From NCBI GenBank assembly GCA_024280475.1, contig JAJRQA010000128.1, positions 1-45,359 on the forward strand: a stretch of 45,359 nt of DNA, written 5' to 3'. Below the pieces are notes generated by a model. That model searched no databases and was not told the DNA's origin. It saw only the letters and a list, made by a program, of their open reading frames with translations. Each line of letters opens with the position of its first letter. The stretch's first letter is position 1. Position numbers and translations under genes: made by a program. Origin of the DNA: Alphaproteobacteria bacterium (GTDB lineage Bacteria; Pseudomonadota; Alphaproteobacteria; Rhizobiales; JAKIUO01). Shown piece after piece: positions 1 to 45,359 of the stretch.

Positions 1-107
1 ATGCAAAAGCCTGGAATTAGCGCGGCTAGTCCTGCGTTTTTGCATCACACCCAGCGCAAAAAATCACTCCCGCCACCGCTATACTCTGATACACAACAGG
101 CCCTAGC

Positions 108-1580
108 ATGCTGAAAACACTTTATGCAAAACTATCGCTCTGGCTGGTACTGTTGCTCACCGCCATTGGCCTGCTTTACGGGTTCATCAGCAATTATGCT
201 CTCAACCAGCATTTGCAACAAATCGACCAGCGGCTCAATCAAAACCTTGCCCAGGCTCTGGTGGCCGATCGTAATCTCGTTAAAGAGGGCGCCATCAATG
301 AAGCGGCGCTCAAGAAAACCTTTGCCGCCTATATGACGATCAATCCAAGCATCGAGATTTACCTGTTAAATCTGAGCGGCGAAATCATTTCTTATTCAGC
401 TGATCCAAAGAAAATCAAACGCAAGAAAATATCGCTGCAACCCATTCGCGCCTTCCTCGCGATGGAAAAACCCTATCCCCTGCTCGGGGATGATCCGCGC
501 GACCATGTCCGTCAAAAAGCTTTTTCAGTAACCCCGGTGCCCTCCCATGAAAAACCTGAGGGTTATCTCTATGTGGTGCTACGCGGTGAGCAATATGCCA
601 AGGCTGAACGCCTTGCCCGCAATAGCTTTCTTCGGCAAAGTAGCCTTTTGGCGCTGTCGATCTCGCTGGGCATTGGTCTGCTGGCCGGGCTCATGGTCTT
701 TCGATTGCTCACCAGGCGGTTGCGTAAACTGTCTCAAAGCATCGAACATTTTGAACGTTCAGGATTTACGGACAAAATATCCTTTTTAGACAAAAGAGCG
801 GGACGCACTGATGAAATTGATCAGCTCGGCTCCAGTTTTGATCACATGGCCATACGTATAAGCGATCAGTTGGACGCCATGAGCGAGCAAGACAATTTAC
901 GCCGCCGCCTCGTTGCGCAAGTATCTCATGACTTACGCACGCCCCTTGCGTCGATTCAAGGCTATCTGGAAAGCCTGCAACTGAAAGAACACAGCCTCAC
1001 AACAGAGCAGCGCGCAGAACTTGTCGATGTCGCCTTGCGCCAGGGTAAGCGGATTTCGCGCATGGTTGAGGAATTGTTTGAGCTGGCCGGGCTTGATGCG
1101 CGCGAGCGGGCACCCAACCTTGAGCCTTGTTCAGTTTCTGAGCTGGCCCATGATGTCGTGCAAAAATATTCGGTCCGAGCAAAGCAACAAGGTGTCGATC
1201 TGCAGATCGACACGCCCGCCCGATTACCTTTAGCCAGCGTTGATATTGCCATGCTGGAGCGCGTGTTCGACAATCTCATTGATAACGCCCTCGTCCATAC
1301 CCGCGCAGGTGGACATATCAAAGTCTCCCTCGCGCCGCTTGGCCAAACATTACAGATCACCATTTCAGATAGTGGCAAAGGCATTCCTCTAAAAGATCTG
1401 CCGCATGTTTTTGAACCGTTTTTTCAAGGTGAAAGTGGCTCCGCCAATCCCAACCATGCAGGCCTTGGACTGGCCATCGCCAAGCGCATCATGGAGCTAC
1501 TGCATGGCGATATTCGCGTCACCAGCAACGAAGGCCAGGGCACTAAATTTACCTTGGCTGTTCCGATCACCCTTGGCTGA
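108..1580 (+). CDS. HAMP-domain sensor histidine kinase
   Basis: A 490-residue membrane sensor kinase that should autophosphorylate and pass phosphate to a response regulator. An N-terminal membrane segment (about residues 12-30) and a second one (about 178-200) bracket a periplasmic sensor region of about 145 residues. A HAMP-like linker follows, then the H-box '[19 protein letters not shown]' with the phospho-acceptor His at about residue 274, and a HATPase_c domain with '[10 protein letters not shown]', 'DSGKGIP' and '[12 protein letters not shown]' (N, G1 and G2 boxes). No response regulator is seen; a partner gene may lie just upstream of the window, because the first 107 bases contain no gene I can call. 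The next gene downstream on the same strand is a periplasmic-type MsrA-MsrB protein. This suggests, but does not prove, a sensor for envelope oxidative damage. Start chosen at the ATG after CAGG. Confidence 0.93.
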
Positions 1581-1585
1581 TTGGC

Positions 1586-1603
1586 CTTCTTCGCGCGAAG
1601 AAG
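1586..1603. terminator. perfect 18-bp palindrome after the histidine kinase
   Basis: CTTCTTCGCGCGAAGAAG is a perfect palindrome starting 6 bases after the kinase stop codon. It is followed by TTAGGCTTTTGTTAT, a weak T-rich stretch. It may be an intrinsic terminator or an operator for the msr gene that follows. The lack of a loop and the broken T-run keep confidence low. Confidence 0.4.
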
Positions 1604-1702
1604 TTAGGCTTTTGTTATAATTGCGTGATGCACGAGCCAGACTTAACGCCTATATTTGGTTCAGATGAAAACGGCTCTCACCATGAACACACGGAGAAAG
1701 AC

Positions 1703-2923
1703 ATGAATAAATTTGGATTATTGGCCGCTGCAATTGCGGTCGGTGGATTGGGTTTCTGGCAATTCCCAAAACTGTCCGCCACATTTGATAAAAACGATGT
1801 CGCTTACCAAAAAGCCAAAGTGGTGAGCGGTGACAAGGTCGAGCTCAAAGATATGGGCAAAACCAAAAAATTGTCAGTAGCAACCTTTGCCGGTGGCTGT
1901 TTCTGGTGTGTGGAATATGCGTTTGAAGGCAAGCCAGGCATCACCAGCGCCATTTCGGGCTATGCTGGTGGCCAGACCAAAAACCCAACCTACAGACAGG
2001 TTGGTGGTGGCAATACCGGTCACACCGAAGCCGTGCAAGTTTATTACGACGCGGAAACCATCAGCTATGAAGGCCTGTTACAGACCCTATGGCGCTATAT
2101 GGATCCAACCGACCTGGGTGGACAATTTGCCGACCGTGGCTCTCCCTATCGCCCGGCGATCTTCTATCACAATGACGAGCAGAAGAAGGTTGCAGAGGCA
2201 TCAATCGCGGCCCTGGACAAATCGGCACGATTTTCCAAACCAGTTGTGATCCCCGTTGAAGCCTACACAAATTTCTACAAGGCAGAAGATTATCATCAAG
2301 ATTATGCGCGCAAAAACCCGATCCATTACAAGCTATACACCAATGGTTCTGGTCGCGGTCCTTTTGTCAAAAGAATCTGGGGCAAAGATGCGAAACTCGA
2401 TTATTCGCTCTACCGCTCGAACAAAAGCAATATGGTGATGAAGGTCGGTCAAATGACAGACAAGCAAAAGGCATTCAAAAAACCAACAGATGCTGAGTTG
2501 AAAAAGCAGCTGACGCCGTTGCAATACAAGGTAACGCAGCACGAAGGCACGGAAACCCCGTTCAAAAATGAGTATTGGGACAATAAAAAGGCTGGCATCT
2601 ATGTCGATATCGTCAGCGGTGAACCATTGTTTTCGTCTAAGGACAAGTTCAAATCCGGCACCGGCTGGCCGAGCTTCACACGCCCCATCGTCAAGGATGG
2701 CGTCAGCGAAAAATCTGATCGCAAGTTTTTCATCAAGCGAACAGAAATCCGCTCGATCAAGGGTGACAGCCATCTTGGGCATGTGTTCAATGATGGTCCA
2801 AAGCCCACCGGTCTGCGCTATTGCATCAACTCGGCGTCCCTGAAATTTATTCCAGCCGTCGAGCTCAAAGCCAAAGGCTACGGCCAGTTCACCGGCCAGT
2901 TCGAAAGTGCAATGAGCAAATAG
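1703..2923 (+). CDS. msrAB: Membrane-anchored MsrA-MsrB fusion (peptide methionine sulfoxide reductase)
   Basis: Two-domain enzyme of 406 residues that repairs both stereoisomers of methionine sulfoxide in proteins. The ATG at 1703 follows GGAGAAAGAC, a good ribosome site; in-frame upstream codons lack one. The N-terminus (residues 1-24) is a single hydrophobic anchor, placing the catalytic domains in the periplasm. The MsrA domain has '[13 protein letters not shown]' with its nucleophile at about Cys66 and a second Cys at 69. The MsrB domain begins at about 270 with '[13 protein letters not shown]' and has '[10 protein letters not shown]', 'DSHLGHVF' and the catalytic Cys374 in '[14 protein letters not shown]'. 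The MsrB half resembles that of Neisseria PilB, but the usual resolving Cys (GCGWPSF) is Thr here and the zinc CxxC pairs are absent. The MsrB domain therefore has a single Cys and would need outside reductant. No thioredoxin-like domain is fused. Confidence 0.93.
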
Positions 2924-2952
2924 CAATCTGGACGATTTATCGCCAACACTCC

Positions 2953-2986
2953 ACCCACCCCTTTCCCATCCAGGCGAGGGGTGGGT
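2953..2986. terminator. Inverted repeat, possible terminator of msrAB
   Basis: ACCCACCCCT and AGGGGTGGGT form a 10-bp perfect stem around a 14-base loop, 30 bases after the msrAB stop. No T-run follows, so this may be a dispersed palindromic repeat rather than an intrinsic terminator. Confidence 0.4.
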
Positions 2987-3100
2987 CAACTATTTCCAGC
3001 TCAACAAATTATCTTCCTTGACACACCCCCGCGTCATTCCCAAACTGCGCTCAAAATAGCATCAATTTGATACTAGGATTATTTAGAGCAGTGCATTTAT

Positions 3101-5095
3101 ATGATCGATAAGCAGCCCGACCTTGTAAAAAGGCCGTTTCGCAATGATATTCAAGGCCTCCGTGGCGTCGCAATCATTGCTGTTTTACTCTTTCATTTCG
3201 GTTTTGGCGGGATTGATGGTGGATTTCTTGGCGTTGATATTTTCTTCGTCATATCGGGTTTCTTGATCACCAGCATTTTACTAAGAAACACAAATGGTCA
3301 CCCGACCGCTAATCTACTGGCTTTTTATGCCAAACGATTTTGGAGAATTTTTCCCGCCTATATCGTTGTCATCATATTGACGCTTGCCGCTGGCTGGTTC
3401 TTCTTGCTGCCGGATGATCTCGCCCGACTCGGTCGGTCTGCCGGATTCTCATCCGTATTTGCCTCAAACTTTTTCTTTTTCAAAGAGTCTGGCTATTTCG
3501 ATTTGTCCGGCATTTTCAAGCCGCTGTTGCACACCTGGTCTCTGGCAGTTGAAATCCAGTTTTATCTGATTTGGCCGCTCGTGCTATTGCTTTTCAGCAC
3601 GATAAAAAACCGGACATTAGCAAGTACACTGACCATCTTTTTCGCCGCAATGCTCATTCTCAGCACGGCCTTGTCAATCGGTGATCATAAACTGGCATTT
3701 TTTATGATGTATACGCGTTTATGGGAATTTGCCATTGGCGGCTGGGTCGCGGTGACGATCGCGCAAAACAATGAACGAGCCCCCTCGTCCTCATCGACAA
3801 TCGGGGGTACCGTTGCCCTTGCAACCTTGCTTGTTTCATTTTTTGTCATCGATAAAGGCTTAACCTTGCCAGCGCCCGGCGCACTCATTCCAGCTCTTGC
3901 TACTGGAGTGCTGATTTATCTTGGTGCGCGCAGTGCTCTTACCTTTCGTCTGCTTTGCCTGCCAGCTCTGGTCTGGATTGGTGAAATATCCTACAGCCTC
4001 TATCTTGTTCACTGGCCACTCATTGTTTATTTGAATTATGTCCTCTACCCGGAACCATCATTGCTGGTACGCGCTCTTGCCCTGTTTGCCTGCCTGCCCC
4101 TCGCCTTTTTACTCTATCGTAGTGTCGAGGTTCCGTTTCGCGATCTCGGCAAAAAACAACCCTTTTCGCCTGTACTGACTATTCCTGCCATCGTTGGCTT
4201 AAGCCTGACCCTTCTCATTTGTGCAATTGCCATCAACACCAAAGGCTTGCCTACCCGCTATACGCAAACCACACTAAATGCCCTTGCCAATTTAGAACCC
4301 CAGATCGCCCATATTAACGCCACCACCGCCAGTAAGACAGGAAATGCTACTGCTCCAAAACTGGTCTTGTGGGGCGATTCACATGCCCGGCACTTTGGAC
4401 AAGAGGTACGCACACAGGCTCTCGACGCCAAATATGAATTCGAGCAGTATGTTTTTTCGGGCTGTCCACCGATCCCAGAATTATTTTTGAAACGCCATTC
4501 ACTCTCAATCCCCAAGGGATGTTTTGGCAAAAACAATAAAACCCTGACAGCCGTTCTTCAGGACAAAAATATAATCACCGTTATTCTCGCAGCGCGTTGG
4601 GACTATTATGCGCAAACCCGCAGGTTTGCCAACGAAGGCGGTCGACGTGCTTATCTGACACGCGCCAAATGGGCATTTGTCTCTGTCGAACAGAGCCAGA
4701 AAAACTTTGCCAATGGATTACAAGAAACAGCTGCTCAACTGGTTGCAGCGGGTAAACGGGTTGTTATATTAGGACAGGTTCCAGAGTTTGATTTCGATCC
4801 ACCCCGTTGCATCAAAATGAGTATCCTCACCACGGCATCAAACGATATATGCAAAATAAAACTCAACGATGTGCGGAAACGACATGCCTTTGCAGAGCAG
4901 CTATTCCAAAACATATCCGCAACGAGCCCGATGATCCGTTATGTTAATACCAGCGATGTTTTTTGCAACCAAAGCGTCTGTTCCCCCCTGCTCGAAGGTA
5001 AACTCGCTTACAAGGACGATGATCACATCAATGACCTTGGTGCACGCAATGCCCTACGGACCCTGCGCCTTCGACCTGCATCCAAAAGCCCCTAA
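3101..5095 (+). CDS. Acyltransferase-3 / SGNH hydrolase fusion (OafA/YrhL type)
   Basis: Inner-membrane O-acyltransferase of 664 residues, of the kind that acetylates O-antigen, exopolysaccharide or other envelope glycans. The N-terminal acyltransferase-3 domain (about residues 12-380) starts with '[20 protein letters not shown]', including the conserved His32, followed by '[17 protein letters not shown]' and about ten membrane helices. The C-terminal periplasmic SGNH domain (about 410-660) has the block I motif 'WGDSHARH' (Ser427) and the Asp-x-x-His pair in 'DDDHINDLG' (His642), so both halves look intact. The substrate cannot be read from sequence. The nearest polysaccharide genes begin 4.5 kb away. 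The gene converges on sdhA and their stop codons overlap by four bases. Confidence 0.92.
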
Positions 5096-6930
5096 TAGAC
5101 CCGCACTTTGGGTTTGATATATTCGACCTCGTCGGTCATCGTGTAAGTGTGGACGGGACGCGAGCCGGATCTCACACTGTGCGTTGCGTCATCCACCCAG
5201 TGTAGGGAATGCACCATCCATTTTTCATCATCGCGGTCGGGATAGTCTTCGCGTGCATGAGCGCCGCGGCTTTCAAGACGGCCTCCAGCTCCCGCCATGG
5301 TGGCGACGGCCTGCAAGATGAGGTTCTCATATTCGAGGGTCTCGATAAGGTCGGTGTTCCAGATCAAGGATCGATCTGTAACCTTGATGTCGGCACCCTC
5401 TTCCCAGACCTCTTTCAATAATTTTGCCCCTTCGGCCAACACTTCACCGGTGCGGAATACGGCGCAATTGCTTTGCATGATTTTCTGCATTTTAAGGCGC
5501 AACTCGGCGGTTGGTGTATTGCCATCGGCGTTGCGCAAACGATCCAGACGCGCCAGCGCAAAAGCCCCGGCATCTTTTGGCAAATCAGCATGCTTACCAT
5601 TTGGCTCCAATTGCTCAACGCAGCGCTCGGCAGTGGAGCGACCAAACACCACCAGATCAATCAGCGAATTTGAACCAAGACGATTGGCCCCGTGCACGGA
5701 AACGCACGCGGCTTCGCCAATGGCCATCAGCCCCGGTACAATCGTATCTGGGTCCCCATCTTTTGCCGAGATCACTTCGCCATGAAAATTGGTTGGAATA
5801 CCGCCCATATTATAGTGGCAGGTGGGCAGCACGGGAATGGGATCCCGTGTCAGATCGACACCTGCAAAAATCGACGCCGACTCGGTAATGCCCGGCAAGC
5901 GCTCGGCCAGAATATCTGGATCAAGATGATCAAGATGCAAAAAGATATGATCCTTGTTGGGGCCAATACCGCGGCCTTCGCGGATCTCGATGGTCATGGC
6001 CCGCGACACCACATCACGAGATGCCAGGTCCTTGGCGCTTGGCGCATAACGCTCCATAAAGCGCTCGCCCTCAGAGTTGGTCAAATAGCCGCCCTCACCG
6101 CGCGCGCCCTCGGTGATCAACACGCCAGCTCCATAAACGCCGGTTGGATGAAACTGTACAAACTCCATATCCTGAAGCGGCAAACCGGCCCGCAGCACCA
6201 TGGCATTCCCGTCACCCGTGCAGGTATGAGCCGAAGTTGCCGAGAAATAGGTACGGCCATAACCTCCCGTCGCAAGGATGGTGCGATGAGCGCGAAAACG
6301 ATGCAAAGACCCATCTTCCAGACAAAGCGCAATGACCCCGCGACAAGCCCCGTCGTCGTCCATGATGAGATCAATGGCGAAATATTCAATAAAAAATTCG
6401 GCTGAATGGCGGATCGCCTGACCATAAAGCGTATGCAGGATGGCATGGCCGGTACGATCAGCAGCGGCGCAGGTACGCATGGCGGGCGGCCCCTCGCCAT
6501 ACTCTGTCGTCATACCACCAAATGGGCGTTGATATATCTTGCCCTCATCATTGCGCGAAAACGGCACGCCATAATGCTCCAGCTCATAAACGGCGGCGGG
6601 TGCTTCGCGGCACAAATATTCAATACTGTCCTGATCGCCAAGCCAGTCGGAGCCCTTGACCGTATCATACATATGCCAGCGCCAGTCATCAGGGCCCATA
6701 TTGCCCAATGAGGCGGCAACGCCGCCTTGTGCAGCAACCGTGTGACTACGCGTTGGAAAAACTTTGGTAATGCAACCGGTGCGAAGCCCCGCTTCAGAGG
6801 CGCCAAGCGTGGCGCGCAATCCAGCGCCGCCAGCTCCCACCACCAGCACATCAAAATCATGATCAACGAAATTATAAACGCCAGGGCTAGCGTGAGATTT
6901 GTCACCATTCTTGTTGTTTTGTTCAGCCAC
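5092..6930 (-). CDS. sdhA: Succinate dehydrogenase flavoprotein subunit
   Basis: FAD-binding catalytic subunit of complex II, 612 residues, oxidising succinate to fumarate on the cytoplasmic face. The dinucleotide fold '[13 protein letters not shown]' is at residues 30-42. The His that carries covalent FAD is His63 in '[10 protein letters not shown]'. Substrate and FAD motifs follow: '[21 protein letters not shown]', split here as 'HPTGVYGAG' and '[11 protein letters not shown]', then '[15 protein letters not shown]' and '[19 protein letters not shown]'. Length and C-terminus are normal. The start is GTG at 6930 after GAAGG. The usual downstream partner sdhB is missing: the next gene is convergent. 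The gene lies 65 bases after a SUKH-domain gene rather than directly after sdhD. Confidence 0.97.
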
Positions 6931-6995
6931 GATGTTCGCCTTCTATTGTTTGGGTGCGCTTTGCAATATTATTGGGTTGTCATATCAGTGCCCGC

Positions 6996-7658
6996 TCAAT
7001 GCCTTGCTGTGCCTTGCAGCTCCTTGAAGGCAGAAAAATCCGCATTTTCGCGCCAATTGGGGAGCGCCAGATCGAGGAAATCGACCGTCTGGATCTGGCG
7101 TTCCAAATCAGGTTTTTTGCCAGCTTCCTCCAGCACTTCGAGATAATATTCCTCGTCGGGCTGCAACTGTTTGATGAAATCTTCAAAGCTCAAGGCAATG
7201 GTCACCCAGGCATTGGCTTCGGGCTGATTATCCATATCGGGAATGCCGTGAATAAACGCCACCACCCGGTCCTCGCCGCTGACCGCATAATCGGTGAGAT
7301 CAAGATAGAGTTCGCAGCCTGAATTATCGCGCGCGATAGGCAGTACCTGCGGCGGCAATTGCGCGGCTTCTCGTGACTGCTCGATCTCATGGTCAAAGAT
7401 CCCGAATTTGCTGCCATCCAATCGGGGCCTGGTGCCATAAAGCAGCGAGAAACTACGCGGTATCGGCATATCGGGATGAGCGATGTCCACATAATAGCCA
7501 TCCAGATTGCCACCATTGGCGACCTGTAAAAAAGCCTTGAAGCTCGCAGGAAGCGTCGTTTGCACCAGTTCTTCAATGGCTTTTATTTCAGCCTCTTCTG
7601 GCGCGCCCAGAAAATCCTTGATGATAATTTCGCCAAACTTCGTATAAGTCGCCGACAT
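6996..7658 (-). CDS. SMI1/KNR4 (SUKH) family protein inside the sdh cluster
   Basis: Soluble protein of 220 residues. Residues about 18-150 match the SUKH/SMI1-KNR4 pattern: 'AEIKAIEELVQTTLPASFKA', then 'FLQVANGGNLDGYYVD', and later 'LPIARDNSGCELYLDLTD' followed by 'VVAFIHG'. The C-terminal 60 residues are charged. SUKH proteins are best known as immunity proteins against polymorphic toxins, but many occur outside toxin loci with unknown roles. No toxin gene is visible here. The gene sits on the same strand between sdhD and sdhA, so it is probably cotranscribed with them. Start chosen at ATG 7658, with GAGAGAAAT upstream; a longer form would run into the tandem repeat that precedes it. Confidence 0.8.
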   Translation of the reverse strand: MSATYTKFGEIIIKDFLGAPEEAEIKAIEELVQTTLPASFKAFLQVANGGNLDGYYVDIAHPDMPIPRSFSLLYGTRPRLDGSKFGIFDHEIEQSREAAQLPPQVLPIARDNSGCELYLDLTDYAVSGEDRVVAFIHGIPDMDNQPEANAWVTIALSFEDFIKQLQPDEEYYLEVLEEAGKKPDLERQIQTVDFLDLALPNWRENADFSAFKELQGTARH

Positions 7659-7666
7659 GTATTTCT

Positions 7667-7778
7667 CTCTCATTTCTACCGCACAATTTATCCGAAAACC
7701 GGTTCCCACTTTTCAGATTGTGCTCTCATTTCTACCGCACAATTTATCCGAAAACCGGTTCCCACTTTTCAGATTGTG
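7667..7778. repeat. Perfect 56-bp tandem duplication of an intergenic palindrome
   Basis: Two identical 56-bp units (7667-7722 and 7723-7778) plus the first four bases of a third lie between the sdhD stop and the SUKH gene start. Each unit contains GCACAAT...ATTGTGC as outer arms and CCGAAAACCGGTTCCCACTTTTC as an imperfect inner hairpin around AACCGGTT (the longest run given as CCGAAAACCGGTTCCC). From general knowledge this resembles a short palindromic element scattered through intergenic regions of Rhizobiales genomes. Exact identity of the copies points to a recent duplication. Confidence 0.85.
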
Positions 7779-7780
7779 CT

Positions 7781-8161
7781 CTAATTCCCAAAACTCAATT
7801 TCAATACCGCAAACAGGCAAGCAAAGCCAATCGCGATGCAAAAGAACGTGTTACCCATGAGAAACAGGATTTTCCATCCCTCATGCTGCACATAATCTTC
7901 AACAATCACCTTGAAACCAAGATACATGTGAAAAACCACCGACAGAATAAACAGCATGAGCCCTATGCTCACAAACGGCGATCCAAGATAGGCCGTCACC
8001 GACGCGTAATCATCCCCCACATGAAAAACTATGGAAAAAAGCAGGAACAGTGTCAGGAAAATATTGGCCACAGCCGTCAGACGCTGCCACCAGAAATGAG
8101 ACGTCCCCGAACGCGCCGGACCCAATCCCCTCACCCGCCCTAGCGGTGTTTGCATGCTCAT
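7781..8161 (-). CDS. sdhD: Succinate dehydrogenase membrane anchor subunit
   Basis: A 126-residue inner-membrane subunit of complex II that helps bind heme b and ubiquinone. The N-terminus has 'GRVRGLGPARSGTSHFWWQR', typical of alphaproteobacterial SdhD (the 'SGTSHFWWQRLTA' block). Three hydrophobic helices follow at about residues 30-48, 62-85 and 97-120. The conserved His in the middle helix lies in 'SVVFHMYLG' and is the likely heme ligand. The ATG at 8161 has GGAGA upstream. The gene is 263 bases from the end of sdhC, which is unusual because the two normally abut. Confidence 0.93.
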   Translation of the reverse strand: MSMQTPLGRVRGLGPARSGTSHFWWQRLTAVANIFLTLFLLFSIVFHVGDDYASVTAYLGSPFVSIGLMLFILSVVFHMYLGFKVIVEDYVQHEGWKILFLMGNTFFCIAIGFACLFAVLKLSFGN

Positions 8162-8424
8162 ATATCGTTCTCCCGGTGGTCGGTCATTCTTTTTTACTGC
8201 GACGTCTATTCAGTCTCGTTCATTGTTTTGGCGCGCACTAGTCTCAAACAGCAAAGCGGTAGACCGTCAAAAGAGCGCGGCGGCCAGTCGGCCCTTGCCT
8301 CGCGACGCTCGGTTTTTCTTTTTCACTTCGACGTCTGTTCGATCTCGTTCACTGTTTGGCAGCTCTTGGGCTTCACTTCTTCATTCAACACGAAACATTA
8401 AAAAATCAATATTGGCTACAAGCC
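8162..8424. repeat. Repeat-bearing spacer between sdhC and sdhD
   Basis: There is no gene on either strand. Two direct imperfect copies of about 45 bases occur at about 8188-8232 and 8315-8360, sharing CGACGTCT.TTC..TCTCGTTCA.TGTTT.GGC. Between them is a GC-rich block holding the mini-hairpin GGCC-AGTC-GGCC (8282-8293) followed by CTTGCC. The same hairpin and TTGCC tail occur in the hairpin array at 12.8-13.1 kb, so the spacer probably carries a relative of that element. Confidence 0.65.
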
Positions 8425-8826
8425 CTAGCCTCTCGCCCAATAGCCAACAAACCAAACAAGGACGGTCAGGCCAATGGAGCCGAAAAAGGTTCCATAGGCC
8501 AGAAATTCAAGAGATTTCTTGCCAAAGCCGCTACCCGTATCCCACAAAAGATGGCGCATACCGCCAAGCATGTGATGGATCAGCGCCCAGGTATAGCCAA
8601 GCAAAATAAAACGCCCGATATTGGAGCTGAAAAGCCCATTGACGTGATTGAAATAGTTTTCGTTAGACGCGGCTGCGATCAACCACCAGGCCAGTAGAAA
8701 TGTGCCGAAATAGAGCATTGCCCCTGAAATTCTGTGGGCAATCGACATCATCATCGTCATGGTGAGGCGATATATCTGCAAGTGAGGAGAAAGCGGGCGT
8801 TCAGCGCGCGTACGATATTTTGCCAT
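8425..8826 (-). CDS. sdhC: Succinate dehydrogenase cytochrome b556 subunit
   Basis: A 133-residue inner-membrane subunit of complex II. It opens with the signature 'RPLSPHLQIYR' (residues 10-20), followed by 'SIAHRISGAMLYFGTFLLAW' with the quinone-site Ser/Arg region. The heme motif 'HHMLGGMRHLLWD' begins at residue 84; by comparison with E. coli SdhC, His85 is the likely axial ligand. Three membrane helices are evident at about 27-50, 70-92 and 107-129. Start at ATG 8826, with GGGGA upstream. It is the first sdh gene on the minus strand. Confidence 0.95.
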   Translation of the reverse strand: MAKYRTRAERPLSPHLQIYRLTMTMMMSIAHRISGAMLYFGTFLLAWWLIAAASNENYFNHVNGLFSSNIGRFILLGYTWALIHHMLGGMRHLLWDTGSGFGKKSLEFLAYGTFFGSIGLTVLVWFVGYWARG

Positions 8827-8921
8827 GGTTGGTCCCCATAAGGCTTTGAAGTTGTTTCAAGGCAAACTATAGAACTGATATGGCAGGCATAACAAGCGGA
8901 AATTCTCTGCGCCACATTTTG

Positions 8922-9488
8922 CTATTTAGGCCGCACTGACCTCGAAAAACCACGGTTTGCCCCCCCCACTCGAGCGCGATATTCCGGTTGCCTGATTGCT
9001 TTTTGTTTAAAGGTGTTATTATAGCAGCGCGTCATCTGGCTGCAACGCATGGTACCCGAGGGATGACGCCGATTGGCGGGCAGGTTTTTTATGAAGGAAC
9101 AGGCCTTTTTGAGCCCGGCCCGATCCATCAACCCCTCGCGTCGTACTTTTTGGACCGCCCAGCAATCAGCCGCCAACTCACTGCCGCCAATATATTGATG
9201 GGCGCACTCATGATAATAGATCAACAATTTGGCATCACGCGGCAGCCGGCGCAATTTCAGGGGATTGAGGATAATCAACCCGCGCCGCGCCGCGCCATAG
9301 TCTGGAGAACGCTCCGAAATAAGCACCGGCGTGCGCCCGCAGTTCACTCGTAATCCATCAATCATCAAACGCCCGGGCTTGATGAGTTTGCCGCGAGGAG
9401 CTGCAACCGCAAGGCTGCTCGCCAGCAATGCCAAGACAGCCCCAAAAGCTGCCAAACGGGTAAAACCGGTTAGCCAAGATATGTACAT
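8922..9488 (-). CDS. Secreted HExxH protein, putative zinc metallopeptidase
   Basis: A 188-residue protein with a signal peptide (about residues 1-31, cleavage near 'AVAA-P') from the ATG at 9488; the in-frame extension upstream would need a TTG start. The core has 'LLIYYHECAHQYIGGSELAADCWAV' (written in parts: 'YYHECAHQYIGG' and 'SELAADCWAV'), meaning an HExxH zinc motif followed by a downstream Glu-x-x-Ala-Asp, the arrangement seen in gluzincin peptidases such as M48 and M78 relatives. Four other Cys residues could form disulfides in the periplasm. Small conserved proteins with this motif occur in Rhizobiales, but I know of no assigned substrate. It lies 95 bases upstream of sdhC on the same strand; a link with sdh is not implied. 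Confidence 0.75.
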   Translation of the reverse strand: MYISWLTGFTRLAAFGAVLALLASSLAVAAPRGKLIKPGRLMIDGLRVNCGRTPVLISERSPDYGAARRGLIILNPLKLRRLPRDAKLLIYYHECAHQYIGGSELAADCWAVQKVRREGLMDRAGLKKACSFIKNLPANRRHPSGTMRCSQMTRCYNNTFKQKAIRQPEYRARVGGANRGFSRSVRPK

Positions 9489-9631
9489 CTTTTGCTCAGG
9501 CTCAAAAAAGCACTTCAAACCAGAACTCCCATCCTTCAACGAAAATCCACGTGCTCACGTACAGCACGCCTGATTTATGTACCATAAGTTGAGAATAAAT
9601 ATTGGATTGATTTTCGAACGTGCAAAAGATC

Positions 9632-10267
9632 TTAGTTCACATAGAAGCGCTTTGCATGCTCGAAGCGGGCCAGCGTAAAACTGGTGCCGAGCAGTTTGAT
9701 CGTATAAAAATACCCATTTTTCTCAAAGCCGTTCTTTAGGTGAGCTTTGATCGAGGCATGATTCCGGGTTGCAATACCGACATACAAAGTATGAATATTT
9801 CTCGATTTCAGGTCGTTGCGTACAAACTTGTAAAAGCCGCTCATCAGGCCGCGTCGCCGATGAGAGCTTGCCGTAAAAAGATTATAGCCAAAGGCAATAT
9901 CTGTTGGTACCTGCATGAACACCCCATAAGTCATCTCGATCTCGCCAAACATCAACCAGCCATAAAAAACCGGCAATCCGTGATCGTAGCCGATCACCGC
10001 CTGGTCTCCTTTGCTCAGACGGTTGCTGGCAAAAGCACGCGCTTGCTCGTCCATTGGATTGATTTGATCGATGAGCTCCAACACATCAGCATTGTCATGA
10101 ATTTGAAAATTGACATGAGCTTGCACGGGCTTGCTCACCTGCGTGGCAGGCGATCCTGGCAAATGATCGCTCATAAAGCGATCGTTGAGCAAATATATAT
10201 CTTGCAGATCGCGAGAAATCACACGGCTTTTGAGCCTTGCCAAACTCTGGCGTAATCGGGTCTTCAT
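9632..10267 (-). CDS. GNAT-family N-acetyltransferase in the polysaccharide locus
   Basis: A 211-residue cytoplasmic protein. Residues about 95-200 fit a GNAT fold: the acetyl-CoA loop is in 'TASSHRRRGLMSGFYKFVR', followed by 'LYVGIATRNHASIKAHLKNGF' in parts ('LYVGIATRN', 'HASIKAHLKNGFEKNGY'), where the R/N-x-x-S-x-x-x-x-x-x-x-G-F pattern is typical. The N-terminal 90 residues are not recognised. The start codon overlaps the stop of the glycosyltransferase gene by four bases (ATGA), so translation is coupled and the protein probably acts on the same polysaccharide or its sugar precursor. Last gene of the minus-strand arm. Confidence 0.75.
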   Translation of the reverse strand: MKTRLRQSLARLKSRVISRDLQDIYLLNDRFMSDHLPGSPATQVSKPVQAHVNFQIHDNADVLELIDQINPMDEQARAFASNRLSKGDQAVIGYDHGLPVFYGWLMFGEIEMTYGVFMQVPTDIAFGYNLFTASSHRRRGLMSGFYKFVRNDLKSRNIHTLYVGIATRNHASIKAHLKNGFEKNGYFYTIKLLGTSFTLARFEHAKRFYVN

Positions 10268-11349
10268 GCCGTTTCCCTTTGGGCCTCCAAAAGCGCCTGC
10301 AGCTCGCCAACCAAATTACGGCGATCATTGTCAGCATCGCCGTTCCAGCGGGACAGATTTTGGCGAGCCAGCATTTTGTAATTGCTGACCCAGTCCGATG
10401 CGCTGATCAAAGCGCTGATCTGCTCTGCAGCGCCGCGGGGGTTCGATGGATCGACCAGCAATCCGCTCTTCCCCAGCACTTCCTGGAACACCTGTTGTTG
10501 CGGAGCGATCACCGGCAAGCCGCCATATTGCGCCTCAAGAAGGGGCAATCCAAGGCCCTCATCATGCGAGGTATTGATAAACAGGTCGGCCCGCGCCATT
10601 AGTTCACGGGTTTTCTCAATGGGCAGATATCCATAGAGCGTCACACCGGGGGTATTTTGCAATCTTTCAATCTCATCCCCCCAACCAAAACGCCCGACAA
10701 TATCAAGGGTCGCTCCCTTATGACCTTGCGCTTGTAGAGCTTGCAAAATATCGACCGCCGCCCCCAGATTCTTGCGCGGTTCAACCGTCCCAAGCGCAAT
10801 CAGCCGCAAGGATTTTTTCACTCTTTTTGGATCATCTTCGCGTGCTTTGTCATCCAGACCAAATATATTGCGTACGGCTGGACGATAGAGAAAAATTTCT
10901 GCATCGGCTCGACAGAACTGACGCAATTCATCCCTTGTATATTGTGAGTTGACCATGAAACGGGGCAGATTTTTCACTGCATAGCGAAAGGGCGGCGCCA
11001 TATAGAGTTTGGCGCGCCGGTTCAGATCCTCTTTTCGCGTCAACAGGAATAGATCATGGATATAGGGTATGACCCGGTCGCCAAATCGCGATAACGCATA
11101 TGAAGGAGGGAAGCCTGGGCAAAGCATCATGGCGTTAGGGTGACGTACGAGTTTGGCTGGCAGCTCTATATTTTGCCGAAAGATCAGATCCACGGTCGAG
11201 TTGGAGGTGATCGGCTTCAGCTCTAGAGGCGCTAGCGAACCTTTAGAAAACAACTCCTGCGTAATACGCTCGAGACCCGTCACATGACGACCAAGATGGG
11301 TGTGATCAACAAACAAGGTGGAGGGCTTCAAATCCGCTTTGGAAATCAT
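10264..11349 (-). CDS. Glycosyltransferase family 4 (group 1)
   Basis: A 361-residue retaining GT-B glycosyltransferase. The C-terminal Glycos_transf_1 domain (about residues 180-345) includes 'RLIALGTVEPRKNLGAAVDI', the donor-binding start of that domain. 'ERLQNTPGVTLYGYL' and the E-x7-E block 'SHDEGLGLPLLEAQYGGLPV' follow. The N-terminal half has 'GLERITQELF' and 'VIPYIHDLF', typical of mannosyltransferase-like GT4 enzymes. Donor and acceptor cannot be read from sequence. It overlaps the polymerase-like gene upstream and the GNAT gene downstream by four bases each, forming a tightly coupled operon. Confidence 0.88.
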   Translation of the reverse strand: MISKADLKPSTLFVDHTHLGRHVTGLERITQELFSKGSLAPLELKPITSNSTVDLIFRQNIELPAKLVRHPNAMMLCPGFPPSYALSRFGDRVIPYIHDLFLLTRKEDLNRRAKLYMAPPFRYAVKNLPRFMVNSQYTRDELRQFCRADAEIFLYRPAVRNIFGLDDKAREDDPKRVKKSLRLIALGTVEPRKNLGAAVDILQALQAQGHKGATLDIVGRFGWGDEIERLQNTPGVTLYGYLPIEKTRELMARADLFINTSHDEGLGLPLLEAQYGGLPVIAPQQQVFQEVLGKSGLLVDPSNPRGAAEQISALISASDWVSNYKMLARQNLSRWNGDADNDRRNLVGELQALLEAQRETA

Positions 11350-12716
11350 GACGCCCTCGCGCTGTTATGACCAATAAGAGATTGCTTTTCCCCTGCGATG
11401 ATGCGCGAACGTGCGCGGCGCAGCACGAAATGCTTTTTGGGCTTTTGCAACAATAGGAGTGACATGACAACCACGAACGCCAGATCCGTACCTTTGGCGG
11501 ACAGGCTGACCGAGGTGCTGGAAACGGTCAGGAAATAAATGATTGGCCAGATTGCTGGCAAAGATGAGGCCTTGATAACATCATACAAGAAAGCGAACAG
11601 GCCAACAAAGAAGATCATACTGACGATAAAGCCGTAGGACAAAATGAAGGCAACCCAAAAACTCTCAATACCAAAATTGAGACCATGAGACCGCAGCAAG
11701 GATGCAACATGTTCGGGGTCAGGGCCAATCATGATATCCAGCAAACTCAAATCACGAAACACTTCAAACATGATAATCCGCGCACTGGCGCTGCCTTTAT
11801 CATCTATAAAGCGACCAACAAACTGATCAAACAAGCCAATCTCGAAACCGACCACTAACGCGCCAATGCCGAGCGGCACAAGCAGCACCCCAAGCAACCA
11901 GTTTCGCCGCGCCGAGGTACCGCCGCGCAAGGTGCCAATCATTTTAAAGCTAAATATGATCACCAGAAAAAGCAGCATCGTCACCAAAGCCATACGGCCG
12001 CCAAAGGCGTTCATGGCCAGCAGGTTAATGCCAAACAAAGCAGGCTTCATGATCCAGGGCAAATCGCGCCAGCCTCCAAGCGCCAAGGTGATAAGATAGC
12101 CACCGGTGATCAGCGCATTGGTCAAGGGATGCCCCAGAAATGCTGATGATCGCCAGTCCCCGTCAATGATAAAACCACCAACATCCAAAGGTGTCAGGCG
12201 AAATCCTGTTAAAAACTCGAACAATCCAAGCAATGCATTGGCCAGCATCAAAAAATGTATGAGCCGTCCCAGCTTGAAACGCTGGCGCTCCGAGATGCTG
12301 CCAAGCAAAAATAGCAGTATGACGGGAAAAATAAACGTATCAATGATTGGCGTGAAAGGCTTGTGCTGAATAGCCGTGATCTGAAACAACAGCAGAACCC
12401 AGGTTACCAGAAATACCAGTGTCCCCTTGTGACGAGTAAACAGCGTATCAATATAGTCCATCGGGCGTGTATGAGAGAACCACAGCAAGAGCAATGTGCC
12501 AATGGCCAGAAAATGAGCTGGATGGATTTTTTCCAGCGGCGTGCCGCCTTCCAGGTCATAACGAATGCCAAACCTCGTGAGCACCATATTGGAAAGCACG
12601 AACAGTAAAAACAATGTGATAAAAAGTAGGTAATACAGCATCTTGGAGCGCTTGGGGCGCCTTGCCGGGGCGCCGTGTCGGCGCGGACCTCTGCCTATTG
12701 TTGTCCCAGCATTCAT
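11346..12716 (-). CDS. Polysaccharide polymerase-like membrane protein (VpsF/Wzy type)
   Basis: An inner-membrane protein of about 456 residues with roughly ten to eleven hydrophobic helices and a positively charged N-terminus. The layout and the block 'NAFGGRMALVTMLLFL' recall the O-antigen ligase/Wzy superfamily, especially VpsF-like proteins of exopolysaccharide loci. A large periplasmic-type loop (about residues 310-350) includes 'GPDPEHVASLLRSHGLNFG'. The likely job is polymerisation of lipid-linked repeat units, inferred from topology and neighbours because this superfamily is poorly conserved. Start chosen at ATG 12716, with AGGGTG upstream; a GTG three codons earlier is also possible. 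The end overlaps the GT4 gene by four bases. Confidence 0.75.
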   Translation of the reverse strand: MNAGTTIGRGPRRHGAPARRPKRSKMLYYLLFITLFLLFVLSNMVLTRFGIRYDLEGGTPLEKIHPAHFLAIGTLLLLWFSHTRPMDYIDTLFTRHKGTLVFLVTWVLLLFQITAIQHKPFTPIIDTFIFPVILLFLLGSISERQRFKLGRLIHFLMLANALLGLFEFLTGFRLTPLDVGGFIIDGDWRSSAFLGHPLTNALITGGYLITLALGGWRDLPWIMKPALFGINLLAMNAFGGRMALVTMLLFLVIIFSFKMIGTLRGGTSARRNWLLGVLLVPLGIGALVVGFEIGLFDQFVGRFIDDKGSASARIIMFEVFRDLSLLDIMIGPDPEHVASLLRSHGLNFGIESFWVAFILSYGFIVSMIFFVGLFAFLYDVIKASSLPAIWPIIYFLTVSSTSVSLSAKGTDLAFVVVMSLLLLQKPKKHFVLRRARSRIIAGEKQSLIGHNSARAS

Positions 12717-12760
12717 CAAGCACACCCTGTTGCAACTAACTGTGTCCCACTATATGCATG

Positions 12761-13079
12761 AGCCGCGCCAATTCATAGGCTCGCGGCTATTCGCGCTAAC
12801 GCGCGGCCTCCGATAGGGCGCGCTACAGCGCGACGGCCGCTTGGCCTTGCCGATGCGTACATCGGTATTCTACATATATACGAGCTGTCACACACTTGGC
12901 TCCGCGAGCCCGATGTCCAGCGCACTGGTTACACAAAATAATTTTATTATTAAGAAAAGAAATCCGATGTAAGCATCGGCAAGGCCGACTGGCCGTCGCG
13001 CATTGCGCGCCCCATCGGAGGCCCGGCGTCAGCCGGGATAGCCGTGAGATAAATCAAATGCGCGAATAGCCGTGAGATA
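12761..13079. repeat. Array of mini-hairpins arranged as a large inverted repeat
   Basis: This intergenic block lies between the polymerase gene and the Wzc-like gene. The left arm (about 12778-12866) and right arm (about 12963-13050, reverse complement) match closely over nearly 90 bases around a spacer of about 98 bases. Each arm is built of short stems with 3-4-base loops. Left arm: CGCG-CTAA-CGCG (12792), CGCGC-TACA-GCGCG (12819), GGCC-GCTT-GGCC (12835) and CCGATG-CGTA-CATCGG (12850). Right arm: CCGATG-TAAG-CATCGG (12964), GGCC-GACT-GGCC (12983), CGCGC-ATT-GCGCG (12997) and CCCGGC-GTCA-GCCGGG (13022). The spacer adds GGCTC-CGC-GAGCC (12898) and CCAG-CGCA-CTGG (12917). AGCCGCG...CGCGGCT (12761-12788) flanks the left. 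On the right, ATAGCCGTGAGATA is repeated at 13038 and 13066. No coding region is present. Confidence 0.85.
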
Positions 13080-13081
13080 TA

Positions 13082-15331
13082 TTAAACTTTCTCGGGATCG
13101 ATCGCGGAAACAATGATGCCGCGCATTTTACTGGCTGGGGCATCAAGAGCACGCAAAGCTTCGTTGACGGTCTGTCGGCTCGTGCCGTCGGTGCGAACCA
13201 CGAGAGCCACGCTATCAACCACATCAACAAGCAAATGCGCCAACCCGGAATTCAAAATAGCCCCGCCATCAACCACAACCAGATCAAAATCTTTGCTGAT
13301 CTGCGGCAGTTGCGCGAGCAATAGCTGATAGTCACCCCAATGAATGGGCTGGCGTTTTTTACCGCCAGTAACAAGCGGCAGGAATGACAGGCCAAGCGAC
13401 TTGTCCTGTACAATGAGGTCAGCAAGTTTGCCCTCACCGGTCAAAACATTGCCAAGTGCCTGCTGATTGTCGGGGGCCAACGTCTCTGAGAGCTCCCCAT
13501 TGCCACCATCGCCATCAATCAGCAAAACCTTGCGCTTTTGCATGGCCGCCGAAATCGCCGCACTCCAGGCAACCGACGAGCTTCCCTCATGATCGGTTGA
13601 AGATACCAGCATAATACTGTTTGTGTCAGCCACAGACAGAGCGTGAGGGTCTTTCAGCTTCAAAAGATTGCGTACCAGGCCCATCACCGACGTTACATAA
13701 GGAGAACCAACCTTGGCAAGCTCCAGATATAAGCGATAATAAGAGCTTTGCTCTTTGGAATGACTGGTTTGACGGTTGAACATTGACCTTAGAGATGAAA
13801 ATGCGCCTTGTCTAAAATTTGGGATCGATCCGATTATTGGCAATCCCAGCACCCGTTCAACTTCAAGACCATTGGTAAAGCGGTCCTGGCGATAATCATT
13901 GACCAGCGCGCCTCCCAGGCCAAGACCAAGACCAAGCATCAATGCCAGAGGCAAAATGATCTTCTTTTTCGGCCAGCTGGCCCACAACGGCGTACTGGCA
14001 TAGGAAATGACCCTGGCATCAATCAGATTAATTTTTTCCTGAGCATTGGATTCGCGTGCTTTTGTCAAAACACGTTCGTAAACCGCTCGGCTGGCATTGG
14101 CTTCACGTTCAAGAGCAGCCAATTCAACCCGGGCTGTGTTGGTAACATCTGTGACACCGCGTGATCTCTTCAAACGTTTGCCAAGCGCTGCTACGCGTCT
14201 TCTTTCGACACCAAGGTCTGCGTGCAGTGAATTAGCAATGCGCCGCAATTCAGCATTGATCAATTGCCGCGAGCGTGACACGCGTGCTCTGGCAGAAATT
14301 AACTGCGGATGACGCGCGCCCAGCACGCTGGCAAGTTGACTTTCTCGGCGCGCGGTCGCCGCATACTGCTCTCGCAGGCTGGCAATCACGCGAGACTTGA
14401 TGGCTTCATCAAAATTTTCAGGGATAGTGCCCGAACGCAGCAAGCTGCGAACTTTGGCAGCTTTGGCCTCAGCCCCCGCCATGCGGTTTTTAGCAGCCAG
14501 CAGCTCGTCATTGAGACGTGACAGGTGCCGCTCATTGACCAATGATCCGTCAGCCGCCACAATATCATTTTCTTGTCTAAACGTTTGAGCCATCGTCTCT
14601 GCTTCGAGCACTTTAGAGCGCAGCGCCGCGAGACGCCCCTGCAAAAGCAGGGAAATCTGATGAGTGTTATTGGCCTGGGTTTCAGCCTGATCCGTTATAT
14701 AAGCATCGGCAACGGCCCGCGACAGTCTGGCCGCTTTTGCAGCGTCTCTTGAGCTGACCGCCACTTCAACAACATAAGTCTGCGAGGGTCTTTTCACAGC
14801 AAGCTTTTCATGTAGGCGGCGCAGGGCTTCTTGCGTACGTGCTGGTGTTTCGAGCACCTCATTAGTATCTGTCTGCCAACCGGCAAGACGTTTCAACCAA
14901 TCAATCAAACCTGTTTCAGCAGCTTGAGAGAATTCAGGGTCGGAGACCAGATTCTCACTTTTAACAACCCGCTCAAGCACCGCATTTGACGCGATTACCC
15001 GGGTTTGGCTCTCGATCAATATCTGATTGGTATTACCATCCTGGGGAATATAATCCGAACCAAAGACGCGCTTGGGTTGCGGATTGATCAATATTTTTGA
15101 AGAGGCGGTATATTTGGTCGTTGCCGTCATCGAATAAGCAGTCGCCGCAGCCAGCGCCAATATAGTCATCATGGCTATGATCAACCATTGCTGCTTTAAA
15201 ATCCTGAAAAACCCGGAGATATCGAGGCCGCGATCCAGTTCATCCACAGCTTGATAGGTGCCACCCATACTATCGGTGTACCCAGTTGAGGTAAAATTTC
15301 GATTTAATTCGTCAAAATTACTGATACCCAT
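13082..15331 (-). CDS. Wzc/GumC-like polysaccharide co-polymerase with degraded BY-kinase domain
   Basis: An inner-membrane chain-length and export regulator of 749 residues from the ATG at 15331 (weak GAAA site; the in-frame TTG at 15457 is less likely). The Wzz domain begins at about residue 30 ('DISGFFRILKQQWLIIAMMT'), with TM1 at about 45-65. A long periplasmic coiled-coil and GNVR-type region runs to TM2 at about 450 ('IILPLALMLGLGLGLGGALV'). The C-terminal CpsD-like domain (about 560-749) is unusual. Walker A reads 'SSTDHEGSSSVAWS' without the essential Lys. Walker A' is 'KVLLIDGDGG' and Walker B is 'DLVVVDGGAI'. There is no C-terminal tyrosine cluster. The fold is kept but kinase activity is doubtful. 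It shares the AT-rich divergent region with the glycosylphosphotransferase gene. Confidence 0.9.
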   Translation of the reverse strand: MGISNFDELNRNFTSTGYTDSMGGTYQAVDELDRGLDISGFFRILKQQWLIIAMMTILALAAATAYSMTATTKYTASSKILINPQPKRVFGSDYIPQDGNTNQILIESQTRVIASNAVLERVVKSENLVSDPEFSQAAETGLIDWLKRLAGWQTDTNEVLETPARTQEALRRLHEKLAVKRPSQTYVVEVAVSSRDAAKAARLSRAVADAYITDQAETQANNTHQISLLLQGRLAALRSKVLEAETMAQTFRQENDIVAADGSLVNERHLSRLNDELLAAKNRMAGAEAKAAKVRSLLRSGTIPENFDEAIKSRVIASLREQYAATARRESQLASVLGARHPQLISARARVSRSRQLINAELRRIANSLHADLGVERRRVAALGKRLKRSRGVTDVTNTARVELAALEREANASRAVYERVLTKARESNAQEKINLIDARVISYASTPLWASWPKKKIILPLALMLGLGLGLGGALVNDYRQDRFTNGLEVERVLGLPIIGSIPNFRQGAFSSLRSMFNRQTSHSKEQSSYYRLYLELAKVGSPYVTSVMGLVRNLLKLKDPHALSVADTNSIMLVSSTDHEGSSSVAWSAAISAAMQKRKVLLIDGDGGNGELSETLAPDNQQALGNVLTGEGKLADLIVQDKSLGLSFLPLVTGGKKRQPIHWGDYQLLLAQLPQISKDFDLVVVDGGAILNSGLAHLLVDVVDSVALVVRTDGTSRQTVNEALRALDAPASKMRGIIVSAIDPEKV

Positions 15332-15791
15332 AAGACTGTTTCTTTTTTCTGAACTACCCAATTGGACTAAACCGCACGACTTACCTTTTGTTAACGGCTT
15401 GCTATGCAAGCTATTAGACCAACTGATAGCAAGCTCTATGCCTGATCGTTCGTTCAACTGTTTTAGTGATAATTATGGTTAACAAATATCAATAGATAAT
15501 CAGCTGTAGAATATCGATACATATTTTGTATCTACACACCCTAATATCACCCAATATACTCTGCTCACCCCTCGCAGATGAAATATTTTTAACTATTTTA
15601 AGTTGCATAATTAACATATAACGTGAATAAATATCCGATCGTAATCCAAAAACCTATTTCTCATTTATACCAATAGCAACCTCGCACGTTCCTTGCATAC
15701 CCCATTGGCAAGTCCCGTTTCGAAACACCAATGAAACGATTGTTGTTGCTATTTAATAGATGCTCTCAGTAGTGCATTCAGGTAATTTATC
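15332..15791. promoter_or_regulatory. AT-rich divergent promoter region of the exopolysaccharide locus
   Basis: 460 bases between the Wzc-like gene (minus) and the glycosylphosphotransferase gene (plus), clearly richer in A/T than the genes around it and without a credible gene. It must hold the promoters of both arms. The palindrome GATACA-TATTT-TGTATC (15516-15532) is a possible operator. I could not assign -35/-10 boxes with confidence. Confidence 0.5.
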
Positions 15792-17252
15792 ATGTCTGAT
15801 ATCTCCCAACGCGTACCCGGGACAATCACCAACAGCAGCGGTTTTACGCTCTTTCATACCTATCTGTTTGGTCCCATTGCCTTTGCCGCAGACATCGGCG
15901 CCATTGTCGCGATGTCAATGCTCACAGGCACTGCCTATCACTATGTCGCTTACGGCGATATGGGTCCCCTTGTGCTGTTCCTAGAAGCGGGGCTAATGGT
16001 GGCCTTGTTCTTTACACTGCCATTTTTGTTTCGCGAAAAATACAATCTCACCAGCTATATCTCAAATGATGCGCGTATTCCGGGCCTGTTCTTTATCTGG
16101 AATTACGCTTTTTTCAGCATGTTTGCCTTGGGGTTTTTGACCAAATCGACCGATATATTCTCCCGCGGCACACTGGTGCTGTTCTATTTTGCCGGGTTTG
16201 GTGCCATCGCCTTGTTGCGTGCCCAACTGGCAAGACAAGTGACATTGGGATGCAAAACCGGGCGCATCGCAGCTCGCCAAGTCATGTTGGTTGGCACCGA
16301 GGCAAAAATCAGGGATTTCCAGACCCAGTTCCAACCGTGGAATCACGGCTTGCGGATCAATCATTCGATTGTTTTGGACGAGCATTTTGATGGTTCGGCT
16401 CAAACGGGAGACGATCGCAAACTGGAAAAAACCCTCGATGACGCCTTGTCGCTGACCCGTCAGGACCGGATTGACGATGTCATTTTACTTCTACCATGGT
16501 CGAGAAGTTCGCTCATTGAGCACTGCGTTGAGCAATTTGCTACCAGTTCGGTTTCCATTCACCTCGGCCCGCAGGCAATTTTTGACCGGTTCATTGATGC
16601 CAGATTGACCAAACTGGGATCCATTGCCACTCTTAATTTAATACGCCCACCATTGTCGAAAATGGAAATCGCCTTGAAAAGGTCATTTGATATTCTCGCC
16701 TCTGTCGCTGGTCTCACTCTGTTATCACCGTTCTTGCTTGTGTTTTTCGTTATGACCAAACTCGACAGCGCAGGCCCCGCCTTGTTCCGCCAAACACGCT
16801 TTGGCTTTAATCAAGAGCCCTTCGAAATCATCAAGTTTCGCACCATGACAGTGATGGAAAATGGTGATGATGTGAAACAGGTTGTTGCCAATGATCCGCG
16901 CGTAACCGGATTTGGCCGCTTCATGCGTAAATGGAACATTGATGAACTGCCACAACTGTGGAACGTCCTTAAAGGTGATATGTCGCTGGTCGGTCCACGC
17001 CCGCATGCGGTTGCCCATGACCAGGAATTTACCAAAAAGATCGCTCAATATGCCCGCCGCATGAATGTCCAGCCAGGTATTACCGGACTGGCGCAGGTCA
17101 ACGGCTATCGTGGCCCTACTGATACGGACGAAAAAATTCGACAACGGGTCGAACATGATCTGCACTATATTGACAACTGGTCTTTCGCCCTCGATATCAA
17201 GCTCATCTGGATGACCCTGTTTTCAAAAAAAGCCTATCATAACGCCCATTAA
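15792..17252 (+). CDS. Undecaprenyl-phosphate sugar-1-phosphate transferase (polyprenyl glycosylphosphotransferase)
   Basis: The initiating enzyme of repeat-unit assembly: it moves a sugar-1-phosphate (often glucose or galactose) from a UDP-sugar to undecaprenyl phosphate. It has 486 residues. Four N-terminal helices (about 18-150) and a CoA-binding-like domain (about 155-270) precede a fifth membrane segment ('ILASVAGLTLLSPFLLVFFV'). The catalytic Bac_transf domain runs from 295 to 485 with 'FEIIKFRTM', 'DELPQLWNVLKGDMSLVGPR' and 'QPGITGLAQVNGYRG'. The layout is that of WcaJ/ExoY-like enzymes; which sugar is used cannot be told. The ATG follows AGGT. First gene of the plus-strand arm. Confidence 0.93.
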   Translation: MSDISQRVPGTITNSSGFTLFHTYLFGPIAFAADIGAIVAMSMLTGTAYHYVAYGDMGPLVLFLEAGLMVALFFTLPFLFREKYNLTSYISNDARIPGLFFIWNYAFFSMFALGFLTKSTDIFSRGTLVLFYFAGFGAIALLRAQLARQVTLGCKTGRIAARQVMLVGTEAKIRDFQTQFQPWNHGLRINHSIVLDEHFDGSAQTGDDRKLEKTLDDALSLTRQDRIDDVILLLPWSRSSLIEHCVEQFATSSVSIHLGPQAIFDRFIDARLTKLGSIATLNLIRPPLSKMEIALKRSFDILASVAGLTLLSPFLLVFFVMTKLDSAGPALFRQTRFGFNQEPFEIIKFRTMTVMENGDDVKQVVANDPRVTGFGRFMRKWNIDELPQLWNVLKGDMSLVGPRPHAVAHDQEFTKKIAQYARRMNVQPGITGLAQVNGYRGPTDTDEKIRQRVEHDLHYIDNWSFALDIKLIWMTLFSKKAYHNAH

Positions 17253-17336
17253 TATTGGTCCGATATATCGATTTATATCACTTCCAAATTGCTTTAAAAT
17301 ACCAAGTTACAATGCTGGAACAAGAAGGTGAGAACC

Positions 17337-18290
17337 ATGACCCAAACGATTTTTAACAACTGGAAAGCCGAGCATTCTCATCTCTGGGGCCAAATTCCGG
17401 TGATCCAGCAGCACACACTTCACCAGTCTTCCTTGTTCACCGATGACGCTCTTGCCGAGCTGATCGAAAATTATCCACGCGCCGATTACTCTTTGGTGAT
17501 CCCTGGTCGCCAGGATCAGGACCATCATCATAAATGGCGTGAAGGTGATATAGGCGATGCCAGTGGTGCCGAAGTCCTCAAAGCCATCAAGGAAGGTTTC
17601 TTGTGGATCAATCTGCGCAACCTGCCCCTCAATGACCCGCGCTACAAACAATTGACCGACAGATTATTTGAGGAAATGCAGGCCAATGTGCCCGGCCTCA
17701 AGATCAAAAAGTCGGAGATGACCCTGCTTGTCACCTCACCTGGTGCCCAGACCTATTATCATTGTGACGTACCTGGACAATCCTTGTGGCATATCCGCGG
17801 GCGTAAAAAAGTCTATCTGTATCCAGCCCTTGCCCCCTTCTTGCCTGAAGAACTTCTGGAACGGGTGATATTACAAGAATCAGAAGAAGAGATCCCGTTC
17901 GAACACTGGTTTGATGATCACGCCCAAGTGCTTGATCTGGAACCTGGCACAATGGTTCATTGGCCACAGTTTGCCCCGCACCGCGTCGAAAATCATGACA
18001 GCCTTTGCGTCTCTATCAGTACCGAATACTGGACGAGCGAAATCGAGCGCGCCTACAAGGTCCGCTACGCCAACGGTCTGCTGCGACGTAAATTCAAGAT
18101 CGCGCCAAAAAGTGTCGACACAACGGGGGCAACTTATCTCTCCAAAGCCATATTACAATCTATATGGCGCCGGTCCGGGCTTGCCAAAAAACATATCTGG
18201 TCGCGTAAAATCGAGTTTGAACTCGATCCCGCCGATCCACACAATATGCTCGATATCACACCGTTCACACTTAGCCCTGGAAATGGGTGA
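17337..18290 (+). CDS. JmjC/cupin-8-like Fe(II) oxygenase candidate in the polysaccharide locus
   Basis: A 317-residue cytoplasmic protein. The central part resembles cupin_8/JmjC-like 2-oxoglutarate oxygenases. 'YYHCDVPGQSLWHIRGRKKV' contains an HxD pair (His142, Asp144) and a G-x-K/R strand, and 'QFAPHRVENHDSLCVSIST' carries a distal His (His215), together a plausible 2-His-1-carboxylate iron site. The N-terminal 100 residues and the basic C-terminus are not assigned. The family includes protein and small-molecule hydroxylases, and the substrate is unknown here. The start at ATG 17337 has AAGGTGAG six bases upstream. It ends 10 bases before the next gene, so the two are cotranscribed. Confidence 0.65.
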   Translation: MTQTIFNNWKAEHSHLWGQIPVIQQHTLHQSSLFTDDALAELIENYPRADYSLVIPGRQDQDHHHKWREGDIGDASGAEVLKAIKEGFLWINLRNLPLNDPRYKQLTDRLFEEMQANVPGLKIKKSEMTLLVTSPGAQTYYHCDVPGQSLWHIRGRKKVYLYPALAPFLPEELLERVILQESEEEIPFEHWFDDHAQVLDLEPGTMVHWPQFAPHRVENHDSLCVSISTEYWTSEIERAYKVRYANGLLRRKFKIAPKSVDTTGATYLSKAILQSIWRRSGLAKKHIWSRKIEFELDPADPHNMLDITPFTLSPGNG

Positions 18291-18300
18291 GCCATATATC

Positions 18301-19512
18301 ATGAAAACCAATCAGGTAAATCGCGACTCTTTATTTCAAGTTGACGCCATGTTTCGAACGCAAAACATTAAAAAGCCCCAAGCCGGCCTCGCCGGTCAAG
18401 GTCAGGGCTACCTAGTGCATGTCTGGTCAAGCTGGTGTGAACGAGCCGCCGCATTTGCCAAACAGGTGGAAGGTGATGGCACGACCCTGTTCCAAAGTGA
18501 ATTCTGGCTTTCTACCTGGTATCAAACCTTCACAAATAGCCCAGATAGCCAAGCCGTGATTGTCGCGGTTGAAGATCGCCAATCGGGCGAACTTGTTCTA
18601 CTGCTACCCTTGGTCAAGCGCCGCGAAATGGGTCTGTCGATCATCTCATTTGCCGACTTTGGTCTGGCTGACTATAATGCGCCACTCATCCACCCCTATC
18701 ACCCATTCGATCCGCAACAGCTCAATCTCTTGATGCGCGACATCACCCGCTCGCTACCCGCTGCTGATTTGCTGAAGCTGGAAAAAATCCCCGATCGCAT
18801 CAATAATGTGGCCAATCCACTTTGTGCTCTCAAGGATCTGCAAGAAAGCAATCTATGTCATTACGGCATAGAAATCTCTGGCAGCTGGGATGATTACTGG
18901 AGCACTCTGAAACGCAGTTTTCGCAAAGATCAACGACGTCGCTGGCGGGTGCTTGAAAAAAAGGGCGAGGTATCATTCGTCTGGTGCCGCGACGAAAAAG
19001 ATATCAAATCTTTGCTTTCCACTCTCATGACACAGCAGCGCAAACGGTTGGAATACCTCGATCTTCCCTATCTGCTTGATGACCCCTACATGAAACGCTT
19101 CTATGAGCAGCTCATTATCAAGGGCTGTTCAAAAGGCCCCGTGATCTTCACGGCCTTGCTGGTCGCAGGCCAGCCAGTGGCCACCTTGTGCGGATTTGGC
19201 AATGGCTCCCAATATGGCATGACGGTCTCTGGCTATGAAACCGGCGAATGGAGCAAATGTTCACCTGGGCGCCTGCTCACCGAGCGCACCATGCAGGCCT
19301 TGCACGAACACGGCTACCACTATTTCGATTTTACCATTGGCGATGAACCCTACAAGCAATATTTTTCCATCGAACAAGGCACATTGCATGAAGTTTGTCG
19401 CCCCTTGTCATGGCGAGGCTTGCCGCGATATTTCTGGATGAAAGTCAAAGCTGCGCAAAGACGGTCCTCTCTCGTTCAATCGATTAAAAACCGGCTCAAA
19501 ACGGCGATCTAA
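18301..19512 (+). CDS. CelD/BcsL-type GNAT acyltransferase
   Basis: A 403-residue cytoplasmic protein of the CelD/BcsL group, GNAT acyltransferases often found in cellulose and exopolysaccharide loci. The N-terminal GNAT-like half has 'FQSEFWLSTWYQTF' and 'VILPLVKRR'-like text (actual 'LVLLLPLVKRREMGLSI'). The second GNAT domain (about 195-360) holds 'SFRKDQRRRWRVLEKKGEVS', 'GQPVATLCGFGNGSQYG' and 'SPGRLLTERTMQALHEHGY', followed by 'YFDFTIGDEPYKQYF', the hallmark end of this family. It may add an acyl group to a sugar precursor. Start ATG 18301, with GGTGAG upstream; an in-frame ATG six codons earlier has a poorer ribosome site. Confidence 0.82.
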   Translation: MKTNQVNRDSLFQVDAMFRTQNIKKPQAGLAGQGQGYLVHVWSSWCERAAAFAKQVEGDGTTLFQSEFWLSTWYQTFTNSPDSQAVIVAVEDRQSGELVLLLPLVKRREMGLSIISFADFGLADYNAPLIHPYHPFDPQQLNLLMRDITRSLPAADLLKLEKIPDRINNVANPLCALKDLQESNLCHYGIEISGSWDDYWSTLKRSFRKDQRRRWRVLEKKGEVSFVWCRDEKDIKSLLSTLMTQQRKRLEYLDLPYLLDDPYMKRFYEQLIIKGCSKGPVIFTALLVAGQPVATLCGFGNGSQYGMTVSGYETGEWSKCSPGRLLTERTMQALHEHGYHYFDFTIGDEPYKQYFSIEQGTLHEVCRPLSWRGLPRYFWMKVKAAQRRSSLVQSIKNRLKTAI

Positions 19513-19538
19513 AATTATTCGCCACATCTATTTTATGT

Positions 19539-19847
19539 CTAAATACCGCTGGTATCTTCCACGACCCTTAATACGGGCTTGCCATCGACCCGAGGTCTTC
19601 GGGCAAAAGAAACGCCGATCTCCGACATGTTGCGCCAGATAACCCAGCACAGCGTGCGCTCATTTTCACTTGGAATAAACAAGGTGAAATGATCAGGAAC
19701 ACCCATAGCTGATGAGATCTTCAGGCACGCGCCACCGCTGGATATATTCTTGACAAGGCAATCAAACACACTGCACTTGTTGTTAAAATATATCTTGGCG
19801 GGTAATAAGGTCCGCGACCGCACGTTTCTTCGAAGATTATTTGGCAT
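19539..19847 (-). CDS. PilZ-domain protein, probable c-di-GMP effector
   Basis: A small single-domain protein of 102 residues. The c-di-GMP-binding signature is visible: an arginine-rich start 'LRRNVRSRTLLPAKIYF' (R-x-x-x-R) and, about 30 residues on, 'CLVKNISSGGACLKI' (the N/D-x-S-x-x-G box). 'TLCWVIWRNMSEIGVSF' closes the beta barrel. Such proteins link c-di-GMP to motility, polysaccharide output or the cell cycle. It converges on the exopolysaccharide arm (26 bases between stops) and a perfect CtrA-type box lies 84 bases upstream of its start. Confidence 0.88.
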   Translation of the reverse strand: MPNNLRRNVRSRTLLPAKIYFNNKCSVFDCLVKNISSGGACLKISSAMGVPDHFTLFIPSENERTLCWVIWRNMSEIGVSFARRPRVDGKPVLRVVEDTSGI

Positions 19848-19930
19848 AACTCACTCTTTCAATTCAGATGCATAGGCATATTCTCGAACGATGATGCTAG
19901 AAGCAAACGCAAAAACCTTCCAATAGCTTC

Positions 19931-19946
19931 TTAACTTATCATTAAC
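19931..19946. promoter_or_regulatory. Candidate CtrA-binding box (TTAA-N7-TTAAC)
   Basis: TTAACTTATCATTAAC matches the alphaproteobacterial CtrA consensus TTAA-N7-TTAAC exactly. It sits between the divergent pilZ gene (84 bases upstream of its ATG) and the aminotransferase gene (108 bases upstream). Given CtrA's known control of motility and c-di-GMP genes, pilZ is the likelier target. No other exact match was noticed in the window. Confidence 0.6.
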
Positions 19947-20053
19947 CCTGCAGGACTTTAACGAGTTGAAATCAATGAAATAAACACTCCATTATTTTGG
20001 AGACAAAAATATTTATTGGTTTTAAGCTACCCGCAAAACAGGGAAAGTTCGGG

Positions 20054-21367
20054 ATGAATAAATCGGATCACCTTCGCTCCTACTGGATGCCGTTCACTAA
20101 TAATCGGGCCTTTAAAAAAAACCCAAAACTGTTTGCCAGTGCCAAGGGTGTGTATTACCAGACTCCGCGCGGCCGCATGATCCTTGATGGCACATCGGGC
20201 ATGTGGTGTTGCAATGCAGGACACGGGCGCACTCGTATTGTTGAGGCTATTCAAAAAGCGGCGGCAGTGCTTGATTATGCTCCCGGGTTCCAGCTTGGTC
20301 ACCCCGCCGCTTTTGAGGCTGCCAATCGGCTTTTAAACATCGCGCCAGATGGTTTTGGTCATGTCTTTTTTACCAATTCTGGATCAGAATCCGTCGATAC
20401 AGCGCTCAAAATAGCCCGTGCCTATCAACAAATGCGTGGACAAAAACGGCGCTCCGTTCTTGTTGGACGCGAACGCGATTATCACGGGGCCGGATTTGGC
20501 GGCATATCTGTCGGAGGCATCACCTCCAACCAGCAGTATTTTGGCCCCTTGTTACCGCAAACCGATCATCTGCGCCACACTCATGATCTCTCCCGAAATG
20601 CCTTTACAAAAGGCCTGCCAGATCACGGCACCGAGTTTGCTGATGACTTGAACCGGCTTGTCGAGCGCCATGGAGCCAAAGCCATTGCCGCGGTGATCGT
20701 TGAACCGATTGCCGGCTCGACCGGAGGGCTCATTCCCCCAGCGGGCTACTTGCGCCGACTGCGCGAGATTTGCGATGAGCACGATATATTATTGATATTC
20801 GATGAAGTGATCACCGGCTTTGGACGCCTTGGCGCACCGTTTGCTGCGGATTTTTTTGGCGTCATGCCAGATATGATCACCCTGGCCAAGGGACTGACAT
20901 CGGGCACTGTCCCCATGGGGGCCGTACTGGTCAATGACAAAATCCACGATGCCTTCATGAAAGGTCCAGAGCACGGAATCGAATTCATGCATGGCTATAC
21001 AACAAGCGGTCATCCCCTCGCTTGTGCCGCCATGATCGCCACTTTGCAAACCTATGAAAAAGAAGATCTGTTTGCACAGGTCAATGAGCTTTCACCCTAT
21101 TGGGAACAAGCGCTGCATTCTCTGCAAGAGCTGCCTCATATTATCGACATTCGCAATCTGGGACTGATCGGAGCGATTGAACTGGAGCCGCGTCGCAATG
21201 CGTCAGGCTCGCGAGGTCAAGATGCCTTTAACGAATGTTTTGAGCATAATCTGCTGATCCGCGTCACCGGTGACACCATTGCCCTGTCTCCGCCGTTCAT
21301 CATCACTATTGAGCAAATAGATAAAATGATTGATCGCTTGCGATCGGTTTTGAAAAATCTCGACTAG
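20054..21367 (+). CDS. Class III PLP-dependent aminotransferase (omega-amino acid:pyruvate type)
   Basis: A 437-residue fold-type I PLP enzyme moving an amino group from an omega-amino acid or amine to pyruvate or another keto acid. Motifs: 'HLRSYWMPFTNNRAFKKNP' near the start, 'TSGMWCCNAGHGR', 'FFTNSGSESVDTALKIARAY' for PLP phosphate binding, 'FDEVITGFGRLGAPFAADFF' carrying the pyridine-N Asp, and the Schiff-base Lys at about residue 279 in 'TLAKGLTSGTVPMGAVLV'. Its sequence is closest in style to beta-alanine/omega-amino acid:pyruvate transaminases; the actual substrate is not certain. Start at ATG 20054 after AGGGAAAG; the longer reading frame would need a TTG. mtnA follows after 25 bases. 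Confidence 0.88.
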   Translation: MNKSDHLRSYWMPFTNNRAFKKNPKLFASAKGVYYQTPRGRMILDGTSGMWCCNAGHGRTRIVEAIQKAAAVLDYAPGFQLGHPAAFEAANRLLNIAPDGFGHVFFTNSGSESVDTALKIARAYQQMRGQKRRSVLVGRERDYHGAGFGGISVGGITSNQQYFGPLLPQTDHLRHTHDLSRNAFTKGLPDHGTEFADDLNRLVERHGAKAIAAVIVEPIAGSTGGLIPPAGYLRRLREICDEHDILLIFDEVITGFGRLGAPFAADFFGVMPDMITLAKGLTSGTVPMGAVLVNDKIHDAFMKGPEHGIEFMHGYTTSGHPLACAAMIATLQTYEKEDLFAQVNELSPYWEQALHSLQELPHIIDIRNLGLIGAIELEPRRNASGSRGQDAFNECFEHNLLIRVTGDTIALSPPFIITIEQIDKMIDRLRSVLKNLD

Positions 21368-21392
21368 ACCTTTTGAAGGAAAAGATCGTTAA

Positions 21393-22493
21393 ATGAAAAT
21401 CGGCAATCAGCATTACCGATCGATCTGGTTTGATGAGCAAAGCCAGCATGTCAAAATCATCGATCAACGGTGGCTGCCGCACCAGTTCAAGATTGTTACC
21501 TTGAACAATCGCGATGCATTTATCGCTGCGATTGGCGATATGTGGGTGCGCGGTGCGCCGTTAATCGGGGCCACTGCAGCTTACGCCTTTTATGTGCAGA
21601 TGAAAAAAGACCCATCGCACCAATCGCTTGATCAAACTTATGATCTGTTGCTGGCAACAAGACCAACCGCCGTCAATCTGCGTTGGGCGCTTGATAAAAT
21701 GCGCGCACTGCTAACACGCCTGTCAGAAAATCAACGCCCCCAGGCAGCACTCGCCCTTGCCCAAGAAATCTGCGAGCAGGATGTTGAACGTAACCGCCTG
21801 ATCGGCGTGCATGGTCTGGGGCTGATCAAAAAGATCGCTACCACCAAAAGCCCTGGTGAGCGCGTTAACATCCTGACCCATTGTAATGCCGGCTGGCTGG
21901 CAACCGTTGACTGGGGCACCGCCACCTCGCCCATATATCACGCTGCACAGGAAAATATTCACGTTCACATATATGTGGATGAAACAAGGCCGCGGAACCA
22001 GGGGGCTCATTTGACAGCCTTCGAACTAGCCCAGCAGAATATTGACCATCAGCTTATCGTCGATAATGCGGGCGGCCATCTCATGCAGCACGGCGATATT
22101 GACCTGGTGATCACTGGCACCGACCGCACAACCGGGTCTGGTGATGTATGCAACAAGATCGGCACCTATCTAAAGGCTCTGGCGGCGCGTGATAATGATA
22201 TTCCGTTCTATGTGGCCCTGCCCTCCACAACCATCGACTGGGCCTTGTCCAACGGCATCGCACAAATTCCCATTGAGGAACGAGATAGTCTGGAGGTCAC
22301 CAAAATCTGGGGCAAGCTTGATAATGGCACCGTTGCACAGGTACAAATCTGCCCCGACAATACGCCGGTTGCCAACCCCGCCTTTGACGTCACTCCCGCG
22401 CGCCTCGTCACCGGTCTCATCACAGAGCGGGGTATTTGCGAGGCTTCAAAACTAGGCCTTGCGAAATTGTTTCCAGAATTTGTGACTAACTAG
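21393..22493 (+). CDS. mtnA: S-methyl-5-thioribose-1-phosphate isomerase
   Basis: A 366-residue enzyme related to eIF2B subunits that converts methylthioribose-1-phosphate to methylthioribulose-1-phosphate in methionine salvage. Diagnostic blocks: 'DMWVRGAPLIGATAAYAF', 'NILTHCNAGWLATVDWGTA' with catalytic Cys164, 'DLVITGTDRTTGSGDVCNKI' with catalytic Asp244, and 'PFYVALPSTTIDW'. Length is normal. It is 25 bases after the aminotransferase gene with AAGGAAAAG upstream, so the two form an operon. No mtnK, mtnP or mtnBCD genes are present here, so the fate of the product cannot be told. It converges on the hydrolase gene with a single base between stop codons. Confidence 0.95.
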   Translation: MKIGNQHYRSIWFDEQSQHVKIIDQRWLPHQFKIVTLNNRDAFIAAIGDMWVRGAPLIGATAAYAFYVQMKKDPSHQSLDQTYDLLLATRPTAVNLRWALDKMRALLTRLSENQRPQAALALAQEICEQDVERNRLIGVHGLGLIKKIATTKSPGERVNILTHCNAGWLATVDWGTATSPIYHAAQENIHVHIYVDETRPRNQGAHLTAFELAQQNIDHQLIVDNAGGHLMQHGDIDLVITGTDRTTGSGDVCNKIGTYLKALAARDNDIPFYVALPSTTIDWALSNGIAQIPIEERDSLEVTKIWGKLDNGTVAQVQICPDNTPVANPAFDVTPARLVTGLITERGICEASKLGLAKLFPEFVTN

Positions 22494-22494
22494 G

Positions 22495-23373
22495 CTAAAA
22501 ACCGCAACGGTGCAAAAAATCAACGAGATCCTTGTCATGCTGCTTGATCTTGTTGATGGATTCGTGCCCTGCTCCCTCGATCAGCAACACTTCTGGTACT
22601 TTATCAGGGCAGTTGGTCTGGATGGCGCGCAGATCAGAAAGCGGGATCACCTCATCCTTTGTGCCATGCACCAAAAGCACCGGGCACGAAATCTTGCATA
22701 GGGCGTTCATGGGGGCGATCTCATCAAATTTATAGCCGATCAGCCATTGCGTGTAGGCCATGACAACAGGAGCCATCATACGCAAAATAATCAGCGATTT
22801 ATACGGCCTTTGCAAATGACGCTGCATCAGCAACAAGGGATGGGCAAAACTGGAAATGGAAATCACCGCGTCGATATCATCGCGCCGCGACGCCGCCAGT
22901 AATGCGGCCCCCGCCCCCACCGAATGGCCGAGCAAGGCTATGCGCCCACCGCCATCGCTCGTTTGCTTCTTAAGCCAGTCGATTGAGCTTTCCGCATCGC
23001 TTGTAAATTTTGGCAAGGACGAAATACCATCATCGGGGCTGCTACCGTGATTGCGGGCATCCACCAGCAATATATTGATACCGGCACGATAAAAGGGGTC
23101 AGCCAGGGGCAGCATCATTTGCGTGTTGGCCCCCCAGCCATGAACGATCAGCAATGTCGCATTCAGGGGGTCGCTTGACGCCAGCACATGCCAGCCAAAC
23201 AGTTCAAGCCCTTGATCTGTTGGTATTTCCACCTGTTCGAAGACCATATCAAAATCTGACGGATCACCATATTGGCGATTGCGCGGCGCCTTGAAGCCCA
23301 TATACATGGACGCCGCAAAGGCAAGGGGCACGCCGATTAACAAAACACCCATTATGATCAAAAAACTTGTCAT
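22495..23373 (-). CDS. Membrane-anchored alpha/beta hydrolase
   Basis: A 292-residue serine hydrolase. One N-terminal membrane segment (residues 4-26) anchors it. The oxyanion motif 'LLIVHGWGANTQM' is followed by 'VDARNHGSS', the nucleophile elbow 'LLGHSVGAGAALLA' (Ser151), the acid in 'VLLVHGTKDEVIPLSD', and the catalytic His in 'IEGAGHESI'. The overall layout resembles YqkD/FrsA-like esterases of unknown physiological substrate. It is divergent from the DUF547 gene and convergent with mtnA. Confidence 0.85.
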   Translation of the reverse strand: MTSFLIIMGVLLIGVPLAFAASMYMGFKAPRNRQYGDPSDFDMVFEQVEIPTDQGLELFGWHVLASSDPLNATLLIVHGWGANTQMMLPLADPFYRAGINILLVDARNHGSSPDDGISSLPKFTSDAESSIDWLKKQTSDGGGRIALLGHSVGAGAALLAASRRDDIDAVISISSFAHPLLLMQRHLQRPYKSLIILRMMAPVVMAYTQWLIGYKFDEIAPMNALCKISCPVLLVHGTKDEVIPLSDLRAIQTNCPDKVPEVLLIEGAGHESINKIKQHDKDLVDFLHRCGF

Positions 23374-23565
23374 GAGCCGGTTTATCCTGCCAGGCTGGTC
23401 GTCACAATATGTAAATTGGCTTCACGATCACTTGAAGGGCCATATCCTCGCCGTTAGATTTCTCTAAGTTGAATTAGTATGCCAGCCAAATATCAGGGTC
23501 TGTTTCAAAATGGCGTAAAATAAGACTGAAAATACTCCTGTATGGAGCTGATTTAGGAAACCAAC

Positions 23566-24387
23566 ATGATTTATACTCGACGCCTTTTCCTCGCCACGGC
23601 CATTGCCCTGGCAGGCACGAACATAGCCCTGATGCCAGCTCATGCTGGTCCAGCGCAAACATTTAAAACCTTCCAGAAAGGTTCCAGCAAAAGCGTCAAC
23701 CATGCAGCTTGGGACAAATTGCTGAAAACCTATGTGCACAAAACTAGATCCGGCCTCAATGAAGTCGACTATAAAGCGTTCAAGAAATCGGGCCACCGGG
23801 CACTTAAAGCCTATTTGCGCAAGTTACAATCGACCAATGTCAAATCCCTTGACCGCAAAGAGCAATTCGCCTTTTGGGTCAATTTATATAATGCCAAGAC
23901 GATTGAAGTCATCTTGAGCAAATACCCGGTTTCATCGATCAAGAAAATCAAGTCGGGAATTTTTTCGCCCGGCCCCTGGAAGCTTAAAAACATGAAAGTC
24001 AATGGCGAGGCTTTGACGCTTGATGATGTGGAGCATAAAATATTGCGCGGCCTGTGGCGCGACCCTCGTATTCATTATGCCGTCAATTGCGCCTCGATCG
24101 GTTGTCCCAATCTGGCCGTCGATGCTTTTACGGCCGCCAATTCGCAAAAATTACTGAACGCGGGAGCGCGGGCTTATATTAATTCCCCGCGCGGGGTCAA
24201 AGTCTCAGGCGGACGCGTACAAGCATCAAAAATCTACAAATGGTTCAAAAAAGATTTTGGCGGCAATGAACGAGGTATTTTGAAACATCTACGTCTTTAC
24301 GCGGCGCCAAAACTGGCAGCCAAACTGAAAACGGCGCGCAGCATCAATTCTTACGACTATGACTGGTCGTTGAACGATCTGCGTTAA
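23566..24387 (+). CDS. Secreted DUF547 protein
   Basis: A 273-residue exported protein with signal peptide 'RRLFLATAIALAGTNIALMP' ending near 'AHAG' (about residue 27). The DUF547 domain occupies about 90-225: 'EQFAFWVNLYNAKTIEVIL', 'LTLDDVEHKILRG', 'DPRIHYAVNCASIGCPNL' with its conserved Cys pair, and 'INSPRGVKV'. The domain is widespread in bacteria and plants and its biochemistry is not established; the conserved His/Cys block recalls transglutaminase-like folds. The ATG has AGGA eight bases upstream. A strong terminator follows. Confidence 0.85.
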   Translation: MIYTRRLFLATAIALAGTNIALMPAHAGPAQTFKTFQKGSSKSVNHAAWDKLLKTYVHKTRSGLNEVDYKAFKKSGHRALKAYLRKLQSTNVKSLDRKEQFAFWVNLYNAKTIEVILSKYPVSSIKKIKSGIFSPGPWKLKNMKVNGEALTLDDVEHKILRGLWRDPRIHYAVNCASIGCPNLAVDAFTAANSQKLLNAGARAYINSPRGVKVSGGRVQASKIYKWFKKDFGGNERGILKHLRLYAAPKLAAKLKTARSINSYDYDWSLNDLR

Positions 24388-24413
24388 CTCTCGGTCAAAC
24401 AGCTGATTTTTAC

Positions 24414-24451
24414 ACCTGCGAAGCTCTAATGAGCCTCGCAGGTATTTTTTT
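24414..24451 (+). terminator. Intrinsic terminator of the DUF547 gene
   Basis: ACCTGCGA and TCGCAGGT form an 8-bp stem, extended by an inner GCT/AGC pairing, followed by ATTTTTTT. Located 26 bases after the stop codon; a textbook Rho-independent terminator. Confidence 0.9.
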
Positions 24452-24578
24452 GTGCTCATTTTCAATTAGTTTGAACCTTTTTTCTTGCCATCGCGACCAA
24501 AGGATAACAGCTCGCACACTTATCGGGCGATCCATGCATTTTGCGAATGTCAGATTTGAGAATAAAGGGACAAGAAAA

Positions 24579-24776
24579 GTGAAAGAAAACCGTGTAGATC
24601 TTCACGTAAACAAGAATAATTATGGCAGTATTCCAAAAGTATATGATACGGTCGCATCAAAGACTTGCGAGATAACAAAAAATATTATTCGAATTGCTAA
24701 TTCAAAGCAAATCCAGCCTGATACATTTAAAATCGGCTGTTATCTCATTAAAAATTTAAAGGAGATGTCGGTATGA
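24579..24776 (+). CDS. Possible small leader protein, translationally coupled to the next gene
   Basis: A 65-residue reading frame starting at GTG with AAAGGGA upstream and ending TGA inside the ATGA that starts the next gene. It is Lys/Asn-rich ('VKENRVDLHVNKNNYGS' at the start, 'YLIKNLKEMSV' at the end) and matches no family I know. An in-frame extension runs back into the terminator and is unlikely. The surrounding sequence (24452-24772) is AT-rich and holds no other gene. The ATGA overlap favours a real gene, but chance is a serious alternative. Confidence 0.3.
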   Translation: MKENRVDLHVNKNNYGSIPKVYDTVASKTCEITKNIIRIANSKQIQPDTFKIGCYLIKNLKEMSV

Positions 24777-26806
24777 ACTCGCAACTTGAAATGGTTCACA
24801 CGAGGTCATTAATGTCGCCAGCAACGAGCAAGGTAAATTTGCTGCGATCTGCAAGCCTCATCGCCCTCCTTTGTCTCTCCTCCACCGCCCTCATAACCCC
24901 GGTCTCCGCACAAGGCGGTATATTGGATGGCATCAAAGGCCTGTTTAGCAGTGATGCCCCGTCAGCAGATAGCCCCTTGATGAAGCCGGGCAATGTCGCG
25001 GTCACCGGTTTTTCCGGCACTTCTTTTCCCCAAGAAGGTCTGCCCCCCGGCATCAATCCGCTGGACGAAACATTCATTGACCTCAATGGCAAGACCTTGC
25101 GGATATTCAATGTACGGGTTGCAGGCGAAGCGCCCAAAGGCCAGCTCGTCAACACCCCTCCCCCCTTTGAAGTCGAAGCACGTAAAATCGGGCAAGTCTT
25201 TGGCCTTGCTTACGACAATGGCACCCTCATCGAAGGCCGCACTGACGGCAAGCGCACCGTACCTAATCTTTATGTCACGGCTGCAACCATGCATGGCTTG
25301 CAAGTCGTCGTCCCCGATAGTGATGGTGATGGCCGTCCAGAACGCATCAAAACCGGTGCCCCTGGCGCCACCTTCATGGACGGCCAGCACGGTCTTGATC
25401 TTAGCGGCGGTCCCGGCAGTATCTACAAAATAAACGGTGTCACTGGTGAGATCAGCCTGTTCGCCAATGTGCAACTGGATGGCGTTGATAATGCCGGCGC
25501 TGGACTTGGCAATATCGCCTTTGACCAGACCCACCAGCAACTCTTCGTCTCCGACCTTGATACCGGTAAAATACATCGCTTTGATATGCTCGGAACAGAT
25601 CTTGGCAGTTTTGATCATGGCACCAATGGCCGCCCCAAAAACGGCTTTGACGCGGTCCCTCATGACCCCGCCAACCGCATGGATATCACCAGCCCAACCT
25701 TCAACGCCCAAGATCCAGAAACCTGGGGATTCACCTCTACTGCTCGCCGTGTGCACGGCCTTGCCGTCAAAGGCAATCGTTTGTTTTACGCGGTATTTGA
25801 AGGCCTGCAAGTCTGGTCCATCGGCATCAATCATGATGGCAGTTTCAAGGATGACGCGCGCTGGGAACTCGATGTCAAATCAGATAGCGATCACCCCGTC
25901 ACGGATATTGTATTCGACCGCAAAGGCTTTATGTATCTGGCCCAACGCGGCCACGTCAAAAACGCCTATGATTATTCAAATTTTGCAACACCCGCCACCT
26001 CGCAGGTTGTTCGCTATCACAGAGAAAGCCCCGATGATCCAGCGACCCCTTCCGTTTGGATAGAGACCCCGGCGGAATATGCCGTTGGTTTTCCAGAAGG
26101 CAACCGCATGAGCCTTGGCGGTATCGACCTTGGCTATGGCTATGATAAAAATGGCAATATCAACCCGCGCAGCTGCGATGGCACGCTTGGCAAAACCGGT
26201 GATGATCTCCGCAATAACCCGGCCTTGGCCGATCAGCTTGCCGCCGGTGGACCTTTCAACGTGCATGGATTCCAGCTGACCAGAAAATATCTGGTACGGC
26301 CCCAGAACGTCCCGCCTTTCGGTAGTTATTTCGTAGATTACGACGGTACCTTCGAAGACCCCGAAGTACGCGGTCATGTCGGTGATATCGAGATCTGGAA
26401 CCCGTGCCGTGGTGGCCGTTCTTACGGCTGGGGCGATATTATTCCCTATCCAGAGCCGCTTCCCGATCCGACCCCGAAATGCGCCAATGTTGAATGGATC
26501 GAATATCTTTGTAATCCAGGCGGGGTCGAAGCCTCTATCTGGTTGAAAGACAATACGGGTCACGGCTTTGACAGCCTGAAAACGCAATCAGCAACCCCTG
26601 GCGTCTTTGTCTTCCCGCCCATGCAAAAACGCGCCTCGGTGCTGGATCCGTTCTGGCTGGATTTCGTTGGAGCTGGATCTGGCAAAAAGATTGATCTCAA
26701 TCTGTGCCTCTACAAAGAGGCAGACGCCGCCATCCCCGGCAAGACCTTCCCTTGTTGCAAGCTGCAATTGCCGCTCCGCACGCCCACCAGTATTTGCGCC
26801 CCATAG
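24773..26806 (+). CDS. Secreted beta-propeller-like protein, first gene of a two-gene secreted system
   Basis: A 677-residue exported protein. The signal peptide ends near 'ITPVSA-QGG' (residue 46). The mature part has repeating blade-like segments with 'GLAYDNGTLIEG', 'PGSIYKINGVTGEISLFA', 'GNIAFDQTHQQLFVSDLDTG', 'VHGLAVKGNRLFYAVFEGLQ' and 'VTDIVFDRKGFMYLAQRG', which read like an NHL/SMP-30-type propeller. A calcium-loop motif 'DSDGDGRPE' lies at about residue 182. The C-terminus (560-677) carries Cys pairs ('PCCKLQLPL'). No catalytic motif was recognised, so a binding or scaffold role is as likely as an enzyme. AAAGGAGATG precedes the start. It is followed after nine bases by the giant repeat protein, so the pair is almost certainly one operon. 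Confidence 0.75.
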   Translation: MNSQLEMVHTRSLMSPATSKVNLLRSASLIALLCLSSTALITPVSAQGGILDGIKGLFSSDAPSADSPLMKPGNVAVTGFSGTSFPQEGLPPGINPLDETFIDLNGKTLRIFNVRVAGEAPKGQLVNTPPPFEVEARKIGQVFGLAYDNGTLIEGRTDGKRTVPNLYVTAATMHGLQVVVPDSDGDGRPERIKTGAPGATFMDGQHGLDLSGGPGSIYKINGVTGEISLFANVQLDGVDNAGAGLGNIAFDQTHQQLFVSDLDTGKIHRFDMLGTDLGSFDHGTNGRPKNGFDAVPHDPANRMDITSPTFNAQDPETWGFTSTARRVHGLAVKGNRLFYAVFEGLQVWSIGINHDGSFKDDARWELDVKSDSDHPVTDIVFDRKGFMYLAQRGHVKNAYDYSNFATPATSQVVRYHRESPDDPATPSVWIETPAEYAVGFPEGNRMSLGGIDLGYGYDKNGNINPRSCDGTLGKTGDDLRNNPALADQLAAGGPFNVHGFQLTRKYLVRPQNVPPFGSYFVDYDGTFEDPEVRGHVGDIEIWNPCRGGRSYGWGDIIPYPEPLPDPTPKCANVEWIEYLCNPGGVEASIWLKDNTGHGFDSLKTQSATPGVFVFPPMQKRASVLDPFWLDFVGAGSGKKIDLNLCLYKEADAAIPGKTFPCCKLQLPLRTPTSICAP

Positions 26807-26815
26807 GAGGAAATA

Positions 26816-29800
26816 ATGACACTTAAACAAAATTCCTCCGCCGCGATCAAACGATCCTTGGCGCCCCCCAAATTCCCATTTTCGGAGACGATCATGACCC
26901 CGCTCTGCTACATCAAACGAACTGCGATGATGATGATTGCCACGCTGTTCATCGCCTTGCTGCCAGGCTTTTCAACGCCGGCCAATGCTGATTTTGGATC
27001 GCCAATATTCCATAAATCCGGTCATCAGGTCGACTGTGACTATGTCGAGTTTAAGCTGACTTACACCAAGCCGAATTTTAAATGGCTTGATGAAGCGACA
27101 AAGGACAGTATTGTAGCTGAGGCGATAAGAATAAGAGATGTTCTGCCTGAAGGTCTTTCCATTGAAAGCGCTACCATTGCTGGTGACGTGACCGGCCCTG
27201 GTGGCGGCTTGATGCTAGCTCCTGAAATCCAGACGACAACTCATGCCAACGATACATTGGTTTGGAAAAAACTCCATTTGTCGAAAACGGACCTGGACGG
27301 ATTGGCAGATCCCGAAAACCGGCAGTTTACCATTACCATTTTGGCCAAAATAGACAAAAGCAAATTCGCCGTCCCAAAACTGATTTCCAATCAAGCCAAA
27401 GCCTCTGGTCCCTCGACCACTTTTTCTCATGATCCCGCTCTTCCCGAAGATGGCGATCCTGTCAATGGTGATCCAACGGAATTGCTGATTGATGTCAGTG
27501 ATTGTCCCGAAGATACCGGCGGCGGTGACCCTGTGGGAGACGTGTGCTTCAAAGTTATTAATGGCGAAGTCGAATGTGATCTCGACCACCCCGGTGACTT
27601 TATCTATAAAATGACCGTTGGTGCCGAATATGGCGGCAAGGTTATTGAACTCACCTCAACCACCCCCGGTGTTTCCATCTTCCCGCCCTCGCAGATTGTG
27701 CCTGCTGGCGGCGGCGTGCTTGCATGGAGCATTCATGGTGCCGTTCCTGGCATGAGCATACACCTCGTTGCCAATGGTCTCACTGATGGCGATGTCAAGC
27801 ATGTCGCTGGCCCCAAAGACGGCCTTGGTCTGTGCTGTGTGCAAAAAATCACCATTGTCATCCCTATAGATATCGATTGCCCCAAAAAGTGCGAAGAAGG
27901 CGATGAGGACTGTCCACCACCACCTCCTCCCCCCTGCGAGGAAGGCGATGAAGACTGTCCACCACCACCTCCTCCTTGTGATCCCGAGATCGAAATATGC
28001 GATCCACCAGAAGAAGACGGCAAGCCTGAGCTTCGCCTGGAGAAAAAAGTGATCGGCGAGTGGTGCCTGCTAGGCGTTGGCGTTGATCAGGCCCTGTGCA
28101 CTTATCAGATTCGTATCCGCAATGTTGGCAGCGGGGTCTATGCCGGTCCTCTGACGGTCCGTGATCGTTATCCAAATGGAGCGCCGATCAGCTCAAACTT
28201 CAGCCCTGTTCCCCCTTGGGCATGCGGCCCTGATGGCGCCCCGGATAAATTCGAGTGTACGCGCAATATCATTCTGCCACCAATGGCAGAAACTATTTTG
28301 ACGGTGGAAGCAGTGGTATCGAAAACCGACTATCCAAGTCGTGAGGTGAAAAACTGCGCCAAGCTGGAACAACAGGCGGGATCACCGACAAGCTGCGCGA
28401 TTGCCAAGCTGCCGGACCCCGATGACAATCCCAAAACACCGGATCTGAAACTTGCCAAGACATGTGAGAGCGGTCCGGTCGGCAGTTTTTCTCCGGCAAC
28501 CGTTACGTGTCGGATTACTGTCACCAATAGTGGAGCTGCCCCAGCTGTTGGCCCTATTTCGATCAATGATGTCACCACCTTTGTTGGCGGTGGCGGGGCG
28601 ATCACCATAGATAGTGTCACACCCGATGCACCGGCAGCCGACTGGACCTGTTCAGCCCTGCCCGCCGAAAACCTCAATTGTTCCATTGATGGCGCAAATG
28701 TTGGCCCAGGTGTTTCTCGTTATTTCGATATGAGTTTTAGCAGCATTGAGCTTACGCAACAGCGCTACAAAAACTGTGTTGAAGGACTGGTATCGGGCGG
28801 TGGTGATGTCCATACATTCGACAGCGTCTGTGTCGAAGGCGGTGCCGACGACCCTGCGGGACCGCCAGCTCCAAATGATCCAAACGACATCTCGGTTGAA
28901 AAAACCGGTGATAGCGTTTGTGACTCGGAAAATCCTTGTAACTTCGAAATCACGTTAAAAAATGGAAGCAATACCGACTTCAGTGGCAAGCTGGCCATTA
29001 TTGACGGCATTACCAACACCGCTGGCGGCCTTGTTCCAGGTGCCGGTATTACGGTCACTCCTCCATTTGGATGTGCGGTCGAACCAACCGCTCTGCCATT
29101 TGGTTGTGTCGCCGATGTTACGCTTGGGGCCGGTCAAAGCCGCACGCACAAGGTGATTGTCACTCTGCCTGAGAATGACAATAATGCGCCAGCCAACAGC
29201 TCGGTGCCACTCTCGTCGCCAACCGGTATGCGCAACTGCGTATTGATCGGCGAAGCTGGCATTCTAAGCGCTGATATTGGTGATACTCTTGAAGGTGCTG
29301 GATCGGCGCAGGCCAATGAGGGATCTCCTCGCTATGCCTGTCATGATTTCGATACTGAGGAAACCAAGGCCGAACAATGCACGAGTGGCATGGTGCTCAA
29401 TAATGCTGGCAATTGTCAGTGTCCTTCAGGCACCCGCTGGAATGGTCGTCGCTGCTTTAGCGATGTACCACCAATCAGCATCACTGATCCCATTCCGCCA
29501 GTGATCGGTAAAGACCCGGTCTGCCCGCGTGGCATGGATCGTTTCAACAGCTTCAAAGGCAAACCACTTGGCTATGCCTTGAAAACGGTACGCTCCAATG
29601 GCGGTTCGATCATTTGCGGTGAACCTCGTTGCGACCGTGGCTGGTCCCTCTATAAAAACCGCTCGGCAATCCCGCGTGACTGGACCAAGAAGCAGATCGG
29701 ACGTCCCAATAGTCGGTATAAATTCTGGTGTGCCAAAGCGGCCCAAAAACCGTCGCTACAATGTTGGAATGATAGCTGGACACAGATCAAGTCGAGCCAG

Positions 29801-31390
29801 GCCAGCACCTATCGTGCAAAACGCTATACCGTCAAACCACGTAGCAAGAACGGTCAAACCATCTGGTGCGCCCGCAAACGCCCCACCGTCAATCAATGTC
29901 CTTCAGGCTGGACCAAGTTCCCTGTTGGCCAAGTTCCCTCAGGCTGGAATTCGCTGAAAAGACTGTATGATAATGGTCGTTCAGTGTGCGCCAAACCTGG
30001 TACAGTTGTCACCCCTCCTCTGACTTGCTGGAGTGGCTGGACGAAAGTCTGGCTTGGTGAAGTGGCCAGCTACAAAGGCAAAGGCTATAAGGCCAAAAGT
30101 CGGGGCAAGGGCAAGCGGAAAATCTGGTGTGTCAAGCCCGGTAAACCACAAAGCTGTGTCCCTGGACCCAACGAGTACCGGAACAAACAGAACCAGTGCG
30201 TCTGCAAACGAAACTATAGCCGCGGTTCGTCAGGCATCTGTTTGAAAAACTTCACGGCGCCCCGCACGTGCGATAAACCGTGGAAACAGATCAGTCCTAA
30301 TCAAATCGGGACCTATAAAAACAAGGGCTGGAAGATAAAGAACCTTGGCGGCAATGGTATCGTACCTGTTATTTGTGCCAAACCCGGCGCGAAACAGTGC
30401 AAAGCTAACGAGGTGATGACCAGTGATGGCTGTCTGTGCAAAGCTGGCTATCAGCGCGATCAATATCGCCGTTGCGTCAAGAAACCGACCACACCGACAC
30501 TCGAGTGCCGCAAGGGTTGGAGCAAGGTGTCCCGGTCACGTCTTGGCTTCTTCAAGAAGCAAGGCTATAGCATCGAGCCTCGTGGCAAAGGCAATCGCCG
30601 GATCTGGTGTGTCAAACCTGGCAATAAACCAACCGGACCAACGATAAGTTGTTCGGGTGGTGGCAAGCCCATGCGCACATCTAGTTCGGTCAACGCACAA
30701 TGGTATTGCAGCTGTCCAAATGGTAAAAAAGCGGTCAAGGCTGGTAAAAACCACTATCGCTGTATCAACGTTGTGGTGCCGCAAACCTGTGCCAAGGGTC
30801 AGACCAAGGTAACGTCGAGTAAAGCATATCGCCGCTACAAAAATCTCGGCTGGTCCCTCTCTCGCAAGAAAGGCTATTGGTGTGGCAAACCCGGCAAGAT
30901 CGTCGTGGCACCGCAAACCTGCGCCAAAGGCCAGACCAAGGTAACGTCGAGCAAAGCATATCGCCGCTACAAAAATCTCGGCTGGTCCCTCTCTCGCAAG
31001 AAAGGCTACTGGTGTGGTAAGCCCGGCAAGATCGTCGTCAAGCCAAAACCGACCTGCAAAAGCATTGGTAAAATCGGCAAATGGCCCAGATGCCGTAAAA
31101 AGCCCGTCATCAGCACCAAGCCAAACAGGACTTGCGCGCAGATTGGCAAGATTGGTAGGTGGCCCAAATGCCGCAACAAGCCAATCATACGCAAACCGAA
31201 GCTGACCTGTGGCAAGATCGGCAAGATCGGTAAATGGCCGAATTGTCGCAACAGGCCGGTGATCAAGTTCAAGCCATCGAGAACCTGCAAGAGCATCGGC
31301 AAAGCAGGCAAATGGCCAAAATGCTACACGCTGAAAAAGGCTTTTAGGCCAAATATAAAGTTCAAGCCTAAAGGGCAGCAGATAAAATAA
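26816..31390 (+). CDS. Giant secreted protein with DUF11-like domains and cationic Cys-bounded repeats
   Basis: 1524 residues. The signal peptide ends at 'STPANA-DFGS'. Two starts are equally well served: ATG 26816 (GGAGGAAATA upstream) and ATG 26894 (GGAGACGATC); the second gives a normal 31-residue signal. Order: N-terminal domain (about 60-330), two 15-residue units CEEGDEDC-Pro6/7 (about 359-390), then three DUF11/Ig-like stalk domains (about 400-530, 540-690 and 690-860) opening 'PELRLEKKV', 'PDLKLAKTC' and 'NDISVEKTG'. Then about 650 residues of Cys-bounded, Lys/Arg/Trp-rich modules: long ones such as C-x-GW-K...KGY...IWCVKPG, EGF-like 'CQCPSGTRWNGRRC', two identical 43-residue modules (1322-1409), and four terminal 'TCKSIGKIGKWPRCR'-type units. 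No LPxTG or autotransporter barrel is present. The likely role is an extended surface or matrix protein binding acidic polymers; this is inference. Confidence 0.8.
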   Translation: MTLKQNSSAAIKRSLAPPKFPFSETIMTPLCYIKRTAMMMIATLFIALLPGFSTPANADFGSPIFHKSGHQVDCDYVEFKLTYTKPNFKWLDEATKDSIVAEAIRIRDVLPEGLSIESATIAGDVTGPGGGLMLAPEIQTTTHANDTLVWKKLHLSKTDLDGLADPENRQFTITILAKIDKSKFAVPKLISNQAKASGPSTTFSHDPALPEDGDPVNGDPTELLIDVSDCPEDTGGGDPVGDVCFKVINGEVECDLDHPGDFIYKMTVGAEYGGKVIELTSTTPGVSIFPPSQIVPAGGGVLAWSIHGAVPGMSIHLVANGLTDGDVKHVAGPKDGLGLCCVQKITIVIPIDIDCPKKCEEGDEDCPPPPPPPCEEGDEDCPPPPPPCDPEIEICDPPEEDGKPELRLEKKVIGEWCLLGVGVDQALCTYQIRIRNVGSGVYAGPLTVRDRYPNGAPISSNFSPVPPWACGPDGAPDKFECTRNIILPPMAETILTVEAVVSKTDYPSREVKNCAKLEQQAGSPTSCAIAKLPDPDDNPKTPDLKLAKTCESGPVGSFSPATVTCRITVTNSGAAPAVGPISINDVTTFVGGGGAITIDSVTPDAPAADWTCSALPAENLNCSIDGANVGPGVSRYFDMSFSSIELTQQRYKNCVEGLVSGGGDVHTFDSVCVEGGADDPAGPPAPNDPNDISVEKTGDSVCDSENPCNFEITLKNGSNTDFSGKLAIIDGITNTAGGLVPGAGITVTPPFGCAVEPTALPFGCVADVTLGAGQSRTHKVIVTLPENDNNAPANSSVPLSSPTGMRNCVLIGEAGILSADIGDTLEGAGSAQANEGSPRYACHDFDTEETKAEQCTSGMVLNNAGNCQCPSGTRWNGRRCFSDVPPISITDPIPPVIGKDPVCPRGMDRFNSFKGKPLGYALKTVRSNGGSIICGEPRCDRGWSLYKNRSAIPRDWTKKQIGRPNSRYKFWCAKAAQKPSLQCWNDSWTQIKSSQASTYRAKRYTVKPRSKNGQTIWCARKRPTVNQCPSGWTKFPVGQVPSGWNSLKRLYDNGRSVCAKPGTVVTPPLTCWSGWTKVWLGEVASYKGKGYKAKSRGKGKRKIWCVKPGKPQSCVPGPNEYRNKQNQCVCKRNYSRGSSGICLKNFTAPRTCDKPWKQISPNQIGTYKNKGWKIKNLGGNGIVPVICAKPGAKQCKANEVMTSDGCLCKAGYQRDQYRRCVKKPTTPTLECRKGWSKVSRSRLGFFKKQGYSIEPRGKGNRRIWCVKPGNKPTGPTISCSGGGKPMRTSSSVNAQWYCSCPNGKKAVKAGKNHYRCINVVVPQTCAKGQTKVTSSKAYRRYKNLGWSLSRKKGYWCGKPGKIVVAPQTCAKGQTKVTSSKAYRRYKNLGWSLSRKKGYWCGKPGKIVVKPKPTCKSIGKIGKWPRCRKKPVISTKPNRTCAQIGKIGRWPKCRNKPIIRKPKLTCGKIGKIGKWPNCRNRPVIKFKPSRTCKSIGKAGKWPKCYTLKKAFRPNIKFKPKGQQIK
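27890..27979 (+). repeat. 45-bp tandem repeat encoding CEEGDEDC-polyproline
   Basis: Two in-frame 45-base units start at 27890 and 27935. Each encodes CEEGDEDC followed by six or seven prolines. This makes an acidic, disulfide-capable, stiff hinge between the N-terminal domain and the DUF11-like stalk, in contrast with the strongly basic C-terminus. Confidence 0.85.
30779..31042 (+). repeat. 132-bp tandem duplication, protein-identical with silent differences
   Basis: Two 132-base units (30779-30910 and 30911-31042). The first 43 codons of each encode identical residues (PQTCAKGQTKVTSSKAYRRY and the following 23). They differ at eight positions, all silent third-base changes (for example TGT/TGC, AAG/AAA, GGT/GGC, GTG/GTC). 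Only codon 44 differs in amino acid. Confidence 0.95.
31048..31338 (+). repeat. Four C-terminal 'C-IGKIGKWP-C' repeats
   Basis: Four tandem units of about 25 residues at the very end of the giant protein: 'TCKSIGKIGKWPRCR', 'TCAQIGKIGRWPKCR', 'TCGKIGKIGKWPNCR' and 'TCKSIGKAGKWPKC', each followed by a basic linker (KPVI...KP). The motif, I-G-K-x-G-x-W-P between two Cys, looks like a minimal disulfide-closed binding module. Confidence 0.85.
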
Positions 31391-31407
31391 CCAACAGATC
31401 ACTAAAA

Positions 31408-31435
31408 ATGGCCCTCAAAATGAGGGCCATTTTTT
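31408..31435. terminator. Bidirectional intrinsic terminator
   Basis: ATGGCCCTC-AAAAT-GAGGGCCAT followed by TTTTT on the plus strand and preceded by AAAA. It can end the giant secreted-protein operon on the plus strand and plsC on the minus strand. Confidence 0.9.
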
Positions 31436-31462
31436 ATGTCGGTCTTTTCTCAAGTCCCACGA

Positions 31463-32218
31463 TCAAACGCGAGCAACATAATCTTTTGGCGTAGGAGGGG
31501 GATTTGGACCGGCCAAAGCTTCCGCGATCAACCGGTTGGTCGCTGGCTCAATGGCCCCTTGCAGCGCTGCCATGAACTCTTCATCATTGAGCCCAGGTTC
31601 AATGGCTGGAAGAAATTCAACGATCACTTTACCGGGATGACGTTTGAATTGACGCCGGCGCCAATACAATCCAGAATTAAGTGCCACTGGCACAACCGGA
31701 ATACCCAGCTCTTTATACATGGCAACAATACCACGCTTGTAACGAGGTTCTGCACCGGGCTCACGGCGATTGCCTTCTGGAAAAATAAAAATCTCACGCC
31801 CCTGCTCAACCGATTTGCGGGCACTTTCAACCAGCTGCTTGATCGCCACGCGTCCCTTGCCGCGCTTCACCGGGATCATATCCATTTTAGTCGCGAACCA
31901 ACCCAAAAAGGGGATCGACATCAGCTCGGATTTGAGAATCATGGCAGGTTCGTCAAAATAGGGAGTGAGGGCGAAAACGTCCCACGTCGATTGATGCTTG
32001 ACCGCCACGATAACCGGGCCTTTGCGCAAATTTTCGAGGCCACGCGCGTCGGTTTCAAGACCAACAATCACCCTCAGCCACCATAAAAGCGAGCGTGAAA
32101 TACCCCCATAAATGCCGCGTACAACGGTTCGCCTTGAGGCCAACAGCAAAGGAGCGCCAAAGACAAGATAGGCTGGAACGATCAGATAGAAAGCAATATT
32201 GTATAATAAGCTGCGCAT
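31463..32218 (-). CDS. plsC: 1-acyl-sn-glycerol-3-phosphate acyltransferase
   Basis: A 251-residue inner-membrane enzyme that acylates lysophosphatidic acid to phosphatidic acid. The N-terminal membrane segment is at about 4-28. The HX4D catalytic motif is 'VAVKHQSTWDVFAL', followed by 'KSELMSIPFLGWFATKMDMI' and the substrate-binding 'IFIFPEGNRREPGAEPRYKR'. 'VVPVALNSGLYW' completes the fold. It lies downstream of the ftsX-ydcF fusion on the same strand after 186 bases. An ftsE-ftsX-ydcF-plsC order is familiar in alphaproteobacteria, so this is the expected neighbour. Confidence 0.93.
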   Translation of the reverse strand: MRSLLYNIAFYLIVPAYLVFGAPLLLASRRTVVRGIYGGISRSLLWWLRVIVGLETDARGLENLRKGPVIVAVKHQSTWDVFALTPYFDEPAMILKSELMSIPFLGWFATKMDMIPVKRGKGRVAIKQLVESARKSVEQGREIFIFPEGNRREPGAEPRYKRGIVAMYKELGIPVVPVALNSGLYWRRRQFKRHPGKVIVEFLPAIEPGLNDEEFMAALQGAIEPATNRLIAEALAGPNPPPTPKDYVARV

Positions 32219-32404
32219 GGCTCTTAGAGTCTGCCTGGAAAGTTATCGTTGTGTTGCATGACCTTTTCTTTTTTATATTGCCAGGGAAATTCACCGCTGT
32301 GGTACGCGTAGCATGAGCTGAATTTTCCGCTGCCATAGGGAAAAGACAAGGCTACTTGGAGGGTTGGTTTATTCCAGGCAAACTCTTAGCTATCGGGTTT
32401 TGCC

Positions 32405-34075
32405 TTATCCGGCAAGCATATTCGCGACCTTGGAAAAACCAAGCTTGGTAATGGCAGGGATATATTTCAGATATTCGGAAAACAACAATTTCACCGTATC
32501 TTTATCCGACCACCATTGATCCATCTGCACGTTGGAACTGGCGACCCCATAGGCTCGAAGTTTTGCTGTTGGCATGGCGGACCGAAATTCGGCGATAGCC
32601 CGCGGCATATGATAGGAACTGGTCACGACAATCAAGGAGCGAAAACCTTTTTGGCGCGACCATGATCGCGCCTCGTGAGCATTGCCAATGGTGTCCTTGG
32701 CCGCGCGGCCAAGATCGATACAGCAGTTAAACAAGGGTTTGGCCCCAGGAAACAGTCTGGCGAGTTGCCCCACGGATGTTTGCGCATGCACGCCAGAAAT
32801 CAGCAAACGCTTGGCCTTTCCAGCTGCCAATAATTTGAGCGCCTTGTTGATACGTGACTTGCCACCGGTCAACACCACAATGCCATCCGCCTGCAGCACT
32901 GATTGTGCGCCACGATGATCAATCGAGCTCGCATAGATCATAAAACCCAGCCCAAACGCCAGGAACAACAAGAATGTGCTTTTTAGAATCACTCCCAACC
33001 CCCTGAACAAGCCACCTTTTGAGGATACCGCGCCATTTTCGACACGCCTCCTTCGGCGTGAGGATACCCCAAACTGCTTGCGAGGGGAATAGTTAGGGTT
33101 CGCTATGGTTCCCTCGGTATTAAGGATACGATCGACCCAATAGCTTGAAGTGAACATGCAAATGCCTGCAACCGCCACAACAATGAAGCCAAGCAGGCTA
33201 TAGCCGAAAAAATCAAGCTGTGCCGAACCTACGAGTTGCTTGATTTCAGAAGCAGTGACCGATCCGCCGCCAAGCAACTGGATGGCAAAAGGGGCAAAAA
33301 AGAACATCGCCCCTGCCGCCAGTGCTCCCAGCAGGCCGGAGCGTATACCAAGCGCCAGAAAATGGCGTTCAAATTCACTGGCGATGAATTTGCGTTGGGC
33401 TCCGACAAAATGCAGCACCTCAACAATTTCATGATTGGATGCCATTGCACTGCGCGCCGCCGACACAATGACGGCGATAGTGGCTGTGGCAACAAGGATC
33501 AAAATGCCAATACCTGCCACCGCTACCGAGCGGGTCAGGGATCTGATCTGCGACTGCCAGTGGCGGTGATCATCAAGCAAAACCCCATCTTGAAAGCGCG
33601 CTGACAGATTTTGCCGTACCCTTGACAGATCCGGAGGCCGGTTGCGGTCAATTTCGATGGCGATCAAACGCGGCACCGGCAGCCCCAACATACTATTATT
33701 TACACCAAGCCAGGGTTCAAGCAGAGCTGAAGATTCTGCCAGGCTAAGAGGACGGACCTGTTTGATGCCGACCTGACGTTTCAAAATTGAAGTTACCTGG
33801 GCGACTTGTTTTTCCATATCAAGTCCCTCACGCGGGGCGACCTGAACCGTTACTTCACTGGCAATATCATTATACCAGGCATCCGCCGACTGATTGACCA
33901 TATAGACCATACCCGCCGTCAGACAGGCTAGAAAGGACATGATGGAAATCACCGCCGTTAGCGCCCGCCCCGACACCGAACTTTGCGGGACAATCTGCGT
34001 CGACCCGGCCAGCTGGCGTCGCGGCCAGAAGGCCTCAGACACCCCCAGCACAAATGTCGTGGCAAACTGCTTCAT
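32405..34075 (-). CDS. ftsX: FtsX-YdcF fusion: division ABC-transporter-like permease joined to a DUF218 domain
   Basis: A single 556-residue reading frame that joins two normally separate genes. Residues 1-315 are FtsX: TM1 (about 38-60), a periplasmic domain (61-183), then TM2 (184-206), TM3 (244-266) and TM4 (290-312), with the conserved 'EIVEVLHFVGAQRKFIASEF' coupling helix that contacts FtsE. A basic linker 'GVSSRRRRRVENG' (about 336-348) leads to a fifth helix (361-384) and a YdcF/DUF218 domain (396-545): 'DGIVVLTGGKSRINKALKLL', 'KRLLISGVH', 'AKDTIGNAHEARSWSRQKG' and 'VTSSYHMPRAIAEF'. FtsEX signals to wall hydrolases during division. The extra helix would put the YdcF part in the periplasm, where such domains normally lie. 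The start overlaps the ftsE stop by four bases (ATGA). Confidence 0.92.
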   Translation of the reverse strand: MKQFATTFVLGVSEAFWPRRQLAGSTQIVPQSSVSGRALTAVISIMSFLACLTAGMVYMVNQSADAWYNDIASEVTVQVAPREGLDMEKQVAQVTSILKRQVGIKQVRPLSLAESSALLEPWLGVNNSMLGLPVPRLIAIEIDRNRPPDLSRVRQNLSARFQDGVLLDDHRHWQSQIRSLTRSVAVAGIGILILVATATIAVIVSAARSAMASNHEIVEVLHFVGAQRKFIASEFERHFLALGIRSGLLGALAAGAMFFFAPFAIQLLGGGSVTASEIKQLVGSAQLDFFGYSLLGFIVVAVAGICMFTSSYWVDRILNTEGTIANPNYSPRKQFGVSSRRRRRVENGAVSSKGGLFRGLGVILKSTFLLFLAFGLGFMIYASSIDHRGAQSVLQADGIVVLTGGKSRINKALKLLAAGKAKRLLISGVHAQTSVGQLARLFPGAKPLFNCCIDLGRAAKDTIGNAHEARSWSRQKGFRSLIVVTSSYHMPRAIAEFRSAMPTAKLRAYGVASSNVQMDQWWSDKDTVKLLFSEYLKYIPAITKLGFSKVANMLAG

Positions 34076-34731
34076 GATCTCACCTGCAAAGAACCATCGG
34101 CCAGTACCAGTCTTGGGGCATTATACTGCTTGACGAGGTCGTGATCATGGGTGGCAATCACCACGGAAGTGCCCAGATGATTGAGCTCGATAAACAGGCG
34201 CAGCAATCGGCGAGCCATGCGCGGATCAACATTACCGGTAGGTTCATCGGCCAGCAATAATTCAGGCTTGCCAATCACGGCTCTGGCAATGGCAGCACGC
34301 TGCTTTTCGCCCCCCGATAAAATATGCGGATAGGCATGAATTCGGTTGCCAAGCCCCACCCATTTCAGCAATTCGGTAACGTCTTCCTTATAATCGCTTT
34401 CGCGGCGCCCCTGCACCCGCAAAGGCAGCGCTACATTTTCCCATGTAGTCATATGATCGAGTAGTCGAAAATCCTGAAACACAATGCCGATACGGCGGCG
34501 CAAAGCAGCGCGTTCTTCAGGGGGCACGAGAGCGAGGTTTTTCTGAAACAGGAATATATTCCCATCATTGGGGAACAAGGACATGAACAACAACCGCAAA
34601 AGCGTCGTTTTACCCGCCCCAGAGGCGCCGGTGAGGAAATGAAAACTGCCTGCAGGAAGGTGAAAATTGACGTTTCGAAGGACCTCTGGACCTCTGTTAT
34701 ACAACATGGATACATTTTCAAAACGGATCAC
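34072..34731 (-). CDS. ftsE: Cell-division ATP-binding protein FtsE
   Basis: A 219-residue ABC ATPase that pairs with FtsX to control septal peptidoglycan hydrolysis. Walker A 'LTGASGAGKTTLLRLL' (Lys41), a Q-loop in 'RRIGIVFQDFRLLDHMT', the signature 'HILSGGEKQRAAIARAV', Walker B 'PELLLADEPTGNVDP' and switch 'VVIATHDHDLV' are all intact. The start is GTG at 34731 with GGAAGGGG upstream. The stop overlaps the ftsX start. The gene is divergent from the zinc-ribbon gene across a 366-base regulatory region. Confidence 0.95.
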   Translation of the reverse strand: MIRFENVSMLYNRGPEVLRNVNFHLPAGSFHFLTGASGAGKTTLLRLLFMSLFPNDGNIFLFQKNLALVPPEERAALRRRIGIVFQDFRLLDHMTTWENVALPLRVQGRRESDYKEDVTELLKWVGLGNRIHAYPHILSGGEKQRAAIARAVIGKPELLLADEPTGNVDPRMARRLLRLFIELNHLGTSVVIATHDHDLVKQYNAPRLVLADGSLQVRS

Positions 34732-35097
34732 GCTGGCGGCCCCTTCCTTGATTTGGTTGTGAACCGTTTGGTCCGCGCGGCACTGATCCGCAGTGTTTGC
34801 AAAACAAATGATTGTCTGTCGTTTGCCTACTGATCTTACGGGTTAAGACTCTCTTATGGCAAATTCGATATACAAAGTACGCACAAGTAGTTTTTGATCT
34901 ATTCGTGAAACATACCGAATCACCTATGCTGGTAATAAAGCATGCTGATTGAACGCACCGACTACAAGGCCACTATACCGCTTTTTTTGGCGTATCAGCA
35001 TGTCAAAAACAAGGCTTGTCACATAAATCTCTTCGGGCGAATTTGAGGAGATCAAACCCCGATTTGCACCAGTTCAGACCTTGGGAGACCGTTTGCA
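34732..35097. promoter_or_regulatory. Divergent promoter region of ftsE and the zinc-ribbon gene
   Basis: 366 bases without a gene. It contains TTAA-N7-TTAT at 34843-34857, one mismatch from a CtrA box, with a CcrM methylation site GACTC (34847-34851) inside it, and a second GANTC site (GAATC) at 34917. In alphaproteobacteria such as Caulobacter, CtrA and GANTC methylation control division genes, so this could time ftsEX expression. Promoter boxes were not assignable. Confidence 0.4.
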
Positions 35098-36135
35098 GTG
35101 AATATCAAATGCCCGCAATGTGATACGCTTTATGATGTATCAAGCGAGATCGCCAATAGCGGGGCGCAGGTCCAATGCGCCAAATGTAACGATATTTTTG
35201 CCGCAACCCCTGCTCCAGAACCCGAACCAGCCCCACAAACAGATATAGAACCCGTTGGCGACCCGCTACCCGAACCTGTTGTTCAAGAGGCTTCAGACGA
35301 TGAGGGTCCATCCGATCTCTTAAACGAGGATGAAAAAGCCTTCTTCTCGTCATTTGGCGCCAAACTGGCTGAGGAAGAAGCGGCATCGGCACAAGATGAT
35401 GCTTCCGAACCAGAAGCACAAATCTCGGCCCCAGAAGCAAAAGAACCGCCCGCAATTGAGCTGGAAAATGATGATATTGGCTGGGTAGAAGACGAGATTG
35501 ATGAGCAACCAGTTGATGAAACACCGGCCCCGGAGCCAGTTGAAGAGCCCGTAATACCCGCAAACCCTGATCCGGTCGCAGCTGACGATCTGTTCGAAGA
35601 TGTTGATCTGCAAACCGAGCCGGAACCAGCAGAGGTGATCGCGCTCACCCAGCCGGTTGAAGAGCCTGCTAGCGAAAAATCTGCGGACGGACCAAAATTT
35701 CCACAATTGTCGCCCGTTTATATCGGCTGGGGCGCCCTTGCCGCCAGCATTGTATTGGTTATTGTTGCTGCCACCGCTTTTCGGGTGCCCATCGTCAAGG
35801 CGCTGCCGGGTATGGCGGGACTATATGAAAAAGCTGGGTACCCTGTGAATATACGCGGCCTGGAATTCCTTGGTCTCAATCATCAATGGATGGATCAAGG
35901 CGGACGCATGCGTCTCGTGGTACGCGGCGAGATCGTCAACATTACGGATGAAACCATGCCAGTGCCGCAAATTCTTTTTTCCATGATTGACAAAAGCGGA
36001 CTTGAGTTTTTCCAATGGACTGAAAAAGCGGGTCCCGCCATGCTGCAGCCCAAGGCACGAACTCGTTTTCGCGCGCAAATCCCGGCTCCTGCCGACCGGG
36101 TTCGCCAACTTAAAATACGTTTTGCCAATCGCTGA
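35098..36135 (+). CDS. MJ0042-type zinc-ribbon, DUF3426-like membrane protein
   Basis: A 345-residue protein. The N-terminal zinc ribbon 'MNIKCPQCDTLYDV' and 'VQCAKCNDIF' gives two CxxC pairs (residues 5/8 and 27/30). A long acidic, Pro/Glu-rich low-complexity region follows (about 40-200). One membrane helix ('IGWGALAASIVLVIVAATAF', about 213-235) precedes a periplasmic DUF3426-like beta domain (about 245-345) containing 'GGRMRLVVRGEIVNIT'. The function of the family is unknown; its place opposite ftsEX and before hpt is common in Rhizobiales. GTG start, with GGGAGA 12 bases upstream. Cytoplasmic ribbon and external domain suggest a membrane-spanning regulator, but this is inference. Confidence 0.85.
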   Translation: MNIKCPQCDTLYDVSSEIANSGAQVQCAKCNDIFAATPAPEPEPAPQTDIEPVGDPLPEPVVQEASDDEGPSDLLNEDEKAFFSSFGAKLAEEEAASAQDDASEPEAQISAPEAKEPPAIELENDDIGWVEDEIDEQPVDETPAPEPVEEPVIPANPDPVAADDLFEDVDLQTEPEPAEVIALTQPVEEPASEKSADGPKFPQLSPVYIGWGALAASIVLVIVAATAFRVPIVKALPGMAGLYEKAGYPVNIRGLEFLGLNHQWMDQGGRMRLVVRGEIVNITDETMPVPQILFSMIDKSGLEFFQWTEKAGPAMLQPKARTRFRAQIPAPADRVRQLKIRFANR

Positions 36136-36194
36136 GAAAACCGCTAGTTTGCAGCTTGTATCAATCAAGCCAGCAAAGATGCCCCAGCAAAAAT

Positions 36195-36761
36195 ATGACG
36201 ACCCCTCCTCTTAAAACCAACACCACCGAACCCCGTATTGAAGTTTTGTTCAGCGCAAATCAAATCGCTGATCGCAACAAACTTTTAGCCACACAAATCG
36301 CTGCGCACCACGACAAGGATCTTTTGGTCATTCCGGTGCTCAAAGGCAGTTTCATTTTTGCCGCTGATCTCATTCGCGAAATGCATCTCAACAAGCTGTC
36401 ACCCCAGGTCGATTTTCTGTATCTGGCCAGCTATTATGACGGTACCAAATCAAGCGGCAAGGTCGATATATTACGCGATATTGAAACCGATGTGTCGGGG
36501 CGCGATGTTTTGCTTATCGATGATATATTGGAGAGTGGCCGCACCTTGCAATTTGCCGCCGACCTGATGCGTTCGCGCGGCGCCGCCAGCGTTAAAATCT
36601 GCGTTTTTCTGGATAAAAAAGTGTTACGTGCCAAAGATATCGCCCTTGAACCCGATTATGTCGGCTTCACCTGCTCCGATCTATTCGTCATCGGCTACGG
36701 CATGGACCTCGCCCAACGCTACCGCGAATTACCATTCGTCGGCCATATCGTCGAGGAGTGA
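36195..36761 (+). CDS. hpt: Hypoxanthine phosphoribosyltransferase
   Basis: A 188-residue purine-salvage enzyme that makes IMP (and often GMP) from PRPP. It has the PRPP loop 'DVLLIDDILESGRTLQFAA', the loop I region 'VIPVLKGSFIFAADLIREM', the flexible-loop residues 'ASYYDGTKSSGKV' and the base-binding end 'EPDYVGFTCSDLFVIGYGMD'. Start at ATG 36195; a longer version would require TTG. It follows the zinc-ribbon gene by 59 bases on the same strand and is probably cotranscribed. Confidence 0.95.
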   Translation: MTTPPLKTNTTEPRIEVLFSANQIADRNKLLATQIAAHHDKDLLVIPVLKGSFIFAADLIREMHLNKLSPQVDFLYLASYYDGTKSSGKVDILRDIETDVSGRDVLLIDDILESGRTLQFAADLMRSRGAASVKICVFLDKKVLRAKDIALEPDYVGFTCSDLFVIGYGMDLAQRYRELPFVGHIVEE

Positions 36762-36812
36762 TGCTTACCTCATTATTGCGCTTTCTCGCGAGATCCCAGC
36801 CCCTCACCCCGA

Positions 36813-36845
36813 CCCTCTCCCAGTGGGAGAGGGAGAGGGAGAGGG
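36813..36845 (+). repeat. Hairpin plus (GGGAGA)3GGG tract, potential G-quadruplex
   Basis: CCCTCTCCC-AGT-GGGAGAGGG (36813-36833) is a 9-bp hairpin whose right arm opens a run of four GGG triplets spaced by AGA (36825-36845). This fits the G-quadruplex rule. The block belongs to the CCCTCACCC...CTCTCCC...GGGAGAGGG kind of intergenic repeat common in many proteobacteria. Confidence 0.7.
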
Positions 36846-36867
36846 AGCAAGAAGTGCCATATTGCAA

Positions 36868-36899
36868 ACCCCTCCCCCGTTTCCGGGAGAGGGGTTTTT
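36868..36899 (+). terminator. Intrinsic terminator of hpt
   Basis: ACCCCTCCCCC-GTTTCC-GGGAGAGGGGT is an 11-bp stem with one mismatch, followed by TTTT. On the plus strand it ends hpt. Read on the other strand it may also serve clpB, whose stop lies one base away, although the T-run there is poor. Confidence 0.8.
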
Positions 36900-36900
36900 C

Positions 36901-39507
36901 TTACAGTGAGCGCATTTCAACCTCGACACCATTCAAGGTGATGTTGCCGTTTTGGGTCGAGACATTGACCTCGTCGCCATCCTTGATTTTGCCGCCCAAA
37001 ATCAGCTCGGACATGGGATCTTGCAAGGCTTTTTGAATGACGCGTTTCAAGGGCCGCGCACCATAGGCCGGGTCATAGCCTTTATTGGCCAACCATTGCC
37101 TGGCATCCTCGTCAAGAGTGATGGTCATCTTGCGATCATCCAGCAATTGTTGCAGCCGTTTGATCTGGATATCGACGATGGAGGCCATCATGTCGCGTTT
37201 TAAGCGATGGAATAAAATGATCTCGTCAAGCCGGTTCAAGAACTCTGGCCTAAAGCCGGACTTGACCACCGCCATCACTTCATCACGCACCTCATCGACG
37301 TCTTGATCCTCGTTCAGATTGACTAGGAATTCGGAGCCCATATTGGAAGTCATGATGATCAGCACATTGCGAAAATCTACTGTTCGTCCCTGTCCATCAG
37401 TCAAGCGGCCATCGTCCAATACCTGCAACAAGACATTGAACACATCTGGATGGGCTTTTTCGATTTCATCAAATAAAACAACCTGATAGGGCCTGCGACG
37501 CACAGCTTCTGTCAACGAGCCACCTTCTTCATAGCCGACATATCCAGGAGGCGCACCAATCAGACGGGCCACCGAATGTTTCTCCATATATTCCGACATA
37601 TCAATGCGGGCCATGGCCGTTTCATCATCAAACAAGAAACTTGCCAGCGCCTTGGTAAGCTCGGTTTTACCGACCCCGGTGGGACCTAAAAACATGAATG
37701 ATCCAATGGGCCGATTGGGGTCTTGCAGGCCGGCACGAGCGCGGCGAACAGCTGTTGAAACAGCACGCACGGCTTCGCTTTGACCAATCACCCGTTTGGC
37801 CAACACGTCTTCCATTTTAAGCAGCTTTTCACGCTCACCTGTCAGCATTTTATCAACCGGAATACCAGTCCAGCGCGATACGACGCCCGCAATATGATCG
37901 GCGGTGACGGCTTCTTCCACCATCAGCTCACCATTGTCCTCATCGCCTTGCTCACGTTCTTGCAAACGCTTTTCAAGCTCTGGAATGGTGCTGTAGGAAA
38001 GTTCCCCAGCCTTTGACAGATCACCCTTGCGCTGCGCGCGTTCCAACTCGATGCGGGCGCTATCCAGCTGTTCCTTAATAGCCTGCGCTCCTGCCAGCTT
38101 GTCCTTTTCGGACTGCCAGCGACCCGTCAATGTCGCAGATTTCTCTTCCAGATCCGCCAGCTCTTTTTTAAGCGTTGCCAGCCGATCTTTGGAGGCGTCA
38201 TCTTCTTCAGCGCGCAAGGCTTCACGCTCGATCTTCATCTGGATGATGCGGCGATCAAGTTCGTCCAGCTCTTCTGGTTTGCTGTCCACCATCATACGCA
38301 GGCGCGATGCTGCCTCGTCCATCAGGTCGATGGCTTTATCTGGTAAGAACCGATCCGAAATATAGCGGTTCGACAGGGTCGCCGCGCTGACAAGCGCATT
38401 ATCTGTAATGCGTACGCCATGGTGCAGCTCGTATTTTTCTTTGAGACCGCGCAGGATCGAAATCGTGTCCTCGACATTTGGCTCGTCCACGAATACCGGT
38501 TGAAAACGCCGCGCTAACGCTGCGTCTTTTTCAACATGTTTGCGGTATTCATCAAGCGTCGTGGCGCCAACGCAATGCATTTCACCGCGCGCCAAAGCGG
38601 GCTTTAACAAATTGCCCGCATCCATCGAGCCTTCCGATTTACCAGCCCCGACAATGGTGTGCATTTCATCAATGAACAAGATGATCTGGCCATTGCTGTT
38701 TTCAACTTCGCTCAAAACGGCTTTCAGGCGCTCTTCAAACTCGCCGCGATATTTGGCCCCCGCGATCAGCGACCCCATATCGAGCGATAGCAGCTTTTTG
38801 TCCTTAAGGCTTTCAGGCACATCGCCCTTGATGATGCGCTGCGCAAGACCTTCGGCAATAGCTGTTTTACCAACGCCGGGTTCGCCGATCAGCACCGGAT
38901 TATTCTTGGTGCGGCGTGACAGGATCTGAATGGTGCGGCGGATTTCCTCGTCGCGGCCAATGATTGGATCCATCTTGCCATCGCGCGCCTGTTGCGTCAG
39001 GTCCTGGGAATATTTCTTGAGCGCGTCATAGCTTTCTTCGGCGCTGGCGCTATCGGCCGTACGGCCCTTGCGTAAATCATTGATCGCCGCATTGAGTGAT
39101 TGCGCATTGACGCCAGCGTCGGCCAATATGCGGCTCGTGCCCGCCGCTTTAACAATCGCCAAAGCCAGCAATAGACGCTCGACCGTGACATAGCTATCGC
39201 CGGCCTTGTCGGCGACTTTTTGCGCTTCATCAAAAACCTTGGCCAGCGCGGGGGTCAAGCTAACCTGTCCAGCCCCCCCACCTGACACTTTGGGTAATTT
39301 GGCAAGCGTCATCTGTGTTGCTTCAAGCGCCTGTTTGGAGCGGCCCCCGGCCCGGTCGATGAGACCAGCGGCCAGTCCCTGCTCGTCTTCAAGCAAAACC
39401 TTAAGCATATGTTCGGGAGTAAATTGCTGATGCCCTTCGCGAAGGGCAAGGCCTTGTGCAGATTGCAAAAAGCCCTTGGCACGATCGGTGTATTTTTCAA
39501 AATTCAT
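36901..39507 (-). CDS. clpB: ATP-dependent disaggregase ClpB
   Basis: An 868-residue hexameric AAA+ chaperone that rescues aggregated proteins with DnaK. The N-domain starts '[20 protein letters not shown]'. AAA-1 carries Walker A '[15 protein letters not shown]' and Walker B '[15 protein letters not shown]'. A complete coiled-coil middle domain (about residues 395-540) separates ClpB from ClpA/ClpC. AAA-2 carries '[15 protein letters not shown]' and '[15 protein letters not shown]'. The start at ATG 39507 follows GGAGAAG; an upstream in-frame extension has no ribosome site. A heat-shock-like promoter lies about 125 bases upstream. Confidence 0.97.
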
Positions 39508-39632
39508 ATCGTCTTCTCCTGGCACAAAATGCTTGCCCGCAAGGCACAAGCATCTCGTCGCATCTGGTTGTTCAATCGAGCTGCAAAAGCGGACCCGCAA
39601 GCGGCATCCAATTGCGTCTCATCTAGATGAAG

Positions 39633-39660
39633 ATATAGGGCTAAAAACTTCGCACAAAAG
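39633..39660 (-). promoter_or_regulatory. Candidate sigma-32 (RpoH) promoter of clpB
   Basis: On the minus strand CTTTTG is followed after 14 bases by CCCTATAT. The -10 element is one base from the RpoH consensus CCCCATAT, whereas the -35 element matches CTTGAA only in its first three bases. The position (about 125 bases before the ATG) and the target (clpB, a standard RpoH gene) support it. Confidence 0.35.
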
Positions 39661-39756
39661 CCCCTTGCGTCAATTTTACTTAATCATGATTTACATCTGA
39701 TCCAGAAGCGTTATTCTTGTTGTTAAAATGGTTTACGAGTTTTGGGGGATTTATTG

Positions 39757-40665
39757 ATGATACTATTATCTGCTTTCATTACATTGATTTGCGCGAGTTG
39801 TACGCCAGCAATTCAAACCATCCCACAGATAACCTCACACATCTTGACCATTCCCGTCGCCAAACGCTCGCGCCGTTCACGAGCATGGGCCATATGCCGC
39901 CGCAAATATGGCAAGAAACTTACCGGCGTAACGATGAAAAAGGGCAACCGGTTTATCTGCCACTATCGTAAAACCAAATCCCAAATACGCGCCAGCTGTC
40001 GCAGAAAATATGGCAAGCGTTTCATTAAACTTCTTAAAACCCGCAAGGGTTATGCTTGCAGTTTCAATTCCACTCGCAGGCAATTTATCAAACTTTGCAA
40101 ACGCAAATATGGTCGTCGCTATCTGCGCGTGATCCGCAAAAAGGGCCGAAATCTTTGTATTTACCAGGCAAGTAAACGACAGATGAGGCTTACTTGCAAA
40201 AAGCGTCATGGCAAACGGTTTCTTCGCCTGTCAAAAACCAAAGGCCGCACTCATTGCATTTTCAAAATAAATCGCAAACAGGCGCTGACACAATGCAACA
40301 AGACCTATGGCGATCGGTTTTTGCGCATGTCCAAAAACAGCAAGGGACGTTTTACCTGCTGGTACAGACCAAGTTTTGAACAAGCCGTCATCCAGTGTCG
40401 CAAAAATCACGGCAATAAGCTCATTGATGTCATTCGCAAGGACAAACGCTATGTTTGCCGGTTCACCCCTGATGCAACTACGGGAGGCGATAATTTCAGC
40501 ACTCCCGATGACCGGGGAGCAGATCCTGGAAAAGGTGGCGGTTTTAATGATCGTTTTGAGGAGCATGAACCCGGCACAAAGAAGCAGCTCGAACAAAATC
40601 CGGCCTTTCCCAGACCCAATAATCCATCTGTCACACCGGCTGATAAAAAGAATATCGAAGCCTGA
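39757..40665 (+). CDS. Secreted cationic protein with six 33-residue Cys-bounded repeats
   Basis: 302 residues, not matching any family I know. The start is ATG 39757 with GGGGGAT eight bases upstream. The N-terminal hydrophobic segment 'MILLSAFITLICASC' acts as a signal or anchor; the Cys are not in a clear lipobox. Residues 47-238 are six tandem units with Cys at 47/68, 81/101, 114/134, 147/167, 180/201 and 214/234: consensus C-R/K-R/K-K-Y-G-K-R-F-L/I-R-L-x-K-x-K-G-R-x-x-C-x-Y. The repeats are extremely rich in Lys and Arg. The tail (239-302) is Gly/Pro-rich and mixed in charge ('DDRGADPGKGGGFNDRFEEH'). Each unit probably closes one disulfide in the periplasm or outside. Binding of an acidic polymer (polysaccharide, DNA, teichoic-like or LPS phosphate) is the simplest guess. 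Confidence 0.75.
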   Translation: MILLSAFITLICASCTPAIQTIPQITSHILTIPVAKRSRRSRAWAICRRKYGKKLTGVTMKKGNRFICHYRKTKSQIRASCRRKYGKRFIKLLKTRKGYACSFNSTRRQFIKLCKRKYGRRYLRVIRKKGRNLCIYQASKRQMRLTCKKRHGKRFLRLSKTKGRTHCIFKINRKQALTQCNKTYGDRFLRMSKNSKGRFTCWYRPSFEQAVIQCRKNHGNKLIDVIRKDKRYVCRFTPDATTGGDNFSTPDDRGADPGKGGGFNDRFEEHEPGTKKQLEQNPAFPRPNNPSVTPADKKNIEA

Positions 40666-40715
40666 CCTTTTGCATTCAACTGAACTTCAAAATATCAACG
40701 AGCACGAGAACATAT

Positions 40716-41501
40716 ATGACAGACAATAAACACCAACCGATCGAGCTGACTAAAATCACCCGCTATCCGGTCAAAGGGTTATCCCCGGAAACCCTGACAA
40801 GCGTAGAACTGGTGGCAGGCGCGACTCTGCCCTTTGATCGCGCCTATGCGATTGAAAATGGTAAAAGCCGGTTCGATCCGGCAAATCCAAAATATTTGCC
40901 AAAGGTCAATTTCTTGATGTTGATGCGCCATGAACGCATGGCCAAATTAAAAACCAGCTTTGATGATCACTCACAAACATTGACGATCGAACTTGAGGGC
41001 AAAATGGTCGCCAGAGGTGTGCTTGATACCAGTGAGGGGCGCCGCGCTATCGAAGATTTTATGGTCGACTATATGACCAGAGAGCTCAATGGAGCTCCAA
41101 AGATCGTTCATGGTATGGATCACAGTTTTAGTGATGTCTCCGCCAAATGCCTGCACATCATAAACCTCAAAAGTGTACGCGCAATCGAAAAATTTTCGGG
41201 CCGCACCGTTGACCCCTTGCGCTTTCGTGCCAATTTGATCATCGATGGACCAGATGCCTTTAGCGAACTCGACTGGGTAGGGAAAACACTCGCCAGCGAT
41301 AAGATCACCCTAAAGGTTTTCAAACGCACACAGCGCTGTCCGGCCACCAATGTCGATCCGCAAGAAGGCGTGCGCGACATGACCATTCCCGATCTATTAT
41401 TTGAGCATCTTGGCCATCGCGATTTTGGCGTTTATGCAAGCGTCAAATCGGGGGGCTCGCTCAAAGAAGGCGCAAAATTTTGCCTTCAGGGGGCAGAGTA
41501 A
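40716..41501 (+). CDS. MOSC-domain protein
   Basis: A 261-residue protein with an N-terminal MOSC beta-barrel domain ('ITRYPVKGLSPETLTSVEL', residues about 13-110) and a C-terminal MOSC domain (about 125-255) containing the conserved Cys in 'KRTQRCPATNVDPQEG' and 'DFGVYASV'. MOSC proteins bind molybdenum or iron-sulfur-linked sulfur carriers and include amidoxime reductases (YiiM, YcbX, mARC). No ferredoxin domain is fused, unlike YcbX. The VOC gene follows almost immediately (five bases), so they are cotranscribed. Confidence 0.88.
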   Translation: MTDNKHQPIELTKITRYPVKGLSPETLTSVELVAGATLPFDRAYAIENGKSRFDPANPKYLPKVNFLMLMRHERMAKLKTSFDDHSQTLTIELEGKMVARGVLDTSEGRRAIEDFMVDYMTRELNGAPKIVHGMDHSFSDVSAKCLHIINLKSVRAIEKFSGRTVDPLRFRANLIIDGPDAFSELDWVGKTLASDKITLKVFKRTQRCPATNVDPQEGVRDMTIPDLLFEHLGHRDFGVYASVKSGGSLKEGAKFCLQGAE

Positions 41502-41506
41502 CCCAG

Positions 41507-41923
41507 ATGATAATCCCCAATCTGATGATAACGGATATGCCACGCTCCATTGCGTTCTACCGCGATCTGCTTGGCATGAATGTAACCATGATGATCAGTG
41601 CTGAGCGAAAGATGCTAGCAAGTACGCAAGAACGAAATGCGGTATTTGCGACGCTGGAATGGCAAGAAAGCCAGTTGATGCTGCAAACTGTCGCTAGTCT
41701 GTCAAGCGAGCTTTCGCAGTTTTCCCCCGATGCTACGCCCTACCCGTCGGGCACCATCTATTTCCGTACCATGCACCCAGATACGGTATTGGACCGGGTC
41801 GCCAATGAGCAAATCGTCAAAGGACCGCTACAACAATGGTATGGCATGAGGGAGATCTATCTTCGGGATCCTGATGGATATATCATCTGCCTGGGCGCCC
41901 CTGAAGGTTCGCTATCCACATGA
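41507..41923 (+). CDS. VOC-superfamily (glyoxalase/bleomycin-resistance) protein
   Basis: A 138-residue single VOC unit with two beta-alpha-beta-beta-beta modules: 'IIPNLMITDMPRSIAFYRDL' at the start and 'QQWYGMREIYLRDPDGYIIC' at the end, the latter including the usual metal-ligand Glu and the 'RDPDGY' turn. VOC proteins may be dioxygenases, isomerases or drug-binding proteins; the function is not decided here. Start at ATG 41507, since the longer frame begins at TTG inside the MOSC gene. The GGGGGCAGAG stretch upstream lies within the end of the MOSC gene. Confidence 0.82.
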   Translation: MIIPNLMITDMPRSIAFYRDLLGMNVTMMISAERKMLASTQERNAVFATLEWQESQLMLQTVASLSSELSQFSPDATPYPSGTIYFRTMHPDTVLDRVANEQIVKGPLQQWYGMREIYLRDPDGYIICLGAPEGSLST

Positions 41924-41996
41924 TAGTACTAAATCAAATACGCACCCGCTTTTGCAGCATTAGGTTGATAGAGTAAAAGGTTCCCTGCAAATTGCT

Positions 41997-42542
41997 TCAA
42001 GCAACAATATTGCCGGACCCATCAGTTGCATCTTTACTCTCATTAGCTTCAGAAGGGGCCGCTTTTGGTTTGCGAGGGCGTGGTTTACGCTTGGGCTTGG
42101 CAGCAACCGGTGTACTGGCCACCCCATTGCCATTGACCGTAGGCTGATCACCCGTACCGGGGATTGATGCTTCAGAACTGCCAGCTGGTGCATCCGCTTC
42201 CTCTTTAGGAGATCGAGAACTCCGATCAGTATTGCGGTCTGATTTGCCATTATTTGTTTTGGCAGTCTGCGCAGCAGCATGTTCTTCCTGCTTGGCCTGA
42301 GCCGCCTGAATTATGCGATTATAATGTTCGGCATGTTGAAAATAATTTTCTGCCGTAACAGGATTTCCTGCAGACAGGGAATCTCTTGCCAATGCCATAT
42401 ATTTCTCGGCAATATGAGCGGCTGATCCCTTGATTTTCACATCTGGACCATTGGACTCATAGTTCCGCGACAACGGATTATTCGACCGGCTATTGCCGCG
42501 TCCGCGTCCGCGGTTTCTTCTGTTTTGCTGTCCCTGTCTCAT
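41997..42542 (-). CDS. DUF4167 protein (RNA-binding-like, basic N-terminus)
   Basis: A 181-residue protein. Its first 25 residues are Arg/Asn/Gly-rich ('QNRRNRGRGRGNSRSNNPLS'), followed by the DUF4167 core 'SRNYESNGPDVKIKGSAAHI' and 'AEKYMALARDSLSAGN', then 'AENYFQHAEHYNRIIQAAQA'. The rest is low-complexity and ends in a Lys/Arg/Pro-rich stretch. The family is almost confined to Hyphomicrobiales and related alphaproteobacteria. Its role is unknown; the composition suggests RNA or ribosome contact. It normally sits directly after prmC, but here a 763-base gap separates them. Confidence 0.9.
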   Translation of the reverse strand: MRQGQQNRRNRGRGRGNSRSNNPLSRNYESNGPDVKIKGSAAHIAEKYMALARDSLSAGNPVTAENYFQHAEHYNRIIQAAQAKQEEHAAAQTAKTNNGKSDRNTDRSSRSPKEEADAPAGSSEASIPGTGDQPTVNGNGVASTPVAAKPKRKPRPRKPKAAPSEANESKDATDGSGNIVA

Positions 42543-43305
42543 AAGGCCCCTGCCTTTACTTTCACATGTAACCTGCGTTCCGGCATTTAATTTTACCTTC
42601 AGGCAGTGATCACCAAAACCGCTTCGATGATCTAATTTTTTTCTTCAATTGAGGATTCAAATCCACATCAATGACTATCAAATTCCTTGGCTGACAATCA
42701 AATCGATCTGTATTGAGCTATACACAAAGCAACATCAAACCAGCAATCAATCCCCTCGCAACGAATGTTATCTAATCAGGTCCCCACTCAAGGAAAACCC
42801 AATTAAGGAAAACTCAATTTTTGAGGTCAGTTCAACTAGATATCATATATTGTTATAAGTACCGGCTCTCATAAAATTCACAATAGTTACAATCACTTGA
42901 ATCGTTCACAGACCGTCCGATCTCATTAGCCGTAGCAATCAACATCAAGCTTGTCCATACGCGGCTCGAAAAATATAATAAGTACGCCCGACTTTCTATC
43001 GGCTTCCTCATCACATATCATTCGATCAATGCCGTGGCGCATTCAATCTGCTTGATCCTCAAGATGGTTTGTGATCGTCCAAGCAACTTATAGTTCTACT
43101 GCCCGATCTTTATTCCTTCAATGACTTTTCGCGAAAAGCCCGAGGTCTGACGATGTGTTCCAGTCTGCTTTCAATATCAAGCATTGTGCCTTGGCGACAA
43201 TTGGAGGCTACAGCTGGATGATTCGTCTCTTGCCCAATATAATAGCCCCTCTGGACTTCTATGTACAAGCTTATTTTTTTGTCTGGGAGTAATCTTCTAT
43301 TTGGC
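42543..43305. other. 763-base gap without a recognisable gene
   Basis: AT-rich sequence between DUF4167 and prmC, both on the minus strand. Both strands were read in all frames. The longest frames are short, lack a ribosome site and resemble nothing known. One 15-base tandem repeat is present: AAGGAAAACCCAATT (42790-42804) and AAGGAAAACTCAATT (42805-42819). No tRNA T-arm pairing, terminator or palindrome stood out. It must hold the DUF4167 promoter. Confidence 0.6.
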
Positions 43306-44241
43306 TTAACCTGCCGTGCTACAAGGAGATGCCGCCAAGGCCCTTATGTGCCCTGCCAAATCCTTATATTGACCATTTGAGGTGCCAACTCCATTAAAAC
43401 CTGCCGCTTCAAGGAGCGCATTGATCTGCGTATGCTGGCCTTCGCCTATTTCAAAAATAACGATGCCTTCGGGGCTCATTACGCTGGTCAATTGTGGGAT
43501 AATTTCCCGATAAGGATCAAGTCCATCATGCCCTCCATCAAGCGCCCCGTGAGGATCAAAAAGCGCCACATCGGGCGCCAATCCATCTATATCATCATGA
43601 CGAATATAGGGAGGATTACAAATGACAAGATCAAACCGCTCCGCACCCTCGTCACCCATGCCATCCAACCAGTTTTGTGCCCTAAAACGGACCCGATCCC
43701 CACAACCAAGGCGCTCCGCATTCGCTATTGCCACTTCGAGAGCCTGCGTACTGATATCAATCCCGACGCCTGTTGCTTGATCAAACTCCAATAATAGAGA
43801 AATCAGCAAGGCGCCAGATCCCGTTCCAAGATCAAGAAAACAAAGTTTCTCATGGGGTTTTTCTGTCAAATGACCGCGCTCTTCCAAAAGCTCAAGTGAG
43901 GCCTCTATCAGCGTTTCGCTGTCAGGACGCGGATCAAGTACATCAGGGCTGAGGCGAAATTCGTGCTTCCAGAATCCCCGCTCGCCAACGATCCTGGAAA
44001 TCGGCTCCCCCGCCATTCGGCGTGCCAGTCTTTGCGCAATCTCCCCTAATTCAAGCTCGCTCAACAATCGATCAGGTTCCAGAAAGAAAGCGGCTCCTCG
44101 CAGCCCCAGAGCATGTGAAATCAACAAGCGAGCATCAAGCTCTGGCGTCAATACACCAACTTTTTCGAGCACCTGAATGACATTTCGGCAACAGGTGCGA
44201 AAATGCGTTGGCAATGGTTGTTCAGACATTTGACGGCTCAT
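43306..44241 (-). CDS. prmC: Peptide chain release factor N5-glutamine methyltransferase
   Basis: A 311-residue SAM-dependent enzyme that methylates the GGQ glutamine of release factors. The N-terminal helical domain (about 1-90) is followed by '[20 protein letters not shown]', the SAM motif '[19 protein letters not shown]' and the catalytic '[15 protein letters not shown]'. It overlaps the end of prfA, its substrate's gene, by 20 bases (or 8 if the second Met at 44229 is used); neither start has a strong ribosome site, so coupling is likely. Confidence 0.95.
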
Positions 44242-45313
44242 TCATCGCAGCCAGTTGCTCTGCTTGATACTCATTGATGAGCGCATCAACAACCTCGTCC
44301 AGCCCATCCCCTGCCAAAATCGCTTCCAGCTTGTGAAGGGTGAGGCCAATGCGATGATCGGTGACGCGCCCCTGAGGGAAATTATAGGTACGAATGCGCT
44401 GCGAGCGATCCCCTGAACCGACCTGCCCGCGGCGCTCAGCGGCCCGCTCACTATCGATCTTCTGACGCTCCAGATCATACAAACGCGACAGCATCACCTT
44501 CATGGCTTTGGCGCGATTTTTGTGCTGACTTTTCTCATCTTGCTGTGTGACGATAGTGCCCGTTGGAATATGAGTAATGCGCACGGCACTATCAGTCGTG
44601 TTGACCGATTGGCCACCGGGTCCAGACGCCCGATAGACATCAATGCGCAAATCAGCTTCATTGACGTCTACATCCACTTCTTCAGCTTCAGGCAACACGG
44701 CGACTGTTGCCGCAGATGTATGAATACGGCCGCCCGATTCGGTTTCTGGCACACGCTGCACCCGGTGCACCCCGGACTCATATTTCATACGGGCAAACAC
44801 CCCCTTGCCCGTCACACTGGCAATCACTTCCTTAAAACCGCCCTGAGCACTTTCATTGGCCGACATGATCTGCATTTTCCAACCATTCAAATCGGCATAT
44901 CTTTGGTACATGCGATAAAGGCTGCCCGCAAAAAGCGCCGCCTCATCGCCGCCCGTGCCAGCTCGCACCTCTAAAATGGCACTTTTGTCATCGGCAATAT
45001 CACGCGGTAACAACTGGATTTGCAATTCATGATCAAGGCGCTCTATTTTTTCGTCAAGTTCGCCCTTTTCCAACTCCGCCATCTCTGCCATTTCAGCATC
45101 ACCATCTGCATCGGCAGCCAGCTCGGTGAGATCAGCAATCTCACTCAACGCGGCGCGCATTTCCTTGATGATCGCAACCATTGGATCGAGCTCGGAGAAC
45201 TCTTTTGACAGCTTGACGAAAATCTCTTGCTCGGGCGCTGTCGACAGCTCATCCTGGATCTGCTGCCAACGGTCGACCATATGGTCGAGTTTTTCTTTGG
45301 GTATGGTAGGCAT
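44222..45313 (-). CDS. prfA: Peptide chain release factor 1
   Basis: A 363-residue class I release factor for UAA and UAG codons. The GGQ motif is in '[20 protein letters not shown]'. The codon-recognition segment reads '[20 protein letters not shown]', which has PET at the position of E. coli PAT; acidic middle residues occur in other alphaproteobacterial RF1 proteins as far as I recall. '[20 protein letters not shown]' and '[20 protein letters not shown]' match RF1. It is complete, with the start 46 bases from the window end, and forms an operon with prmC. Confidence 0.97.
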
Positions 45314-45359
45314 AATACAAATTTTTCCGTAAAAAAGATCGAGGATCGCCGAACAAGCC

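Follow-up and report, generated by a model that had tools for sequence, protein, structure and literature searches.

A six-unit, Cys-bounded repeat protein

What kind of protein does a marine alphaproteobacterium make from a short gene that appears to consist largely of basic repeats? The gene lies in a stretch of 45,359 nucleotides (the window) and is translated without interruption as a 302-amino-acid ORF (Table 1); on the reverse strand of the array, open stretches do not exceed ∼145 codons and give no sign of a gene. A sequence-only reading had proposed six units with Cys residues 20–21 apart and a period of 33–34, and self-comparison of the protein confirmed this. The array holds 12 Cys residues at successive spacings of 21, 13, 20, 13, 20, 13, 20, 13, 21, 13 and 20, i.e. 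one pair in each unit, as had been claimed. Upon scoring residues 36–240 against themselves (BLOSUM), peaks appeared at offsets 33 (score 172) and 66 (score 94), while none of 1000 shuffles of these residues scored above 23. Pairwise identity between the units is 20–40% at the amino acid and 36–53% at the nucleotide level, which indicates an old repeat rather than a DNA duplication artefact.

Table 1. Positions of the repeat gene, its parts and its neighbours in the window.
Feature	Position	Strand	Basis
ClpB chaperone, divergent neighbour of the repeat gene	36901..39507	-	ORF list; flank in gene-absence comparison
Shine-Dalgarno-like GGGGGA, 7 nt before ATG	39744..39749	+	read from sequence
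Six-unit cationic repeat protein, ORF of 302 aa + stop	39757..40665	+	frame conserved in L002 and L003; dN/dS 0.17–0.26
N-terminal hydrophobic stretch MILLSAFITLICASCT, putative signal sequence lacking a basic n-region	39757..39804	+	inferred from hydropathy, peak at residue 1
Unit 1 (Cys47/Cys68)	39862..39969	+	self-comparison, unit profile, full-length model
Unit 2 (Cys81/Cys101)	39964..40068	+	self-comparison, unit profile, full-length model
Unit 3 (Cys114/Cys134; Arg replaces Cys134 in the L002 ortholog)	40063..40167	+	self-comparison, unit profile, ortholog alignment
Unit 4 (Cys147/Cys167)	40162..40266	+	self-comparison, unit profile, full-length model
Unit 5 (Cys180/Cys201)	40261..40368	+	self-comparison, unit profile, full-length model
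Unit 6 (Cys214/Cys234)	40363..40467	+	self-comparison, unit profile, full-length model
Asp/Gly/Pro tail, residues 241–302, predicted disordered, mildly acidic	40477..40662	+	pLDDT 24–42; net charge -3; dN/dS 0.27–0.40
MOSC-like protein (name presumed), downstream neighbour	40716..41501	+	flank kept in 5/5 same-genus genomes

The extreme basic charge noted earlier holds for the array as a whole, which carries +64 (69 Lys/Arg versus five Asp/Glu; pI 11.5), but it is greatest in units 1–5 and drops to +6 in the last unit, and it is no trait of the wider family described below, whose units range from 0 to +14. The tail is indeed rich in Gly and Pro, but also in Asp.

Orthologs and selection

Two further genomes of the same genus carry orthologs of 80–84% identity, which also occur as the MAG contigs L002 and L003. 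Both same-genus orthologs keep the frame and all six units. At a synonymous divergence of ∼0.5, the gene is under purifying selection (dN/dS 0.17–0.26), with lower values in the array (0.14–0.22) than in the tail (Table 1). The charge is conserved as well: 60 of the 69 basic positions are basic in all three proteins, and their arrays carry +64, +63 and +61. Because the units cluster by position across species and are strongly divergent within one protein, the array must predate the split of these species. In the L002 ortholog (6001–6909), Cys134 of unit 3 is replaced by Arg, which leaves the array with an odd Cys count and implies that the bond of that unit is dispensable.

Loss of the pattern or of the frame in close relatives had been named in advance as evidence against a meaningful repeat. 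Neither ortholog shows such a loss, but a third same-genus genome (G004) has no repeat gene at all, although both its flanks, clpB and the MOSC-like gene, are present at a distance of 402 bp. That genome retains 208 bp matching the clpB-side intergenic region of the window and a weak 42-bp match to the 3′ end of the repeat gene (E 0.015), which suggests, albeit not strongly, that the gene was lost there rather than recently gained elsewhere. In a further genome of the genus (G003) no unit was found, and the two flanking genes lie on separate contigs.

An unnamed module of secreted proteins

The suspicion that the repeat belongs to no named family was borne out in Pfam, NCBIfam, PHROGs and PADLOC, none of which gave a match above curated cut-off over the array, and in PDB sequence searches with the whole protein and with unit profiles, which returned no match. 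The unit regions of the relatives are likewise unnamed in Pfam and NCBIfam. Weak Pfam matches (DUF5673, Gluconate_2-dh3, termicin and CaKB) lay far under cut-off and were dropped as annotation; a PADLOC match to LmuC (E 0.019) and a DUF3781 match in one relative (E 0.003) were set aside.

Profile searches with the repeat, a kind of check that had been proposed, revealed further unit-bearing proteins, all of them in the same order. The window protein alone, used as query, matches proteins with one or two units: small secreted proteins with two units each (L006 and L007), proteins with a single, C-terminal unit (L008–L010) and one protein in which two units accompany a FecR domain (L013/P0009; FecR E 1.4e-7). 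At L011, also matched by this query, there is no unit-like ORF. Profile A2, built from these units, added members that had played no part in its construction: secreted proteins of 1000–1400 aa carrying two to five units close to the C-terminus, as well as a pair of neighbouring genes for small secreted two-unit proteins in G246. Tandem members found with the unit profile start with classical signal peptides (P0004, MKKLFLIVALAGFALC...; P0005; both L062 genes). All 36 aligned units, drawn from many proteins, have both Cys residues, 20–22 apart. The window protein shows the same spacing together with the C[RK]xxYG-like helix end, and its array gives six unit-profile matches (E 1e-10 to 3e-14, values that partly follow from how the profile was built). 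Judged by these sequences, the module is real and previously unnamed in the libraries searched, and forms a new family of the small, presumably disulfide-stabilised repeat kind. Being a recognisable extracytoplasmic unit whose profile is clear and whose fold is confidently predicted, it allows anonymous secreted proteins of the order to be grouped.

The refined profile found nothing outside the order: among 385 genomes of the class and 398 of the phylum (draws that overlap the order), it hit the window genome alone. There was no plasmid match either. By eye, three such units can be discerned in a 1341-aa protein of G001, an assembly with ∼5% contamination; the protein is not present in the other four same-genus genomes.

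In L069 (7929–10606), a gene for FecR plus two units adjoins one for a single C-terminal unit plus an EGF-like Cys-rich stretch, which suggests a unit-bearing two-gene operon; G096 and G060 have a similar pair. At the C-termini of the large proteins from L058, L060, L061 and L063, the units are of differentiated types, usually in the order GYYAG, NGxGxYAGK and YGxRFIRL, and the six units of the window resemble the last of these.

Predicted fold and likeness to termicin

An AF2 model of two units, computed from nine rows taken from the window protein and its orthologs, has a pLDDT of 89 and predicts an α-β-β arrangement for each unit (helix 5–19, strands 20–26 and 29–34). The full-length model repeats helix-strand-strand six times with array pLDDT mostly at 80–90; its pTM of 0.42 means that the places of the units relative to each other are not defined by this model. 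The model puts the first Cys of the unit in the helix and its second Cys in the final strand, which makes a disulfide sterically reasonable. We infer one such bond per module, which would tie the helix to the last strand.

Foldseek searches of the PDB and of viral structures returned nothing at E ≤ 0.001. RRM and HMA rows for the full model were rejected as a generic β-α-β-β arrangement (RRM E ≥ 0.03, rmsd 18–28 Å). Among PDB chains, termicin alone reached VIA Z ≥ 2 against the two-unit model (Z 2.9, rmsd 1.9 Å, all 36 residues); its Foldseek match was not significant (target TM 0.68, prob 0.41, E 3.8), and the Pfam termicin model (PF11415, Toxin_37) touches the Cys helix of the unit below cut-off (E 2.7). 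The alignment spans 36 residues with equal ranges at an offset of 1, and would place the two Cys of the unit at termicin positions 11 and 31, which we take to be its third and sixth Cys. The third and sixth Cys pair together in termicin, and its strands (19–25 and 28–33) correspond residue by residue to those of the model (PMC4730610).

The predicted unit shares with the CS-αβ peptides (cis-defensins and termicin) an α-β-β order over ∼36 residues, with a helix Cys and a last-strand Cys, and the helix with two antiparallel strands is present in the two-unit prediction. However, CS-αβ peptides are single peptides with two to four Cys pairs, whereas the window unit has one pair and stands in a tandem array. 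The superfamily is defined by the CSH motif, in which a helix CxxxC is bonded to a last-strand CxC (PMC5116183). Neither CxxxC nor CxC occurs in any unit of the window or in any of the 36 aligned units; hence, we regard the modelled likeness to termicin as suggestive and not as homology. Bacterial peptides with a Cys-tied helix and hairpin offer a similar comparison: the two-disulfide AdDLP peptides of myxobacteria (PMC5116183) and five classes of bacterial defensins (PMC11561630) are small like the unit, but they are reportedly single peptides with CSH Cys pairs and two, or three or more, disulfides. The word 'tandem' does not occur in the text on the five classes (PMC11561630). It seems very doubtful that this module represents a minimal relative or precursor of the CS-αβ fold with a single disulfide, used by bacteria as a tandem envelope building block and here as a six-unit polycation.

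N-terminus and export

The N-terminus, earlier called signal-like, is hydrophobic but atypical: residues 1–35 contain no Lys or Arg. Cleavage near Ala13, or at a lipobox-like but non-canonical Cys15, is possible. The bacterial lipoprotein pattern, presumably that of PROSITE PS51257, calls for a canonical lipobox and a basic n-region, and here a Cys stands at -3 before Cys15 and the n-region has no basic residue. Export is nevertheless likely, judging from the relatives. It is plausible since these carry classical signal peptides and the window genome encodes both DsbA and DsbB, but not secure, since the window protein's own N-terminus lacks a positive n-region and departs from the canonical lipobox. 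Together with the family-invariant Cys pairs, the signal peptides of the relatives and DsbA/DsbB make an oxidised extracytoplasmic protein the best guess.

What the array may do

We give about an even chance to the reading that this is an exported protein of six 33-residue α-β-β modules, each with a single disulfide, which acts as a multivalent polycation on anionic polymers of the envelope or matrix. The module would be an order-level building block reused in several secreted proteins, of which one variant was amplified to six copies and enriched in Lys/Arg; the product would be a stable multivalent polycation. Such a protein would most likely bind LPS, exopolysaccharide or DNA, and either hold polymers together or be anchored there itself. 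Basic charge is kept among the orthologs and varies from neutral to strongly positive across the family, which points to the module as a scaffold and to charge as the specialisation of the window protein. If both the single disulfide and polymer binding hold true, the array offers a simple natural scaffold for stable multivalent polycations.

The location of the relatives leads to one alternative. Directly upstream of two large members lie a trypsin-PDZ (HtrA-like) gene and a Sel1/PDZ/peptidoglycan-binding gene, respectively, and these neighbours point to the periplasm or envelope, in line with the exported polycation preferred here. With the C-terminal position of the units in large proteins and in the FecR-domain protein (PF04773), this would suit an adaptor of envelope complexes, whose units dock protein partners such as periplasmic proteases and for which charge is secondary. 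A FecR domain is missing from the window protein itself. No such partner adjoins the repeat gene, and the orthologs have kept the charge of the array; we consider the adaptor unlikely. Nor do we expect the array to be an intracellular or membrane-anchored nucleic-acid-binding protein whose hydrophobic N-terminus is an outward-facing anchor, whose +64 repeats stay inside and whose Cys are unbonded, even though the absence of basic residues before the hydrophobic stretch and their abundance after it would, by the positive-inside rule, favour an inside C-terminus, and Foldseek does list RRM proteins. The relatives are clearly secreted, the Cys pairs are invariant as disulfides would be, and the RRM matches superimpose at the large rmsd given above; this reading is improbable.

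The termicin hits from structure comparison and Pfam, along with the strong positive charge, could instead mean that the units are reduced CS-αβ peptides in a defensin-like antimicrobial array, exported to damage competing cells. Besides the insignificant termicin scores and the missing CxxxC and CxC pairs, the large envelope proteins with low-charge units look non-antimicrobial, and the ORF list of the window has no immunity, processing or export gene adjoining the repeat gene. We therefore think this quite improbable, and retain the polymer-binding polycation as the preferred reading.

Other genes of the window

A 1524-aa secreted protein is encoded at 26816–31390 (+); it contains DUF7929 and matches DUF11 at a borderline level. 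Its C-terminal part contains two other basic, Cys-bounded repeat families, CxxGWxKV...RxIWCxKPG and CKxIGKIGKWPKC, neither of which matches the unit profile significantly. The ORF at 32405–34075 (-) encodes a 556-aa protein in which what we take to be an FtsX-like protein is apparently fused to a YdcF/DUF218-like C-terminal half.
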